Shown: positions 1 through 64,000 of the stretch, in pieces | Position numbering within the stretch: the stretch's first letter is position 1 | How the letters are laid out: each line of letters starts with the position of its first letter | NCBI RefSeq assembly: GCF_000003815.2 | Contig: NC_049988.1 | Span: 16,085,778-16,149,777, forward strand | Source of the DNA: Branchiostoma floridae | Lineage: Eukaryota > Chordata > Leptocardii > Amphioxiformes > Branchiostomatidae | Direction: 5' to 3' | Length of the DNA: 64,000 nt | The notes under the pieces: generated by a model | Seen by the model: only the letters and a program-made list of their open reading frames with translations | Told to the model about the DNA's origin: nothing | The model's database searches: none | Made by a program: the position numbers and the translations under genes

Positions 1-1671
1 ATATTTCTTAAGTTGTCATACATACATTTTGGTTCTTTAGTCGTTACTATCTTATGGAAGGCACAGATTGTTGTTGTAAACATTCTTTCCTTAACTGACG
101 GCCAACATAGTCGATCATGTATCACTTCTGAGCTTGTTGTGTGTGATGTATTTGCGGCTAACCTTGCAGCTCTGTTTTGGATTATTTGTAGTCTGTCTAG
201 CTGTGTTTGTGCTGTTGAGGAAAGTATCCCAGAACAGTAGTCAAGATGCGTAAGTACAAGTGATTGGATTACTGTTTTTAGTGTGTCTTCAGGAAAGTAA
301 TCTTTATACTTCCTGATTGTTGCTGTGACTCCTGTCATCTTTCTTGTGATCTTGTTAGCATGCAAATTCCAGGATAGGTGTTGGTCTACTGTGTAACCTA
401 GGAGTTCTGCTTGGCTAACTTGCATTATTTTCTTCCCCCCTACGGTGAGATCCAGTGTTGGATTATGCTTTAGTTTATGGTGACTGCCCAGGAGTATGGA
501 CTTTGTCTTTCCGACATTAAGAATAAGCTTATTTATTTGTATCCATTCCCAGATGCGCGTGAGATCTGACTGTGAGATACTTTCTACTGCTCTAGCACTG
601 GGTGCGGAAGCAAAGGGAGTAGTGTCATCGGCATACATGACTAGTTCGGCTTTCTTTGTTATGGTGGCCAAGTCATTAGTATAGAGACAAAACAACAACG
701 GACCCAGGCAGCTCCCTTGTGGAACTCCGGACTTGGTCTCCTTATAAGTTGAAAATGCTCCGTTAATGTAGACGGCCTGACTCCTGTTTGTTAAATAGCT
801 TTCCATCCATTCTACAGCAGAATCTGCAAATCCATAGCTTTTTAACTTGGACAACAATGTTTCATGGTTAACAGTGTCAAAAGCGGCACTGAAATCAAGC
901 AAGACTGCACCGACCAGATTTCCCTTGTCTATTTCCCCTAGCCAGTGATCAGTCATTTGTACTAAAGCGCTGGCTGTGGAGTGGTGTTGCTTGTATGCAT
1001 GTTGTTTCTGTGATATTATATCGTTAGAGATGAGATAGCTTTGAAATTCAATTTGTTTTTGGCATACTTTTTCCATAACTTTACTGATCACTGGCAGCAA
1101 GCTGATGGGTCGGCTGTTCGGACCGTTTAATGGGGCAGACCTGTTTTTGATTAGTGGTATCACTTTTGCTTTCTTCCACTGTGCTGGGAAGACTCCTTGT
1201 CTTAATGAGCTGTTCATTATGTAACAGACAGGGCCTGCTATGTACTCTGCACTGAGCTTCAGTAGTATGTTGTCTATATGGTCGTGCCCTGTGGCCTTAC
1301 CTGGTGGAAGTGATTTGAGAATGTTTTTTACCTGGTTGACTGTAGCAGCTTGGAATGTGAAAGAACAATTCTTGGATGACATAATATTCTCTATAGGTGC
1401 CACGGCTTCTTGCTTGTTTATGTCTTTATCTAGTGTTAGACCATTTACCTTATCAATGAAATAATCGTTAAAGTGCTCGGCTATATCCCTAGGTTTGGTA
1501 ATTATTTGTCCCTTTGACTCAATGAAACTAGGAGATTTGCCGGACGTTTTGCCCATCATTCCGTTTATCACAGTCCACAACTGTTTGGTATTTCTGTCTT
1601 TGCTGTGTGTCTCTATTTGGTCTTTGAAAAAGGTCTTCTTCTTCTTCCTATTCTCTCTTACCACGTTATGT
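1..1671 (-). mobile_element. Non-LTR retrotransposon (LINE) reverse transcriptase, 5'-truncated, running off the left edge
   Basis: On the minus strand one frame is open from about position 1671, just after tandem TAA codons, down to base 1, some 557 codons with no stop. It therefore continues beyond the window. Visible RT landmarks in order are LWTVINGMMGK (about 1575-1530), the SRPISLLPVISK block (about 1110-1080), LDFSAAFDTVNH (about 900-860), SGVPQGSCLGPLLF (about 730-685) and the catalytic VMYADDTT (about 640-615). A QNRAARL thumb-end motif follows at about 180-160. This is the CR1/L2/Jockey type of RT; the exact clade is not resolved. No endonuclease precedes it, so the copy looks 5'-truncated near 1670. 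The plus-strand reading frames here are antisense shadows. The open frame suggests a fairly recent insertion. Confidence 0.88.
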
Positions 1672-1916
1672 TATTAATTTACTTATTCCCAAAGACTTTT
1701 CTTGCTTTTATAACCTGTAGTATACATGTACAAGAAACTGCTAGGAAACCCCAAATTTTACCCCTGCTTTCTCTGCCCATGCCCAAAAATCTATACATTG
1801 ATTTTTTAAACCAATATTCAATGTTAACTAACAAACACCAACCAATCCACCTACCAACCAACAGATCCTGATAGTACAAGAATCTTTTTTCAAGTCATTC
1901 CTGGGAGATGATAACA

Positions 1917-2976
1917 CTAAAGCCCCGGTCACAAAGCGCGTACGATTCCTTACGATGGACTATTCCGCATATCGTACGATGAGCACAGTACATCGCAAGA
2001 AAATCGTAAGCATCGCAAGCCATCGCAACGCATCGGATGGTGTTCAAAATTTTTCCAGCGTCGCAAGATTTTTTACTTGTGTCTCTTCTGTATAGCCGTA
2101 TGACCGCTTTTGTGCTTCTTTAACCAACAAAATGTGGACATAGCTGTTAAATACCTTCCTATAATATCTTTAACTGTAAAAATAAATGAAAAAAGACCAT
2201 GACAACAAGAGTATTACAAGCAAACGTTCAAATCAAGCGTGAGTACTGGTATGGTTATCTCGGCCTGCTACGTGTCAGGCTCTTTGGAAGATCGTATCAT
2301 GATATGCTATCAACAAAAAGATGCCATAATACAAAAATCATATGATAAGCATTATATCATATGTATTTCCGACTCATAGAGCCTGCCTTTATGTTCGAGT
2401 TGTCCCCATGGTTATTACGATTATGGTAAACTGACCCAAGACCGACGAGAGCTGAGATTTGATCTAATTATCAACTCACGTGTATGAAGCGATCAAACAA
2501 TTGTCTGCATCACCTGTGCGGGGCGCGCTGTTCTCTGGTTGCGACTGTGGCAGTTGCGACTGATATATTTCCCCTTTTCGTCAATATCGACAATATCAGG
2601 GAAAACTGAAACCATCACATCATGCTAAAAAATCATAAATCTATAACCTCATCAGTAGACAAAAATTGCCGTAATGAAGTCTGCTATGGGGGCAAATAAA
2701 ATCTTACGACGATAGCGAAATTTTGAACATGTTCAAAATCCATTTCAGCTCTATTTTTCGCCATACGACGCTCCCCGATTTACTATGATTCACTGCGATT
2801 GACGCAGGCACGCTCTTATGACCTCATCGTACGATGCACTACGCGCTTTGTGACCACGGCTTTATATACTTAAACCATTGCTTCCGATTCTCCCCCGACT
2901 TACGACGCACTGCGCTTATCCTGCGCATCGGAAGGAATCGCAAGGAATCGTACGCGCTTTGTGACCGGGGCTTTAG
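1917..2976. mobile_element. Non-autonomous TIR DNA transposon (about 1.06 kb)
   Basis: The ends are inverted copies: CTAAAGCCCCGGTCAC at 1917-1932 and its reverse complement at 2961-2976. The similarity extends inwards through CAAAGCGCGTACGATTCCTT. A TA dinucleotide flanks AAGCCCCGG at both ends, which could be a TA target-site duplication. A second, diverged right terminus (GCGCTTTGTGACCACGGCTT) lies inside at about 2843-2864. The interior is rich in ATCGTACGAT-like words and has no transposase frame. The superfamily is not assigned. Confidence 0.75.
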
Positions 2977-3014
2977 AAAGACTGATACAGTCTCCAATCT
3001 TAACATGGACAATG

Positions 3015-3652
3015 TAGCCTCTACCAGGCTCCTCATGTCATGAAAATCAGTTGGTTGCACAAAAACTACAGATTGTGACACAGTTCCCTACATGTATCTT
3101 TCTTGGTAACACTCTCTCATGACATTGGTGACAGAGCGGTCCTTGTTTACTGACGAACGAATTACATGCTACCAATGAAAGAAAAGTTGCTTGTCAAATA
3201 AATTATTAAGGCTAAACTGGATACATTATTTCCCTTATAAAAACTACCATACTAGTGCACTGCATTTTTTCTAAATGTTTAACTGTAGTCTTGGGCTGCC
3301 TGATTCCTCTGGTGCGTTATCTGTCTGTTTGACCGGTGCAATGGCTTAGTGGGTAGAGTGTTTGCCTTGCATTCGATAGGTCGTGAGTTCGATCCCTGTC
3401 ATACCAAAGACCTTTAAAAATGGTACATGCAGCTTTTTCTGCTTAGCACTCAGGTGCTCGAGTATGGGAGTTAAACACACATCACTACCAGCGGACCAGC
3501 CTCCTGCTGTAGTGACTTGCAGAAATAAGTGGCCCAAGGGCTATAGAAATGGAGATGGGCACCACCCTTTTTCATCTGTTAAAGATATATGGGCAACTTT
3601 AATTTAACTTGAACTACTATTTTCAGCGATATGTGGAGCCTGGCAGAGGCTA
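3015..3652. mobile_element. TIR element (TAGCCTCTACCAGGCTCC family) interrupted by a SINE
   Basis: TAGCCTCTACCAGGCTCC at 3015-3032 faces an inverted copy at 3635-3652 with one mismatch. A sister element with the same termini lies at 29691-29862 and is only about 170 bp long. The extra length here is largely explained by the tRNA-derived SINE at 3330-3605 nested inside. There is no coding potential. No convincing target-site duplication was seen. Confidence 0.6.
3330..3605 (+). mobile_element. tRNA-derived SINE
   Basis: An RNA polymerase III A box (TGGCTTAGTGGGTAGAG, 3342-3358) and a B box (GAGTTCGATCC, within 3379-3396) stand at tRNA-like spacing. They are followed by a non-tRNA body with CATACCAAAGACC, CTGCTGTAGTGACTTGCA and TGGCCCAAGGGCTAT. 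The same body recurs at 51206-51500, and parts of it at about 9770-9860, which shows a dispersed family rather than a tRNA gene. Confidence 0.7.
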
Positions 3653-3776
3653 TTGACGTTTTACATTTTATTCTTTTCCTTGCAATATGTTAAAGTGTCA
3701 ACAGGGGGCAGCGTTAAATGTCAGTGTGGCCACAGGAAAAGACTGCAACTGACCACCTGAATTTCTTATCATGCAG

Positions 3777-3897
3777 GACCCGATGATTTCTGGCCAGCAG
3801 CCCGTTTCCACGACAACGGATGGCTCCTCAATTCCTGACCAACTTCTGAACGCAGTCCACTCCATGAACGACCACAACGAGGGTGGGAAACAAGATG
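3777..3897 (+). CDS. POU6F: POU6 exon a (DPMISGQQ, N-terminal)
   Basis: Acceptor ATGCAG and donor G|GTGGGT bound a 121-nt exon entering in phase 0. It encodes the conserved DPMISGQQPV stretch, then a serine/threonine segment ending GGKQDG. The internal ATG (DP-M) could act as a start, but family conservation on both sides argues that an upstream exon supplies the N-terminus. Confidence 0.8.
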
Positions 3898-6800
3898 GTG
3901 GGTTCGAACAATCAATCGATCAATCAATCAAGATTGGTTAGTCAATAACAGTGATCACAAGCTGGCCTGTGCTTTATTTTACAGATTGTTCCCAGGCGTT
4001 TCACACATGTTGCAAACATGTTTAACTGTGTGAAAGCCATGCAGTTCTTGATTAAAACATGTTTTAAGCACTTGCACTAAGTAGCTGTCTAATCAATCAA
4101 TCAATCAAAAATCGTCAATCTGTAATAACAGCAACCACAAGCAGATTGTGCTTGCTTTATATGAGACCAGGTAAGTTACATTGCAGTTGCTGTAAACATG
4201 TGAATTGCTCTGAATATTAATCTATGTAAAATAATAGGTTACCTGGTAGTACTTAAAGTTATGTTGCAATTCAACAACAGCTTAAGGTTTCAAAACCTCA
4301 TTTTCATGTCCTTGATATTAAAGGCCATTGAATTGATTGCACGTTTTTTCTTTAAATATTCACAGTGCGACAGGTCGGTAATGGTAGTTCTCTCGAGTTC
4401 CTCATTGTGTGTCCATGTGTTTGCCCGAGGGTAGCTCACGTGCTCATGAATCAATAATATGCAAAGAAAAGGTTTGTCCTTTATGTAGGTTGAGTTACAC
4501 GTTCGGCCCAACATATGATTCCATGTTAATAACGGTAATTGACAGGTATTAGTGTAACGTTGCGTATCCTGCATTCAAATTGCTGCATCAGAGAAACGAC
4601 AAGCTTGCTCATGTTTCAGTTACATTAATGCAGGGGATGAACAATCATACAAACCTGTGCCTGTGTCTGACAGGTGTGTTTAGATTGTGTGTACCTGGTA
4701 TTTGTCTTAACTGACTGGTAAAATTTTAGCATTAGTAATAGTAATGAAGTCATTTTCAAAAAGTTCTAGACATCTGATTTTCCCAGAAAATTCATGGCTT
4801 TCTGGTATTCGTCTGAAGAAATTGATAATGTTTTAGCAAGTGATGAAGTCGATTTTTTAAAACTGTAGACATCTGAGAAAATTCTTGGCCACGTGGCTTC
4901 AGTTTTAAGTCTTTACTTATAGGCATTCATATATATTCAACTATGATTAAAGGGGCAGAATGACAAGATCTTAAATTAAAACTGCAGACATCTGAGTTTC
5001 CTTGAAAATTCTTGGTCACATGGCTTTAGTATTAAGACACTCATATATGATAAGAACTATGAGTAAAGGGGTAGAGTGACAAGATCTACTTAGGAAGAAA
5101 AGCTTGTAGATGAACTTTGGCATGTCTTAAAGTGAAAGTAAATTGAATGTCTTGCTCTTGACCTTACTTGCGCAAGACGAACAAGGTGAAATCGACAAGA
5201 CGCGGCCTGATTTTCTAAGAAGTAATTGATTCGTTCTTAAGAAGCTATCTTGATGTATCGATACAGTTAACATTTCATGTGTACGGGATCGGAAATTACG
5301 CACTTCTTATTCCCCCCTACTCCTAACTTCCATTAGCTGCTCTAAAATATTCAGATCATCTTTAATTATTCATAGAATTATATTCAAAGGGAGAGCGGCG
5401 GCACATGCAAGTTTCATTATGCAATTGGCAGGCTCATTTATAATTACATTTGCATGCAATTTTATATTCGCAAAGGTGCTATTCATCTGCCATGTATGGG
5501 GAGCATGAATAATGTACAGGCTCGGGAAATTAAATGCGGAGGAAGGGTTAGGATTAAAACACAGCGACAAAAACAGAGAGAGAGAGGATCGTTGCGGAGG
5601 TTGTCACCGTTCCAGAGACGGTAGATAGATGGTTACGGAAATGCCAGGGCCGTTCGCAGTGTCGCCATGGTGTCTTCTTAACGTAGCGAAGGCCGCAGGT
5701 CGAGATGGTAAGGATAGAATAAGTACTTGCACCATTTCCTGACCTTTTTGGATATTCATCCCATGTTGATGATATGAGAGTAGCATATAATTCCTAGCTG
5801 ATATATTTTCCTGTTCAAAGTTCGCAAAGAAGATATTTTAAAGATAAATGATGTTGCACTGATGGTGAGGGGATTCTTACTTTCTAAAGCTTTCTTATGT
5901 TTGAAAAATATTTCACCAACTTTTCTTGATGTTTAGCAAACTATTGTCTGCAAAGGAAAGCTAGTATTGTTTATATTTTGCTTGTGACAATATTTGCTTT
6001 AAGTTCCCTACCTATAGTGTAAGGTGGGCATACAAAAAAGGGAAGTGTAGGGTGTTTCCTATTGTAGAATGTAGAACAGCGATGTTGCATGCATTCCATA
6101 CATTCAGCTCGAGTAGGAAATTGAATTATACATGTATGCCAGGCCCCTAATTATTATAATTCTTCATTATTGTGCAGAGCTCACTGCTCTGAATACAGAA
6201 TAAGACAGTGGCTTCATCGTGCATTCTTCTATTTCAGAATCAATCATTTTAAGGACAGTACATGTATTGTGCTTGATCCCTCCTATTCTCGTGTTAAGCC
6301 AGAATGATAGTCTAGCAAAGTATGTATCTTAATGGTGGTGTTTCCTACAGAAAAGTTCAACCTTCATGTTAACAGTACACAGTACACAGAATGTATGTTG
6401 TTTATACTATTATCAGTCCTAAATTTGATTAATTCCTTAGAATTGTCAGATATTAGCAACTTGTGTAGTTAGACTGTGTTGTATCTACAAGTTGCCATGC
6501 GTTGTATCCTTTACTATTTTCACGCAATAAAGTTCCTCCTCTTCTTCTTGTATGCAAGCAAGAATTGAAAAGCTTGCAGCATATTCAAAGGGATGTTGAA
6601 AAAAGTTTTTCTTTAAATTACAGTCATATAATTTTGGATGTTACCGTAGCATATTGTATAATTAATCTATTTCAGCTTCAGGTGTCAGGTGGGCAACTTA
6701 AGCGTAGCTTTTTAGCTTAATGCGTTTCCCTCGATTATAGAGTAAATCAGTTGTTGTCCTTTCTGGTCTTTCTTCTAGGTGGTGCGACAGTTCCCATCAT

Positions 6801-9800
6801 GCAACCACAGATGCTGATGGCCCCAGTGGCTGCTGGGATACCTGGTTTCCAACAGCCTGGTCTGCTCCCATCACAGGTGAGACTTTGGCATCACAATTTG
6901 TGCCTCCTCCCCCTTAAACCTTTTTTTAATGGCTTACTTAAATGCTCAGAATCCATTCATACCTTCTCTCCAAGCTTAGATTCAGCTCTGATCAACCAGA
7001 CGTCCGATCAACCGCCTACTCGAAAATCATTAGAACCTCACAAACTACTCAGATTAGATTAGAATACTCGCCAAGCAGAGGTTTGCTACGGCTGTTTTGG
7101 ACATGTTTTTATGTTATATCATTGGGTTTTCTATTTTGTGCTGTTTTCCTTATGTCTTCCAGCATAAGAACGCATCAAAAACAGCCAAAACTGAACCCCT
7201 AGCATACAACATACTTTACAGAGAACTGCATGTAGTATATTTCGGCTTCCTGCTTTGCGTGTTTTGTATATACCCTGTATTCTCTTTTCTCCTGTATTCT
7301 TCTGTATGCGTCTGTAGGTGTCTGTTTGTGTGATATGTTGATTAGGTTCCCTTATAAATTACCTTGTCAGTGTATGAAATGAATAGATATATCACATAGG
7401 AAGTAACCAGGGAAGGCTACAAAGCCCCCACCCCCAGCTAGATATCACATGGAAAGTTTCTCTCTTTCTTCTTTTTTCTTTGACTGACAGAAATAGCAAA
7501 TTGGATTATTTTGCCCCTGAGGCCTTCAGAATACTCCAGCCAGGAAGACCGTAATTACTTTGTAATGATGTAATTAGTTGTTGAATTTTGATTAATGTCC
7601 CCATTCTTCCAAAGTGGGTCGTGTTCCATATGAAATAGGATATTAAGAAATTTACTATCGATGATGATGATGATGGATGTTAACAGTGTTTGAGAAAGAC
7701 TGACTGACGGTTCATTATAACCTTTTAAAGAAAGAAATAAGGATTTACATTTCCAACAGTGTCTTTACTGTTTCCCTTTTGTGGACCAAAAATCTATTTA
7801 CATGGGTCTCTATGATACCCGAAACTGTCTCCATGATAAGTGCTTTGTCACCACGGTAACTGCCATGTCTCCATGGTTACGTCTTTGTCTCCATGGTAAC
7901 TGCCATGTCTCCATGGTAACTGCCATGTCTCCATGGTAACTGCCATGACTCCAATGGTAACTGCCATGTCTTAAGGGTAATTGCCATGTCTCCATGGTAA
8001 CTGCCATGTCTCCATGGTAACTGCCATGACTCCATGGTAACTGCTATGTCTCTATGATAACATCCATGTCTCCATGGTAACTGCCATGTCTTCACGGTAA
8101 CTGCCATGTCTCCATGGTAGCTTCCATGTGTCCATGATAGCTGCCACATCTCTATGGTAACTGCCATGTCTCCATGGTAACTGCCATGTCTCCATGGTAA
8201 CTGCCATGTGTCTGTCCCCACCTCTGCAGCAGCCGGCTGGACTGCTATCCCAGAGTTCCACAGGGCACGCCATGCCCTCTACTGGCTGGGTTAGTGCACA
8301 ACTTGTAATCGTGCACGTTTTGCTGTGAGCGAAAAAACGCAGAAAAATTGATATGTGATCAACAATTTTATGCCCCTTGGCAATGGTTGACCCTCCCAAC
8401 AAAACTAATATCAGCACCTTTTACTAGGAACGGTTGGATGACTGGAAACGCAGCATTTTTTCCTATCCCTCACTGTGCTTGTTTGTGTGTGTTTTGCTCC
8501 ACTTTGAAGTTGTATGTGTGTCCACTTGCACTGAACCTTTGATATGTCCTCCTCTCTGCAAGCAGCAAGGATCGGTGTCGCCAAACACCCCCGGCTTGTC
8601 CCAAAGTTCTGCTGCCTCCACCAATGCTAACATGGCCTCTAACATGGCATGTAGTTGGGTTAGTCTCGGACTGTCTGTCTAACTTTTGTAACTAGTGGGC
8701 AGGGCTGCCTCCAGCTTTGAATTTCTTTCCGTCCCACTCATTGTTTTGGAGCCAATTGTTGATTTTCTGTCAGTGTAAAATGTATCATTTTTAGCTTATG
8801 GGAACACTCTTCTATTCTATCAATTTTATGTACTAAGTTCAGTGAAAATATGCATGAAATTCTGGAAATCAAACTGTGTTTCTTTTATGTTTCTTGATTT
8901 GTATTTAAGCATGAAATTCATACCTGTTTGTACAGTGCACATGTATGTCACTAAACAGTTGCCTGAGGTCTTCTGTTTGGGGTTAACAGGGCCTAAGTCA
9001 AGTCAATATTAGTACATGTATATGTCACAGTAGAGATTCAGGACAATCACCGATTGTCCTAAGACAGATCGCGATCTGAGTTGGTCCTGGGATAGACTGC
9101 GGTGATTCTACTAGAGACTAGTACAGATTGCAATCGGGATCTGTCCTAGGACAAACTCCGATCCAAACTCAAATGATTCTAAGATAAAGAAAAGAGCAAT
9201 ACTTCTTTGATAAACCATGATGTTGTTTAGTATCACTGCAAACCTACTATCACTTATTACCAACTACACTCAAGGCTACCAGACACTTCTACAATGTTGA
9301 CATATGGACATATATATAACGTAATTGTTATGACCTAATGTGTTCCTATGTATTTTCTCTAGATCCAGACAGTGAATGGTCAACAGATGTTGCTCATCCC
9401 TGTTGCTGGACCAAACGGCCAGCAGCAGCTGCTTACCATACCAGTGTCCATCCCTCAGTCGCCGGGCCAACAGGGGCAGGTTTGTTTGTTTGTTTGTTTA
9501 TATCTTTATGAAAGCTCAAATTCATGGCTTGGCTCTGACTCTTAGTTTTTGTAAGAATGATTTTGAACTGTAATTTTAAACAAAACAGATTCAATACTCA
9601 AATTTTAACACACAACACCAGCTTTTGTCAAGGAATGAATCCAATGCTTCTGTGTTATGTTGTGTTTTGTTTTGTTGTACTAAGGGCTTTAAAAGCTCTA
9701 CGTACTGATTTTCTACTTGGTACTCAACACCAAATTTATGGCAAAGGATAGAAGTTGTACACACACACAGTGCTACAGTGCCAGTGGACTAGCTCCCTGC

Positions 9801-12800
9801 TTTATTACAGTTACAGTACACAGTTGTGTGGCCCAAGGACTGAAGAAACAGAGATGACCTCATACAACCTATATTGTTAGAAAGGAAATTGATCTCGATC
9901 CAGTTTTAGCTCACTGAAGAGCTAGTCATCCATTGATTATGACAGAAAAAACAGGCACTATGTAGGCACTATTTGCAGATCCATTGTATCTGGGAAAGGC
10001 CACTAGCTCTTTTCGACAAGCACAATGAACAGTGGACCACGGCTTAACGTCCTGTCCTAAGGACTGCAACTCTTTCCGGTAGCGTGTATGTTGGGTGAGT
10101 GTGACACAGTCAGAATCAAACTCACGGCTTTAAGTTCCAAAGGCAGGGCCCCTAACCACTAGACTACACAGGCTATCAGGACTGTAATTTTTGATGTCTC
10201 TTCCTCCAGGTGGCCCAGATCATCGCCCTCCCCACAGCAGGTGGCCAGGTGCTTCCCACAGGTGGGCAGATGCTAACCCAGGCTGCTGTGAACGGAGGAG
10301 TCGTCGCTTCACCTGGCGCCCAGCAAGCTGCTCATTCAGGTAAAACTTGTTTTTATAGTACAGTCACACCTTTCTTAAGTAACTTTCTATAGTAGGGTGC
10401 AAAGTTCAGTGGTTTGATAAGTTACACTTCCAAGAGGCCATGAATTTGAATCTCAGCTGTGTTTGCTCGCTAAAGCGTAAAGCCAAATAGCTGCATTGTG
10501 ACCCTTTTATAAAAAAATTTTGTGTTGCACTTGAGTTGAAAATAGATCATGACTGAGTTGTTGCCATTTTTTTGTAGCTTTTAAAAGACACAGAATCAAA
10601 GAACACACTGTGATTCAGTCTTCCGCAGACTCCAATGAAGAACTCAAACCTAACAGAAGTAGTTCTAGATCTTAGCACGGGTATTTTACTTTTTAGTATT
10701 GGTCATTTTTGTATCATCTGTTAATATCACTGTACTCAGTATCATTCCATGCATCATGTACTTGCGATTAGCCTTCGGGAATATATTGCATATGAACGGT
10801 TATATTCTTAACTACATGATATCAACACTACAATAACAAAAGAAACTTTTACAGGTATTGCAATCCATGCCACAGCAGCCAATGAAATCGCATCCCCAAC
10901 CAAGTCAGCACCCAGCCCAACCACAGTAACCAATCAGATCATCAGAACGACGTCGTCTCGGATTACCGGCACCTCCGTCATGACCAATCAGATCGCAGGA
11001 ACCCAAGTTGTCACAAGCCCGAGCGGACAGATTCAGCTGATCGCTGGAAACACGGGATTGGTTAACCAGGCCACTGCGAACGCCACGCAGATTTTAAACC
11101 GTGTCCAGGCGGCGCCACCAGTCACTTCGCAGCTCGTAAACGGGACCCATGTTCTCACGAACGCTTCCCCCGCGAGACAGGTTCTAACGTCAGCGATTCC
11201 GCAGGGTGTGACCACGTCGGCCGCCATGGCGGCGCACCTGGCCAATCAGGTCGTGGCGACGCAAGCAGCGGCAACCAATCAGACCACGGCGACGCATCAT
11301 CATGTGGTGACCAATCAGGCGACAGGAGGTCAGGTGCTGACCAACGCGGCAGGACAGGTGTTAGGAACGGTGGTCGGAACGCAGATTTTAACACCTGGAG
11401 TGATCTCGCCAGGTGTCACCGTAGCTGCGTCAGGTGGAGATGAGGTCCGTGAAAACTTTTTCTTCCTTTTTGTATTTAAAAAAAAGAATATCATTAACAA
11501 AGATAAAGAAAAGAAAAGGTATAAAAGTTGTAGATTTAAGTGTAGGAATACGATTTTGAAGGTTAGACATCCAGGTAAACAATATTTAAAGGCTGTTTAA
11601 TCTCTACAGTTGGATAAAAATTGGATATGTTCTTAGCTGTCTTGTGCTGTATTTCTCATTAGTTGATTCCTTTTTTATTTTCTCCTTACAGCTTCATTCT
11701 CAAGCATCACAACAGTCCATCTCCCAGCTGGCAGCAGCAGGTAAGGAGATTTTCCTTTCCCTACAAATTAGTTTTCTCTCAGATATTCATCTTCATCACT
11801 GTTAATGATTTTGGTTGGTTTATGATCAGGGCAAGTCAAAAAGTTGTGATAGAATGTGGGAAATGATAACAGTATCTCAGACAATTGGTCATTGTAGACA
11901 ATGGGCCAAGCATTGGAAAAATAATCTAACACTAACTTAAGCCCTTACGCAGAGGTGGTCACTAGCACAGTTGTGAGTGTAGCCAGGTGGACCTTATGAA
12001 AGTCCAAGTCTTATGCAGAGGTGACTGCTAGCACAGTTTTGACAATGGCAAGGTTATCTTTATGATTGTACTGCAGAGGTGGTCACCAGTACAGGTTTGA
12101 CTGTATATCAATGGTCAGGTAGAGGTGATCATTTGTTCAGATTTGGCTGCAAGTATCACTAGTGACAAACTACAGAAAGTACAGAAAGGATGATGATGAT
12201 GATGTTGTATCTCCAGCAGATATCCTTGGCTCCACGGAGAGCACAGTGGATGGGATAAATCTTGAGGAGATTAAGGAGTTTGCCCGCCAGTTTAAGATCC
12301 GCAGACTCTCGCTGGGGCTGACACAGACCCAGGTGGGACAGGCACTGAGCGCTACTGAGGGCCCAGCTTATAGCCAGTCTGCTATATGCAGGTATGGAAG
12401 TCAACATGTATAATTCTATTTTTTCCTGGTAGAGAAAGCATATTGGTTTTGCTAGTGGTGTGTTCTTCTTCTTCTGTCATGAACCAGTCAGATCTTAGAA
12501 CTGCTGTAAACCAATCAGAGCTTGAATTACTGAGAACCAATCAGAGATTAGAACTGCCTGTGACATCAGCTGTACAGCAAATATGCACAATACTAAACGG
12601 AAAGCTGACACGTAGTAGTTTTGGTTGGTTTGTGTGAGATTCTAGATATTACAACCAAGTTATTTTTTTAGGTTAGAAAAGCTACACACCCCGAGAAGTT
12701 TATTAGTTGTTTATTTGTTTGTTTGTCAGATTTGACCCCAAGTTGTATTTAAGAAGCTAGACACCACTCAAGAAGTTGCTAAGATGTTTGTTTGTTTGTC

Positions 12801-14812
12801 AGATTTGAAAAGCTAGACATCACCCCCAAGATTTTGTTTGTTTGTTTGTTTGTTAGATTTGAAAAGCTAGACATCACCCCCAAGAGTGCCCAGAAGATCA
12901 AGCCTGTCCTGGAGCGCTGGATGGCTGAGGCCGAGGAGAGGTATAAGAACGGGGCCGCCAACCTGTCCGAGTTCATCGGGCAAGAACCTTCCAAGAAAAG
13001 GAAGAGAAGAACGTCATTCACACCACAGGTAAGGTCTTAGAATATTCGTGAAACTCTATGTCTATGGATGTGTTGTCATCTCGGTACGTCAGGCGTCCAT
13101 TCGGGTGATTTGAAGTGAATCACCAACTCCAGACAGAATGATTTGTACCTTCGTAGGAACCCAAGTACTAGTATTAGAGCCCCTAATTTTTTTGACAGTA
13201 GTGGGTGGTTCTTTAATGTGCCTGGTGCAAATTTCTAGCCAGCGTTCGTCCTTCCGTCCTCGGACAGAATTTTGCTGCTGGGGACGGACATAAATTTTGT
13301 GCATTCTATCCTTTATGATGGACAAAAATTGGCATGTTAAGATATCCAAACAGATGCCATTGAACCAAGCAGAGTCTACAAGCAAAGTTTGCCCCTCAAA
13401 ATGCCAGAAATAGCATTCAGAGGGTCTAGATTTTAAAATTTTCCAGGGGAACATGCTCCCAAATACCCCTAGGATCATTGCGCCTTTGGGTCGCGACAGG
13501 ATTTCCAAATTCAAAATCCAGGGACGGAAAAAAATCAGGCTGACTAGAACACTGGTGGGGTGTAAATCTCCGTTAACACGGAACCTCCACTTAACGCACT
13601 ATTCTATTCAAATTCTTGATACGAGATGGAGATTCACAAGGGCTCCATCTGAGTGAAGTAGTGAATCACAGAGACAGAAGGACTTACTTACCCTTATATA
13701 TACCGGGTCGTAACCTTTAGTACTGTTTTTCGAAAGGTGCGGTGGGTTCTTGTGTGCGTGGGGTGTGACTCTCTGTTAACACAGGACCTCCATTTAACAT
13801 CATGTCCTATTCAAATTCTTGCTGCTTCTGTTCCAGGCCTTGGAAGTGCTGAATGCCCACTTTGAGAAGAACACCCATCCGTCGGGAGCAGAGATGACCG
13901 CACTGGCCGAAAAGCTGAACTACGACAGAGAGGTGATCCGCGTATGGTTCTGCAACAAGCGACAGGCCCTGAAGAACACCATCAAGAAGCTCAAGACTCA
14001 CCACGAGGCTGTGAGCGCACATCACGAAGCCGTGGTAGGCAGGCAGCTGTTTCTGTTCATTATAAACTTCACCTAACCGACACTAAGGATAGTTGGGACT
14101 TACCCAAACTTTTGGCTGCCTTGTTAAAGCCTCTTTTCAAGGGGGGATAGTGCATTATGCAATTTGCAAGATTCTTGTAGTTCTCAATGCACAAATAATA
14201 AAATTAAGAAATGTCCGTAACAAATTGCTTTAGTTGTATTTGTGCCAATCAATTTAGCTGTTGAACTGGAGTTATTAGATTGTGAAAAAAAATTGAACCT
14301 ATTATAGTGTCAGACTATAACCCATACAGTATCACACTTCACTCAGTATCCGTTTGTGTGTAACACTGTTTTATTCTCCTGTATTGTTTTATGCTGAAAG
14401 GCAGATGCTGCTAACTGCTACCAGGTCTGTGTCGTTCTTTGAAAAAATATGGTAAAAAGTACTTGACTATAAGACATTAGAAATCAGGGTTGTCCAAATT
14501 CCGAACCTGTTTGTAAATTTGGAATTGTAATATTTTTTTTTTCCTTTTCAGGTAACCCAAATAGCTGGCCCAACTCATGTAACCCAAATCCCGCAACAGG
14601 TCAACCTGGGGTCACAACAGGTCAGTCTGGGGTCACAACAGGTCAGTCTGGGGTCACAGGTCAGCCTGGGTCCTCAGGTCAGCCTGGGGTCACAGGTCAG
14701 CCTGGCTCAACAGGTCATGAACTCTCAGGTCACCGCCCACGTGACCTCCCCCACCATCACCACTGACAACCTCACAGCTCAAGACTTGACGTCAGGAAGC
14801 CTCTCACCTTGA
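3777..14812 (+). CDS. POU6F: POU class 6 homeodomain transcription factor (12 exons in window; 5' exons missing)
   Basis: This is a DNA-binding nuclear transcription factor. In-frame splicing of 3777-3897, 6779-6876, 8230-8289, 8563-8658, 9363-9479, 10210-10339, 10855-11444, 11692-11740, 12220-12391, 12857-13028, 13837-14034 and 14552-14812 gives 687 residues and a stop; every junction phase agrees. The first exon begins DPMISGQQ, matching the QDPMIAGQ motif near the N-terminus of vertebrate POU6F2, so earlier exons probably lie to the left. A long Q/T/V-rich region follows. The POU-specific domain runs from INLEEIKEFARQFKIRRLSL to about PVLERW. The homeodomain starts at KKRKRRTSFTPQ and ends with recognition helix REVIRVWFCNKRQ. 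GLTQTQVGQAL and SQSAICRFEKLDITPKSAQK are diagnostic of class 6. The C-terminal tail of about 110 residues after the homeodomain is unusually long. Family assignment is firm; POU6F1 versus POU6F2 cannot be separated, and an invertebrate may have a single co-orthologue. Confidence 0.93.
3898..6778 (+). other. POU6F: POU6 intron, no gene seen
   Basis: This is AT-rich sequence with short CAATCAATCAATC tracts (about 3908-3930 and 4092-4110) and poorly conserved repeats such as the paired CAGACATCTGA segments near 4870-5000. No frame shows coding character, and no RNA gene was recognised. Confidence 0.6.
6779..6876 (+). CDS. POU6F: POU6 exon b
   Basis: TTCTAG acceptor and CAG|GTGAGA donor bound 98 nt. 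The exon completes the split glycine codon and continues ATVPIMQPQMLMAPVAAGIP, ending in phase 0. It is hydrophobic and glutamine-rich, like the transactivation region of POU6 proteins. Confidence 0.85.
7811..8213. repeat. Minisatellite, about 20 units of 20 bp (CCATGTCTCCATGGTAACTG)
   Basis: About 400 bp of head-to-tail 20-mers in the POU6 intron end directly at the acceptor of exon c. Units vary by single bases (for example CCATGACTCC and CCACATCTCT). The unit contains GTCTCCATGGTAAC, close to the RFX X-box consensus; the unit at 7847-7860 (GTCACCACGGTAAC) matches that consensus fully. Long minus-strand frames through it are simply translated repeat. Confidence 0.92.
8230..8289 (+). CDS. 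POU6F: POU6 exon c, cassette-like, 60 nt
   Basis: Acceptor CTGCAG|CAG (a NAGNAG, so use of the second AG would remove one glutamine) and donor TGG|GTTAGT bound the exon. It encodes QPAGLLSQSSTGHAMPSTGW in phase 0-0, so inclusion or skipping keeps the frame. It resembles exon d in GL(L)SQSS and in its Trp-GTTAGT end. Confidence 0.6.
8563..8658 (+). CDS. POU6F: POU6 exon d, cassette-like, 96 nt
   Basis: The NAGNAG acceptor (GCAAG|CAG|CAAGG) allows a 96- or 93-nt exon, and the donor is TGG|GTTAGT. It encodes a serine/asparagine-rich segment from QGSVSPNTPGLSQSSAAST to MACSW. Phase 0-0 makes it skippable without a frameshift. Confidence 0.6.
9363..9479 (+). CDS. POU6F: POU6 exon e
   Basis: CTCTAG acceptor and CAG|GTTTGT donor bound 117 nt in phase 0-0. 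It encodes IQTVNGQQMLLIPVAGPNGQ and then QLLTIPVSIPQSPGQQGQ, matching the LLIPISIAGQ-type glutamine-rich block of POU6 proteins. Confidence 0.88.
9740..9870 (+). repeat. SINE 3' body fragment
   Basis: AGTGGACTAGCTCCCTGCTT followed by GTGTGGCCCAAGGACTGAAG resembles the body of the SINE at 3330-3605 but lacks its tRNA head. It lies in the intron after exon e. Confidence 0.45.
10020..10185 (-). mobile_element. tRNA-derived SINE fragment, minus strand
   Basis: On the minus strand TAGTCTAGTGGTTAGGG reads as an A box and GTGAGTTTGATTC as a diverged B box, at tRNA-like spacing. It sits just upstream of POU6 exon f, inside an intron. It does not fold into a full tRNA that I can see. Confidence 0.5.
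10210..10339 (+). CDS. POU6F: POU6 exon f
   Basis: CTCCAG acceptor and TCAG|GTAAAA donor bound 130 nt, phase 0 in and 1 out. It encodes VAQIIALPTAGGQVLPTGGQ, then MLTQAAVNGGVVASPGAQQA. The glycine codon split at its end is completed by exon g. Confidence 0.88.
10855..11444 (+). CDS. POU6F: POU6 exon g, long T/N/Q-rich region
   Basis: TTACAG acceptor and GATGAG|GTCCGT donor (GTCCGT is a weak donor) bound 590 nt. The product is threonine-, asparagine-, glutamine- and alanine-rich with repeated TNQ/VNQ steps. LTNAAGQVLGTVVGTQIL corresponds to the LTNAQGQVIGT motif of vertebrate POU6 proteins. The exon is noticeably more GC-rich than the introns. Confidence 0.88.
11692..11740 (+). CDS. POU6F: POU6 exon h, 49 nt
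   Basis: CTTACAG acceptor and GCAG|GTAAGG donor are near consensus. It encodes LHSQASQQSISQLAAA and ends after the first base of a codon that exon i completes, giving D or AD depending on the acceptor used. Confidence 0.8.
12217..12391 (+). CDS. POU6F: POU6 exon i, first half of the POU-specific domain
   Basis: The acceptor is a NAGNAG (TCCAG|CAG|ATATCC): starting at 12217 gives AAADILGS and starting at 12220 gives AADILGS after exon h. The exon encodes DGINLEEIKEFARQFKIRRL, SLGLTQTQVGQALSATEGPA and YSQSAIC plus AG of the next arginine codon, with donor AG|GTATGG. This junction is shared with vertebrate POU6 genes. Confidence 0.95.
12660..12856 (+). repeat. Three diverging tandem copies of the exon j splice acceptor and exon start
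   Basis: Exon-start-like sequence follows a T-rich tract and AG at 12672 (TTAGAAAAGCTACACACC), 12730 (ATTTGACCCC, then AAGAAGCTAGACACCACTCA) and 12803 (ATTTGAAAAGCTAGACATCA, identical to exon j for its first 28 bases). The true exon begins at 12857. TTTG repeats separate the copies. Confidence 0.85.
12857..13028 (+). CDS. POU6F: POU6 exon j, end of the POU-specific domain, linker and start of the homeodomain
   Basis: The TTAG acceptor completes the split arginine codon and reads FEKLDITPKSAQKIKPVLER, then a linker ending GQEPSKKRKRRTSFTPQ, donor CAG|GTAAGG. The 5' end and acceptor of this exon are repeated upstream (see findings). Using the copy at 12801-12802 would add 18 residues in frame. 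Confidence 0.95.
13029..13836 (+). other. POU6F: POU6 intron, no gene seen
   Basis: It contains a partial internal duplication: GTGTAAATCTCCGTTAACACGGAACCTCCACTTAAC (about 13560-13595) resembles GTGTGACTCTCTGTTAACACAGGACCTCCATTTAAC (about 13764-13799), and each is followed by CCTATTCAAATTCTTG or similar. The second copy leads straight into the acceptor of exon k. No coding potential was seen. Confidence 0.55.
13837..14034 (+). CDS. POU6F: POU6 exon k, homeodomain helices 1-3
   Basis: TTCCAG acceptor and GCCGTG|GTAGGC donor bound 198 nt in phase 0-0. It encodes ALEVLNAHFEKNTHPSGAEM, then LAEKLNYDREVIRVWFCNKR with the DNA-contacting WFCN core, then a basic KNTIKKLKTHHEAV tail. Lysine in NKRQ replaces the more common arginine of NRRQ. 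Confidence 0.95.
14552..14812 (+). CDS. POU6F: POU6 terminal coding exon with QVSLGSQ repeats
   Basis: A long T tract and CAG precede GTAACCCAAATAGC. The 87-codon frame joins exon k in phase and ends at TGA 14810-14812. It encodes VTQIAGPTHVTQIPQQVNLG, six QV(N/S)LG repeats, then a serine/threonine tail ending LTSGSLSP. The repeat is also present in the DNA (CAGGTCAGTCTGGGGTCA). There is no ATG in this exon, so it is easy to miss in single-exon ORF calls. Confidence 0.82.
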   Translation, partial: VTQIAGPTHVTQIPQQVNLGSQQVSLGSQQVSLGSQVSLGPQVSLGSQVSLAQQVMNSQVTAHVTSPTITTDNLTAQDLTSGSLSP

Positions 14813-15618
14813 AGATTTCCGAGACGTCTTGAAGGTTTCTCCTCACCTTGAACCTTGTTAAGACCACTTGAAGACTTGTCTTAGTCCCCCTTTCATCCCA
14901 GTGATGCTCCCTGCAAATTTAACGTTAAGGTGAAGACAAAGGATGATTCGGCAAGTTTGGTCTCTGCACTCTGAAATGTAAGTAGCACATAGAAAGAAAG
15001 AAAGTTTCAAAATGTTGACAAATGTGGAAATGTGTATACAAGTAGGACTGGATCATAATGATCCAGTCATGTTCCCAATCATTTCTCCCCCTCTCAAAGG
15101 GTAGAGCTGGGGGGCCTCCCTCAAGAACTTTTTAAAATTTAGAAGCTCTTTTTAGAGTTAGGAGCCATTTCTAGGCAGAATTGAGAAACAAACTAACACT
15201 GAACATTTCTATTTGTGAACTGTATTCACCACTGTCCCACTTTCAAAACAAGTCAAAAAGTGAACATTTAACCCTAACAGTAAGGGTTTTGGTAAATGTC
15301 TTTAGACCCAATATTACGGGACCACTCATTTTTGCTCGGAGCATTACTGGAAACTAGAAGATAAAAAATCCATTCTTGACATGTCGTGTAATCGGTAGTA
15401 CCACCACCTCAGCTTGCATGAATATACCGCAGTGTTCTCCAGTGTCAAACATAGAAAACATTTCTACCTCCTACCAACAACCAATAACCGATAACCCCAA
15501 TATTAACACCAAAGTCGTTCCCATTCTTTGATAGCTTGAGTCCGTGCATGACTAAGTGTACCATGTAGTCCGTGTGTGCCAGTATTTTCAAAACTCAAAC
15601 CACAGAATATCCTAGTAT

Positions 15619-16056
15619 CTAAGGGTGGGTACCGGTACACCGTACAAAACCGGTTTTTCTTATTGGACCGGTCCGAAAAAAAACGACCTGAAAAAATTTG
15701 GTGGACCGGATGTTGGACCTGATAGAAAAGAAATAGATAATATGAACTGACTTTCAAACGTTTTGGGGCTTGCCGGCCGAAGGAAAAAGCAAGAGCGAAG
15801 TAGAGTAGAGTCCATGGCCATCTCTCCCAAGTTTTAAAGCCAATCCTACAGAGGCAGTTAGCCTTGTAGGATTTTAAAACATCCGTGGCAATAGAATACT
15901 CCACCAAAAAGGTTTCCTTGTGGCAAAATGGATCATTGTTTTGAGTGTCGTCTATTCACAAGTTTTCACATACTGAATCAGGTCCGGACCTAGACCTAAT
16001 CCTCTGGACCTGAACCGGACCTGGACCTGAATTTTCTGTACCGGTACCCACCCCTA
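15619..16056. mobile_element. Non-autonomous TIR transposon, about 437 bp (hAT-like termini)
   Basis: AAGGGTGGGTACCGGTAC at the left is answered by GTACCGGTACCCACCCCT at the right. The interior near both ends is full of ACCGG/GGACC/GGTCC words that pair across the element. The termini resemble hAT-type CAGGGGTGGG ends. No clear 8-bp target duplication was found. The minus-strand frame over it is not a gene. Confidence 0.65.
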
Positions 16057-16984
16057 CTAATAACATTGCAGTGTATGATACTGTATTTCTGAACACCTGA
16101 AGTCCAAAGACTAATGATGAACTATACACAAAATCCTGTCCAAGGCTCTTTGGTCAACGTCACACGATAGCTTTGCAAGCTAGTCCTAACAAAGAACAGA
16201 GTTATTCTGTCATGATTTAACGTACAATATTGTTCAAATTTGTTTTTGTTCCATTATATTATTACAGTCATTACTGGAGTAAGTTTTATCCAAGATACTG
16301 AATTCAAACTTTTTTTACTTACAGTTTACTACTCATAATTCAATTGTACAACACAAAAAGTTAATTTAATTATGTAAAACAATTAAGTGCTCTGGGTTTT
16401 CCTGCCTGAAAGCAGTGTTTTTTGCTCTAACTGATTAATTAAATCACAATTTAATTCTTCAATGATTTTTCTCTACTACTGCTGAAACCAAAACCAACCA
16501 GCTCAATGCAACAGTTCTAACATGACAACTACCAAACCCTGAAGTGCACTCACTCTTTCTAAACAGATACTACCAAAAAGTAGACAAACACCAAAGATGA
16601 CAATTCTGTGACGTTGACCAAGGAAGCCAACTTTGTGTGAGAGGGAATGGTTGTACCATGGTGGCATATCTTCATTTTCTTTGCAAAATTTGCCAATTTA
16701 CAATGTAAATACCATTCTCATGCTCTTAAATGCATGTTGACTTTGTTGGAAGTCTACAAATTGCTAAGAAACAAATTAAAGAACAATGGTCAAAAGACAA
16801 AAGTCCCATACATAAATAAGTCTTCTTGATTTATATAACACCTTAATATAAAACAAAGCAAATCATTTTTGATAGAGCCAACATACTCCCAGATTTACAC
16901 AGTCTGTTTTTGCTTGTCTTGACACAACTCGTTGATTTGGGTTTAAAAGATCAAATTTGGCCAGCTTGAGAAATGTTCTCTCTC

Positions 16985-17100
16985 CATATGCCAAGCATAT
17001 TACTCAAGCAACTGGATATGATGTTGGAAACGGTCAGACTTTTCAGACAGCGTCCACTATCTTTGTCAGTGACACTGAGGTGATCTGGAAGAAGCTGGTC
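16985..17100 (+). repeat. Copy of the CAAGCAACTGGATATGAT repeat family
   Basis: TACTCAAGCAACTGGATATG followed by a GGAAACGGTCAGAC segment and GTCAGTGACACTGA. The same order is found at about 48217-48300. Related copies lie at 48766-48892 and 54932-55034. Confidence 0.6.
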
Positions 17101-20100
17101 TTTTATACCCTAACTATGAATGAATTCTCTCTCCATGTTTCTATCACAAGGTTGCTACATTCTACTCCTTAATCTGCAACATTTTTAAGAAATTAAAATA
17201 AAAACAAACATGGTTACAACCAGTCTCTTCTCGGCAACCCTTCAGACATGCCTTAAATACTTAGCCTCAACTTGCAACTGTGACAGTGTCCCTGAATGTA
17301 CTGTACAACGTCAATGGTATAGATGTATAAATATATGTAAAAAAACAACAACAACATAACTATGTGTATATTGATGTATGCAATGTCCTCTATCTATTGA
17401 GGAAAGTATGTTGTATTTGTGCATCCCCTTACTACAAGGACAGAGAATTAGCGGAGAAGGTTTTTGTGAAGAGCGGTGAATTGATTGTGGAGTTACGCTA
17501 GGACCTGCAAGGGGGCGTTATTGTATGGTGTCCTGTGCCTTTCTCTGTACGCAAGTGTTGTGGAATCTAACGTTATTCACTTACATACAAAATGTATATG
17601 AGGAGTCAAAAGAAGACAGGTTTTGGTTCTCGCCAATTTTCTTAGTTGTTTCTTGGATTCATGTTGGAAAGGCCCAGAAACAGATTCATGGTATAAGAAT
17701 GTGTGCCCTCAGCTAAATCCAAATACATGTACTGCCTGTTCCCTGAGAGAAGTAGGTGCGTGAGTGTGAGTATACTGGTACAATGAGGCAAGTTTCCCCT
17801 ATTAGAGGTCGTTGGATTGTCGATTACCTGTACACAGAGTCAGAGTCATAGTCATACGGTGTATTACAGCACCGTTGGGGTTATACCGCCCCTTACACAG
17901 TGAGTCCAAATCCTCCTTTTAAAGGCAAAGAATGGAGGTCTGAGGGAAGCTTATAAGATTGTGGAAATAAGGAGACAGAATTCTAGCAGCTATATAATTT
18001 GTTTTTTATGACTAAGTGTCACGGTCATTCTGTAATAGAAGGGGGTATATTGTTGCAAATGTAAACATCACAGAAGAAAGTATTCCAATAAGATTACTAC
18101 TCAAACCCTACCGTATGAACCTTTAATGCTGGTATTTTCACTGATTTGTGCAGATTGTGTGTAGAAGATGTAAGTAGCGAGAGATCAGGCTTGTTTGGAC
18201 GGATTCTGGTTGGCATTAGGTCTGAATGTATCATGACAACATTGTTTGCAAGTTGTTTCATTTTAGCACAACTGTTATAACTTATTGCTGATAGATTAAT
18301 AGATGGAAATGATGTATGCTTCCTAATAATATTATCACTCTGCTGTTTCATTACTGCTGGTGGTATCAAACCACTGTTTTACAACCTTAAGATGGTATCA
18401 CACAGTAGTTTTCCTTTCTTTCTTTCATAGTGCCACAGTGCTACTTTCATGGGCTTTTGAATTATGATCAGTATAGGTTGTGAACTCAACTTGCTTAAAT
18501 TGTAAGTCTTTTGCTATCTCGGTTGTTCATATAGTAGAAAACATTGTACAAGTGAAACATGACAGTGAATTTTTATATGATTATTTGCGCTCGAGTTTTT
18601 GCCCTTTTTTTGAAAGAGGGTCAATCCCAACACGAGAGGTTAGCTTGTCTTTCAGTCAGATATTTGTATTCTTGAGTATTAACATTGACACGTGGTTAAG
18701 ATATAATTTATGTTTTGTGTATTGTTTTGTATATTCATATTTGTGCGAATGAGCTCTCATGGCTCTATAATCATAGTAGAATTCTGCTGAAGACAACATG
18801 CTGAACTCCTTGTTGGCTTTGTTTAATCTGGTGGGCACAGGTTTTTGTTGTTTAGGCATTGCTTCTACTTTCAGAATGACTTTTTCAACTTGTATTTTGC
18901 ACATGTAGACTAACAAAGTTTATTTATTACAATTTGTGTTCTAAATTCATATCAATTCAATGAAATGCTTCAATTTCACAACTTTGTTTATTGCCGAATT
19001 GTAAAAAAATGATCCTATAAGTTGATATTTTTATTCACAGAATAGGAAATGATTTCAAAAGCTCACTTACATTTAGCACAGTATGATGTTGCTTGGATAT
19101 TTGGGCACGAGTTTTCTTGGTTATTTTTGAAAGGGACAAACTAGATGCTTTCAAAAGTTACCAAGTTTCTTTGCAATTCTTGATGAAAAAAAAAGTTCAT
19201 CAGATATAGGCAAAGCCAGTAAGGAGGTATTAGCTGAACAATTTTATTTTATCAGTAACTGTAATATTTGTTATTATTATTATTATTATAACACATGTAT
19301 AATATATCCTTGTGTAACATTTGTAGCTAAGCTAACTTATGTTAGTTTATTTGAAAGTGCCATGGGTAAATGATTTTTAACGTCCTTTGCAAAAAGGCAA
19401 AAGTGAGCATTGATATTGGAAGACCAAAATAGTACGTAGCTAGCACATACTGTAATAGAAGATAGGAAATGTGCAGAAAATATCAAATGATAAAAAAATT
19501 ATTTTAGTGACTAAAGTAGGCGTTGGATGTGAAAAAGGATGACAATCGTGGAGGCAGGTGGCCTGTAATGCCGTAACCGGCCACAAGGGGGAGCTATTGA
19601 CTTTCGTACGCATATGATCTTATAAGGACAAGTTTTAACTCAAGTTATGAATTTTCTGGTGCAAACCTGGACATTTAAGGACTGTCTACGTATCACTTTC
19701 CCACATGAACCATTCCCTTTATTGAATTCGTAATTATTGAACTTAAAGTAACCAAAATCCCAGCTTATTATGATTTACTGTTCTGCTGGAAATGTCTTGA
19801 AATTCCCAAGCTTATATCGTATTCCTCTTCCCGTTTCTATATTATTACGTTCAGCCTATAGAGCTTAAGTTCTAGCTTTTACTTCTTTCCTGTTTTTTTT
19901 TATAGTTTTTTCGTTTCAAGACACAGTTAAACACTTAGTCCTCAAATATCCAGGTCTGTGACAGTTGTGAATGATTTAGGACTTTTAAAACTTTGATTGT
20001 ACATTGTAGCGATATTATTATTATTTTGTTAGACTAAACCCATGTTGTTAGATAGAGTAGCTTTTGTACCTGTATGTATGACTGTTCAGATCGTTATATT

Positions 20101-20166
20101 TGTACACTCACCGTGTCGTGTCTGTTTTTGTATGTTACAACACGTCCTCATCGACGTGCAAGTGCA

Positions 20167-20172
20167 AATAAA
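20167..20172 (+). terminator. Candidate polyadenylation signal AATAAA (POU6)
   Basis: AATAAA in GCAAATAAACATC is followed about 25 bases later by a GT-rich stretch (GAGGGGTGTTTTGTC), the usual arrangement of cleavage and downstream elements. Confidence 0.4.
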
Positions 20173-21059
20173 CATCTTTGCACTTGAGGGGTGTTTTGTC
20201 TCTTTCTTGGGAATGTATTAGTAACTGCACTTATAGTCTTTCAAACCTGTTCTTGAGCCTTTAGGCAGAGTAGGCAAGGGGCATATGGTATGGTCTCTGA
20301 AGTATATTAACTCACATATTCAAAATGTAACTAAAAGTGTATGGACATACTAATATCTATTTTTTTTTAAAGGTGAGACATATCTTCTATAATCTTGTAA
20401 GAAAAGCAGTTAGCTACATGCAACAGTGCAATGCAGCTTTACTACAGCTCACGTATTTTAGCCAAGCAGACCAGGTCACCCCTACTCTTATCGATAAGCA
20501 TGTTGGGTTCTTATATGTTTGAGGCTTATGCCATGCCTAAAGGTTGCCAGCTTTACGTCACCATCCAAAAAGACAAAAGCAATCCCTTACATGTCCGAGC
20601 TGGACCCCAACCCTAGGATCCAACTTCAGCCTTCGGATCAACAGAATTCGATCCATATGACCAAGCAGTGGGGTTGCGTTACCACTTGTGCCACGGGAAC
20701 ATACCACAGTTGTAAGTGCATCCTTTATCTTGCTACTGAATATAATCTCCAGGCAGATTTACCAGCGGCATACAAATGTAAGATAGTATCAACCAGAGCT
20801 GTCTCCAGCTTTAAATTTATTCGTCCCTCTTATTGATTGGGAGCCAATGTTGTTGATTTTCCTTGCAAAATCTGTCATTTAAGCTTACAAAAACCCATTT
20901 CCAACGATTTTATGTACTGAAGTTCAGATTTTTGGGACAGATGGGGTGAAATTTTTTCTGTCCCAACGAGCAAATTTCTGTCCCAGGACAGAGGGACAGG
21001 TCCTGGAGAATCCCCTGATATCAACATTGGCCAAGAAGTTTTGTATGTAAAATGCATTT

Positions 21060-21252
21060 AGGTTTGTGGGGATTTGATTTCGCGGTAGCGGGAAAAAAAA
21101 CTTTGCAATGGTTTTAAGTTTGTGGTAGCACCATGCTCTGTAGTCTCTTACTGCCATGAAAAAGTGTTCAGTGGTTTTAATTTTGTGGTAAAGCGGACAC
21201 CGCGGAAACCGCGAAAATTAAGCCACTGCGAAAGTTTCTGCATTTACAGTAT
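21060..21252. repeat. GC-patched inverted repeat (CGCGGT...ACCGCG)
   Basis: TTTGATTTCGCGGTAGCGG at the left, AAAGCGGACACCGCGGAAAC and CGCGAAAATTAAGCCACTGC at the right, ending TTTCTGCATTTACAGTA. The composition differs sharply from the surroundings, suggesting a small transposon relic. Confidence 0.45.
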
Positions 21253-21939
21253 TGCCGCATCAACATTGACCAAGAAGTGTCCAAAAGCCACCGGTAAATC
21301 TGCCTGGAGATTTAAAGTAAATACCATTTCCACTGGAGTACATCATAATCAACCTTGTGCCTTTGTTGAAGGCAATTTATTGCAGGGAAAGTGGATTGGT
21401 CTCCTATGGCGACTAGTACACAAAATGTAACCCAGTGATCGGTGTTTTGAGTACAACAAAGGGAATGGCCAGGTACAATGTCTTATGGGTGGTGGTTTTA
21501 TGATTGTCTCTGCAATTCCCTTCCAACTTGAAGTTCAGTGTAGTTTGTTTTCTACATTGTATGTTCCTCTTTTCTTCCAAGCTGTTGCTGTTATCCTTGT
21601 TATCAACTTGATGGAAATTTTTCCCCAGTTTCAAACAACCCATACCGGGCACCTCTATATCGTGATACATCCCTCAAACATGCTGCAATTTTCGGGGAAA
21701 ATTGTTTCATCCTTGATGTGCATGAATAATAAGTCACGTAACAGCTGTTGAACGCAGTGTTTGAAGGACAACAATACGGGTTGTTAAGGGCAGGACAATA
21801 TAATTCCAGGGATGTTTCTAAACCCCGTGTTCTGAATCTTCAATTTTGTGGTGGAGACATACACATGCATTTGGTGGTTTTGAATCACAAATTTGGACTT
21901 ACTGTATCTTTGGACTTCGTTGTGACCAACAGGAAGATG

Positions 21940-22113
21940 TAACACTAGTTCACCTTTATTCGTTGGGTAACCTATATCTTAAACTGTTATTTTGAAACTA
22001 TTTCAATTTGAAATGACCATCCGTCGACTTGATGTCCCTAAATACATTTTTCCAAATTTCTAAATACAATGGATATATGTTACCCCGCAGATAAAGGTTG
22101 ACAAGCCTTACTA
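21940..22113. mobile_element. MITE, family TTCACCTTTAT...GGGTAACCTATATC
   Basis: The left end ACTAGTTCACCTTTATTCG, then TTGGGTAACCTATATCTT, mirrors the right end GGATATATGTTACCCCGCAG, then ATAAAGGTTGACAAGCCTTA. A full sister copy is at 25125-25335, and a left terminus alone is at about 49610-49648. Confidence 0.75.
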
Positions 22114-22164
22114 GGGACAAATATGTACAAAAGAGTCATCAGAATTCAGTCAATGTGAAATTGT

Positions 22165-22170
22165 TTTATT
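22165..22170 (-). terminator. Candidate polyadenylation signal AATAAA (PLAC8-like gene, minus strand)
   Basis: TTTATT on the plus strand in TTGTTTTATTCAAAC. It is the plausible 3' limit of the PLAC8-like transcript, about 2.3 kb below the stop codon. Confidence 0.4.
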
Positions 22171-24471
22171 CAAACTCAGTAGATGTGGTCATTCCAAGCA
22201 TAGAGGCAACAAAGAAATGTTACACTACATAGAAGAAGCTCTGCACTTAGATATAAGCTTTCATAGAACAGTTATTGTACATTTGTTCACAAGTAAATGT
22301 ACATGTAAATCGAGTCCTCTGCTATTGCTACATGTTACCCTTTTACAATGCCAGCTTCTTACATATATTGTAGAGACATAATACATTTGAGAGAAAGCTT
22401 CCCAATGTATTCTTGTACAACAATTTCTGATTTGTAACTGGATCTTCCTCTACAAATGTTACTTTACAGCAGATGACTGCTTGCCCATGTAGAAAACACT
22501 ACGATCTTGAAGCCCAACATTTGCATGGAGAGTCTAGTTTTAAGGCACATTGCATTTCCTTGAATCCATGGTACATCCAGAGAGCTTCATATCTTAGTGC
22601 AGAGCACATCTAAGGCACATGTTACACACAACCACCACAAGAGTAAAGATATTAAATCTTGATAAAAATCATGATTGACTTTTTCCACTGACCTACACAA
22701 GAGATGGGATGATTAAATTTTCCAAACGATTATTATACAAACAGAGCATAATACAACAATGAGTGGGGAAAAAAAGTTTATTTTGACAATGACAAGGAAC
22801 TAACAAAAGGATATTTACATATCTCCTGTAAATTCCATCATCGTTGACAAATGTATCAACTTCCGTACACAAAATACATCCCTTACTGCAAGGCATTTGG
22901 GCCAATTCAAATCATAACTTGGTTCTTGGCAAAGAAACAAAAAACAAGCAACTATCAGTTCTGTCTCAATAACCCTGGTTATACATAGTGATTTATGTAT
23001 CAGGTTGTGACCAACCAATGCCTATCACATACTGATGTTACCGTTAACCATCATGCCAAGTTGTTTTTATAGTCTATTCAGCTCAAGAACCCAAGAAACG
23101 ATTTATCGAGGCCAAGTTGCACACTCAAGGAAAGGGGGTCATCATTTTGGGTATGTTTGCATCATTATTGGGCTACTTAGATTCTGATAATCCATTGTTT
23201 TAAAAAGGATAACACGTTGTGTATGGCCTTCTCAAAACAAACGATTCTGGAATCGTTGTAGCGGCATTTTCAGCACAAAAAAATAAAATTTTACTGTCTT
23301 CCTAACAAAATATGTAGACAAATTGTCACTTCAAAAACTATAACTATTGGTAGCGTGAAACAGGAATTGAATGTTGCATTATTCAAGTAGTAGGAGATAA
23401 TATTTGTAAGATTCGTGATTAAAGATCTTTTTGTGGCTCCACAACTCACACTTTTTGTACAACTCAACAAAACTTAAAATTTATCATGGAAAAATAGTTT
23501 GCAGGTCTACTATCAAAACAAGAACTGTCTTCACTTACTAGCTTGTTCATTAAGATTTGGATGGGAAATTTTACACTTTGGAAAAGTATCTTTCCTATGT
23601 CATTTCAGTTGATATTCGAGCACTCGTATTTTTTTTATAAATCTTACAAAATCTATCTCTATACCTTGAACAACAAACTTGGAAACCTTCATTTGCATAG
23701 CAAGATGTCAGACACAGGAAGAATCTCAACAATATCAGGGGCATATCAGTAAGAATTTTTTCATGAAATAAAACTAATTCCTAAAAACAACTGGAAATTC
23801 TTGAAATTGTTCACATCAGACATTAACGAGTAGATATATTGAACATTGTTTTCCTCTTGTGTTTTACAAGCATTGCCCTAAGTTTTGCCCACTTTTCTCT
23901 GAAGGCAAAATGTGTCCATAATACGGTAACAAACTGCCAGTAATTTGCATTTTTGGGCTCAAATTCAAAGAAATGCAACCTCCAATTTATTTTTCTGGCC
24001 AGTATTTAAGCTAGCTCCAATATTTTTTCCAACCGTTTTAACAAACCCAGGATATATTCTGGAATAGCCAATATTTTTTGTCCATCATAAGCAATGAAGT
24101 TTCATTTCACATCAGACAATTGATAATCCAACGAAATTTTATTGCATGATGGACACTGGCTGATATCTTGTGTCTGTATACAAATCTTGAGGGATGACCT
24201 TAACCGTCTTCATGATGCCTAACCATGAAACCAATACTGTGACAGAATTTGGTGCCACATGGCTACTTCAGCACGAAGAAGGTCAAAACACTAGGGATCA
24301 CAATGCGTTCAATATATCTAGCACTTCTGCACGTCTGTTCTCTTTGTAGTTTTCAAATATACACACAGGATTCTGGAGGCTGAGAACGACGTTGTTACTA
24401 CGGTTTCCTGAAGGTTGTTAGCGGGGAATGTCGTCTCCAGAGATCTCGTTGGCTGCTGCGGTGGTCGCTGG

Positions 24472-24516
24472 TTATTCGCGGACCATGGAGCCGCCTGCTG
24501 GCACATCCTCCAGTTC
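24472..24516 (-). CDS. PLAC8-like exon 3 (C-terminal 14 residues and stop)
   Basis: The GTTACAG acceptor precedes GAA CTG GAG, giving ELEDVPAGGSMVRE and TAA at 24474-24472. The exon continues as 3' UTR, probably to the polyadenylation signal near 22165. Confidence 0.78.
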   Translation of the reverse strand, partial: ELEDVPAGGSMVRE

Positions 24517-27500
24517 CTGTAACGTAAGAATGGCAATGAAATACCCTGTGAATTGTGTTTCATCAGGTTGGTACGTCACTGAATAAAGAGACTCTACTTT
24601 TTACACAATCATTGCTTTATTCTCACCATCGTTTTTGTGACCGTCTGTCACCTTCTTCAGGGCAATTCTGACTGGTTTACATTGTACTACAGGACAGGTG
24701 TCGCTGCTCACAGTTCAGATGTGGTCACAAAACATAAAGTCAGAATTGCCCTGAAGAACATGACAGACGGTCACCGAAACGTTGAGGAGAATAAAGCAAT
24801 GGTTGCTGTTATTGAATTTAGAATACATTAATTTTATGTGTAATGTACACGTTCATTGTTAAAGTTTGCCGTTTAAGGCCGAATTCCACATGGTATATCA
24901 TACATTATGAATGGCCTGTCAGGTTAGTGGCCTACCTGACTCATAACCTTAACTGTTGCCACAACAAACAATGGGAACTTTGTGCCTGGCAAATTGCACA
25001 TCATTTCTATTATTCATGCTGTGTAATGTGTCTTCCAGATCCATTCATCAAACTATTCCTATCACTAGTCCACATGTACATGTTTAATAGTAGCCTCATT
25101 TCAAAACTACATGCATGCATGTGAAACACTAGTTCACCCTTAACCAGGGGGTAACCTATATCTGTTGCTTTAAAAAACAGGATATGAAGTTGACTGACAG
25201 TGGTTTCAAACTGAAATGTTTTGAAAGTATTGCAATTTGACACCACTGTTCACCTACTTGATATCCCTTAATACCCAGTTTCTTAAAAACAATGGATATA
25301 GGTTACCCCACAGATAAAGGTGAACAAGCAGTACCGGCACATGGATTTGATCCTAGTTTATGACTATGGACTTATCTATATTTCATGGCAGTAATGCATT
25401 TGCAGTCATTAAACAACTTTCTCTTGTACTTCATTTATTCATGAAGGCATTTTTGCCAACAATACATGGTTCAATGTCACAAACACAGGAATATCATAGT
25501 CTCCTTTGCAGACATGTAGGACTGCTGGCTTTTATTTGATAGGGGGATGGGGGCACTGGTTCATGAATTTCAATATTGGCTAAGGTCCTTTGATGCTTCA
25601 GGAGAGGGAGTTTCCAAGGTGCGAACTTCAGAAACTCCTTCTCCCAGCATTACAGTACATTGGCCATATGTTAAAAATCACAAACCAGGGGAGGGCAGAA
25701 GCCTACATTACTTTTCGTGGGCCTCAACAGCCGCCACTAGATCGTATGAAATGTTTATATTATGCATTGATCAAGTTTAACAAAATTTAACAAGATTAAC
25801 AAATCAAATGAAATGAAATTAATTATAACATGATGATTATGATATGACGTTGTAGCTTACCTGAGCCACTTGAACGATGGAGCACAGCGGACAGAACCAG
25901 GACATCAGGCAGTCCATCATAAAACTGCCCTGAAATCACAAAGCACACAACGTTAACTTACATTGGAAAATGCAAATTTTATGTACATTCATTTCAGTTC
26001 TACAATTTAATCTTTGATTACTTTGTTTGTCAAGTGCCTACGTGTCTACTTGATACAACATCTACTATTATACGTTTATGAAGGTTAGACATCCAGGTTA
26101 ACAATATTTAGATACAATTCAATCTCTACAACTGGATAAAAAGTGTGATGGATGTCCGGAAGTAAATATCCATTTTTTTATCCAGTTGTAGAGATTGAAT
26201 TGTATCTAAACATCTACTATCATAATTCCGCCAGGTCAGAATCATATATCTAGTTAGGACTGAGGTACCATCCAATTACTGCCAGGCTCGCCCTGAACAA
26301 ATAGTAATCAGGTGGCACCTAGGCCGAACCCAAAAGAACATATCTAAAGAGACCTCCAGTACAACATCCCCCAGTATAATGCACTCTGCTCATACCTCGG
26401 GATGCTGAACAAGAGATACTCTCAAACTCACATTTTCAAAGTGGCGGAATTATGTAACAGGAAAACTATAATCTGAGATTAAAGTTTGTTTAATACAGGA
26501 GTTTCAAAACAATTGCATCTTAGCTTCATTGATCTTGTAGATGTTGACAGTGGTCATTGAAAGTTTGATCTGTGTATACCTTTGTGTTAGAAGGAAGTTA
26601 AGCAATGTACTTTGTCTAAGATTCATGTTCGGACAAATGAATACCCTTCAAGTTCAAGTTGCCAAGCACCTGTCACCTAACACTGTGCACTTCTTAAGAT
26701 CTTAAGGTCTATCCCCTGGGTTTCATTCCAAACACGGAGTGACTGCATAACAACATGTCAGTTTTGTCTCCTACAGGTGCAAAGTCAGGTGTGACAAGAA
26801 AAGACTGTTGAAAACAAGGTGCATTTTGTACCACTGTATCTTCTTCAGTGATAATCTGTTGATTTGGTATTCGACTAAGCTAACAGCATCCTTGCTAGAC
26901 ACCTACATGTAAATTATTGAGTGCGTATTAGTCTCTTTGGGACTACTCCAATGGCCAGGTACATGAATATGAGAATATTTGCAAACTCATGTCTGAAGGC
27001 TTAGCTAAGTAGTAAGGGAACACACACACAAATATGAAAACATGAAAAGGTTAAAAGAGTAGTCTACAACTATATACTTAATCTATATTAATTTCTATGT
27101 ACATTACTGCATGGGGGGTTGAATGGTATCAATAAAAACTCATGGGACATCTTTCTGACATGTCTGATATCAAACAAAACATTCGGCTGTTGTCAAGGGT
27201 GTGTCTACTTTTCATAAACCATATATCTTGTCATAGACACATTTTGATTAGGGGACAGCTGCGAAATGTACGTTACTGTCAAATACACAAAATGTGCGGG
27301 GAAAAAATCAAGATGATATTCATGGATACACAAAATGGGCAATGTCTACTATGCATCATAGCACAAAATGTCGCTGACTGATAGGACTACATATACCCTT
27401 TTATAGTTTGTGAAATTGACCCTGAATAATCGTCAAAATGGCCGATCTTTCATGTGAGGGCGCAGACTATTGTTCGACCTGACATGTAAATTGCCATTGA

Positions 27501-30500
27501 TAAATAATGAATCAGGCAGTTTCCAGATAATTTTACCACAAATGGGACATCCAAGAATTCTCAAAAAATTTGCATGGCACAGATCTGTGATGGCAAAAGT
27601 TGGCTGGCATTTCTTAAACTATGAGCACACTCTCTTAAAGTGTAACATTGCCTTGAAAATCACCTTAGGTTCAACCTACATTTGTGTACATGTAACATTA
27701 TTTAGGGAATTACATCGTCATTTAGTTGTTTCATAAACTTACTTTTATTTATACAACTCACCGTTTTGAAACATAGACTATTGAAGACATTGTTATCTCT
27801 ATGTACAATGTCATGAGTGTAAATATGAATCAACCATCCTCTTTATCTACTTTGCCCTCCACCAACCCTGTCAGACAATAGAACATGACTTATCGAGCAA
27901 GGTCAAACTCCTGACCTTCACCATGGCAACAGGAACATCTTTTGTCGTCATTGAGACAGCCCCTGGGCTACAGACGCTAAAATAGATACTAAATGAGTTG
28001 TCGCTAGAGTAGAGGAGCAAGACATTAGAGTTTTGCCCTTTTTTGACACCAAAGTCAAGTCTTCGTGAGGGTAACTCAATTTGAATACTAACGTTAACGG
28101 GAGGGGGCCATACTTCGACAGCCGTTCTAAGTGGATGCGCATGGCTTTTGTCAATGTACATTTTACAGTGAACTCATCAAAAACAAGTTAAGATCTTGTA
28201 TGCATCCATATAACTGTTATTGAAGCTGTACAGATATATATTTAATTTAACGGTAGCGTTCCGCGCTGTACTTTGACAGCGCACGAAACTTACGGCAGGT
28301 TTTCGGCTTGCGTCCTAGCAGAACGTTCCAACACAAAAAAGGGGTCCAAACTCCGACATAGTAACAACCAGACCATCGCCGTGCATTTTTAAACAACTTA
28401 TGCAAATAGAATAGCACTTAAAGTCTTCATTATAATTTTTTTGTACCAAATATGGGTCATATTTTGTATTACGCGACTTATTCAAATACGGTGTGTTAAA
28501 ATGTTTACCTTTCACGGTGAGACCAACTTGCCGCAAAACGGCGGCACACTGTTTACATAGATTGTGATGGCATTTTCGCTTTTCGGCTTCCTTGATTGCC
28601 TTTTCATCCTGTCTTTTGGCTGCAGCAATGGCTACAGGATTTTTTTAGTCGGTAGGGATCGATTTTTCTTGAATGTTTGTCGCTCTACGGACGGGTTGAC
28701 TGAGTTCAACGTGTTGAGCATCGCTCGGCTGCCGGCGTGCGTGATCGTAAAATGGCGGGGCCCCGACTGTGTGAACGTTGTGGCATCATTTTAGCTCCGT
28801 TTATCCAACCCAGTTAAAGGCAAAACAGAACACAGGTATTATTTTTCTGAAGGCTAATAAACATCATTTCTATGTATGGTGGTATTTTTTCACATGTCAT
28901 ATTTTGCGAAGAATAATTCAAGAGTTTCCCGGGCCATGGTCTCGATACGTTCGCTCGTCAACTTGCACGGAAGGCGTCAAACTTGTGCAAGTTTTTCAAT
29001 CGTTATCTGTGGGACTTGCTAACTTCGACACATACCCCGCCTTTGTAGTTATTTACAACAAGGTTTAGTCTACAGCTAGTGTACTTCTCATGTGCAGGCA
29101 TCTATGCATTTCTCCGCAACAATAATTTTTTTAAACCTGACGAAGTTTGGACCCCTGTCTAAGTATGGCCCCCTCCCGTTAACATTAACTTTTCTATTCT
29201 GAAAAAGCTAGCTTCAAAGGTTAAAGTTCAACCAAGTTCTGATGCAGTCTGTATGATTTGCCCTAAGGTACCGAGAGCACAATTGACAATTATATCAAAC
29301 TTAATCAAGGGTAAATTATGGCTGTTTTACCCGCCAACGCAAGGTGTGGCCATGCATGGTTGCCTAAGGGCTTTTGTATCTCTGCATAACAACAGGGTAT
29401 TGACATTGTGGGCATAAATGTTGTTATTTAGATTTCTTAAAGTGACTTAAAGTTTTTGAATTGTTAAGAGTGAGGTTGCTTATTCTATAACAGGATTTAT
29501 TTGTCATATTATAATAATATGACAAATACTGAAGAGTGTGCAATGTATTTTCCCTTGGGATTAACATAAGAGCTGTTTATTCTTGTTATCTCAACAACAA
29601 AAACAACTTTCAATAGAGCTTTAATGAGGTTATCTATGTTTATTCTTTACCTCACCAAAACAAATTCTTCAGTGATGAGGAAAGCATACATAGTCTCTAC
29701 CAGGCTCCACATTTTTCTGGAATGATAGTTAAAATTTGGTAACGTGCCATAGGTCACCAACTGTACTTTTTTGCCGGCTAACCCTCTGGTATATTACAGG
29801 CTGTGTCTATTTGGCCGATTTCTACTATTTTTCTAGGGACATACGGAGCCTGTTAGAGGCTAAATCAGACACTGGATGTGTGAAAAAAGTATAAATTCTG
29901 AATCACCTTTTCAGAAAAAGTCAAAATTGCCCAAGAAGACCACTTGGGGCCAATGAAGTATGGTCTGTGTAGACAGGTTGTCTTTAGATGGTGAGTATTC
30001 TCAATACTTAATGTGTCAGTGGGAAAAATTATCTTAGTCCACCAAAAAGTGATTGCCCAGGTGGTCCTAGTGTAGAGGTGGTCACCAGTACAGGTTTGAC
30101 TTGCCTTTTTGCAGACAAATATGTGCACATACATTGTGTGCTAAGCCAACAAATTCTGGTAAAACTCTCTCAGAATTTTCACCATTTTCTACTATTTTTT
30201 CAGCACACAGAAAAGTCTGGTGGTGTCTAATATAACAAAACACCCTCACAAGAGGGTGTGCATTAGGCATTAAGGTGTGCAGGAATTTCCTCTGACCGGA
30301 GAAAGAATCAGCTGGACGGGGCAAACATGTTCCGTTGCATTTTTGGGTGTGGTCGTTGTTTATGCAAAACAGAACGGTTGGTCTGGGTGCAATTGCAGTT
30401 TCCCACGTCCCCCCCAAAAGAGGCAACAACTTAAGCTTCTAATTGTAGACTTATAAGATGAACATTTTACACTGTTATATAGTGCCATTCATTGACATAG

Positions 30501-33500
30501 CAAAGCTTTTTGTTGAGCAATTCAATGTTCTCTTAGGGCTTCTCTGCACACCTTGAAAACAAAATGGATGGCACATGTACCTAATAGTCATTTGAGCTTA
30601 AGCTATAGACTACTAAATACAGTCAAACCTATACAAGCGACCACTTAATAATAAGAACCATATGCATCTAGCCAATGTGACCACTTTTTGAAACTCTTTT
30701 AGATACTTTTTCCCATTGGCACAAGCATTAACAATCCTGTCTGTAGTGACCACCTGTTCATAAAGATCATATTCTATCAGTCCCCTGAGCAGTTTTCTTG
30801 TGCAATTTTGTTTGTATACTCAACAATGTTTCAAAAGAATTTGTAGGTGACTGTTTGGTTGATTGATTGAACTGTCGTAAGTGTTCTTTAATCTCTCATA
30901 TTTCGATATGTGAAACATTAATTTCTGTCCAGATTTGCAAGAGACCCTAGGCATCGAAAGAAAAGCAACTCTAATTGAAGTTACACAAAACCTTACAGTT
31001 TGTCTATCACTGCTCAGTCCCTCTGGATCAGTCCATTGTCACTGTGTGTTCATTAACGGAGTCTATACAGGTTAACATGCCTAAGTTGACTCTGTAATGC
31101 TTCGGTTACAGTGGACATGACAACAGTCTCCAAAACAGTGTCAGGTTCTCCCTGGGGCCATTATACACTGTCACAAGGACAATTTGGCATCTGATGAAAT
31201 ATGACATTATGTTAGAAAATGATGGTACCGCTTTCTTTTGTCTTTTGTAATCATGAGAAAGTTGTGCAAATTCGTTGCTCCTCTTGTTCTGCTTTTTACT
31301 GTCGTCTGGCCTTGATGAAATTCCCCTGTGCGTATCATCAGCTTTTATTTGTGTTATCAAGAAATTTTCACCATTTTTTAAATGAAATTTTTTTCTTTAA
31401 AATCAAAAATTTGTTTACACAATGCGATGCTACAATGACATATTCAGTTGTTGTAATTTTTGAATTTTTGTAAAAGCATATTTTACATTCCAGAGCAACA
31501 ATCTAAGCAACAGAATTGAAATAAGTAAAACATTTCCTTATTAGCCAACAGGTGTCAACACGGAATATAATTATTTCTATTCCATTCTTCTCTGCACGTT
31601 TTCAATCCGAAAAACATCCCAAACTGTGTACACTATACGTTCTGTACCGTGCCAAACCAAAAGCGTGACATTTGCTGTATAAATAACATGAACACAGGGG
31701 ACATTGCGGGTTGCCATACAGTGTACATATTGACCTGACGACGGTACACAAAGGTGTCGTGGTTGGAGGCCACGTCTGTGCACGGTGGAGCTAGAGTCGC
31801 TCGGTCGTGAGGAACACCTATAGTTTCCTTTGTCGGACAGGTGGATCAAGTTTCCCTTTCTTTGGAGGGACTAACCCTGTGCTAATCGCTAGATCAGCTG
31901 GAAATGTCATGGAATCTGGGGGTTAGGTTTTCCCTGGGGTTTCGTAGCCCAATTTCGCTTGGTCAAAAGGACATAAAAAATTTCCCCAAAGTACTGAAAA
32001 AAGCTACTGAGGAGAACCACAATCGCAATTTAAGTAGATGTAACCAACAACTGATAATGAGTTGTTTTAGCCGAAACAAACTTTTGACTATAGAAGGCTA
32101 CCGTCATAGTTTGCTATCACGGTAGCCTATAGCATGAGATACGCTGCAATGTTGGTCGAAAACGCTCAAATTAACTAAGTAAACAAAACCCCTTGTCTTT
32201 GCCAATTTCTAGCCATTATTTTTTCCCCGAAAGGAGTTTCGAAATGACTGAGTCTTAGCCATGCTGTTACCAGTATCTACAGGTTGTTAAAGACCTTCAA
32301 ATTGGTGACCGACACACCTATAAACTGGGGGCCATTGCAGCCGCAAACCATGGTGGATGATGATGATGATGATCAATGACCCTTCTGATGTTGAAATACG
32401 ATTCTACGCAGTTGTCGGCTTCTTTGTTTAGTAGATTCCATCGCATTCTCGTGGCACGTTGATTACCCAGAAGACATTTGTCCAAGATTAAACTTCAAAA
32501 TTTGCTCAAATGCAGCTGCATGGGCCTTTATGTTTCCGGCCAACATACTGAACTGTACCCAACTTTTCTGTTCAGTCCCAGGACTATGAGATTGAGAGTT
32601 GTAAAATAATATTTCAACAAGAGAAAGACGCCTAACTGAGCCAAAACTATGGTGCCTGAAGGTATATCATCACGTGTGGCATGTGTCCAATACCCGTTGC
32701 CAGTGCGTTCCATCGTCCTTTTTAACACTTTGTTACATCGATAGCGTCATCTTGCCACACAAACAGTCGAAAAACCACGTGAAAATAACGTTTTGGTCTT
32801 AGCCCGCGAAAATTTTGACATGTTACTTTGCAGGTGTTTAGATATACTGCCTCTGGGGACTTGTAACAGCCCTCTTATTAGCGTCGCTTCTCCCACTCGT
32901 GTATGCAAACTATTTGATATAAACATACCTATCCGTCTTACTACACAAAGCCGCAAGGGGAGTGTTCTTTCCTTGGGAAAGTTTGTCCGATGGCCCTAAT
33001 GTTTTGAATAGAAAATTCTCGAAACTTCGAGCGATTCGAAGGCGACACCGCTAATACGACCCCGAACTTTTTAAGGACTACAAATTATTTTACCAAAATT
33101 GTATGGCGTTCTTGAAATGCGAGACTACGTATACAGTACGCTAGGCAGTTTCCGTTTTTTTCAATGATTGCGTTTTCATTTCTATCATTTCAGCCACCGT
33201 GTCAATAGAACACAACCATCGGGGAAAGAAAGCAAAATCAGCAAAACGTAATGTCCAAACCCAGACCCCTGTTTAAACTTCTCTAAGATGGTCCTTGACA
33301 CACAACTCTGGCGCCTTTCAATGCCACCCGGGAGCCGGTGCTACCCACCTAACAACTTCCATGGATACCGCCCTTAAAATTGGATTTTGTGCCAATTTGC
33401 GTTCTCACAACCCCCGGCCTCGCGGTTTCCAAAACTCCCAAATCCGAGGATTACGTTCGCGCTTTGTAGTTTTCTAAAACACCCCTTTCTTTGTCAGAGA

Positions 33501-35770
33501 AGGAAAGTCTTTTCTTACCAAGCATTGTTACCGGAATGCTGCTACAATATAGTATTTTTTGTTTACAGTCTTTATCATACGTGGTAAGTAAAATCCAGCG
33601 TGAGATGTCATTTTATTTCCTTCCCTTGGGACTTGGTAGGTCAATATTTGCCAACTTTACGCGTATATTTACTACAGCAATTCACTTTTCCCTTGAGTAC
33701 CGCGTTGTTTGATTTGCACTCAATCGTTCGAGCATGACTGCGCAATGATGCTGTATGATTAACAAGGCTTGGTTGTCAGAATAAACATGGATACAAATTT
33801 GTGTATTATGCAGAGGTATGATGTGTGCTGCATTGTACATGTGTCGGAATCTGAAATACGACAGAGTATTTTTGGATCAAGATTGCTCCTAGGCTAGTCC
33901 AACATGTACTGGAAGGCAAAATCTCAAATTTCTCCTCTCCTTTCTCTTGTTTTCCTTCTTCCCGTGCGTATTATGCAGAACTAACGAATGAAAATATGCC
34001 AATCCTCCACCCACCCACCCAATAAAAGGGTAGAAAATCGTTACAATTTTTGCCTGCCTATGTTAGTATCACTTTAGACCTTGAGGCGTATGTTGATTCT
34101 TTTCATTTGAGGGCTTACTTCCTCTCTTACTATCTACAATCTATTTCACAATACGATCATAATTCCACTGAAATATTCAAGTGGTATGATCGTTTTAATT
34201 TAAGAACAAGACATGTACCTCAGAGAAGGGAAGGGGGACGTTAACATGTGTGCCAACAACGTTGGAGACTTTCTTTCAGCCCACACCTGACAGTATGCAA
34301 ACATTAACATACTTATCGCCCACCACTTGACCCACCCAAATTCTACACTTCCTCATGAAAAAAGAGCGACATTTCAAGTCACCCGCTGTTCACAAGAAAC
34401 TTGGATGAAGTCTTGCAGTTTCCATAGCTCGACCATGTGACACCACGGCAACGAAAAAAAATCTAAGACTTATTTTAAAGAAAGGACGCGAGTTAATTCT
34501 ATTAAGAAACCGTCTACCGTGCAAGATTTAGTGCCGAAATGCCTCGAGGATTGTTTTCAAATTCGGAGTCCCCATGGCAAAGAAGGCGACTTGTATGCCA
34601 GCCTCAGAAAGAAAAGGACGTATAAATGTGTAAAGTTTTTTTCCTGCAAAGAAATCGATTTCTTTTGTTCCGAATTCCAGCAAGGAAAGAGGAACTCGTC
34701 AGATAGCTAGCTAATTACAGGTTACATAATAAAGGCCTGCTGACGTGTATTATAATTACTTGGAAACCACTTCCCCAACAGACAACTCGATTTTCCCAAG
34801 AGCAAACAAAGTAAGCAGGCGGACATCTCAAACAATGAAGAAGGATGAAGCATTTTCACCCCTGAGTGGTTCTTAATTATTCAGAAGGTTGTTTGTGGCT
34901 GTCTTTCGTTTTCTCTTCAGTAAAGTGGAGACCGGACTTGTTTTGTTGTTATCTTCTAACAACCAAATGTTTAGTAATGCTCCAAGCAAACGCATTTCGT
35001 TCACTATTTCTACACGTCTGTTAGATCGCACAAAAGAGCGAAAAGAATACAATTCCTCAACGTTTGCCAAGTTGTGTTGGTTTTGAAATGGAAAAAAAAA
35101 AAAGATACGGTGGTATTGAAAAGAGAAACTCCGCATCTTTTACGTCTTTGTAGCATAATATTTAGTTACCTTCGCGTTTCTGTTTGTACTTTTTAGAGCA
35201 CGTTAAACGGTACAACAGCTTCTCGCTGCGTGTCCGACATGCAAGACCCGTTTCTTCTCTCTCAAAAGCAAGACGACCACGAAGGAATTTGAAGACTTTT
35301 TTTCTAGCAAAACTTTCGTTCCTAAAACGACAGGGAAGCGACAACGACTACTTCCGCTAAACAGAAGGTCGCCCGCATAATCCGCCCCAAACTTAAACAG
35401 ACGAAAAAAACCTGTTGGATCTGTTTTGGGGCCTGCATAAAAGAATTCAACATGGCTCGAACAAATCAATAAATACGTGGGCGTTACTGGACAAAAAAAA
35501 CAAGTTCTCTTTTCTTCGTTTTCTTAACACTAACTAAAACATCCATTTCCTTACCTCTATTCCCTTGAGCTCTCTTGTCTTTTCCCTGGTTTTGGCCATG
35601 AAGTATATGCCGATGCAGCCCAGCATGGAGACGATCGCGCAGGGCACGCACCCGCCGACTCCCGCCTTCTCGGCATTCTGGCCGGCCGTCACACAGGGCA
35701 CGAAGTAGGTGATGATGCAAATCCCGAAGTTGTTGAAGCAACCGAAGAGACCGTTCTTCCACTCACCCAT
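24472..35770 (-). CDS. PLAC8 family protein (cornifelin/PLAC8-like), 109 residues, three coding exons
   Basis: Splicing 35770-35555, 25929-25861 and 24516-24472 on the minus strand gives 109 residues with all junctions in phase 0. This is the usual length for a PLAC8-domain protein (about 110). The N-terminus MGEWKNGLFGCFNNFGICII is followed by TYFVPCVTAGQNAEKAG, the first cysteine block. Then come a hydrophobic segment with CVPCAIVSMLGCIGIYFMA and a basic TREKTRELKGIE. The second block is DCLMSWFCPLCSIVQVAQEL, and the end is EDVPAGGSMVRE. The two Cys-rich halves around a hydrophobic core define the PLAC8 fold; such proteins are membrane-associated or secreted-surface and their biochemical role is poorly known. 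The first block reads FVPC where most members read FCPC. The first intron is 9.6 kb and repeat-rich. The orthologue is not resolved. Confidence 0.88.
24607..24812. mobile_element. Fold-back element of about 206 bp with arms of about 75 bp
   Basis: CAATCATTGCTTTATTCTC at the left is answered by GAGAATAAAGCAATGGTTG at the right. TGACCGTCTGTCACCTTCTT, then CAGGGCAATTCTGACT, pairs with AGTCAGAATTGCCCTGAAGA, then ACATGACAGACGGTCA. Each arm read outward contains CTGAAGA followed by GACGGTC and CGAAACG (the left arm is diverged). Confidence 0.75.
25125..25335. mobile_element. MITE, sister of 21940-22113
   Basis: AACACTAGTTCACCCTTAAC and GGGGGTAACCTATATCTG at the left are inverted as GGATATAGGTTACCCCACAG and ATAAAGGTGAACAAGCAGTA at the right. 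The interior GACACCACTGTTCACCTACT is also shared with the sister in part. Confidence 0.75.
25861..25929 (-). CDS. PLAC8-like exon 2 (second cysteine block)
   Basis: TTTCAG acceptor and CTCAG|GTAAGC donor bound 69 nt in phase 0-0. It encodes GSFMMDCLMSWFCPLCSIVQ, then VAQ: the CPLC motif and the Q-V-Q region typical of the C-terminal half of PLAC8 domains. It is too short for ordinary ORF listings. Confidence 0.88.
26107..26210. repeat. Perfect 36-bp inverted repeat with 32-nt loop
   Basis: The arm at 26107-26142 (TTTAGATACAATTCAATCTC and onwards) is the exact reverse complement of 26175-26210. Flanking GGTTAGACATCCAGGT links it to a family seen at about 11558-11575 and at the ends of the repeats near 48880 and 55015. 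Confidence 0.9.
28093..29183. mobile_element. Possible TIR element with 23-bp perfect termini
   Basis: GTTAACGGGAGGGGGCCATA (28093-28115 in full) is exactly inverted at 29161-29183. Inside, GGGGTCCAAACTCCG (28341-28355) is inverted with two mismatches at 29141-29155, so one end may be rearranged or two related elements may be nested. No transposase frame was seen. Confidence 0.5.
29691..29862. mobile_element. MITE, TAGTCTCTACCAGGCTCC family, about 172 bp
   Basis: TAGTCTCTACCAGGCTCC at the left and GGAGCCTGTTAGAGGCTA at the right are near-perfect inverted ends. It shares termini with the interrupted copy at 3015-3652. Confidence 0.65.
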
Positions 35771-35806
35771 CTTGAGATGATTCTCAGTAGCTCAGAGAGT
35801 CGCGAT
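35555..35806 (-). CDS. PLAC8-like exon 1 (36-nt 5' UTR and first 72 codons)
   Basis: The TTGACCAG acceptor at 35807-35808 shows that this is not the first exon of the transcript. ATG at 35770-35768 (context CTCAAGATGGG) starts MGEWKNGLFGC. The donor is GATAGAG|GTAAGG, with GT at 35554-35553. A stop in the short UTR supports this ATG as the start. Confidence 0.88.
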
Positions 35807-35950
35807 CTGGTCAAGAAAGAAGAAAGTATGGTTGGAGTAAGACGGTGTGTTGTCTTGTCTCTGTACGTCCTGCCTAGGGCGGATACCACGACCCAACTGA
35901 GATAGGTGTAACCACCTCAGGTAACCAAGACCCCCTACCTGTGGGCCTGC

Positions 35951-36125
35951 TTACCTGGTGAGCATGGTGCCCCGGATGTGCCGAAGACCCAGTCATCCGT
36001 GATCGTTGGTTGCCACGGGCAACGTCCGTCCTTCAAACCCGATACGCTCTTAATGAAGCTCAGCTGAGCTGCTTGTTCTAATCTCAAAGCAGATGTGTGG
36101 ATTCGATAAATGTCTTGCACATCTT
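35951..36125 (-). other. Possible 5' UTR exon of the PLAC8-like gene
   Basis: On the minus strand CTCACCAG|GTAAGC at about 35951 is a strong donor facing the acceptor at 35807. Upstream lies ATGACTGGGTCTTCGGCAC, a short frame that would hit a stop soon after splicing into exon 1. A second strong donor (TTGAGAG|GTAAGT) lies near 39768 and could mark an alternative first exon. The true transcription start is unknown. Confidence 0.35.
36009..36023. promoter_or_regulatory. RFX X-box palindrome GTTGCCACGGGCAAC
   Basis: GTTGCC, a 3-nt spacer and GGCAAC match the X-box consensus GTNRCC-N(0-3)-RGYAAC on both half-sites. It lies about 200 bp upstream, in gene orientation, of the exon carrying the PLAC8-like ATG, within or beside a possible 5' exon. 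Binding is inferred from the motif only. Confidence 0.5.
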
Positions 36126-38895
36126 TTCAAGGAGATTAGATAAAGCTCATGAGTCTAAGTGCGTCTTCCCACATAACGTGCTCACCAGGAGTCCGGTGGA
36201 GAAAAACGCACAGCTTCAGCCAAACATCTGCTTGTAGAAAGCCCAACACACAGATGTGCCTATTCTATGGTCTTCACACATGATAACATAAACCTATTGT
36301 TTTACCGCACTTCTGCTTTCATAGACGATTTTTAAAATTCGGTGCCATGTCTTAAATTCACACAATATTCTAATCTCCAATCCAATCCACCATCTTGTAC
36401 AGCGCCACTATTTCCTACCACGGTCAAACACCTGCAGATTTTTCACTGGCCATTTTTTTCAGAATCGTTCTTAACTGACTGAAAACGCGGACTACCCAAC
36501 GGCAAAGCGGTTATCCTGGGTTTTGTCCTCTCAGCGCTTCAGTCTATTGGAACAGAATGTAAACACCGGGACAGACAGCTGACACCGTAGCGGTACCTGC
36601 CTGGTTTGTCACGTAGCCACAGACTGAAATATTGGAACCTTCAGAAAAGGTCCTTAAGAGGTGCTATAAACTCTGTAGCCATGTCGTATCGACAAACAAA
36701 AGTAAGCTCCTTAGATAGTTTTAGACAAAGTTGCTGACTTAAATTGATGTATGTTATGTTGCGAGATCCCACGTTCGTGCGTTACAAAAGAAGACGTGCG
36801 TTTTGGTCGACCATTTTAGATTTAAAACCGCGTCAGAAAAGCACACGCTTTGTTTAGCAAACTAGTGCGATCTTTCGAACTACACGAGCTATGAACCGCT
36901 CCTTGGCTCTGTACTAAGTGGTCTGGGGTAACCTAGCTTGGTTTGAGGTAACCTAGCTTTGATCGTACAAGGCGAACGTAATCGTACACATGGGTGCAAG
37001 CTGCGCTTAAGTGTGTCCCTTTGTTCTTTAGTCGCTCTGTATTTACTGCCATATTTCTGTAACTGCAAGTGCGTTTTTCTTTTGATTCTAGTCTAGTGTG
37101 TATCATTAGCAATATTTTTCCTAACCCACGTTAAATGCAAAACTTATAAACTCTATTTTAATTTAAGGACATGAAGCCCGAACCCTTCCCTGGCGTCAGC
37201 AAAATGGAAGAAATGTCGAAACCAAACGCATACTCCATAATTTTTCATGTCGTTCAAAATAGCCCCGCCCCGTCCTTGTCCCAAGCCACTTACGTAGGAC
37301 AAGTTCTTTAATAATGCATAACGTACACTCTGTCCTATCTACCAATTTTCATTGTCACGGAAATGCCAACGTAGCAAAAATGAAGTCTCCAAGCAGACGT
37401 GCCAGCTCGATGACAAAAGACGAATTTGTCCAAATAAGTTGCCATGGGATTTCAGTCAGTCTTTTGCAGTCTATCCTGACGGGCAGTTCACTCCTAGGCC
37501 TAACTCCTACCAGACTTTTATTCATAACTTCATCGTCCCCTTTTTATACTATTCTTCCAGCTAGTAGAGACTGGCAAAAAATGCTAAAAAAAGTCCTCGA
37601 GAATCGATTGTAAATTAACAGTTATGGTCGACGGCATAGGTGGCGGAATTTTGGTTGAAAGAAAAACATGTAGACACTGGTCACAGCTGCAGAATTTTCG
37701 CATCAATGTGAAAGAAATATAGAATTGTTAACGGTTACATGCCATGTACAAGTACATGATGGATAGTGATGCCGACACATGAAACCCATTACTAGATTTG
37801 CCAACGCGTAGGCACGAGTATGTATTATACCGTTGACAGACTCGACTGGATGCCGTCAAGCATGTCAGACTTTTGCCGTATCGAAATTTCAGGTCCTTCA
37901 AAACATTTCTGACAGATCTGATTGACAAGCAAACACTGAGAGAAGATATTTACTCGTGTGATGCACTCAGTACAAAAATGTTACCTGTAATGAAAGTTGA
38001 GAGTAGGCGGACAGGTAAACTCGCGGCGTTCTTCCTTGTCGGTTATTTTTGACACACCTGGTTTGGGCAATGTGGCCTCCCTTTAGTATTGACGTCACAG
38101 GGTCAAATTGCCTGAATTGTCGTGCTGTAACCTATGCTGCTCGTTTCTGTTTATCTTGCGTCATAACATGGCAACAAGGAGTAAACGCTAGCTTAGTGTT
38201 ACTTACCATAAGACAATTTATTGTGCAAATGCTGTTACAGTTTAGATCCGAAAATGTTCCAAATAAGTACAAAATCATATGGTTTGCCCTAATGCCCTAA
38301 GGGAATGTGGTTTGGGCGTGAGAGTCATTGAAACGGACCGCCATGGTTACCCTTTGTTTACATCGGATAGCTTACTCTAAACAAAGATGAGAAAAGCGCG
38401 GTTAAAGAAAGGGGCGTGGTCGTAACGCTACTCTAATAGCCTGGGTTCTATCGTTACAGGGCCAGTTTAGTCTCCAAGCAGATGTTAGGAGAGATGGGTC
38501 TTGATGTTTTTTGGCTATGGCATGGATGGAGAGGTGTCGAAAATGATTGAAATGTTAGTATTCCCTCCCTACATCTGCTTTGAGGTCATTGACTTTCGGC
38601 CCTGCCCCTTTCTGTACGGGGGCGGCAAACCTACAAGACCCCATAGGTTGGAGTCACGTCGCCCGATGATGCACACAGATCCCGGATATGACGTTCATGA
38701 TCATCCAGCCGTGCAAGTACGCTCTTTCCTGTCAATTACCTCTTAAACAAGACTCACTGCAATGGGTATACATGTAGGTACTCTCCAAGCAGAGGTTGTT
38801 GGGGGCGGGGCGTGGCCAAACTGACGTCAGGACACGCCCAGGGTCACGTGCTCTCACCACGTGGAAAAAATGGTCGCTGCAAAAATGGTAGAAAT

Positions 38896-39070
38896 CTAAT
38901 CTCCAAGCAGATCCTACGGTAGCATAAGATAGTATCAAAAGCTGCCAGAGGAATGAAGCCGGCTTAGGAGTGTGTTTTGCTACATGGCAAATGGACACCT
39001 CTTGGCTGACTAAACTTCTTGGCCAGTTTGGTACTATCTTATGCCATTGTAGGATCTGCTTGGAGATTAG
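38896..39070. mobile_element. MITE, 175 bp, CTAATCTCCAAGCAGATCCT termini
   Basis: The left end CTAATCTCCAAGCAGATCCT, continuing ACGGTAGCATAAGATAGTA, is inverted at the right as TACTATCTTATGCCATTGTA, then GGATCTGCTTGGAGATTAG, making arms of about 39 bp. TAGAAAT flanks both sides (38889-38895 and 39071-39077), a 7-bp target-site duplication. Confidence 0.85.
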
Positions 39071-39239
39071 TAGAAATCGACCAAAAATACAGATAACACG
39101 CCGGAGGAGTTAACTGACAAGGTACAGTTCGAGACATGTGGAAAAGGCTATGCATTGCATGGTGATATAGGACCTTATCAAACTTATCCTGTGAGTGTGA
39201 CTGATAACAATTCTCCTGGAGCAAGGGGGTTTGCCTGGA

Positions 39240-39453
39240 CCTAATCTCCAAACAGCTGCATGATCCTGCATGGCACCGACTTGTCTCTGATGATGTGTTT
39301 TCTTCGTCTTTCTCGCGAGACGCCTTTCATGACGAGAGGAAAGTTGAAACAAAGATTAGAAAAACGAGGACCACTGCACCGAAAGTACGTCCTCAAAGGC
39401 CCCCAAAAAATACGTACGAAACAAACTGGAGCCATACATCTGCTTGGAGATAC
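39240..39453. mobile_element. Diverged MITE of the CTAATCTCCAAGCAG family
   Basis: CTAATCTCCAAACAGCTGCA at the left and CATCTGCTTGGAGAT at the right are inverted. The interior is unrelated to the 38896-39070 copy apart from the termini. Confidence 0.55.
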
Positions 39454-42439
39454 CTTGCGTGCACGCAAGGCCTGAACTCGAGGTCATTTTCAAGCAGAGG
39501 TGAGATATTTTGGACCGAGACTGTACATGTTTTAATCGGTAATAATAATTGTGGCTTTGAAACGCCTGACTAAAAGATACAAACATTCCAGTATACAGTG
39601 AATACATATATGTTGTTGTAGTACCACAAATCCCGACTTTGCTGCCCCTTTCAGAAACTTTATAAAACTCCCTAGCCCTGCAATTTAGGTTATATTTTGC
39701 TCCGCTCACATGCAATGATCCTCCGTTCGAACCTTGAGGTAAAACCCTAGTTTCACTTCACTTACCTCTCAAGGCGCGTCCAACTGAACAGACTGATTTG
39801 GGAGACGGCGAGGGTAGGATAAACTCCTAGCTGCCCTAGCTATCTGAACGGAGACAACATCCGGGCTGGCTGAGCATCACTACGGACTGCTTGAGATTGA
39901 CGGCTCAAACGATAGTGGCTGTAAAGGGGAGGGTGGAGTGTAAGTTATAGTCCCCACAGCAGGCTCCGCGAGGAGAACTCGCGTCTTTAAAATCATCATA
40001 TTACTGTTTTGTGATTACGATCAGCAGTCTGTAAGGCCTACGTCACATTTCCAAACCGGGGCCCGGCCGGACAGCTTTCGGGAACGAAAGGTATGATATA
40101 AAATACACCAAACTACACAAGACGTAAAGAGAATAGTCATTCACATTGTTTTACGTATACATTTCTATTTTTCGTGTCAACAAACAGCCCAACCAGGTCT
40201 CGGTTTGGAAATATGACGTTAGCCTAAGTCTACTCTTTTCAATGAGAACACATATGAGTCAGTTCATATCAAAAGCAGCAAAGAGTGTATTACAAAATAC
40301 ACACCAAACGGAGACTAGTATCGGGGCTAGTGAATGATGCATTCATTGACACTATCTCTTTGACTGGAGCCTCCTTGTTGATATATGGCGTATCTGGAGC
40401 GCTTTGGATACCATGGACGCCAACATGTCAGCTACGACATGCCTACATGTATCCTCAACAGCACTGAATAGTTGGGTGAGAAGATCGTGACACTTTCTTA
40501 TTGCCCTGGATTTAATAGGCATTAAAGAGGGTTTTGTGATCCAAAAAAATGAGAAGTATGAAAACGTTATTCATAATCATAAGTTACTATCTTCCATCTC
40601 GGAATCTGCTTAGGCTAACCCGACTGGGCTGTTTGGGGAAACGAAAAATATAAATGTATACGTAGAAATATAAACAAATAATCTAATGCCCACGTCTATT
40701 TTCTTTATGTCTTGTTTAGTTCGGTGTCTTTTATATCATACTTATACATACTAATACATATCCTCTGTCTGTGTAAGATCATCATACAGTACTTTCAAAC
40801 ATGTGACATGTGGTCTAAGTTTAAAAACTCACCGACTTTTCGTCCGCTGCTTTGATCTTCTTGAGGCCAAGGAGGTTAAAAATCTTGATTTTTAACCTTG
40901 TTGAGGCCAACTGTCGCACGAGGCCGGGGGATGGTCAAAGACGGGAAGTCGGTCTCCTGCGCCATCCCGTTCCAGTGACTCCCTCCGCACTGGATACTGA
41001 ACATGAATATTATGCCAGCGCAATGAAGAAGACATCATGTTTTAAGTTTAGTTTTGCCAACGTTGTTGTAGATTAACAAAGAAGCGACGAAAAAGGCACA
41101 TATTCGCTCATATCAAAGTCATTCTAGACCGCGCTCATGTACACCTCTATCATAAATACAGCTACATGTGTATTATCACTACTACTTACCACCGTTCCAA
41201 CTATATGAATTCTTTATCTTCAGTGTCGCTTTCTTCAGGCTCATCCGGAGTCTTGACGCTGCGCTGCATAGTCCACGCACGTCTCCTTCCTCAACGCCCA
41301 TTTGACCTAAGGGTCACTGACCTAGTCCATTTCGTCATCTGTCCTCTAGGGCACATCCAGATTTTGACAATAATCGCCTCCTAGCTACAGCATACAATAG
41401 CTTTTTTTTAGAATAAAGAAAACATTTCATATCGCCTCGTACCATTCCTTAAACACGCCGCTTTTTAATTGCATCCAACGGTCGCTGAGCAAGAAATTGT
41501 TGGTGAAGTCTAACGAAGAGTAAACTGCTATCAAAATCAAAGAGCCCACCACCAAATTTAAAAAAAAAAGAAGTAGGGCATTTCGTTTTCATTTCCTTCA
41601 AACGTTCAGTAAAGTCCAACAAGTCCAGATCTCAATTGCACTATTCTTTGATTCATTATGTCGACTCAAAAGTACAACGTACTGGAACAGCTCTATAAAT
41701 TTGTTTACACAAGTTTTAAAGAGGGAGAAGAGACTCTGTAGATTTTAGATGATATAAAATGTAACCTCTTTTCACCTCTAACGTTATCAAGTAATGCATT
41801 TAGCCAATGTTGGCCAACGGAATATGCAATAAAGATCATTGTCATTGATAAAGAATAGCCAATTGATTCTCATAAAAAGTCCTTTTTTCTTCGATCTTAG
41901 ATGTATCGTTTTCAAACAGTGAAGTCTCACCTTTGTCTCACCTTTGTCTCGTTGGACGAGATTCAGTCTCTGCCCCGTTCTGCTAAGAGCCTTGGGTTTT
42001 GCTTTCATCATCATCTTTAGCTCAGTTTAGTCTTTCTCCTATAAAACCTTTCCAAAATCCATCGTCCTCTTGCTATCCGATGAGTCTTCCCACTGAAGTT
42101 TGCGATTTCTTCATGCAATCCTATATGAACGACCGACTGGACAAATGTATATCGACCAAGAGGTCATCCCGCAATTTCGCCCAATCAGCTCTCACCATTC
42201 AACGTCTCCATGGCAACCAGGTAACAGGCACCGTCCGGTGAACCGAAGTGACCTCGTGTGGTACGTACCACTTTTTAGTGTGGCTCAGAGTAGAAAATTA
42301 GTAACTAGTAATTACAGCATATTTTTCCACAATAATAATTTCCAGTGTCTATTATACTAATCAGTAGAATATAAGATGTTGCAACCTGATGTAGTATATC
42401 TTATATAATTTTTCTCTCATATTTAATACATCGAGTAGA

Positions 42440-42627
42440 ACGCACCTCCCCTACGTAAAATGAGATATGGAACATTCCTACCGAGATTTTGCGTCATCGT
42501 TCTATAAACAACATGGCCAGGAGCCAAGGCACAAAAGAACGGAAAATCACCAGTTCGAGATAATTTTCTCGATATGCTGCTCTTTCGTGGTCACCAGGAT
42601 GATTATTTCAACCTCTCCCTGCCCATG
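42440..42627 (+). other. Likely 5' UTR exon of the kelch gene
   Basis: The donor CCCATG|GTAAGT at 42628 is strong. The exon start is not determinable. ATG at 42574-42576 opens an 18-codon frame; spliced to 48417 it would run six more codons and stop at TGA 48435-48437, one base before the kelch start codon. The linkage to the kelch gene is inferred from strand, order and this fit. Confidence 0.4.
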
Positions 42628-44283
42628 GTAAGTGTCTGTTTCTAGTTCAGTCACTTAAAATGTGGTACTAATACGCGAAACAGTTAAACAAGCGATGTTT
42701 ACCGTCACAAACAAGGCAAAGGGGCGTGTTTTCCTTTGGATTGTGTTCGATTCCAAGGCCTATTTTACTTGAACACTGTCTTGCGTCTTTCTTCGTTGTC
42801 ACTCATCAGTCTTAAGCTTTCTTCGAGACTAATACTGCGGGCTTAGAATCCTGGTTGCTGTAAATTTGGAAATTCCTTTGTGCAATTCTTTTAGAGACCC
42901 AACATCATATTTAACTCTGGTTCAGCTGTTATGATGACTTAGCAATTTCATTTGCAATCAGAAATATCCATTTGAATGTTTTCCTCCTTATTGTCATATC
43001 TCTAATCCTACATTCACGCCAAGTCATGTGTCTTACAAATATTGCTATACTTCTCAGGTTTTTCCAATTTTAAGATACCAGTGTTTGGACATTTGTATCA
43101 TGCAAACAGGTGGTTGTTGTTTGACATATGAGAAAAGTGTTTACTTTGGTCATAGGTCAGTAGTTGAACTGGACAACACAGATGAGAGTAAATCATTGGT
43201 TTGATAACATAACAGTGGCGATATATAAGGCAGCCAGTGCAAATTGCACAATAGAAGTGGTTATAGAATGTAAATGCTAGTCACTGTTGTATAGTCTAGT
43301 CTATAGTAATCATATTGATTTCTTTCGTGATGCAATAATTTCTTTCAAGATTCATTTATTTTGTCTCGGAATCAAATTGCATAATAAAAGTACTTTAAGT
43401 AGTTATAGAATATACAGTATTACATAATGCTTAGTCAGAGTTTCTTTAGTGTGTAGTGACCATATTGACTTCTTGAATGTGTGATGCAATGATTTACATC
43501 AACATTGTCCATATAAACTTATGGTTTAAAGTAATATTTCACATTTTTACTAAGAAAGTCCCAAAAAATTGTAGAGGGAAAATTTATATTCTAAGGCCCC
43601 CATGATTCAGTTGCCAGATTTTGTGTCAGAAGATGATCCGTAAAGGGTAAGAGGATAAAGTAGAACCCAGTGTAAATGTTTAATGAGGATAAAAACGGAT
43701 CAGCTGTAAATCAGATGAAGCTTACGTCTTTGAGTCATAATCTTCTATCAACATTCACTTTGATTTAGCAGGACAATTCATTCATCCTACGTTATAACTT
43801 GTAATATATACTTCACCCAATGGAGAGAAGAATTGATTTGCACGTGTGTGTACATGTATATGTGCAAGTATGTGTGTGCATGTGTTTCTGAAGTAGTGAA
43901 GTCTGCCATTTCTGTTTTTGTCTGTTTGACCGGAGCGTGTGTAACGTTATGTGTGTGTGTTTCTGAAATGGTGAAGTCTGAAATACGTAAAGGGGTAAAG
44001 CCTGCTGTCTCTGATTGCCTTATTACTTGATATATTGCAAACTTTTGCAATATTGACTGAAATCGCTCATGATCATATAATAGATCAACTGGCATAAGGT
44101 TAAATCATACTTGTGATATTTTCCATCTGTGAATAGACTAAATAACACCATGTATAAAGATTGAATGATTTAAAGATGTTTGTATGAAATAAGCTAACCC
44201 TATCTAACTCTCGATCTTCATGTCTACCTTGTCCCCCCAACGACCTGGAGGTCAAGGGACTAGGTAGGTAGGTAGGTAGGTAT

Positions 44284-44413
44284 CTGATCTACAAGCAGAT
44301 GTTAAGAGGAGCATTGTGAGGAGAAGGACAGTGCAATGAATTAGAAACAATGATTATGATTGGCAGAAATAGGGCAATGATTATGCAATCTAACATCTGC
44401 TTGGAGATAAGCC
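44284..44413. mobile_element. MITE of the CAAGCAGATGTTA family, about 130 bp
   Basis: CTGATCTACAAGCAGATGTT at the left is inverted as AACATCTGCTTGGAGATAAG at the right. It belongs to the same terminal family as 38896-39070 and directly abuts a GGTA microsatellite. Confidence 0.6.
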
Positions 44414-47400
44414 CTCTCATTTTTGAAGTCCATAGCCAACTCTATTCAATAATACAATATATGCCCTTTTCTTCATCTGAGGGCCTCTTTACAGAGGCTA
44501 CAACACATAATGACTGTCATGGGTGAAAAATTTACAATGGTTCTGATCACTCCTGAAAAACACTTCAGGTACTTAGAATACATTGTATATGGGAAGGCGG
44601 CTTGTTCAAATCGCCCTTAACTATGAATTGCATAAGTCTATTGGATTCTTCATGCTCATATCTTTCAGAATTTGGGTCAAAGTTTATGCAAACAGATTTG
44701 TAGTACTAGGTCCTTCAACTTGTGTACTATTCTGTCAATGTCAGAGCTCTTTGTTTGGCCTCTGGACTCCAGGGTTAGTGGAGTGCCCAAAATTTATAAC
44801 TTGTTAATTGTTTATTGACTGCAAATTTTTTAGCATGTCATAGATAAAACATTAGGATAACCCAAGTTAGTCTGTGTAACACAAACTCCGCTGTCCAGGG
44901 CTCTAACTGGCCCCTCCCCGCGGATAAAAATTAAAAGTTTTTGTCATCATTGAAGGGTCTGCCTAAACACCTCAAATGACCTCAAATGGCTCTGATATGT
45001 AATGTACATGGGGCAACAACTTTGTGTGGCACTCTTGATACATTGTGTATGCATTTGTGAATAAGAAAATGCAGCAACTCCTTTAGGTACATGTATTTTG
45101 AGTTAGTCCGCCGGGTTCAAGATAGAAGCAATTTCTGGGCACCATATTGGCTAGTCTGTGTTAGGAGTCTGCACCATGTTTAGATCTGCCAACCATGTTT
45201 AAAACAGCCACCGTGATTCTTAGGACTATAACAAACTTATAGTCATCTAGCGTATGTTTTTTAGCCAACAGGTAAACAGATTCCTTTTGATAGCACACCT
45301 GTTCATTACAGTATCTCTTAAATTAGAAGTGGTGAAAGTTTAACATTTTCCATTCATTTCTCAAGTGACATCTTGAATAGTTCACAATGACTTGTTATGC
45401 TATCTGTTGACAGTTTACCACATAATTATGTGACCTGTCACACAGTAGGGGGTCAATAATAGACTTGTTTGGCTCATTGTTTTGAAGTTAGACAGTTTGA
45501 TTGACTAATGTAATACCCGTTGTAGGCCTACACCCCTTTGTGATGTAAGTTAGTGTTTTAAACTGAATGAAAACTAGTGTGCTTGTGGGTTTTGTTTGCA
45601 ATCTTACCAAGTTTCTATTAAAAGCCTGCTAATGCTATGTGAATAGAAAATAATAATATCTAAAATTTTGGTTTCATCCAAAGTGTGATCATTGTATTGG
45701 GAAGAGAAAGTCAAAAGTAGCTATGGAATGAGTTTTTAAATATGATATCAAGTGGCCATCAAAACCCCATGCATATCCTTCTCTGACAGATGTCCAGGGA
45801 TGTAAAAAAAGATGGATAGCATTATGATCGTAAGGAACTGTATTAATAGAATGAGGTGTTTTCTCAGGTTCCCCCTATCCTACTATGCTTCAAACTAGTG
45901 GGCACTAAATAGTTTTGATGTAATGAATTAAAACTTTTAGCCGCCTTCCTTATCCAGTATCTAACCCTGTCAAAATTGTGACTTTATGTCCAATATGATT
46001 TTAAGATAATATTGCTGTGTTGTGTTTTTAGTTTTTTTCTTAGAATCCTTCACATGAATCATTATCTTCACCAAAGGGATTATGGCTTTTTTTTCTGCAA
46101 AATCCTCCAGCTGTTTCCCATACCCACTATAACCCTCTTAGCGCTGTGTACCCTCGTCTTGGCTCCATGTGTTGTATTCCTGCGTTAGCGCAGCGGAACA
46201 AATAGCGTGCGATGGCCGCATGAAGACAAGAGTGGTTCAGATGTCCTTACGAGGGCCGTTGCCATGGCGACGCCAAACAAACAAACGTAAACAGTCTCAC
46301 CTGTTGGTCGGGGATGGACCAATGTTTTGGTCACGGGTGTGAAATGTGAAGGGATCGAATAACGGCCATGGTTAGGAGGGAAGTCAACTGGAACAAGCTG
46401 AAAGGGATCTTGCCTGCTTTAGCCTAGATCCAACAGGTGTCTTTGGGCCTCCATAAGGGATATTGCTGTTGATAGCCTAGCTATTGCAGACTTTTTAGGG
46501 TGAAAGCAACACTTTTAGTGTCAGCTGGACAGATATCAATCATTATGATTAAACATGAACATTTATATAAAAGTCTTTTGCATGGTCCACTTGATATTAG
46601 GCTGTATAGTACTGTAATTCAAGTTTGCTGTTTGACATACTGTATGTGCAGTTAGTGTGATTGATTTGGTAGAAACTGATCACCTATTGTGAGTAAATAC
46701 TCTGTCTCTTCAGGCTGCTACATTAAGAATTTCTCTGTAAGAAAAACACCCCTATTACAAGGGAAACATCAATCCATAATTGATTTTTCATCATATTCAA
46801 GGCCCCTTTTATAGGCCATAATTTGCTACCAATTTTTACCTCTTGTCGCCATTGTATATTGTATATGGCAGGCAATCATATTAATCACTGTCCTCAAAAC
46901 ACCCCCCCAAAACCACACCTTGTAACCGAATACATATTTAGCAAATGTTGTACTATAGAGGGGGAACCTCAAAAGTATATCTGGCATAAGTATATCCAGT
47001 CATATTATATACCACATTGACACAGATATCACCAATCTAAAACCAATGAGGCAAACATATCAATTTCTTCTCCTAGCAACGCCTTGCCCCAAACCACACC
47101 CTGTAATAGAATATGTCACTCGGCAACCTTTCTATTATTCTGGTAGTGGAAAAAGAACACGATAGAAAGAAATATTTTTATCTTCTATCTTGCATTATCA
47201 TATATCATATTGATATCAATATCGCCAATCTAAAACCAAGACAAAAGTTTCTATGTTTTGTTTCTATAAATATGAAAACAGACGACTATACACAGTTGAT
47301 TTAGCATCAATTTGTTATGTGATCTTTACACACAGTGTACTGTTACTGGTCTGTTTTATAGACAAATCCATGTAAACAATCCAGCGTCACCTGGCAAAGG

Positions 47401-48216
47401 TTACTAACATGTTAGGGGGAGCATGCCAGCTCTGTCTTACCAAGTAAGAGGTAATGTTATCTAGTGTCTTTCTAGGATTAATTCTGTCTCAAGTCCTAGA
47501 TTGCTGTCAGTCTCTATCTTTGACCTGTGATCTGTATGACTGTTGGTAAAGGTTGCACAGTGTATGATATGATTATTTAACACACTTGTTACAGAAGGCA
47601 GGTTGAGGGGGGTCAAGTTCGAGTTTGAATCCCAGCTGTTGTTCATAGAAATTAAAAGATCGTAAAAAATTATTGTTATGTTAATCTTTTTTATGACCGA
47701 GTATAGTCCACTGTTTTTGCCTTTTATCAATGTGGAGACCGTAAGAAACAGCTGTTGTGGGTACCCCATATGGCACCTTGGGACTGCCGTCATAGTGTGT
47801 TTCCTGTGCACTTTTGACGCCGTCGAACTGTGCTGTGTGGCACGCTTACATAGCTCTGTTGTCAGTCACTGAACTTGTATGTCTTACTGTTTCAGGTCAT
47901 AAACATTGTAAGCCATGGCTCAATATTTTATGTGAAAAGAACAGGCCTAGGGAATTTCCATAGTAGCCGAACATAACACTATGATTATAATATGCTGTAG
48001 ATTGTATATTTTTAGTTTATGATGTAATGTAGTTGTCATGATGTTCTCCTCCTACCAGGGGAGCTAGCAACCTTATGAGCTGAAACAGGAGAAAGACAAA
48101 TTTTATTTTTGTGATTTCTATGATCATGAAGTTTCCCCTCTCCTTCAGGCCAAGCTAGCGGCCCTGTGAGATTGAAGCTAGAGAAAGACTAAATGATTTT
48201 TACAGCAAATAGTGGT

Positions 48217-48360
48217 TACTCAAGCAACTGGATAGGATTTTGGTAACAGTCAGATGTTTCAGATAGAATCCACTACCTTTCGTCAGTGACATTAAAGAGA
48301 CCCAGTTGCTTGAGTAATTGCTATTTGGCTTATCTTATTACCCGTATGTCTATCCTTCAT
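48217..48360. repeat. Copy of the CAAGCAACTGGATA fold-back repeat
   Basis: TTACTCAAGCAACTGGATAG at the left and CCCAGTTGCTTGAGTAATTG at the right form inverted ends, followed by the family tail CTTATCTTATTACCCGTATG. It sits between the decayed and real copies of the kelch start exon. Confidence 0.65.
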
Positions 48361-48416
48361 GGAAGTATGAATGATTTTTGGTTTGTGGTTTTATATATTT
48401 TATTTTCACGATGCAG

Positions 48417-48537
48417 GCCGACCTAGCAGCCCTGTGAGATGAAGCTGGAGAGAGAAGACTCGGGGCGTCGCTCCATCCTGGCCAGACTCAGGACCAATGG
48501 CAAGGAAGATGTGGACGAGGATATGCTCATCACACAG
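48417..48537 (+). CDS. Kelch exon 1 (start codon exon)
   Basis: GATGCAG acceptor and CACAG|GTAACT donor. ATG at 48439 begins MKLEREDSGRRSILARLRTN, ending DMLITQ in phase 0. Bases 48417-48438 are 5' UTR. The exon start exists in two earlier decayed copies that lack the ATG. Confidence 0.78.
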
Positions 48538-51500
48538 GTAACTCAGGTGGTTTGTTTTTTGGATGCATAGAAAAAGGCAATACGGTAGAAGCCAGTTAAT
48601 TGCACACTTCTGTTAATTGCACAAAATCCCCAAATCCCGTGGTGGCATGGTCCAGCTTGATAACTTTGCATTGTTGCACCATTAGGATAATTGCGCGAAA
48701 AGCACAGGCAAATGGGGTGTGTAATTAAGTGGCTTCCACTGTATCATTCCAAGATATGGCAAAAAGTAGTTACTCAAGCACCAAATGGTTGTCTGAAATG
48801 TCTGACTGTTTCAAAATCATATCCAGTTGCTTGAGTAACTGCCTTTTAGCATATCTTATTACCTGGATGTCTAACCTTCATCAACATATTTACCAAGATT
48901 TGCAGAAAAATGACAACGACTGTTACTGCCATAAAAAAAAGCATCATCTTGATTGTAATGCATTTGACCCGGCAGGATCAGAGGTTTTTAGAAGTATTTC
49001 AGCCATACTAATTTGGTTTATTTCCTCTTTGATCTAAAAAAAATGGTGCTGGACTCACCAAGTGATCTGAATATCAATATGAAAACATAGTCTGACTTGC
49101 CTTGGTTATGAATGATTTAGTCTGATTCAAGTTGTTCTTCCAGCCCTCCAGTTTTACCTTAGGTGCTTACTTCATTTTTACTTTGAAATGTCCGAAAGCC
49201 ATGTAAATTAATTGGTGCAGTCTTACCAGCAATTTTTCAAATAAGTTTTGCCCCAGTTGATGATATAAATAGTCATTGTGTGAACTTGTTTCTTCAGCAA
49301 ATTTTCAAATAAGTTTTGCCCCAGTTGATGGTATACATACAGGAATTGTGCGAACTTATTTCTCCATTTTGCAGGACACAGAAACAGATATTCCAGCCAC
49401 CCCCTCTACAAAACCAACTGGTGCATCCAAGCTATCCTACCATTGGTCAGAGGTGCCAACCAATGAGGAGGCTCCTTGCAACAGGAGCAAGCATGCGGCC
49501 TGTGTTCATGATGGAAGCCTGTTCCTGTATGGAGGACGGGATGTCAGGGCCACGAGGAAGGATCTATGGCAGTGTGATCTAAGTAAGCTCTATTGATCAT
49601 CGAATGTATGTAACGCTGGTTCACCTTTATTCGGGGGTAACCTATATAGTGTTCAGCACCAATGACAGGTCTACTTGCTTGTGTGAGTGTGAGTGGAAAG
49701 TGTTCAGCACCAAGGATATGTATACTTGCTTGTGTAAGTGGAAAGTGTTATGCACAAGGGGCAAATCTACTTGCTTGTCTGAGTGTGAAGTGTTCAGCAC
49801 CAAGGACAGGTATGCTTACTTGTGAGTGGAAAGTGTTCAGTACCAAGGACAGGTCTACTTGCTTGTGAGTGTGTGAGTGGAAAGTGTTCAGCACCAAGGA
49901 CAGGTCTACTTGCTTGCTTGTGTGAGTGGAAAGTGTTAAGTACCAAGGACAGGTCTACTTGCTGGTGAGTGGAAAGTGTTCAGTACCAAGGAAAGGTCTA
50001 CTTGCTTGCGTTGGTGAAAAGTTTTCAGCACCAAGGACAGGTCTACTTGTGTGAGTGTGAAGTGTTTAGCACCAAGAACAGGTCTACTTGTGTGAGTGTG
50101 AAGTGTTCAGCACCAAGGACAGGTCTACTTGCTTATGAGTGGAAAGTGTTCACCACCAAGGAAGTTCATACCTGATTTTTTTGTTATCTGTAGGAACAAA
50201 CCAGTGGTCCAGCGTCCATACACAGGGCGACGCCCCTTCAATGCTTCAGGAACATTCCATGGTGGCGTACAAGGGTCGGCTGTACCTGTTTGGCGGGTCC
50301 CTGGGCTGCAGCGATGACAGGGAGAAACCGCTTTGGATCTACGACATCGAGACTGGAGTCTGGAGAAACCACCTACCGGAGTCTGAAGTCAAGGTGGGTT
50401 AATATAAACATTGTGGATGTGTAAACATTTGTGAGTAAAGAAAATGAAGCTTTGTTTTCCACAAAAATGATTGGTAATAATTTGCATGATATTTTGAAGG
50501 AAAGTTGAACTTATAGCTGTTAGTTAGTTAGTAAGTTAGCTAATCGTTCACACAGTATCTCAGTAATTAGTCCAATTTCTGGTTTGTCACTTTGAACTTT
50601 CAAGAATAATAGAAATGGCTGACATGGCAACACAAACTTATGCAACAAGCTACATTTATAGGCTTAGGCACCTTTCAGTTGAAAAATTAACATTTTGCAC
50701 TTTTTTCAAAACCGTGTTTTGTTGCCTCCGAAAATAGTTTCATCAGGTTGGTAGAATATAGGATAAGGGAGAAATTCTTTGTACACAACCAGTGGGTACT
50801 TAGTAGCTTACGTTTCGATGTCTCTCAGGAATGGCTTATCCGTGTTTTGTTGCATTGCAATATTGTTCACTTTCATGATAAACATTTCTTTGCTGTATCA
50901 GTGAAGTTTTCTCCTATAACTATGTTCATATAAAGTTTTCCTTTCCTACCATTGTAGATCCCCATTGGTCGACGGAGCCACACAGCTGTAATATCCCACA
51001 ATTCTATGCACATCTATGGCGGCTACATTGACCTGAAGGGGTCATCGGGGGAACTCTGGACTTTTGTGTTTGGTAAGAAAACATATCAACAACTGTACCA
51101 CACAGCAATATTGTCACACAAACTTCATTTTAGAGACATGACAAGTCCTGATGCTGTGCCCTTGGGAAAGCCACTTTATACCAACCTTTTCACAGTTTTT
51201 GTGACCAGTGTAATGGCCAAGTTGGTAAGATTGTTCGCCTTGCATTTTGTAGATTGTGAGTTTGATACCTGGGTGAGTCATACCAAAGACTTTAAAAGTT
51301 CCATACTTCTTTTTCTGCTTGGCAGTGACAGCATTTGGGGAAGAGCATGGTAGTTGAACATACATACAACTTAAACCTGTGGACTTGCCCTCTGCTGCAG
51401 TGATTGCACAAAGTTGTATGTCCAAGGGCTATTGAAATAGAGATGGATGCCACCCTATGCGCCATCTGGTGTGGGAAGGACTTTACCTGAAACACCATCT

Positions 51501-54500
51501 TAAGTTGTAAATGACATTTTGTATTTTCCAATCCCCAACAGAAACTGGCCACTGGCACCTCAGCTCTGACGGACAGACCAACCACGTGCCTCTTCCCAGA
51601 CACTCTCACTCCGCAGTGGTGCATGATGGGAACATGTGGGTGTATGGAGGGCTGAACAACCTGCACCCTCTGGGGGACCTGTGGAAGTGGAACTTCGGTA
51701 GGAGATCTTTAAAAAGAATCATGAATGAATGAATGATCAAATGAGTGAATGAACAAATGAATTAGGAAATGAATGAATTGAATGAATCAATCAATCAAGT
51801 TGTCAACAACTAAAGGAGTTAAAAAACAATAAACAATCAATGAAATATGATTTAAGTACGTTTAATTGCACTTTTAAAAATGCAATGGCTGTGCTGCTCA
51901 GTAATAGCCTGGTATTCAGCTGTATTATAGCTCCCAAGTCTCTTCTGTCCTCTTCATCAATATTTACGGAGAGGACAGAAGAGACTCGGGAGCTATAATA
52001 CGGCTGGATACCAGGCTAGCTAAGTAGACTTGTGTTTTGTAAATTAACAGGTGGTTTAAGTACAAAACAGAGTGTTACCCATGAGCTCCACATTGTGAGA
52101 TAAGCACTCATGGTTAATATCAATTCATGCTTTTTCCATTTTCCCTCACAGAGAAGCGTGCTTGGAGTCGTGTTCGGTTCAGGTCAGGTCCGCCCGAGCT
52201 AAGCGGACACAGCGCTGTTAAGGTGGGTACCATCTTCAGATGGACAATGTGAAGTACAATTTGGTTCCTATGAACATAATGTTTCTTTAAGCACTTTCAC
52301 TATAGCCTGGGTACCATCCGGAAAGTAGATCGCTCCGGCGTTCATTATAAACTATAAACAGTCGCTTCTAGCTCTGACATTCATTGTACACTATATATTT
52401 ACAGTCGCTTCTCTGTGTTTCCGTCTGGGAACGCGGACCATCTCAACGTTTGGAATCGTACAAAAAGTGGAAGCACGCGTTGATTGGCCCCTACTCATGA
52501 GCGAATTATGGAATGGGTTCAAACGCTCATTCGAACAGGTGTTCCAACACCGGAAAAGCCCTGTGTCCCCATGCAGGCGCCGGGCTGTTGTCATCGAACG
52601 AGTGCTCTAGAACTCATTCCTTACTTCGCTTATTAACTGACGTTACCACCAAAAGGTTTGAATGCGCACGTCTCCAGACGGATAGCAGAAGCGAACATAG
52701 GAGCGAACTACTATCCGGATGGTACCCAGGCTACTTTCACTAAGCACTTAAGGGAAATAATTAGCCTGGATACCAGCTGTTTATGGATAATAAGTATGCT
52801 CTCTCTACAAGAGACTATGAAAGTGCTAACAGTGGACTTTTCCCCTGCTATACATGTACTTGTACCATGCTTTAACAGGTGTCTGGTCTATGGACTAAAG
52901 AAACAATAGACACTGCTCTTTAGATCATAACAAAGTACTCTAACCATGTTGGTCATCTCTTCAGGCTGCCCACTGTATGCTGGTGTTTGGAGGCCAGGAC
53001 AGTTCTGGAACACTCAGACAGGACATGTGGAGGTTCAGCTTTGGTGAGTTATAAAATGTCATTTCTTCCTTACTTAAAAAAAGGAAATCACATTTCAAAC
53101 TTAAGGAATTATAGCTCGACGAGGTGCGGGTATTGAAGTAAAATATGGTAAATGTTATGCTACCCGCACATTTAAGTCCCAGAAATGAATAAAGTATGTT
53201 ACTACCTATACATAAGCTTTAGTTTATGAAATCAAATTCTATTATCTACAAGTGTTTGTCTGTAGGACTGCCTAGTAAGGATCACCTCAGGTTTTTTGAC
53301 AACCTGATTTTCAGTTCTATGATACATTAATTGTTTTTGATTATGCCTTTGTGTATGTTGTAAGATTCACGAGGTTTTATCAGTCTTTCTATTTATTATA
53401 GGATCTCCCTCCTTTTGATTCAAAACCTTAGCATGGTCAGAAAAAAGGATTGGACGGATGTGGCTCAGAATATTAATTTTTTAAAATTGAATTGTGATTT
53501 CTGTTGTTTCCATAGCGAACCAGACGTGGGATAAGATCATCATCAACAGGATGTGGCCTTCTCCCCGCACCCAGCTGACCTTCACTTCCCTGGTGACCTT
53601 CAACCTCCAGGCCCACGCTGCCACCCCTGCCACCCGGACGTGGTCCGTTCCATTCTTCCTCGACCACGTGGGGCCGACGCCTGACGACCACCGCCCGCGT
53701 ACGTCCCCCGCTTCCGTGGAGGAGAAACGCTTCAGGAACCGAATCCACCCGGTTTTGCGGAACGGCAAAAAACGCGACCTCTCTCCGCAAAGACTCCATG
53801 AGGAGGAAGCGACCAATCGTGCGAGCCCGTTGGGCTGGTTAAGCGAGAACCCAAACATCGATAATCAGACTCAAAACATTTGGCAGCCAAAGGAAAATGC
53901 AGTACACGAGGATTTAGACACTAGAAAGGACTCTAGGATGGGAGAGACTGAGAAAACATATCAGTGTATGCTGGGAGTGGGAAAGGATGTGCAGGAACAA
54001 GGTATGGGGGACACTGCTGGACAGGGTAAAGCCCCCTTACCAGGGTTCATCCGGACTAGCTCTGTGGAGTCGATTCAGATCAGTAGTAAACTGCAGTTTT
54101 CCCAAACCCCTGAGATAATTGTAGACGAGTTTTCACCGAACAGCGGCAGTGAGAGGAACCTACTGGTCCCCAACATGAAAACATCGCAGAGCTTTGCTGA
54201 GGGGATTGTGAACAGGAAGAGGAAACCGAAGCAAGAAAAAGTCGGGATCGAAAATGCTGCTTTTGTTGGAGCTGAACCAAAACAGAACATTGAGGACCTA
54301 CAACTTGAGGACTTGGAAGATTCAGCTGCCTTGGATGCAGAATTCAGTCGTTTCCATGGCAACAGAAATTCCCATGGCAACAGGCAAGATCTCCATGGAA
54401 ACAAGCAAGATTTTAACAACATCAGGAATGACTCTTTTCCAAAGCTAAATTCCTATAGATACATGCAAAATTCCACGGAACTGACAAGCCATGAGAGAGG

Positions 54501-54831
54501 AAATGGTCTGTTGCATGGACAGACAGAAACGACCTTTTCTCCTTCAAGTGAAAAGCAGAGCTTAAACAGCTCTTCACTGCCACCGAGTACATCAGCTTCG
54601 TCTTTGACAGTCTCCTCTTCTGCAGCTGCAAAAGATTCTCCTACACTAGGAGTTTCTGAAGCCCCGGGTTTCACTCCAGCCTCTGTGTACAATGACTCGG
54701 AAGCAGCCAATGCTTTTATGCCCTGTATGGGAGTGACAAGTATTGTAGCATTGGGAGGAAGAACTTCGGGGGTCCAGTACAGCAACAAGCCTCTGTCTGT
54801 GTGGAAGTTGGATGTTACTCCACTTCAGTAG
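48439..54831 (+). CDS. Kelch-repeat protein, 747 residues, eight coding exons
   Basis: Joining 48439-48537, 49375-49582, 50194-50393, 50958-51072, 51542-51697, 52152-52222, 52965-53043 and 53516-54831 gives 747 residues; all phases agree. After a short charged N-terminus, about six kelch blades follow, each with the HxAxxxxxxxLYxxGG and later W pattern: RSKHAACVHDGSLFLYGG, QEHSMVAYKGRLYLFGG, GRRSHTAVISHNSMHIYGG, PRHSHSAVVHDGNMWVYGG and GHSAVKAAHCMLVFGG, with LWQCDL, LWIYDI, LWTFVF, LWKWNF and MWRFSF strands. This is a beta-propeller, normally a protein-interaction scaffold. No BTB, F-box or catalytic domain is seen. The C-terminal 390 or so residues are low-complexity and rich in Ser, Asn and Gln. 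The orthologue is not identified; it recalls KLHDC/LZTR-type propellers. Start: ATG 48439 follows an in-frame-independent stop and fits the first splice phase. Confidence 0.88.
48766..48892. repeat. Copy of the CAAGCAACTGGATA fold-back repeat
   Basis: TAGTTACTCAAGCACCAAAT at the left; ATCCAGTTGCTTGAGTAACT, then a CATATCTTATTACCTGGATG tail and TCTAACCTTCATC, at the right. It lies in kelch intron 1. Confidence 0.65.
49230..49374 (+). repeat. Tandem duplication of the acceptor region before kelch exon 2
   Basis: CAATTTTTCAAATAAGTTTT through TTGTTTCTTCAG (49230-49297) is repeated as CAAATTTTCAAATAAGTTTT through CCATTTTGCAG (49298-49374). Both copies end in a polypyrimidine-AG. Confidence 0.88.
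49375..49582 (+). CDS. Kelch exon 2 (first blade)
   Basis: TTTGCAG acceptor and CTAA|GTAAGC donor bound 208 nt. It encodes DTETDIPATPSTKPTGASKL, the SYHWSEVPTNEEAP strand and RSKHAACVHDGSLFLYGGRD, then KDLWQCDL. Confidence 0.9.
49607..49648. repeat. Isolated MITE terminus
   Basis: GTTCACCTTTATTCGGGGGT, then AACCTATATAG, equals the left end of the MITEs at 21940 and 25125. No right end follows; the sequence runs into a minisatellite instead. Confidence 0.65.
49649..50163 (+). repeat. Minisatellite, about 12 units of 37-53 bp
   Basis: Unit core GTGTTCAGCACCAAGGACAG, then GTCTACTTGCTTGTGTGAGTG, with variable numbers of GTGAGTG steps. It fills the kelch intron between exons 2 and 3 up to about 30 bases before the acceptor. 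Frames through it are translated repeat, not genes. Confidence 0.9.
50194..50393 (+). CDS. Kelch exon 3 (second blade)
   Basis: TCTGTAG acceptor and TCAAG|GTGGGT donor. It completes the split arginine codon and encodes TNQWSSVHTQGDAPSMLQEH, MVAYKGRLYLFGGSLGC, then KPLWIYDIETGVWRNHLPES. Confidence 0.9.
50958..51072 (+). CDS. Kelch exon 4 (third blade)
   Basis: ATTGTAG acceptor and TTTG|GTAAGA donor bound 115 nt. It encodes IPIGRRSHTAVISHNSMHIY, then GGYIDLKGSSGELWTFVF. Confidence 0.9.
51206..51500 (+). mobile_element. tRNA-derived SINE, diverged copy
   Basis: TGGCCAAGTTGGTAAGATTG and GTGAGTTTGATACC are diverged A and B boxes. CATACCAAAGACTTTAAAAG, TCTGCTGCAGTGATTGCACA and CCAAGGGCTATTGAAATAGA match the body of 3330-3605. 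It lies in a kelch intron. Confidence 0.65.
51542..51697 (+). CDS. Kelch exon 5 (fourth blade)
   Basis: CCAACAG acceptor and CTTCG|GTAGGA donor bound 156 nt. It encodes TGHWHLSSDGQTNHVPLPRH, SHSAVVHDGNMWVYGGLNNL, then GDLWKWNF. Confidence 0.9.
51905..52018. mobile_element. Fold-back MITE, 114 bp, TAGCCTGG termini
   Basis: A 49-bp arm (51905-51953; TAGCCTGGTATTCAGCTGTA onwards) is inverted at 51970-52018 with only a few mismatches around a 16-nt loop. It is flanked by GCTCAGTAA and GCTAAGTAG, a 9-bp duplication with two mismatches. Confidence 0.85.
52152..52222 (+). CDS. Kelch exon 6
   Basis: CCTCACAG acceptor and TTAAG|GTGGGT donor bound 71 nt. It encodes KRAWSRVRFRSGPPELSGHS, then AVK: the tryptophan strand of one blade and the start of the next. 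Confidence 0.86.
52303..52733. mobile_element. MITE, 431 bp, 34-bp TIRs and a perfect 9-bp target-site duplication
   Basis: TAGCCTGGGTACCATCCGGA (52303-52336 in full) is inverted at 52700-52733 with one or two mismatches. CTTTCACTA immediately flanks both ends (52294-52302 and 52734-52742). A 9-bp duplication fits Mutator-like (MULE) elements; the family shares TAGCCTGG with 51905-52018. The frames inside are non-coding. Confidence 0.9.
52965..53043 (+). CDS. Kelch exon 7 (last blade)
   Basis: TCTTCAG acceptor and CTTTG|GTGAGT donor bound 79 nt. It encodes AAHCMLVFGGQDSSGTLRQD, then MWRFSF. Confidence 0.88.
53516..54831 (+). CDS. Kelch exon 8 (end of propeller and long disordered tail)
   Basis: The TTTCCATAG acceptor completes an alanine codon and continues NQTWDKIIINRMWPSPRTQL. 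The next 390 or so residues lack a recognised domain and are Ser/Asn/Gln-rich, including an HGN-type repeat (FHGNRNSHGNRQDLHGNKQD, about 54349-54410). The stop is TAG 54829-54831. Confidence 0.88.
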
Positions 54832-56395
54832 GGCAGAGGTAAGCTGTGATAGTCACAAAAGAAGGAATAAGTTCTAAGGAATTTACAATTTTATTCTGTT
54901 GAGGCCACACAACTTACACTTAGGCCAAAAAGCAAGTACTCAAGCAACTGGATATGATTTTGGAATCACTTCCAGTTGCTTGAGTACCTGCTTTCTGGCA
55001 TATCTTATTACCTGGATGTCTAACCTTCATCAATGCAACTTACACTTAGACTTAAACCTTTAAGTTTTACTGATTACATCCTCTTCCAATCCAAAGTCAC
55101 AGAAGTTGTGACAGAACTTTTATCAGTTGTGTTCTTGTCTTCAATATGTTGAGCATCAATGCAAATGCATTCACATCTGTCTAATCCTCAAGCATAAAGG
55201 AATGTCATCTTAAATCAAAGAAATTTGGACTGTTTTGCATTTTACATGTATGGACACAAGCTACTACATGCCACTGTGAGGCAATAGGTGTTATGAGATT
55301 ATGATCACATGTTGAGATAATGCTGCAAACTACTGTTTTATCAATACATATTTATGTAGTAGGCTTGGATTGAGTTGGACAGATAATCTTGGATTTCAAA
55401 GGGCTACCCCTTACTAGCCCTCTAGGCTTTATGTGCAGGGATATCCTTGTCTGTTGGCACATCAACTCTTTTGCGCTTGGTTTCTTGACTCTCTTCAAGG
55501 CCTGGCCATAAGAAAGTGAGTGCAATGGAACTGATACATCCTATGGGGGAAGAAAGCCCAACTCCTCTCAATTCAATTCTCAGGACTACTTCTTTGTGGT
55601 TGGTTCTGTTGTCAGATTACTCAGGTTATTGGGGGTGTTCTATAGCTCTTACACTGCAAACCTACTTGACCAAATATGTGTTGTGCTTCTGCACTATTAT
55701 CACCAAAAATCAACATATCAGATGTTCTACTCTTTTCTATGCAGGAAACTAACACAACTAAAAACAATTCATACCTAATTAGAATTAAGAAATTGGAATA
55801 CACTAAATGTTAAGTGTGATGATTTTATGTGAATATGTACATTTTGTACATCAGGTATTTTGACATTAAATGTCATGTCAGCGGCACTCGTGACGTTAAA
55901 TGCAGTAAGTGTATCTCTTTTAACCATTTTGTATGTTTTATATAGGCCTACATGTTATAATTGAAAACATCTATGTAGGGCTTTTTATACGCCCTGTTGT
56001 TGGATCTGTCGAGTAGGGATAGTAACGTTCATAGAATTTAAGACAAGTCCAGAGTATGTTCTCTTACACAAGGTATGAACATGATGTATACTTTACAGAA
56101 TGTTTGTTAAAGAGCACTAAGTGTTCACTCTTGATCAAAGATTCACCAGAATGATCATTCTAAATGTAAAATATTCATTGTAAATGTTTTTATGAAATGA
56201 AAGAACTGCACTTAAAGATGACAGTTTGTAATGTATTTTTCCGCAAATGTCTATCCACTAAATTGTATGCTGCATTGTTTTGTATTGTTTGTAAAAATGT
56301 TGAAATCTGACAAATGATATATTTTGTATATTGTATATGTAACATGTTAGCAGGTAATTGGATACTACTAGTAGTAGTTTGATGCCCAATTTCTT
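54832..56395 (+). other. Probable 3' UTR of the kelch gene
   Basis: No coding exon was seen. A fold-back repeat copy lies at 54932-55034, and ATTAAA at about 55866 is a weak signal. The next canonical AATAAA on this strand outside the LINE is at 58813-58818, so the LINE may lie within or just past the UTR. Confidence 0.4.
54932..55034. repeat. Copy of the CAAGCAACTGGATA fold-back repeat
   Basis: GTACTCAAGCAACTGGATAT at the left and CCAGTTGCTTGAGTACCTGC at the right are inverted within 60 bases, followed by the CATATCTTATTACCTGGATG and TCTAACCTTCATC tail. Confidence 0.75.
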
Positions 56396-58651
56396 ATTTT
56401 TTATTTATTGGTTTGGCTGCACCGAACACACAGCCAGGGCTGCCCAACTAGCCTATGGCTATTACAAAGGGCTAGCCCTGCTGACAAACACATAAACAAT
56501 ACAAATTAAAAAAAAAAAAAAAAGAACATTTGTATGTACATGGTGTAGGATAACTTACATATCATCTAAAATGGAGTATATAACATCATATCATCGACAA
56601 CAATATTTGCAATGAGAGGTCAGGGTCTGTATATACACGTGTATGACTAATTTACCATGCGTAAGGGTTGCCTAGACATTCCCACAGTTTTCTTTTGAAA
56701 GAAGCAGTGGAGGTGGCTGTGCGAGTAGCAGTAGGGAGAGTGTTCCAGAGTGCTGTTGCTCTGTAGATGAATGTTTTCTGTCCTCTGGTGGACTTAGTGA
56801 GTTCAGATGTCAGGTGGTCGCTGTTCCTGAGGGAGTAACGTGACTCAGTAGCAGACGCACGGGTTCTGGGTATCAGGGTTTGAAGGTGTGGAGGGCAGTG
56901 ACCGTTGAGGAGCTTGTACAGGGTGACAGCGGTGTGGAATTGTCGTCGGAACTGCAGTGATGGAAGGGATAGCTGGGTGTACAGAGATTGGTATGACGGG
57001 TACGGGAGTCCATGTTGTCCGCTGATCAGTCTGGCAGTTTGGTATTGAATTGATTCCAGTTTTGTTTCGTCGCGCTTGGTGAGTCCCGCCCAGACGACGT
57101 CAGCATACTCCAGGCCAGGTCTGGTGATGGTTTTGTACAGTCTGAGCAGGATATCCTTTGGTACCTTCTTTCTTAGTGCACACAGTAGGCCAGCAGATCT
57201 TCTTGACTTAGTGGAGGTTGTTTCAATGTGTTTAGACCAGGAAAGTCTGTTTGTTAGGGTGACACCAAGATGCTTGTAGCTAGTAACAACTTGTAGTGTA
57301 CAACCGCCTAGTATGACTGGAGCAGGGGGTCTAGGGAGAGTGCGGGTTGTGATGAACATCACCTTGCATTTGTCCTCATTGGCTTCTAGCTTCCAGTTTG
57401 TTAGCCAGTTGGATACGGACCGTAGGTCCGTGTTGAGTGAGTTGACTACATGTTGGACGGATCGGTTGCTGGTTGAGAGTGATGTGTCATCGGCGAACAG
57501 GTTTGCGTCAGACTGTGTGCAGCAGGTGGGTAGATCGTTGATGTAGAGGATGAAGAGGGTGGGACCTAGTACGGAACCTTGTGGGACACCCGCGAGAGGA
57601 GATTTCCATTCGGATGTTCCGCCCTGGATGACTACTCTTTGACGTCTGTTCGATAAGTAGCTGTGGAACCAGTTCAGCATGGATCCACGTATTCCATGTG
57701 CTCGGATTTTGGTCAAGAGCCCTTGGTGCCACACTTTATCGAATGCTTTACGCAGGTCCAGAAACACGCAACCAACAACTTCCCCTCTGTCCATAGCTCG
57801 GGTCCATTCCTCTACAAGCCGGGCTAGTTGGAGTGTGGTGTTGTCGTGGGCTCTGAATCCGCTCTGGTGGTGGGACAATACTGGATTGATTTGTTTAATT
57901 AGATGTTTGTTGACTAGTGACTCTAGCACTTTCGGAACGATGTTGAGCAGGGAAATCGGCCTGTAGTTGTTGGTGAGATGACGACTGCCGGATTTGTGGA
58001 TGGGGGTTACATTGGCCTCTTTCCAACCAGAAGGAACTTGACCAAGGCTGAGTGATGTGTTGAATAGCCGGGTGAGGGGTGCACATATGGCGTCAGCTAC
58101 CTGACGGAGAAGGTTTGGAGTGATGTTGTCTGGACCGCAGGACTTGCCCACCTTTAGCGTTTTCAGTTGCTGTCGCACTTCGTCTACAGTCAGTTGGAGA
58201 TTGCTTAGTGTTGTTTCAGGGATTGTCGTTGGTTGGAAGGTGGGAGGGGAGTCGTTCCTGTCATTTAGGTCAGTCTGTTGTATGAAAAAGTTGTTGAGGG
58301 CATTTGCCTTGTCTTCGGGTCTTTCAATAATATCTGTCCCATCTTTGAGTGCTGGGACGCCGGTTGACGCCTTTCCTAAAGCAGATTTGGCAAAGGAGAA
58401 GAAGCGCCTTGTGTTTCCAGCTTCTACATCTTCCGTCACTTCTTGGATGTATGCCGCCTCTGCGTTTCTGGTGAGGGTGGTGACCAGGTTTCGTTGTTTC
58501 CTGTAGGCAGACCAGGCTTCAGGAGTGTTTTTGCTTTTGGCTCTGGAGTGGAGCCGGTGCTTTCGTCGGATGGCCGCTTTGATCTCTTTGTTTTGATGGA
58601 TCCATGGTTTGGCTGTTCTGTTGACAGAGAGGCTCTACAAGAAGGCAAACC
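56396..58651 (-). mobile_element. Non-LTR retrotransposon (LINE), 5'-truncated, open RT, 17-bp target-site duplication
   Basis: The minus-strand frame is open from about 58632 to the stop at 56652, about 660 codons. It starts inside the pre-RT region (PWIHQNKEIKAAIRRKHRLH) and contains NYRPISLLNIVPKVLESLV, VFLDLRKAFDKVWHQGLL, AGVPQGSVLGPTLFILYIND and the catalytic LFADDTSLST. It ends with an ALWNTLPT...SFKRKLWE block, as in CR1/Jockey-type elements. There is no endonuclease, so the copy is 5'-truncated. The 3' end on the minus strand is an AATAAATAAAAAAT tail at 56396-56411. TTGATGCCCAATTTCTT (56379-56395) and TTGACGCCCAATTTCTT (58652-58668) are the target duplication with one mismatch. The intact frame and clear duplication indicate a recent insertion. 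Confidence 0.92.
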
Positions 58652-58668
58652 TTGACGCCCAATTTCTT

Positions 58669-59995
58669 GTAGCTCTTAGTCCATGTTACAAGGGTTCTCT
58701 CTTTGTAATGTTATGATGAGACAGTATGATAAGTTTTCAAAGGAAAATGATGCTATCAGTCAATTATTACAAAAAATATGCAAGAATTATTCTTGAATTC
58801 TGACATGTATGTAATAAAATCAAGACTACAATGTGAACATTGCTCCGTGGGCTCATTTTGTACTAGGTTCACATGTAGGTTCACAGAAACAGAATTCAGA
58901 CATTATATGCATGCAGCTTACAAGTCTGATTCTTCTGCGTTCAACTTACAAGCATACTAGTTGCAGCTGTAACCACATGTACGAAGCCACTGAATTAAAG
59001 TCACAACATAAAAATGCACCGAAGCTTAAAAATTGTATACACAAATCTTTAATCTGGATCTCGTCATTAAAACAAATGCACATGGTCTCCACGTGGGAAG
59101 AAAAACAAACATCTCACAACTAACTCAAAGGGTCTCCTAACTAACTCACGACTTCTTAACTATTGAAGAAATGCTCTGCTTCTTCTAGGCATATCAATAC
59201 GTATTAAGAGCTTTTTTTTTTACACAGATTTGTATACATCTTTGGTTAGCACCATGGTCCCACTTAAACTGCTTTTGTTACATGTAGCTATTCTGTCAGT
59301 ATAGCTATAGGATTCATCATAGTAGGTTTATCTATCCCACGTTTAGAATTTGTTAACACAGCATAACATAACATTTCTCCATTATATGATAATATCTCAC
59401 AGAAATAAACCTTTCCATGGCTTCTCTTTGGAAATAATATGTATACAAATGTAGTTGAGTAGACCCCCTTCGAAATTGACAAAGAAATTGAAAAAAATTA
59501 CCCCCAAATAGTTGCTGCCTGGCCTTCCACAAGTTTTATCTACTTCCTATAGATCATAATTAGTATTCACTGACTATCGCTATAGTCACCTGTATTTCTT
59601 ATTCTACAATTTCTATTCAAATTACAAGATATACAATCAAATGAAAAAGAAGGAATGTGAATCAATCAAAATGATCAGTTGTCTGGAATTTTTGTTTTCT
59701 CTGACTTGATATAACATAGGCACCTTGGCAACCTCTGTGTCTCACACATCCCAGACTTCAGAGCCTTCAAATCCATCAAATTTACAAAAATAGTTGTTGA
59801 TTCCACATAGTCTAGTCTTGAACATCAGCTTATAAACAAAATGTATCAAATTTGCCTTCTCTAACATCTTTTTTTCAACTGAAAATTTTCCTTCAAGTAC
59901 TAGTAGATGTTAGTTGAGATACAAAAAAAGCAGCTTTTCCAGGTTTGTTACATTTTCTTAAAATAGTCATCACCTGAGTTTTGTGTGCTGGCAGC
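58669..59995. other. Region between kelch and RIF1-like genes, no gene seen
   Basis: AATAAA on the plus strand at 58813-58818 and ATTAAA on the minus strand at 59053-59048 are possible polyadenylation signals for the two converging genes. The rest is AT-rich; no repeats with clear ends were recognised. Confidence 0.4.
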
Positions 59996-61692
59996 TCACT
60001 GCTTCTTGTTGTGCCGTTGCCGTGGCGACACGCATCTCGTCTGCAGCTCCGAGACGGCCAGCATCATCATCCTGTTCAGCATCTGGTGAATCGCATTGAT
60101 CTGGCTGCTCGGAAGTCCCGAAAACTCCCCCTGCGTGGCCCTCTCGTTTAGCGCCGAGAGGGACTCAAAGAAATTCATTTCCCTGCTGGACAACTCCTGG
60201 AGCGTCACGTCAAATGGCTGGGTTCCTTCTACTGCTGTCGTTGCGTCTTCCGTTGTTGCCATGACGCTGGTTGCCATGGCATCGGCTTGCCTGGCGACGT
60301 CGTCTTCATCCATGGAAACGAGTCCCCGTAGCATGTCGACCACGGGAGAACCGACTTCGGCGGCCGTGCTAAACATGTCCGTGGATTCATCGAGAGCGTC
60401 CAGTGCACGTTGCGCTGCCGACATCGAGTTCACGTTTTCCAGGATTGAGTCCATATCGAGTCTGTCTGTGCTTACGGCGCTTGCTCCGCTACCCGAAAAG
60501 ATGGGGAAATACGGCAATCCGCCTCGAACAGGACTGCTTTCAACGGAAGAGGGCACAGAGGTGTCATCAGCAAGGGCAGTTACACTGTCAAAATCCTCTG
60601 GCATTCCCTGGTTCCTTACCTCTGTGCCTTGCATCACAATAGATGGTGGGTCGTTCTCCTCTGATGGGTTTAAAGAGGTAAAACTGTAACTCCTCTCCTC
60701 TGTGAGTTGTGCTGCTGTTGATGGTTGGTTGACTTCATTGGTAATGTCTACTACGGATGGCTGATCGCTTGCTTCGCTTGTCTCACTCGTCAGGTCTACG
60801 ACTGATTGTTGGTCACCCTCTTCTGTGGTTTCTGGTAGAGATGACAGTTGGGCGCTATCCGCTGTGGGTTCAGGTTGAGCTGACCTATGGTCGCTCTTTT
60901 CTGTGGGTTCTGACGGCGTTGACCCATGGTCGCTCTCTTTTGAAGATTCGGCTTGTGTCGATGAATGGCTCTTTTCCTTTGAAGGTTCGGTTTGACTTGA
61001 GCCATGGTCCATTTCCTTTGTGAGTTCGGGTTGAATTGAGCCATGGTCCGTTTCCTGCATGGGTTCTAGCTGGACCGACCCATGGGTGCTTTCTCCTGTG
61101 GGTTTTAGAGTGGTTGACTCAGGATCTGCCTCAGTCGTAGCTTTATGTACAGTTGACTCATGGTCCACATCTGTTGGTTCTGGTACAATTGACTCATGGT
61201 CTATGTCTGTGGGTTCCAGTGGAGTTGAACCATGGTCTTCTTCCTCTGTAGTTTTTGGTTGATTTGACCAATTGTTCTCTGTGATTTCTGGTTGTGTTAA
61301 ACCAAGGTCCTCTGTGGCAGGTTCTATTACAGCTGACCCATCGTCCGTCTCTTCTATGGGTTCTTGCTCTGCCAACCTTTGGTCCTTATCCTCTGTAGAT
61401 TCTGCCTGGGATGACCCATGGTCTTTCTCTGTGGGTTCTTCCTGTGTTGGTGGCACACAGTCATTCTCCTCAACAGGTTCTGGCTCAGTTGACTCATTGT
61501 TATTTTTGGTGGGTTCTGCTGGCATTGCCATCTGGTCTCTTTCCTCCTTGGGTTCTGGTAGAGCAGACAACTGGTCATTTTCCTCCATAGGTTCTGTTTC
61601 AGCTGACACTTGGTCTTTCTCCGGAGCAGATTTCAAAGTGGCTGTCTCCTCTGTCTTGTCATCCGAGTCTTCTGTTGTCAGAGACTCGGTGG
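59996..61692 (-). CDS. RIF1: RIF1-like last exon with 13-residue repeats
   Basis: ATTGCAG acceptor; 565 codons plus the completion of an alanine codon. It opens TESLTTEDSDDKTEETATLK. Residues from about position 35 to 310 are tandem 13-mers of the type EPTEKSDHGSTQP. The C-terminal part is predicted helical and free of repeats. Confidence 0.82.
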
Positions 61693-63882
61693 CTGCAATG
61701 AAGTAGGCAAAGAAATGTTAGCAGCTGTCTTTGGGAGACTGGTTTTACACTTCTTGTGCGTGCAAATCTCACTATTTCAAAGCTCAAGCATTTCTAGATC
61801 TATCATTCTCAACTGTCTGATGTTCAAAAACAGAGGACAAGTTGAAAAGGCAGATAAGAGACATGACTAAGGACCAATTTAATAATTCCCATACACGAGT
61901 ACAGTAATGGTGTCTACTGGTATTTCAGTGAATGACATTGACATGAAAATGAAGATGTCATATCCTTCTTTGATCCTTCTCACCTTCTGTCTTATTTCCC
62001 GAGGTCTGTCTGAGTTTCTTGGTCTCCAGTTGGTTGTGGAACTTCTCTAGGGCCTTCTTCAAGGTCGCGACCTTGGGTGTCCTGATAGGCAGACTATTTA
62101 CCTGTATCAGGTGGGAAGTACACAGGACTTAAGGAAAGATGTTAACTAATGGGAGGGATAGAGAAAAACACAGCAAGCCCCACAGGCTACAAAGTCATGT
62201 TATCGCACTAACAGAAGAAATCAAGTATTAGCATCAATAGTGACTTTGCAGTGCAGTCTAGATCCAGAGAAAAAACATATACTCCCACACACACACACAC
62301 ACACGCACACACATACATGCATGAATGCAAACTCACACACACACACATTCATATTCCCCACATACCACCCACCACACACACACACATTAACTTAACCACA
62401 AACTAACTCAAATATACATTAATTACTTGAGCATACAGAAGGTACACACCTCTAGTGGGGTCAGGGCGCTGATGTCACCGATGGTGTGGATGTTCCTGGC
62501 ATGAACCAGCTGATTCAGTCCTCGAGCCCTGAGAATAAGGAATGGTTTGTATGACATAAGATCATAATATCTAGTTTTTACAGTGATAAATGCATGGATT
62601 TCAGTTGTGAAAAGATGCTACGTTGTTGTGCAGCACATGCAGAATTCTAGGGTAAAGCCTGCCAATGACTTAGTAACATCAAAAGATATTCTAAGGGATG
62701 TGCAAAGGAAACATCAGTAATCCAAAGGTATCTACCCTTAAGATATTTAAGTGTTCAAGACAATCTTCGAGAAGTTTATATAACGGTATTTTTTTTTAAT
62801 GGAATTATGAGAGTTGACGTTACCAATCTGAAAAGTTGTTTCTAGTCTACACATGGTAACATGACTCAAAATTTCAAAGAAATCAAAGTAAATGTCTTTT
62901 GAAAATAAAGAACAAATTAGACAGGGTGGCACATACCCACATCATTGNNNNNNNNNNNNNNNNNNNNNNNNNNNNNNNNNNNNNNNNNNNNNNNNNNNNN
63001 NNNNNNNNNNNNNNNNNNNNNNNNNNNNNNNNNNNNNNNNNNNNNNNNNNNNNNNNNNNNNNNNNNNNNNNNNNNNNNNNNNNNNNNNNNNNNNNNNNNN
63101 NNNNNNNNNNNNNNNNNNNNNNNNNNNNNNNNNNNNNNNNNNNNNNNNNNNNNNNNNNNNNNNNNNNNNNNNNNNNNNNNNNNNNNNNNNNNNNNNNNNN
63201 NNNNNNNNNNNNNNNNNNNNNNNNNNNNNNNNNNNNNNNNNNNNNNNNNNNNNNNNNNNNNNNNNNNNNNNNNNNNNNNNNNNNNNNNNNNNNNNNNNNN
63301 NNNNNNNNNNNNNNNNNNNNNNNNNNNNNNNNNNNNNNNNNNNNNNNNNNNNNNNNNNNNNNNNNNNNNNNNNNNNNNNNNNNNNNNNNNNNNNNNNNNN
63401 NNNNGGTGATGCAGGGAGGCCATCTTTTGCCACTCGTTTCTGTGATGTTGAGAAAGAGATATTCTTTAAGACCTGCATTTGGAAAATGGACCTTGCTCTT
63501 AACGTAAACGTTAAGAACAACAAACAAACAAACAAACTAACTAGTAGTAGTATCCAGAATTTCATCATACAGCTGTTGGTATCCCTGACACAGGGGTAGG
63601 CAGCAGTTGGCTAGTCTTCACACCCCGCTTCCATACGGATCTGTCCAGAGGGCTCACCCTAGTTAGACAGCACATTTTGATGTCTCTCCTAATACATTCC
63701 ATCCAGGAACTATCTAAAACTATCTTGTTCATACAAGCCAAGAAGCACACGGGAAAACATAGGAGTGCATTTTTTTAGAGCAAACTTACAGCTCGGCCTG
63801 ATGGAGTTGCAAATACAGAGTCAGCTTCCTCTTGTGTCTCCTCTGCCCCAGTCTTTTTCTTCTTGGATGGGGTTGTGATAAA
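59996..63882 (-). CDS. RIF1: RIF1-like telomere/replication-timing protein, C-terminal exons
   Basis: Minus-strand exons 63882-63790, 63439-63405 (into the gap), about 62947-62941 (out of the gap), 62528-62450, 62101-61984 and 61692-59996 join in phase where both sides are visible. The block ARGLNQLVHARNIHTIGDIS, ALTPLEVNSLPIRTPKVATL, KKALEKFH matches the conserved C-terminal segment of metazoan RIF1, a nuclear protein that recruits PP1 to control replication timing and acts in double-strand-break repair. This is from memory of the family; the N-terminal HEAT repeats lie beyond the window. The last exon is unusual: about 21 tandem 13-residue acidic repeats precede a conserved-looking end with SSREMNFFESLSALNERATQ and INAIHQMLNRMMMLAVSELQ. 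The stop TGA is at 59998-59996. An alternative is an unrelated protein sharing the short block. Confidence 0.66.
61984..62101 (-). CDS. RIF1: RIF1-like exon with LPIRTPKV motif
   Basis: GATACAG acceptor and CAGAAG|GTGAGA donor bound 118 nt. It encodes VNSLPIRTPKVATLKKALEK, then FHNQLETKKLRQTSGNKTE. Phase is 0 in and 1 out, matching both neighbours. Confidence 0.84.
62285..62390. repeat. CA microsatellite
   Basis: Interrupted (CA)n with CACACGCACACACATACATG and further CACACA runs, in a RIF1-like intron. Confidence 0.9.
62450..62528 (-). CDS. RIF1: RIF1-like exon with ARGLNQLVHARNIHTIGD
   Basis: TTCTCAG acceptor and CTAGAG|GTGTGT donor bound 79 nt. Its first base completes a codon from the exon in the gap. 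It encodes ARGLNQLVHARNIHTIGDIS, then ALTPLE. Confidence 0.82.
62941..63439 (-). CDS. RIF1: RIF1-like exon(s) mostly hidden by the N gap
   Basis: Right of the gap, CATCACAG|AAACGAGTGG opens KRVAKDGLPAS (63439-63405). Left of the gap, CAATGAT|GTGGGT (62947-62941) leaves two bases that complete as ATG with the next exon. Whether this is one exon or two cannot be told. Confidence 0.5.
62948..63404. other. Assembly gap (457 N)
   Basis: A run of N between ATCATTG and GGTGATGC. It interrupts the RIF1-like gene. Frames drawn through the gap are meaningless. Confidence 1.
63790..63882 (-). CDS. RIF1: RIF1-like exon, Lys/Glu-rich
   Basis: TTTACAG acceptor and CGAGCT|GTAAGT donor bound 93 nt in phase 0-0. 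It encodes FITTPSKKKKTGAEETQEEA, then DSVFATPSGRA. A basic KKKK cluster next to TP sites suggests a nuclear, phosphorylated linker. Confidence 0.7.
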
Positions 63883-64000
63883 CTGTAAAGAATGGATTTT
63901 ATCAAGTGTTGTATCACAGAAAGATAGTCTTTTAATACACCAAAACGTTAACCAGCCCCCGTATTATCCACAAATTATCAAGAAATACGTGAAACTGACG
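63883..64000 (-). other. RIF1: RIF1-like intron running off the right edge
   Basis: AT-rich; nothing recognised. Confidence 0.5.

Follow-up and report, generated by a model that had tools for sequence, protein, structure and literature searches.

The 64,000-nt stretch of Branchiostoma floridae DNA analyzed here (the window) harbors a plus-strand POU6 gene, whose POU-specific domain (POUS) is split between two exons. Exon i (12217–12391; Pfam Pou, E=1.8e-17 over profile positions 2–49 when the whole open frame 12129–12410 was scanned) encodes the first half and ends in ...SAIC plus two bases of an Arg codon (ATGCAG|gtatgg, with the donor gtatgg at 12392). Exon j (12857–13028; Pfam Pou, E=4.3e-10 for the whole open frame 12783–13037) encodes the second half, the linker and the start of the homeodomain, and is followed by the donor gtaagg at 13029. 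The predicted boundaries of the intervening intron i/j, which were set by continuity of the protein, place it in phase 2 within the Arg codon of SAICR|FEKLDITPK. It would span 12392–12856, i.e. 465 nt with the 3′-most acceptor or 411 nt with an acceptor at 12803. A homeodomain exon lies at 13837–14034 (borders set by eye; Pfam Homeodomain, E=1.3e-13 in the open frame 13798–14073), and the presumed last coding exon, assigned tentatively, at 14552–14812, likewise on the plus strand. When the POU domain was joined from three exons, human POU6F1 (3d1n) was its best PDB match among the best 60 of 70 distinct sequences (250 bits, E=6.1e-74), followed within the same set by Pit-1 at 132 bits. Without any insertion, the joined domain aligned to 3d1n over 151 residues with zero gaps, and domain similarity assigns the gene to class VI of the POU family.

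Repeats are found in several parts of this gene. A 20-nt unit (TGTCTCCATGGTAACTGCCA) occurs 19 times at 7826–8209, probably within a POU6 intron, while the 5′ part of intron i/j has a 26-nt unit, including AACCAATCAGAG, repeated about three times (12482–12557). The presumed last exon carries a coding minisatellite of 18–21-nt units (14594–14717) that translates as QQVSLGS repeats. Elsewhere in the window, a kelch-repeat gene contains a 68-nt tandem duplication (49234–49262 and 49302–49330, 29 nt exact) in intronic sequence just upstream of an exon acceptor at about 49375; by eye it repeats the polypyrimidine region, which makes it a further duplication near an acceptor in the window. A 45-nt minisatellite of about 11 copies (49648–50162) fills most of an intron of the same gene, judging from exon borders set by eye. 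On the minus strand, two long open frames, at 3–1670 and 56655–58634, encode a reverse transcriptase domain (Pfam RVT_1) and probably belong to retrotransposons. A further minus-strand open frame of 573 residues (59999–61717) was Glu-rich and repetitive over the 120 residues examined and had no Pfam match at an E-value threshold of 0.01.

The last 200 bases of intron i/j consist of tandem copies of the intron's own 3′ end and the start of exon j, and these repeats cross the intron–exon boundary. Exon-like starts, each following an AG and preceded by a T-rich tract, lie at 12672, 12730, 12803 and 12857 on the plus strand, in agreement with the first-pass annotation, which had described four tandem copies of acceptor plus exon start, the last two with a spacing of 54 nt. 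Copy 1 (12659–12696) comprises a T tract with TAG and an exon-like body from 12672. Copy 2 (12714–12784) has a TTTG tract with a CAG reaching 12729; the acceptor at 12730 exists as annotated, but the copy is interrupted there by a 17-nt insertion (12730–12746), and its body begins at 12747. Copy 3 (12785–12831), the youngest-looking duplicate, contains a TTTG tract, CAG at 12800–12802 and a body (12803–12831) equal to the real exon start, and copy 4 (12833–12856), presumably the regular acceptor, a TTTG tract followed by TAG. Between copies 3 and 4, which are spaced 54 nt apart, 31 bases are identical (12801–12831, made up of the AG and the first 29 bases of the exon), slightly more than the 28 bases originally given for this identity, within a 47-nt stretch of 98% identity; the two copies differ in tract length and in the base at –3. 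Relative to this pair, copies 1 and 2 have decayed, resulting in a graded divergence with an insertion in one copy.

As the older copies are degenerate, their likeness to the start of exon j (a 30-nt query) was compared with that of random window segments of equal length and of Markov shuffles. The copy 1 region (12650–12705) scored 24 and the body of copy 2 (12745–12802) scored 27, values reached by 0 of 19,688 and 0 of 19,679 random segments, respectively. For 12650–12800 as a whole, the score was 27, compared to a maximum of 22 in 5,000 random segments, and the top score among 2,000 Markov shuffles of this region was 27, the same as observed. Relative to random window segments, a chance likeness of the bodies at 12672 and 12747 can thus be rejected. 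No significance was obtained for the segment 12720–12745 alone (746 of 19,669 random segments reached its score), nor for the tail of copy 2 past about 12767. We make no claim that copies 1 and 2 extend deeper into the exon, since the 16-column match of copy 2 and the corresponding piece of copy 1 were reached in 19% and 22% of random segments, respectively. For the youngest pair, a test of this kind is unnecessary. A genome search found the array locus once in the assembly; the second match (C17, L002) consisted of a TTTG microsatellite plus a short flanking stretch, with no POU sequence noticed nearby, and was discarded as a distant duplicate.

The consequences of using each acceptor were predicted by joining the respective pieces in silico (the joined pieces stop one base short of the true exon end at 13028). 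Splicing from 12391 to 12857 yields the conserved POU domain. Splicing to 12803 would render the 54 nt at 12803–12856 exonic and leave the frame open with no stop (...SAICRFEKLDITPKILFVCLFVRFEKLDITPKSAQ...), with an in-frame insertion of 18 residues (RFEKLDITPKILFVCLFV) in POUS, while from either 12672 or 12730 the reading frame would run into a stop. The initial reading of these frames, namely that 12803 adds 18 residues in frame and that the two older copies introduce stops, was thereby borne out.

To place the affected intron among lancelet POU genes, the genome was searched with the Pfam Pou profile, returning seven matches at five loci. An intron common to other POU genes was not supported, as among these five loci solely the one in the window was interrupted at the Arg codon of SAICR|FEKLDITPK: a Pit-1-like locus has its intron about six residues later (by eye), and the three remaining loci are open through the codon. 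The search did not recover Pou3l, which is reported in PMC9953854. The same study describes a single lancelet Pou6, expressed in the neural plate, cerebral vesicle and endoderm of B. lanceolatum.

Tandem repeats of this kind have been described as a lancelet peculiarity under the name of mirages, in Adh3, troponin C, globins and PGBD5 (PMC3087553, PMC3902484). Reported units measure 10–72 bp in Adh3, 157 bp in the B. floridae globin gene BflGb9 and 150–160 bp in BflGb6 (PMC3087553), and PMC3902484, which covers troponin C too, gives 60 and 108 bp for PGBD5, both multiples of three. Repeat numbers vary, by haplotype in BflGb6 (six and three units; PMC3087553) and among assemblies in PGBD5, where the repeats were confirmed by Sanger and Illumina sequencing (PMC3902484). 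Mirages are reported to leave regular splicing undisturbed (PMC3087553, PMC3902484); RT-PCR data for Adh3 and globins suggested it to be unaffected (PMC3087553), and a PGBD5 gene model that included the repeats as a 57-residue insertion was rejected by the authors (PMC3902484).

The published globin mirages were also looked for in this assembly. Repeats were sought within 60 bases of nine genome matches (vs. 15 published globin genes) and were detected at or near the match in two of the nine loci. In one of them (L036), a 157-bp spaced repeat crosses exon 2 at its 3′ end; in the other (L040, 1021–1520), acceptor and exon start are repeated several times in 158-bp units that reach the 5′ end. 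By length and place, these repeats match the mirages published for BflGb9 and BflGb6, respectively, which supports the assignment of the genome to B. floridae. Six of the nine loci were devoid of repeats both near the match and elsewhere in the locus, and the globin locus L035 displayed 19 pairs of local repeats at a distance from the exon that was matched. In the BflGb6-like locus, read-on from the upstream copies meets stops, meaning that minor use of upstream acceptors could have been missed there. For the genomic background, local exact repeats (24 nt or longer, 25–200 nt apart) were counted in a 190-kb sample (3,622 N) taken from one place on each of 19 large contigs. Such repeats covered about 1.1% of the sample (nine arrays) and, by the same measure, 1.5% of the window; at ~1.1% coverage, randomly placed repeats would touch roughly one in 100 boundaries.

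The POU6 array shares with lancelet mirages the boundary-spanning tandem repeats, the repeated splice signals, the graded identity of copies and the species. Its 54-nt unit falls inside the reported range of 10–160 bp (PMC3087553), and its layout on the acceptor side is that of the BflGb6-like locus. Unlike the latter, with its 158-bp units and stops, POU6 has a 54-nt unit that is in frame, open and inside a DNA-binding domain. An in-frame unit length is shared with PGBD5 and hence not new (PMC3902484); POU6 also differs in the near-identity of its two youngest acceptors. In cases of intron change through tandem duplication of splice sites in Drosophila, extra splice signals likewise stem from local duplication (PMC2891723). 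In contrast to the Drosophila cases and to the model of PMC3087553, POU6 exhibits competing acceptors alone, with no new intron seen.

Taken together, we regard the POU6 array as a lancelet mirage, with a probability of roughly 0.77: a minisatellite-like tandem duplication of the acceptor of the POUS intron, with 12857 as the regular acceptor and 12803 as a secondary site at most. Repeated local duplication would have pushed older acceptors upstream, where they would have decayed and now lead to stops, and the newest duplication would have produced the present pair of near-identical acceptors, separated by 54 nt. Of these, the 3′-most would serve as the regular one, giving the conserved POU6 domain, while any use of 12803 would add 18 residues with no frameshift. 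A regulated function need not be assumed on this reading. Two points speak against it. First, the regular acceptor is a presumed one, and 12803 ends in CAG rather than TAG and would be the first site met by scanning. Second, a vertebrate gene has alternative acceptors in the same domain, apparently at an identical junction, and under the mirage interpretation this would be coincidence.

Acceptor strength was compared by tract composition. The tract of 12803 is shorter and has a pyrimidine fraction of 0.56, vs. 0.72 for 12857. The longest pyrimidine run is three at both sites, as it is at the 12217 acceptor, while most other acceptors compared had longer runs (values for the controls 10855, 11692, 13837 and 14552 are approximate, being compared one base off). 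Conversely, the base at –3 gives CAG at 12803 and TAG at 12857, and 12803 is the first to be encountered in scanning. Neither site had a match to the strict branch point yTnAy; weak candidates include CTAAG 21 nt upstream of 12803 and ATCAC 35 nt upstream of 12857, among others. By these measures neither acceptor is clearly stronger, which makes some use of 12803 plausible.

Such use could amount to noise, with both acceptors active and a constant minor fraction of transcripts carrying the 18 additional residues, devoid of a function of their own. This is compatible with a mirage origin, and we give it somewhat less than an even chance: the acceptors are near-identical and only 54 nt apart, and splicing to 12803 would cause neither a frameshift nor a stop. 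The RT-PCR results on other mirage genes, which suggested regular splicing (PMC3087553), argue against it, albeit not decisively given the stops at the BflGb6-like locus. Less probable by far is that the extra 54-nt copy reflects an assembly error or an allele limited to some haplotypes. The variation of mirage repeat number between haplotypes (BflGb6) and assemblies (PGBD5) would allow for it, as would the single occurrence of the locus in the assembly. Yet copies 1 and 2 have diverged, copies 3 and 4 are unequal in tract length and in their –3 base, and the PGBD5 repeats were confirmed by two sequencing technologies (PMC3902484).

The earlier proposal for this array had tentatively been an independently evolved, functional counterpart of the isoforms of vertebrate POU6F2 (RPF-1). 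In POU6F2, an insertion within POUS may alter DNA binding; it apparently contains no copy of the exon start and would sit between ICR and FEKL. If this junction and the usual helix borders of POUS hold, the vertebrate insert would interrupt the recognition helix behind the Arg that contacts DNA. The lancelet duplication, unlike the vertebrate insert, repeats RFEKLDITPK, and hence recognition helix 3 could stay whole in the +18 form. The precedent as such was confirmed: exon 11 of human POU6F2 is served by two acceptors, SA1 and SA2, whose distance of 108 bp accounts for a 36-residue insertion in the POUS of isoform 1, described as unlike any other POU protein (PMC10436210). The residue numbers given there (R494 vs. 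G601 in isoform 1 and G565 in isoform 2) are in line with 36 additional residues in between, with the exact point not fixed by them. Both isoforms are reported from mouse brain, pituitary and gonads, isoform 1 being the commoner, and the study also includes a GnRH1 expression assay (PMC10436210). In its docking models, isoform 1 binds DNA with the insert facing away; these models do not show the vertebrate insert to abolish binding. Lancelet POU6 resembles POU6F2 in gene class, in having two candidate acceptors for one POU-domain exon and in the in-frame POUS insertion that these would permit, and differs in its size (54 nt and 18 residues vs. 108 nt and 36 residues).

A functional tandem acceptor in the strict sense would imply that lancelet Pou6 is made both in a +18 form and in one lacking the insertion, in a regulated ratio, as an independent counterpart of POU6F2 isoforms 1 and 2. 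The open, in-frame unit, the short pyrimidine runs at both sites, which would suit alternative use, and the vertebrate precedent are in line with this, but we judge it unlikely. A unit length in frame arises in about one third of cases by chance, the PGBD5 units being multiples of three as well (PMC3902484), and a used unit that shifts the frame would be selected against, so that the frame proves little. The array resembles repeat turnover rather than a conserved element, and published mirages are reported to be splicing-neutral (PMC3087553, PMC3902484). The main text on lancelet Pou6 expression (PMC9953854) contains neither 'splic' nor 'isoform', and the listings given by searches of an open-access library mentioned neither a mirage nor an alternative acceptor for lancelet Pou6. 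The first-pass suggestion of an evolved functional counterpart is unsupported, as is a regulated function of the +18 form, and the duplication fits a lancelet mirage instead, a phenomenon that the first-pass annotation had left unmentioned. Very unlikely, finally, is a version in which mirage-derived acceptors give lancelet Pou6 a regulated +18 isoform, convergent with POU6F2: helix 3 would be whole and the insert (...ILFVCLFV...) would lengthen the turn before helix 4, implying that, unlike with the vertebrate insertion, base contacts would be kept while POUS packing or partners would be changed. If true, a mirage would have been recruited for protein diversity.

As a mirage, the POU6 array would add one more case, at a site of interest, to a phenomenon already known from lancelets. 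Mirages have been described before, but little use has been made of this oddity of lancelet genomes. Here, one would lie in a conserved neural transcription factor, with its newest unit in frame and open, in the very domain where POU6F2 has alternative acceptors. Its splicing would bear on whether mirage duplications are inert or a source of new protein isoforms.
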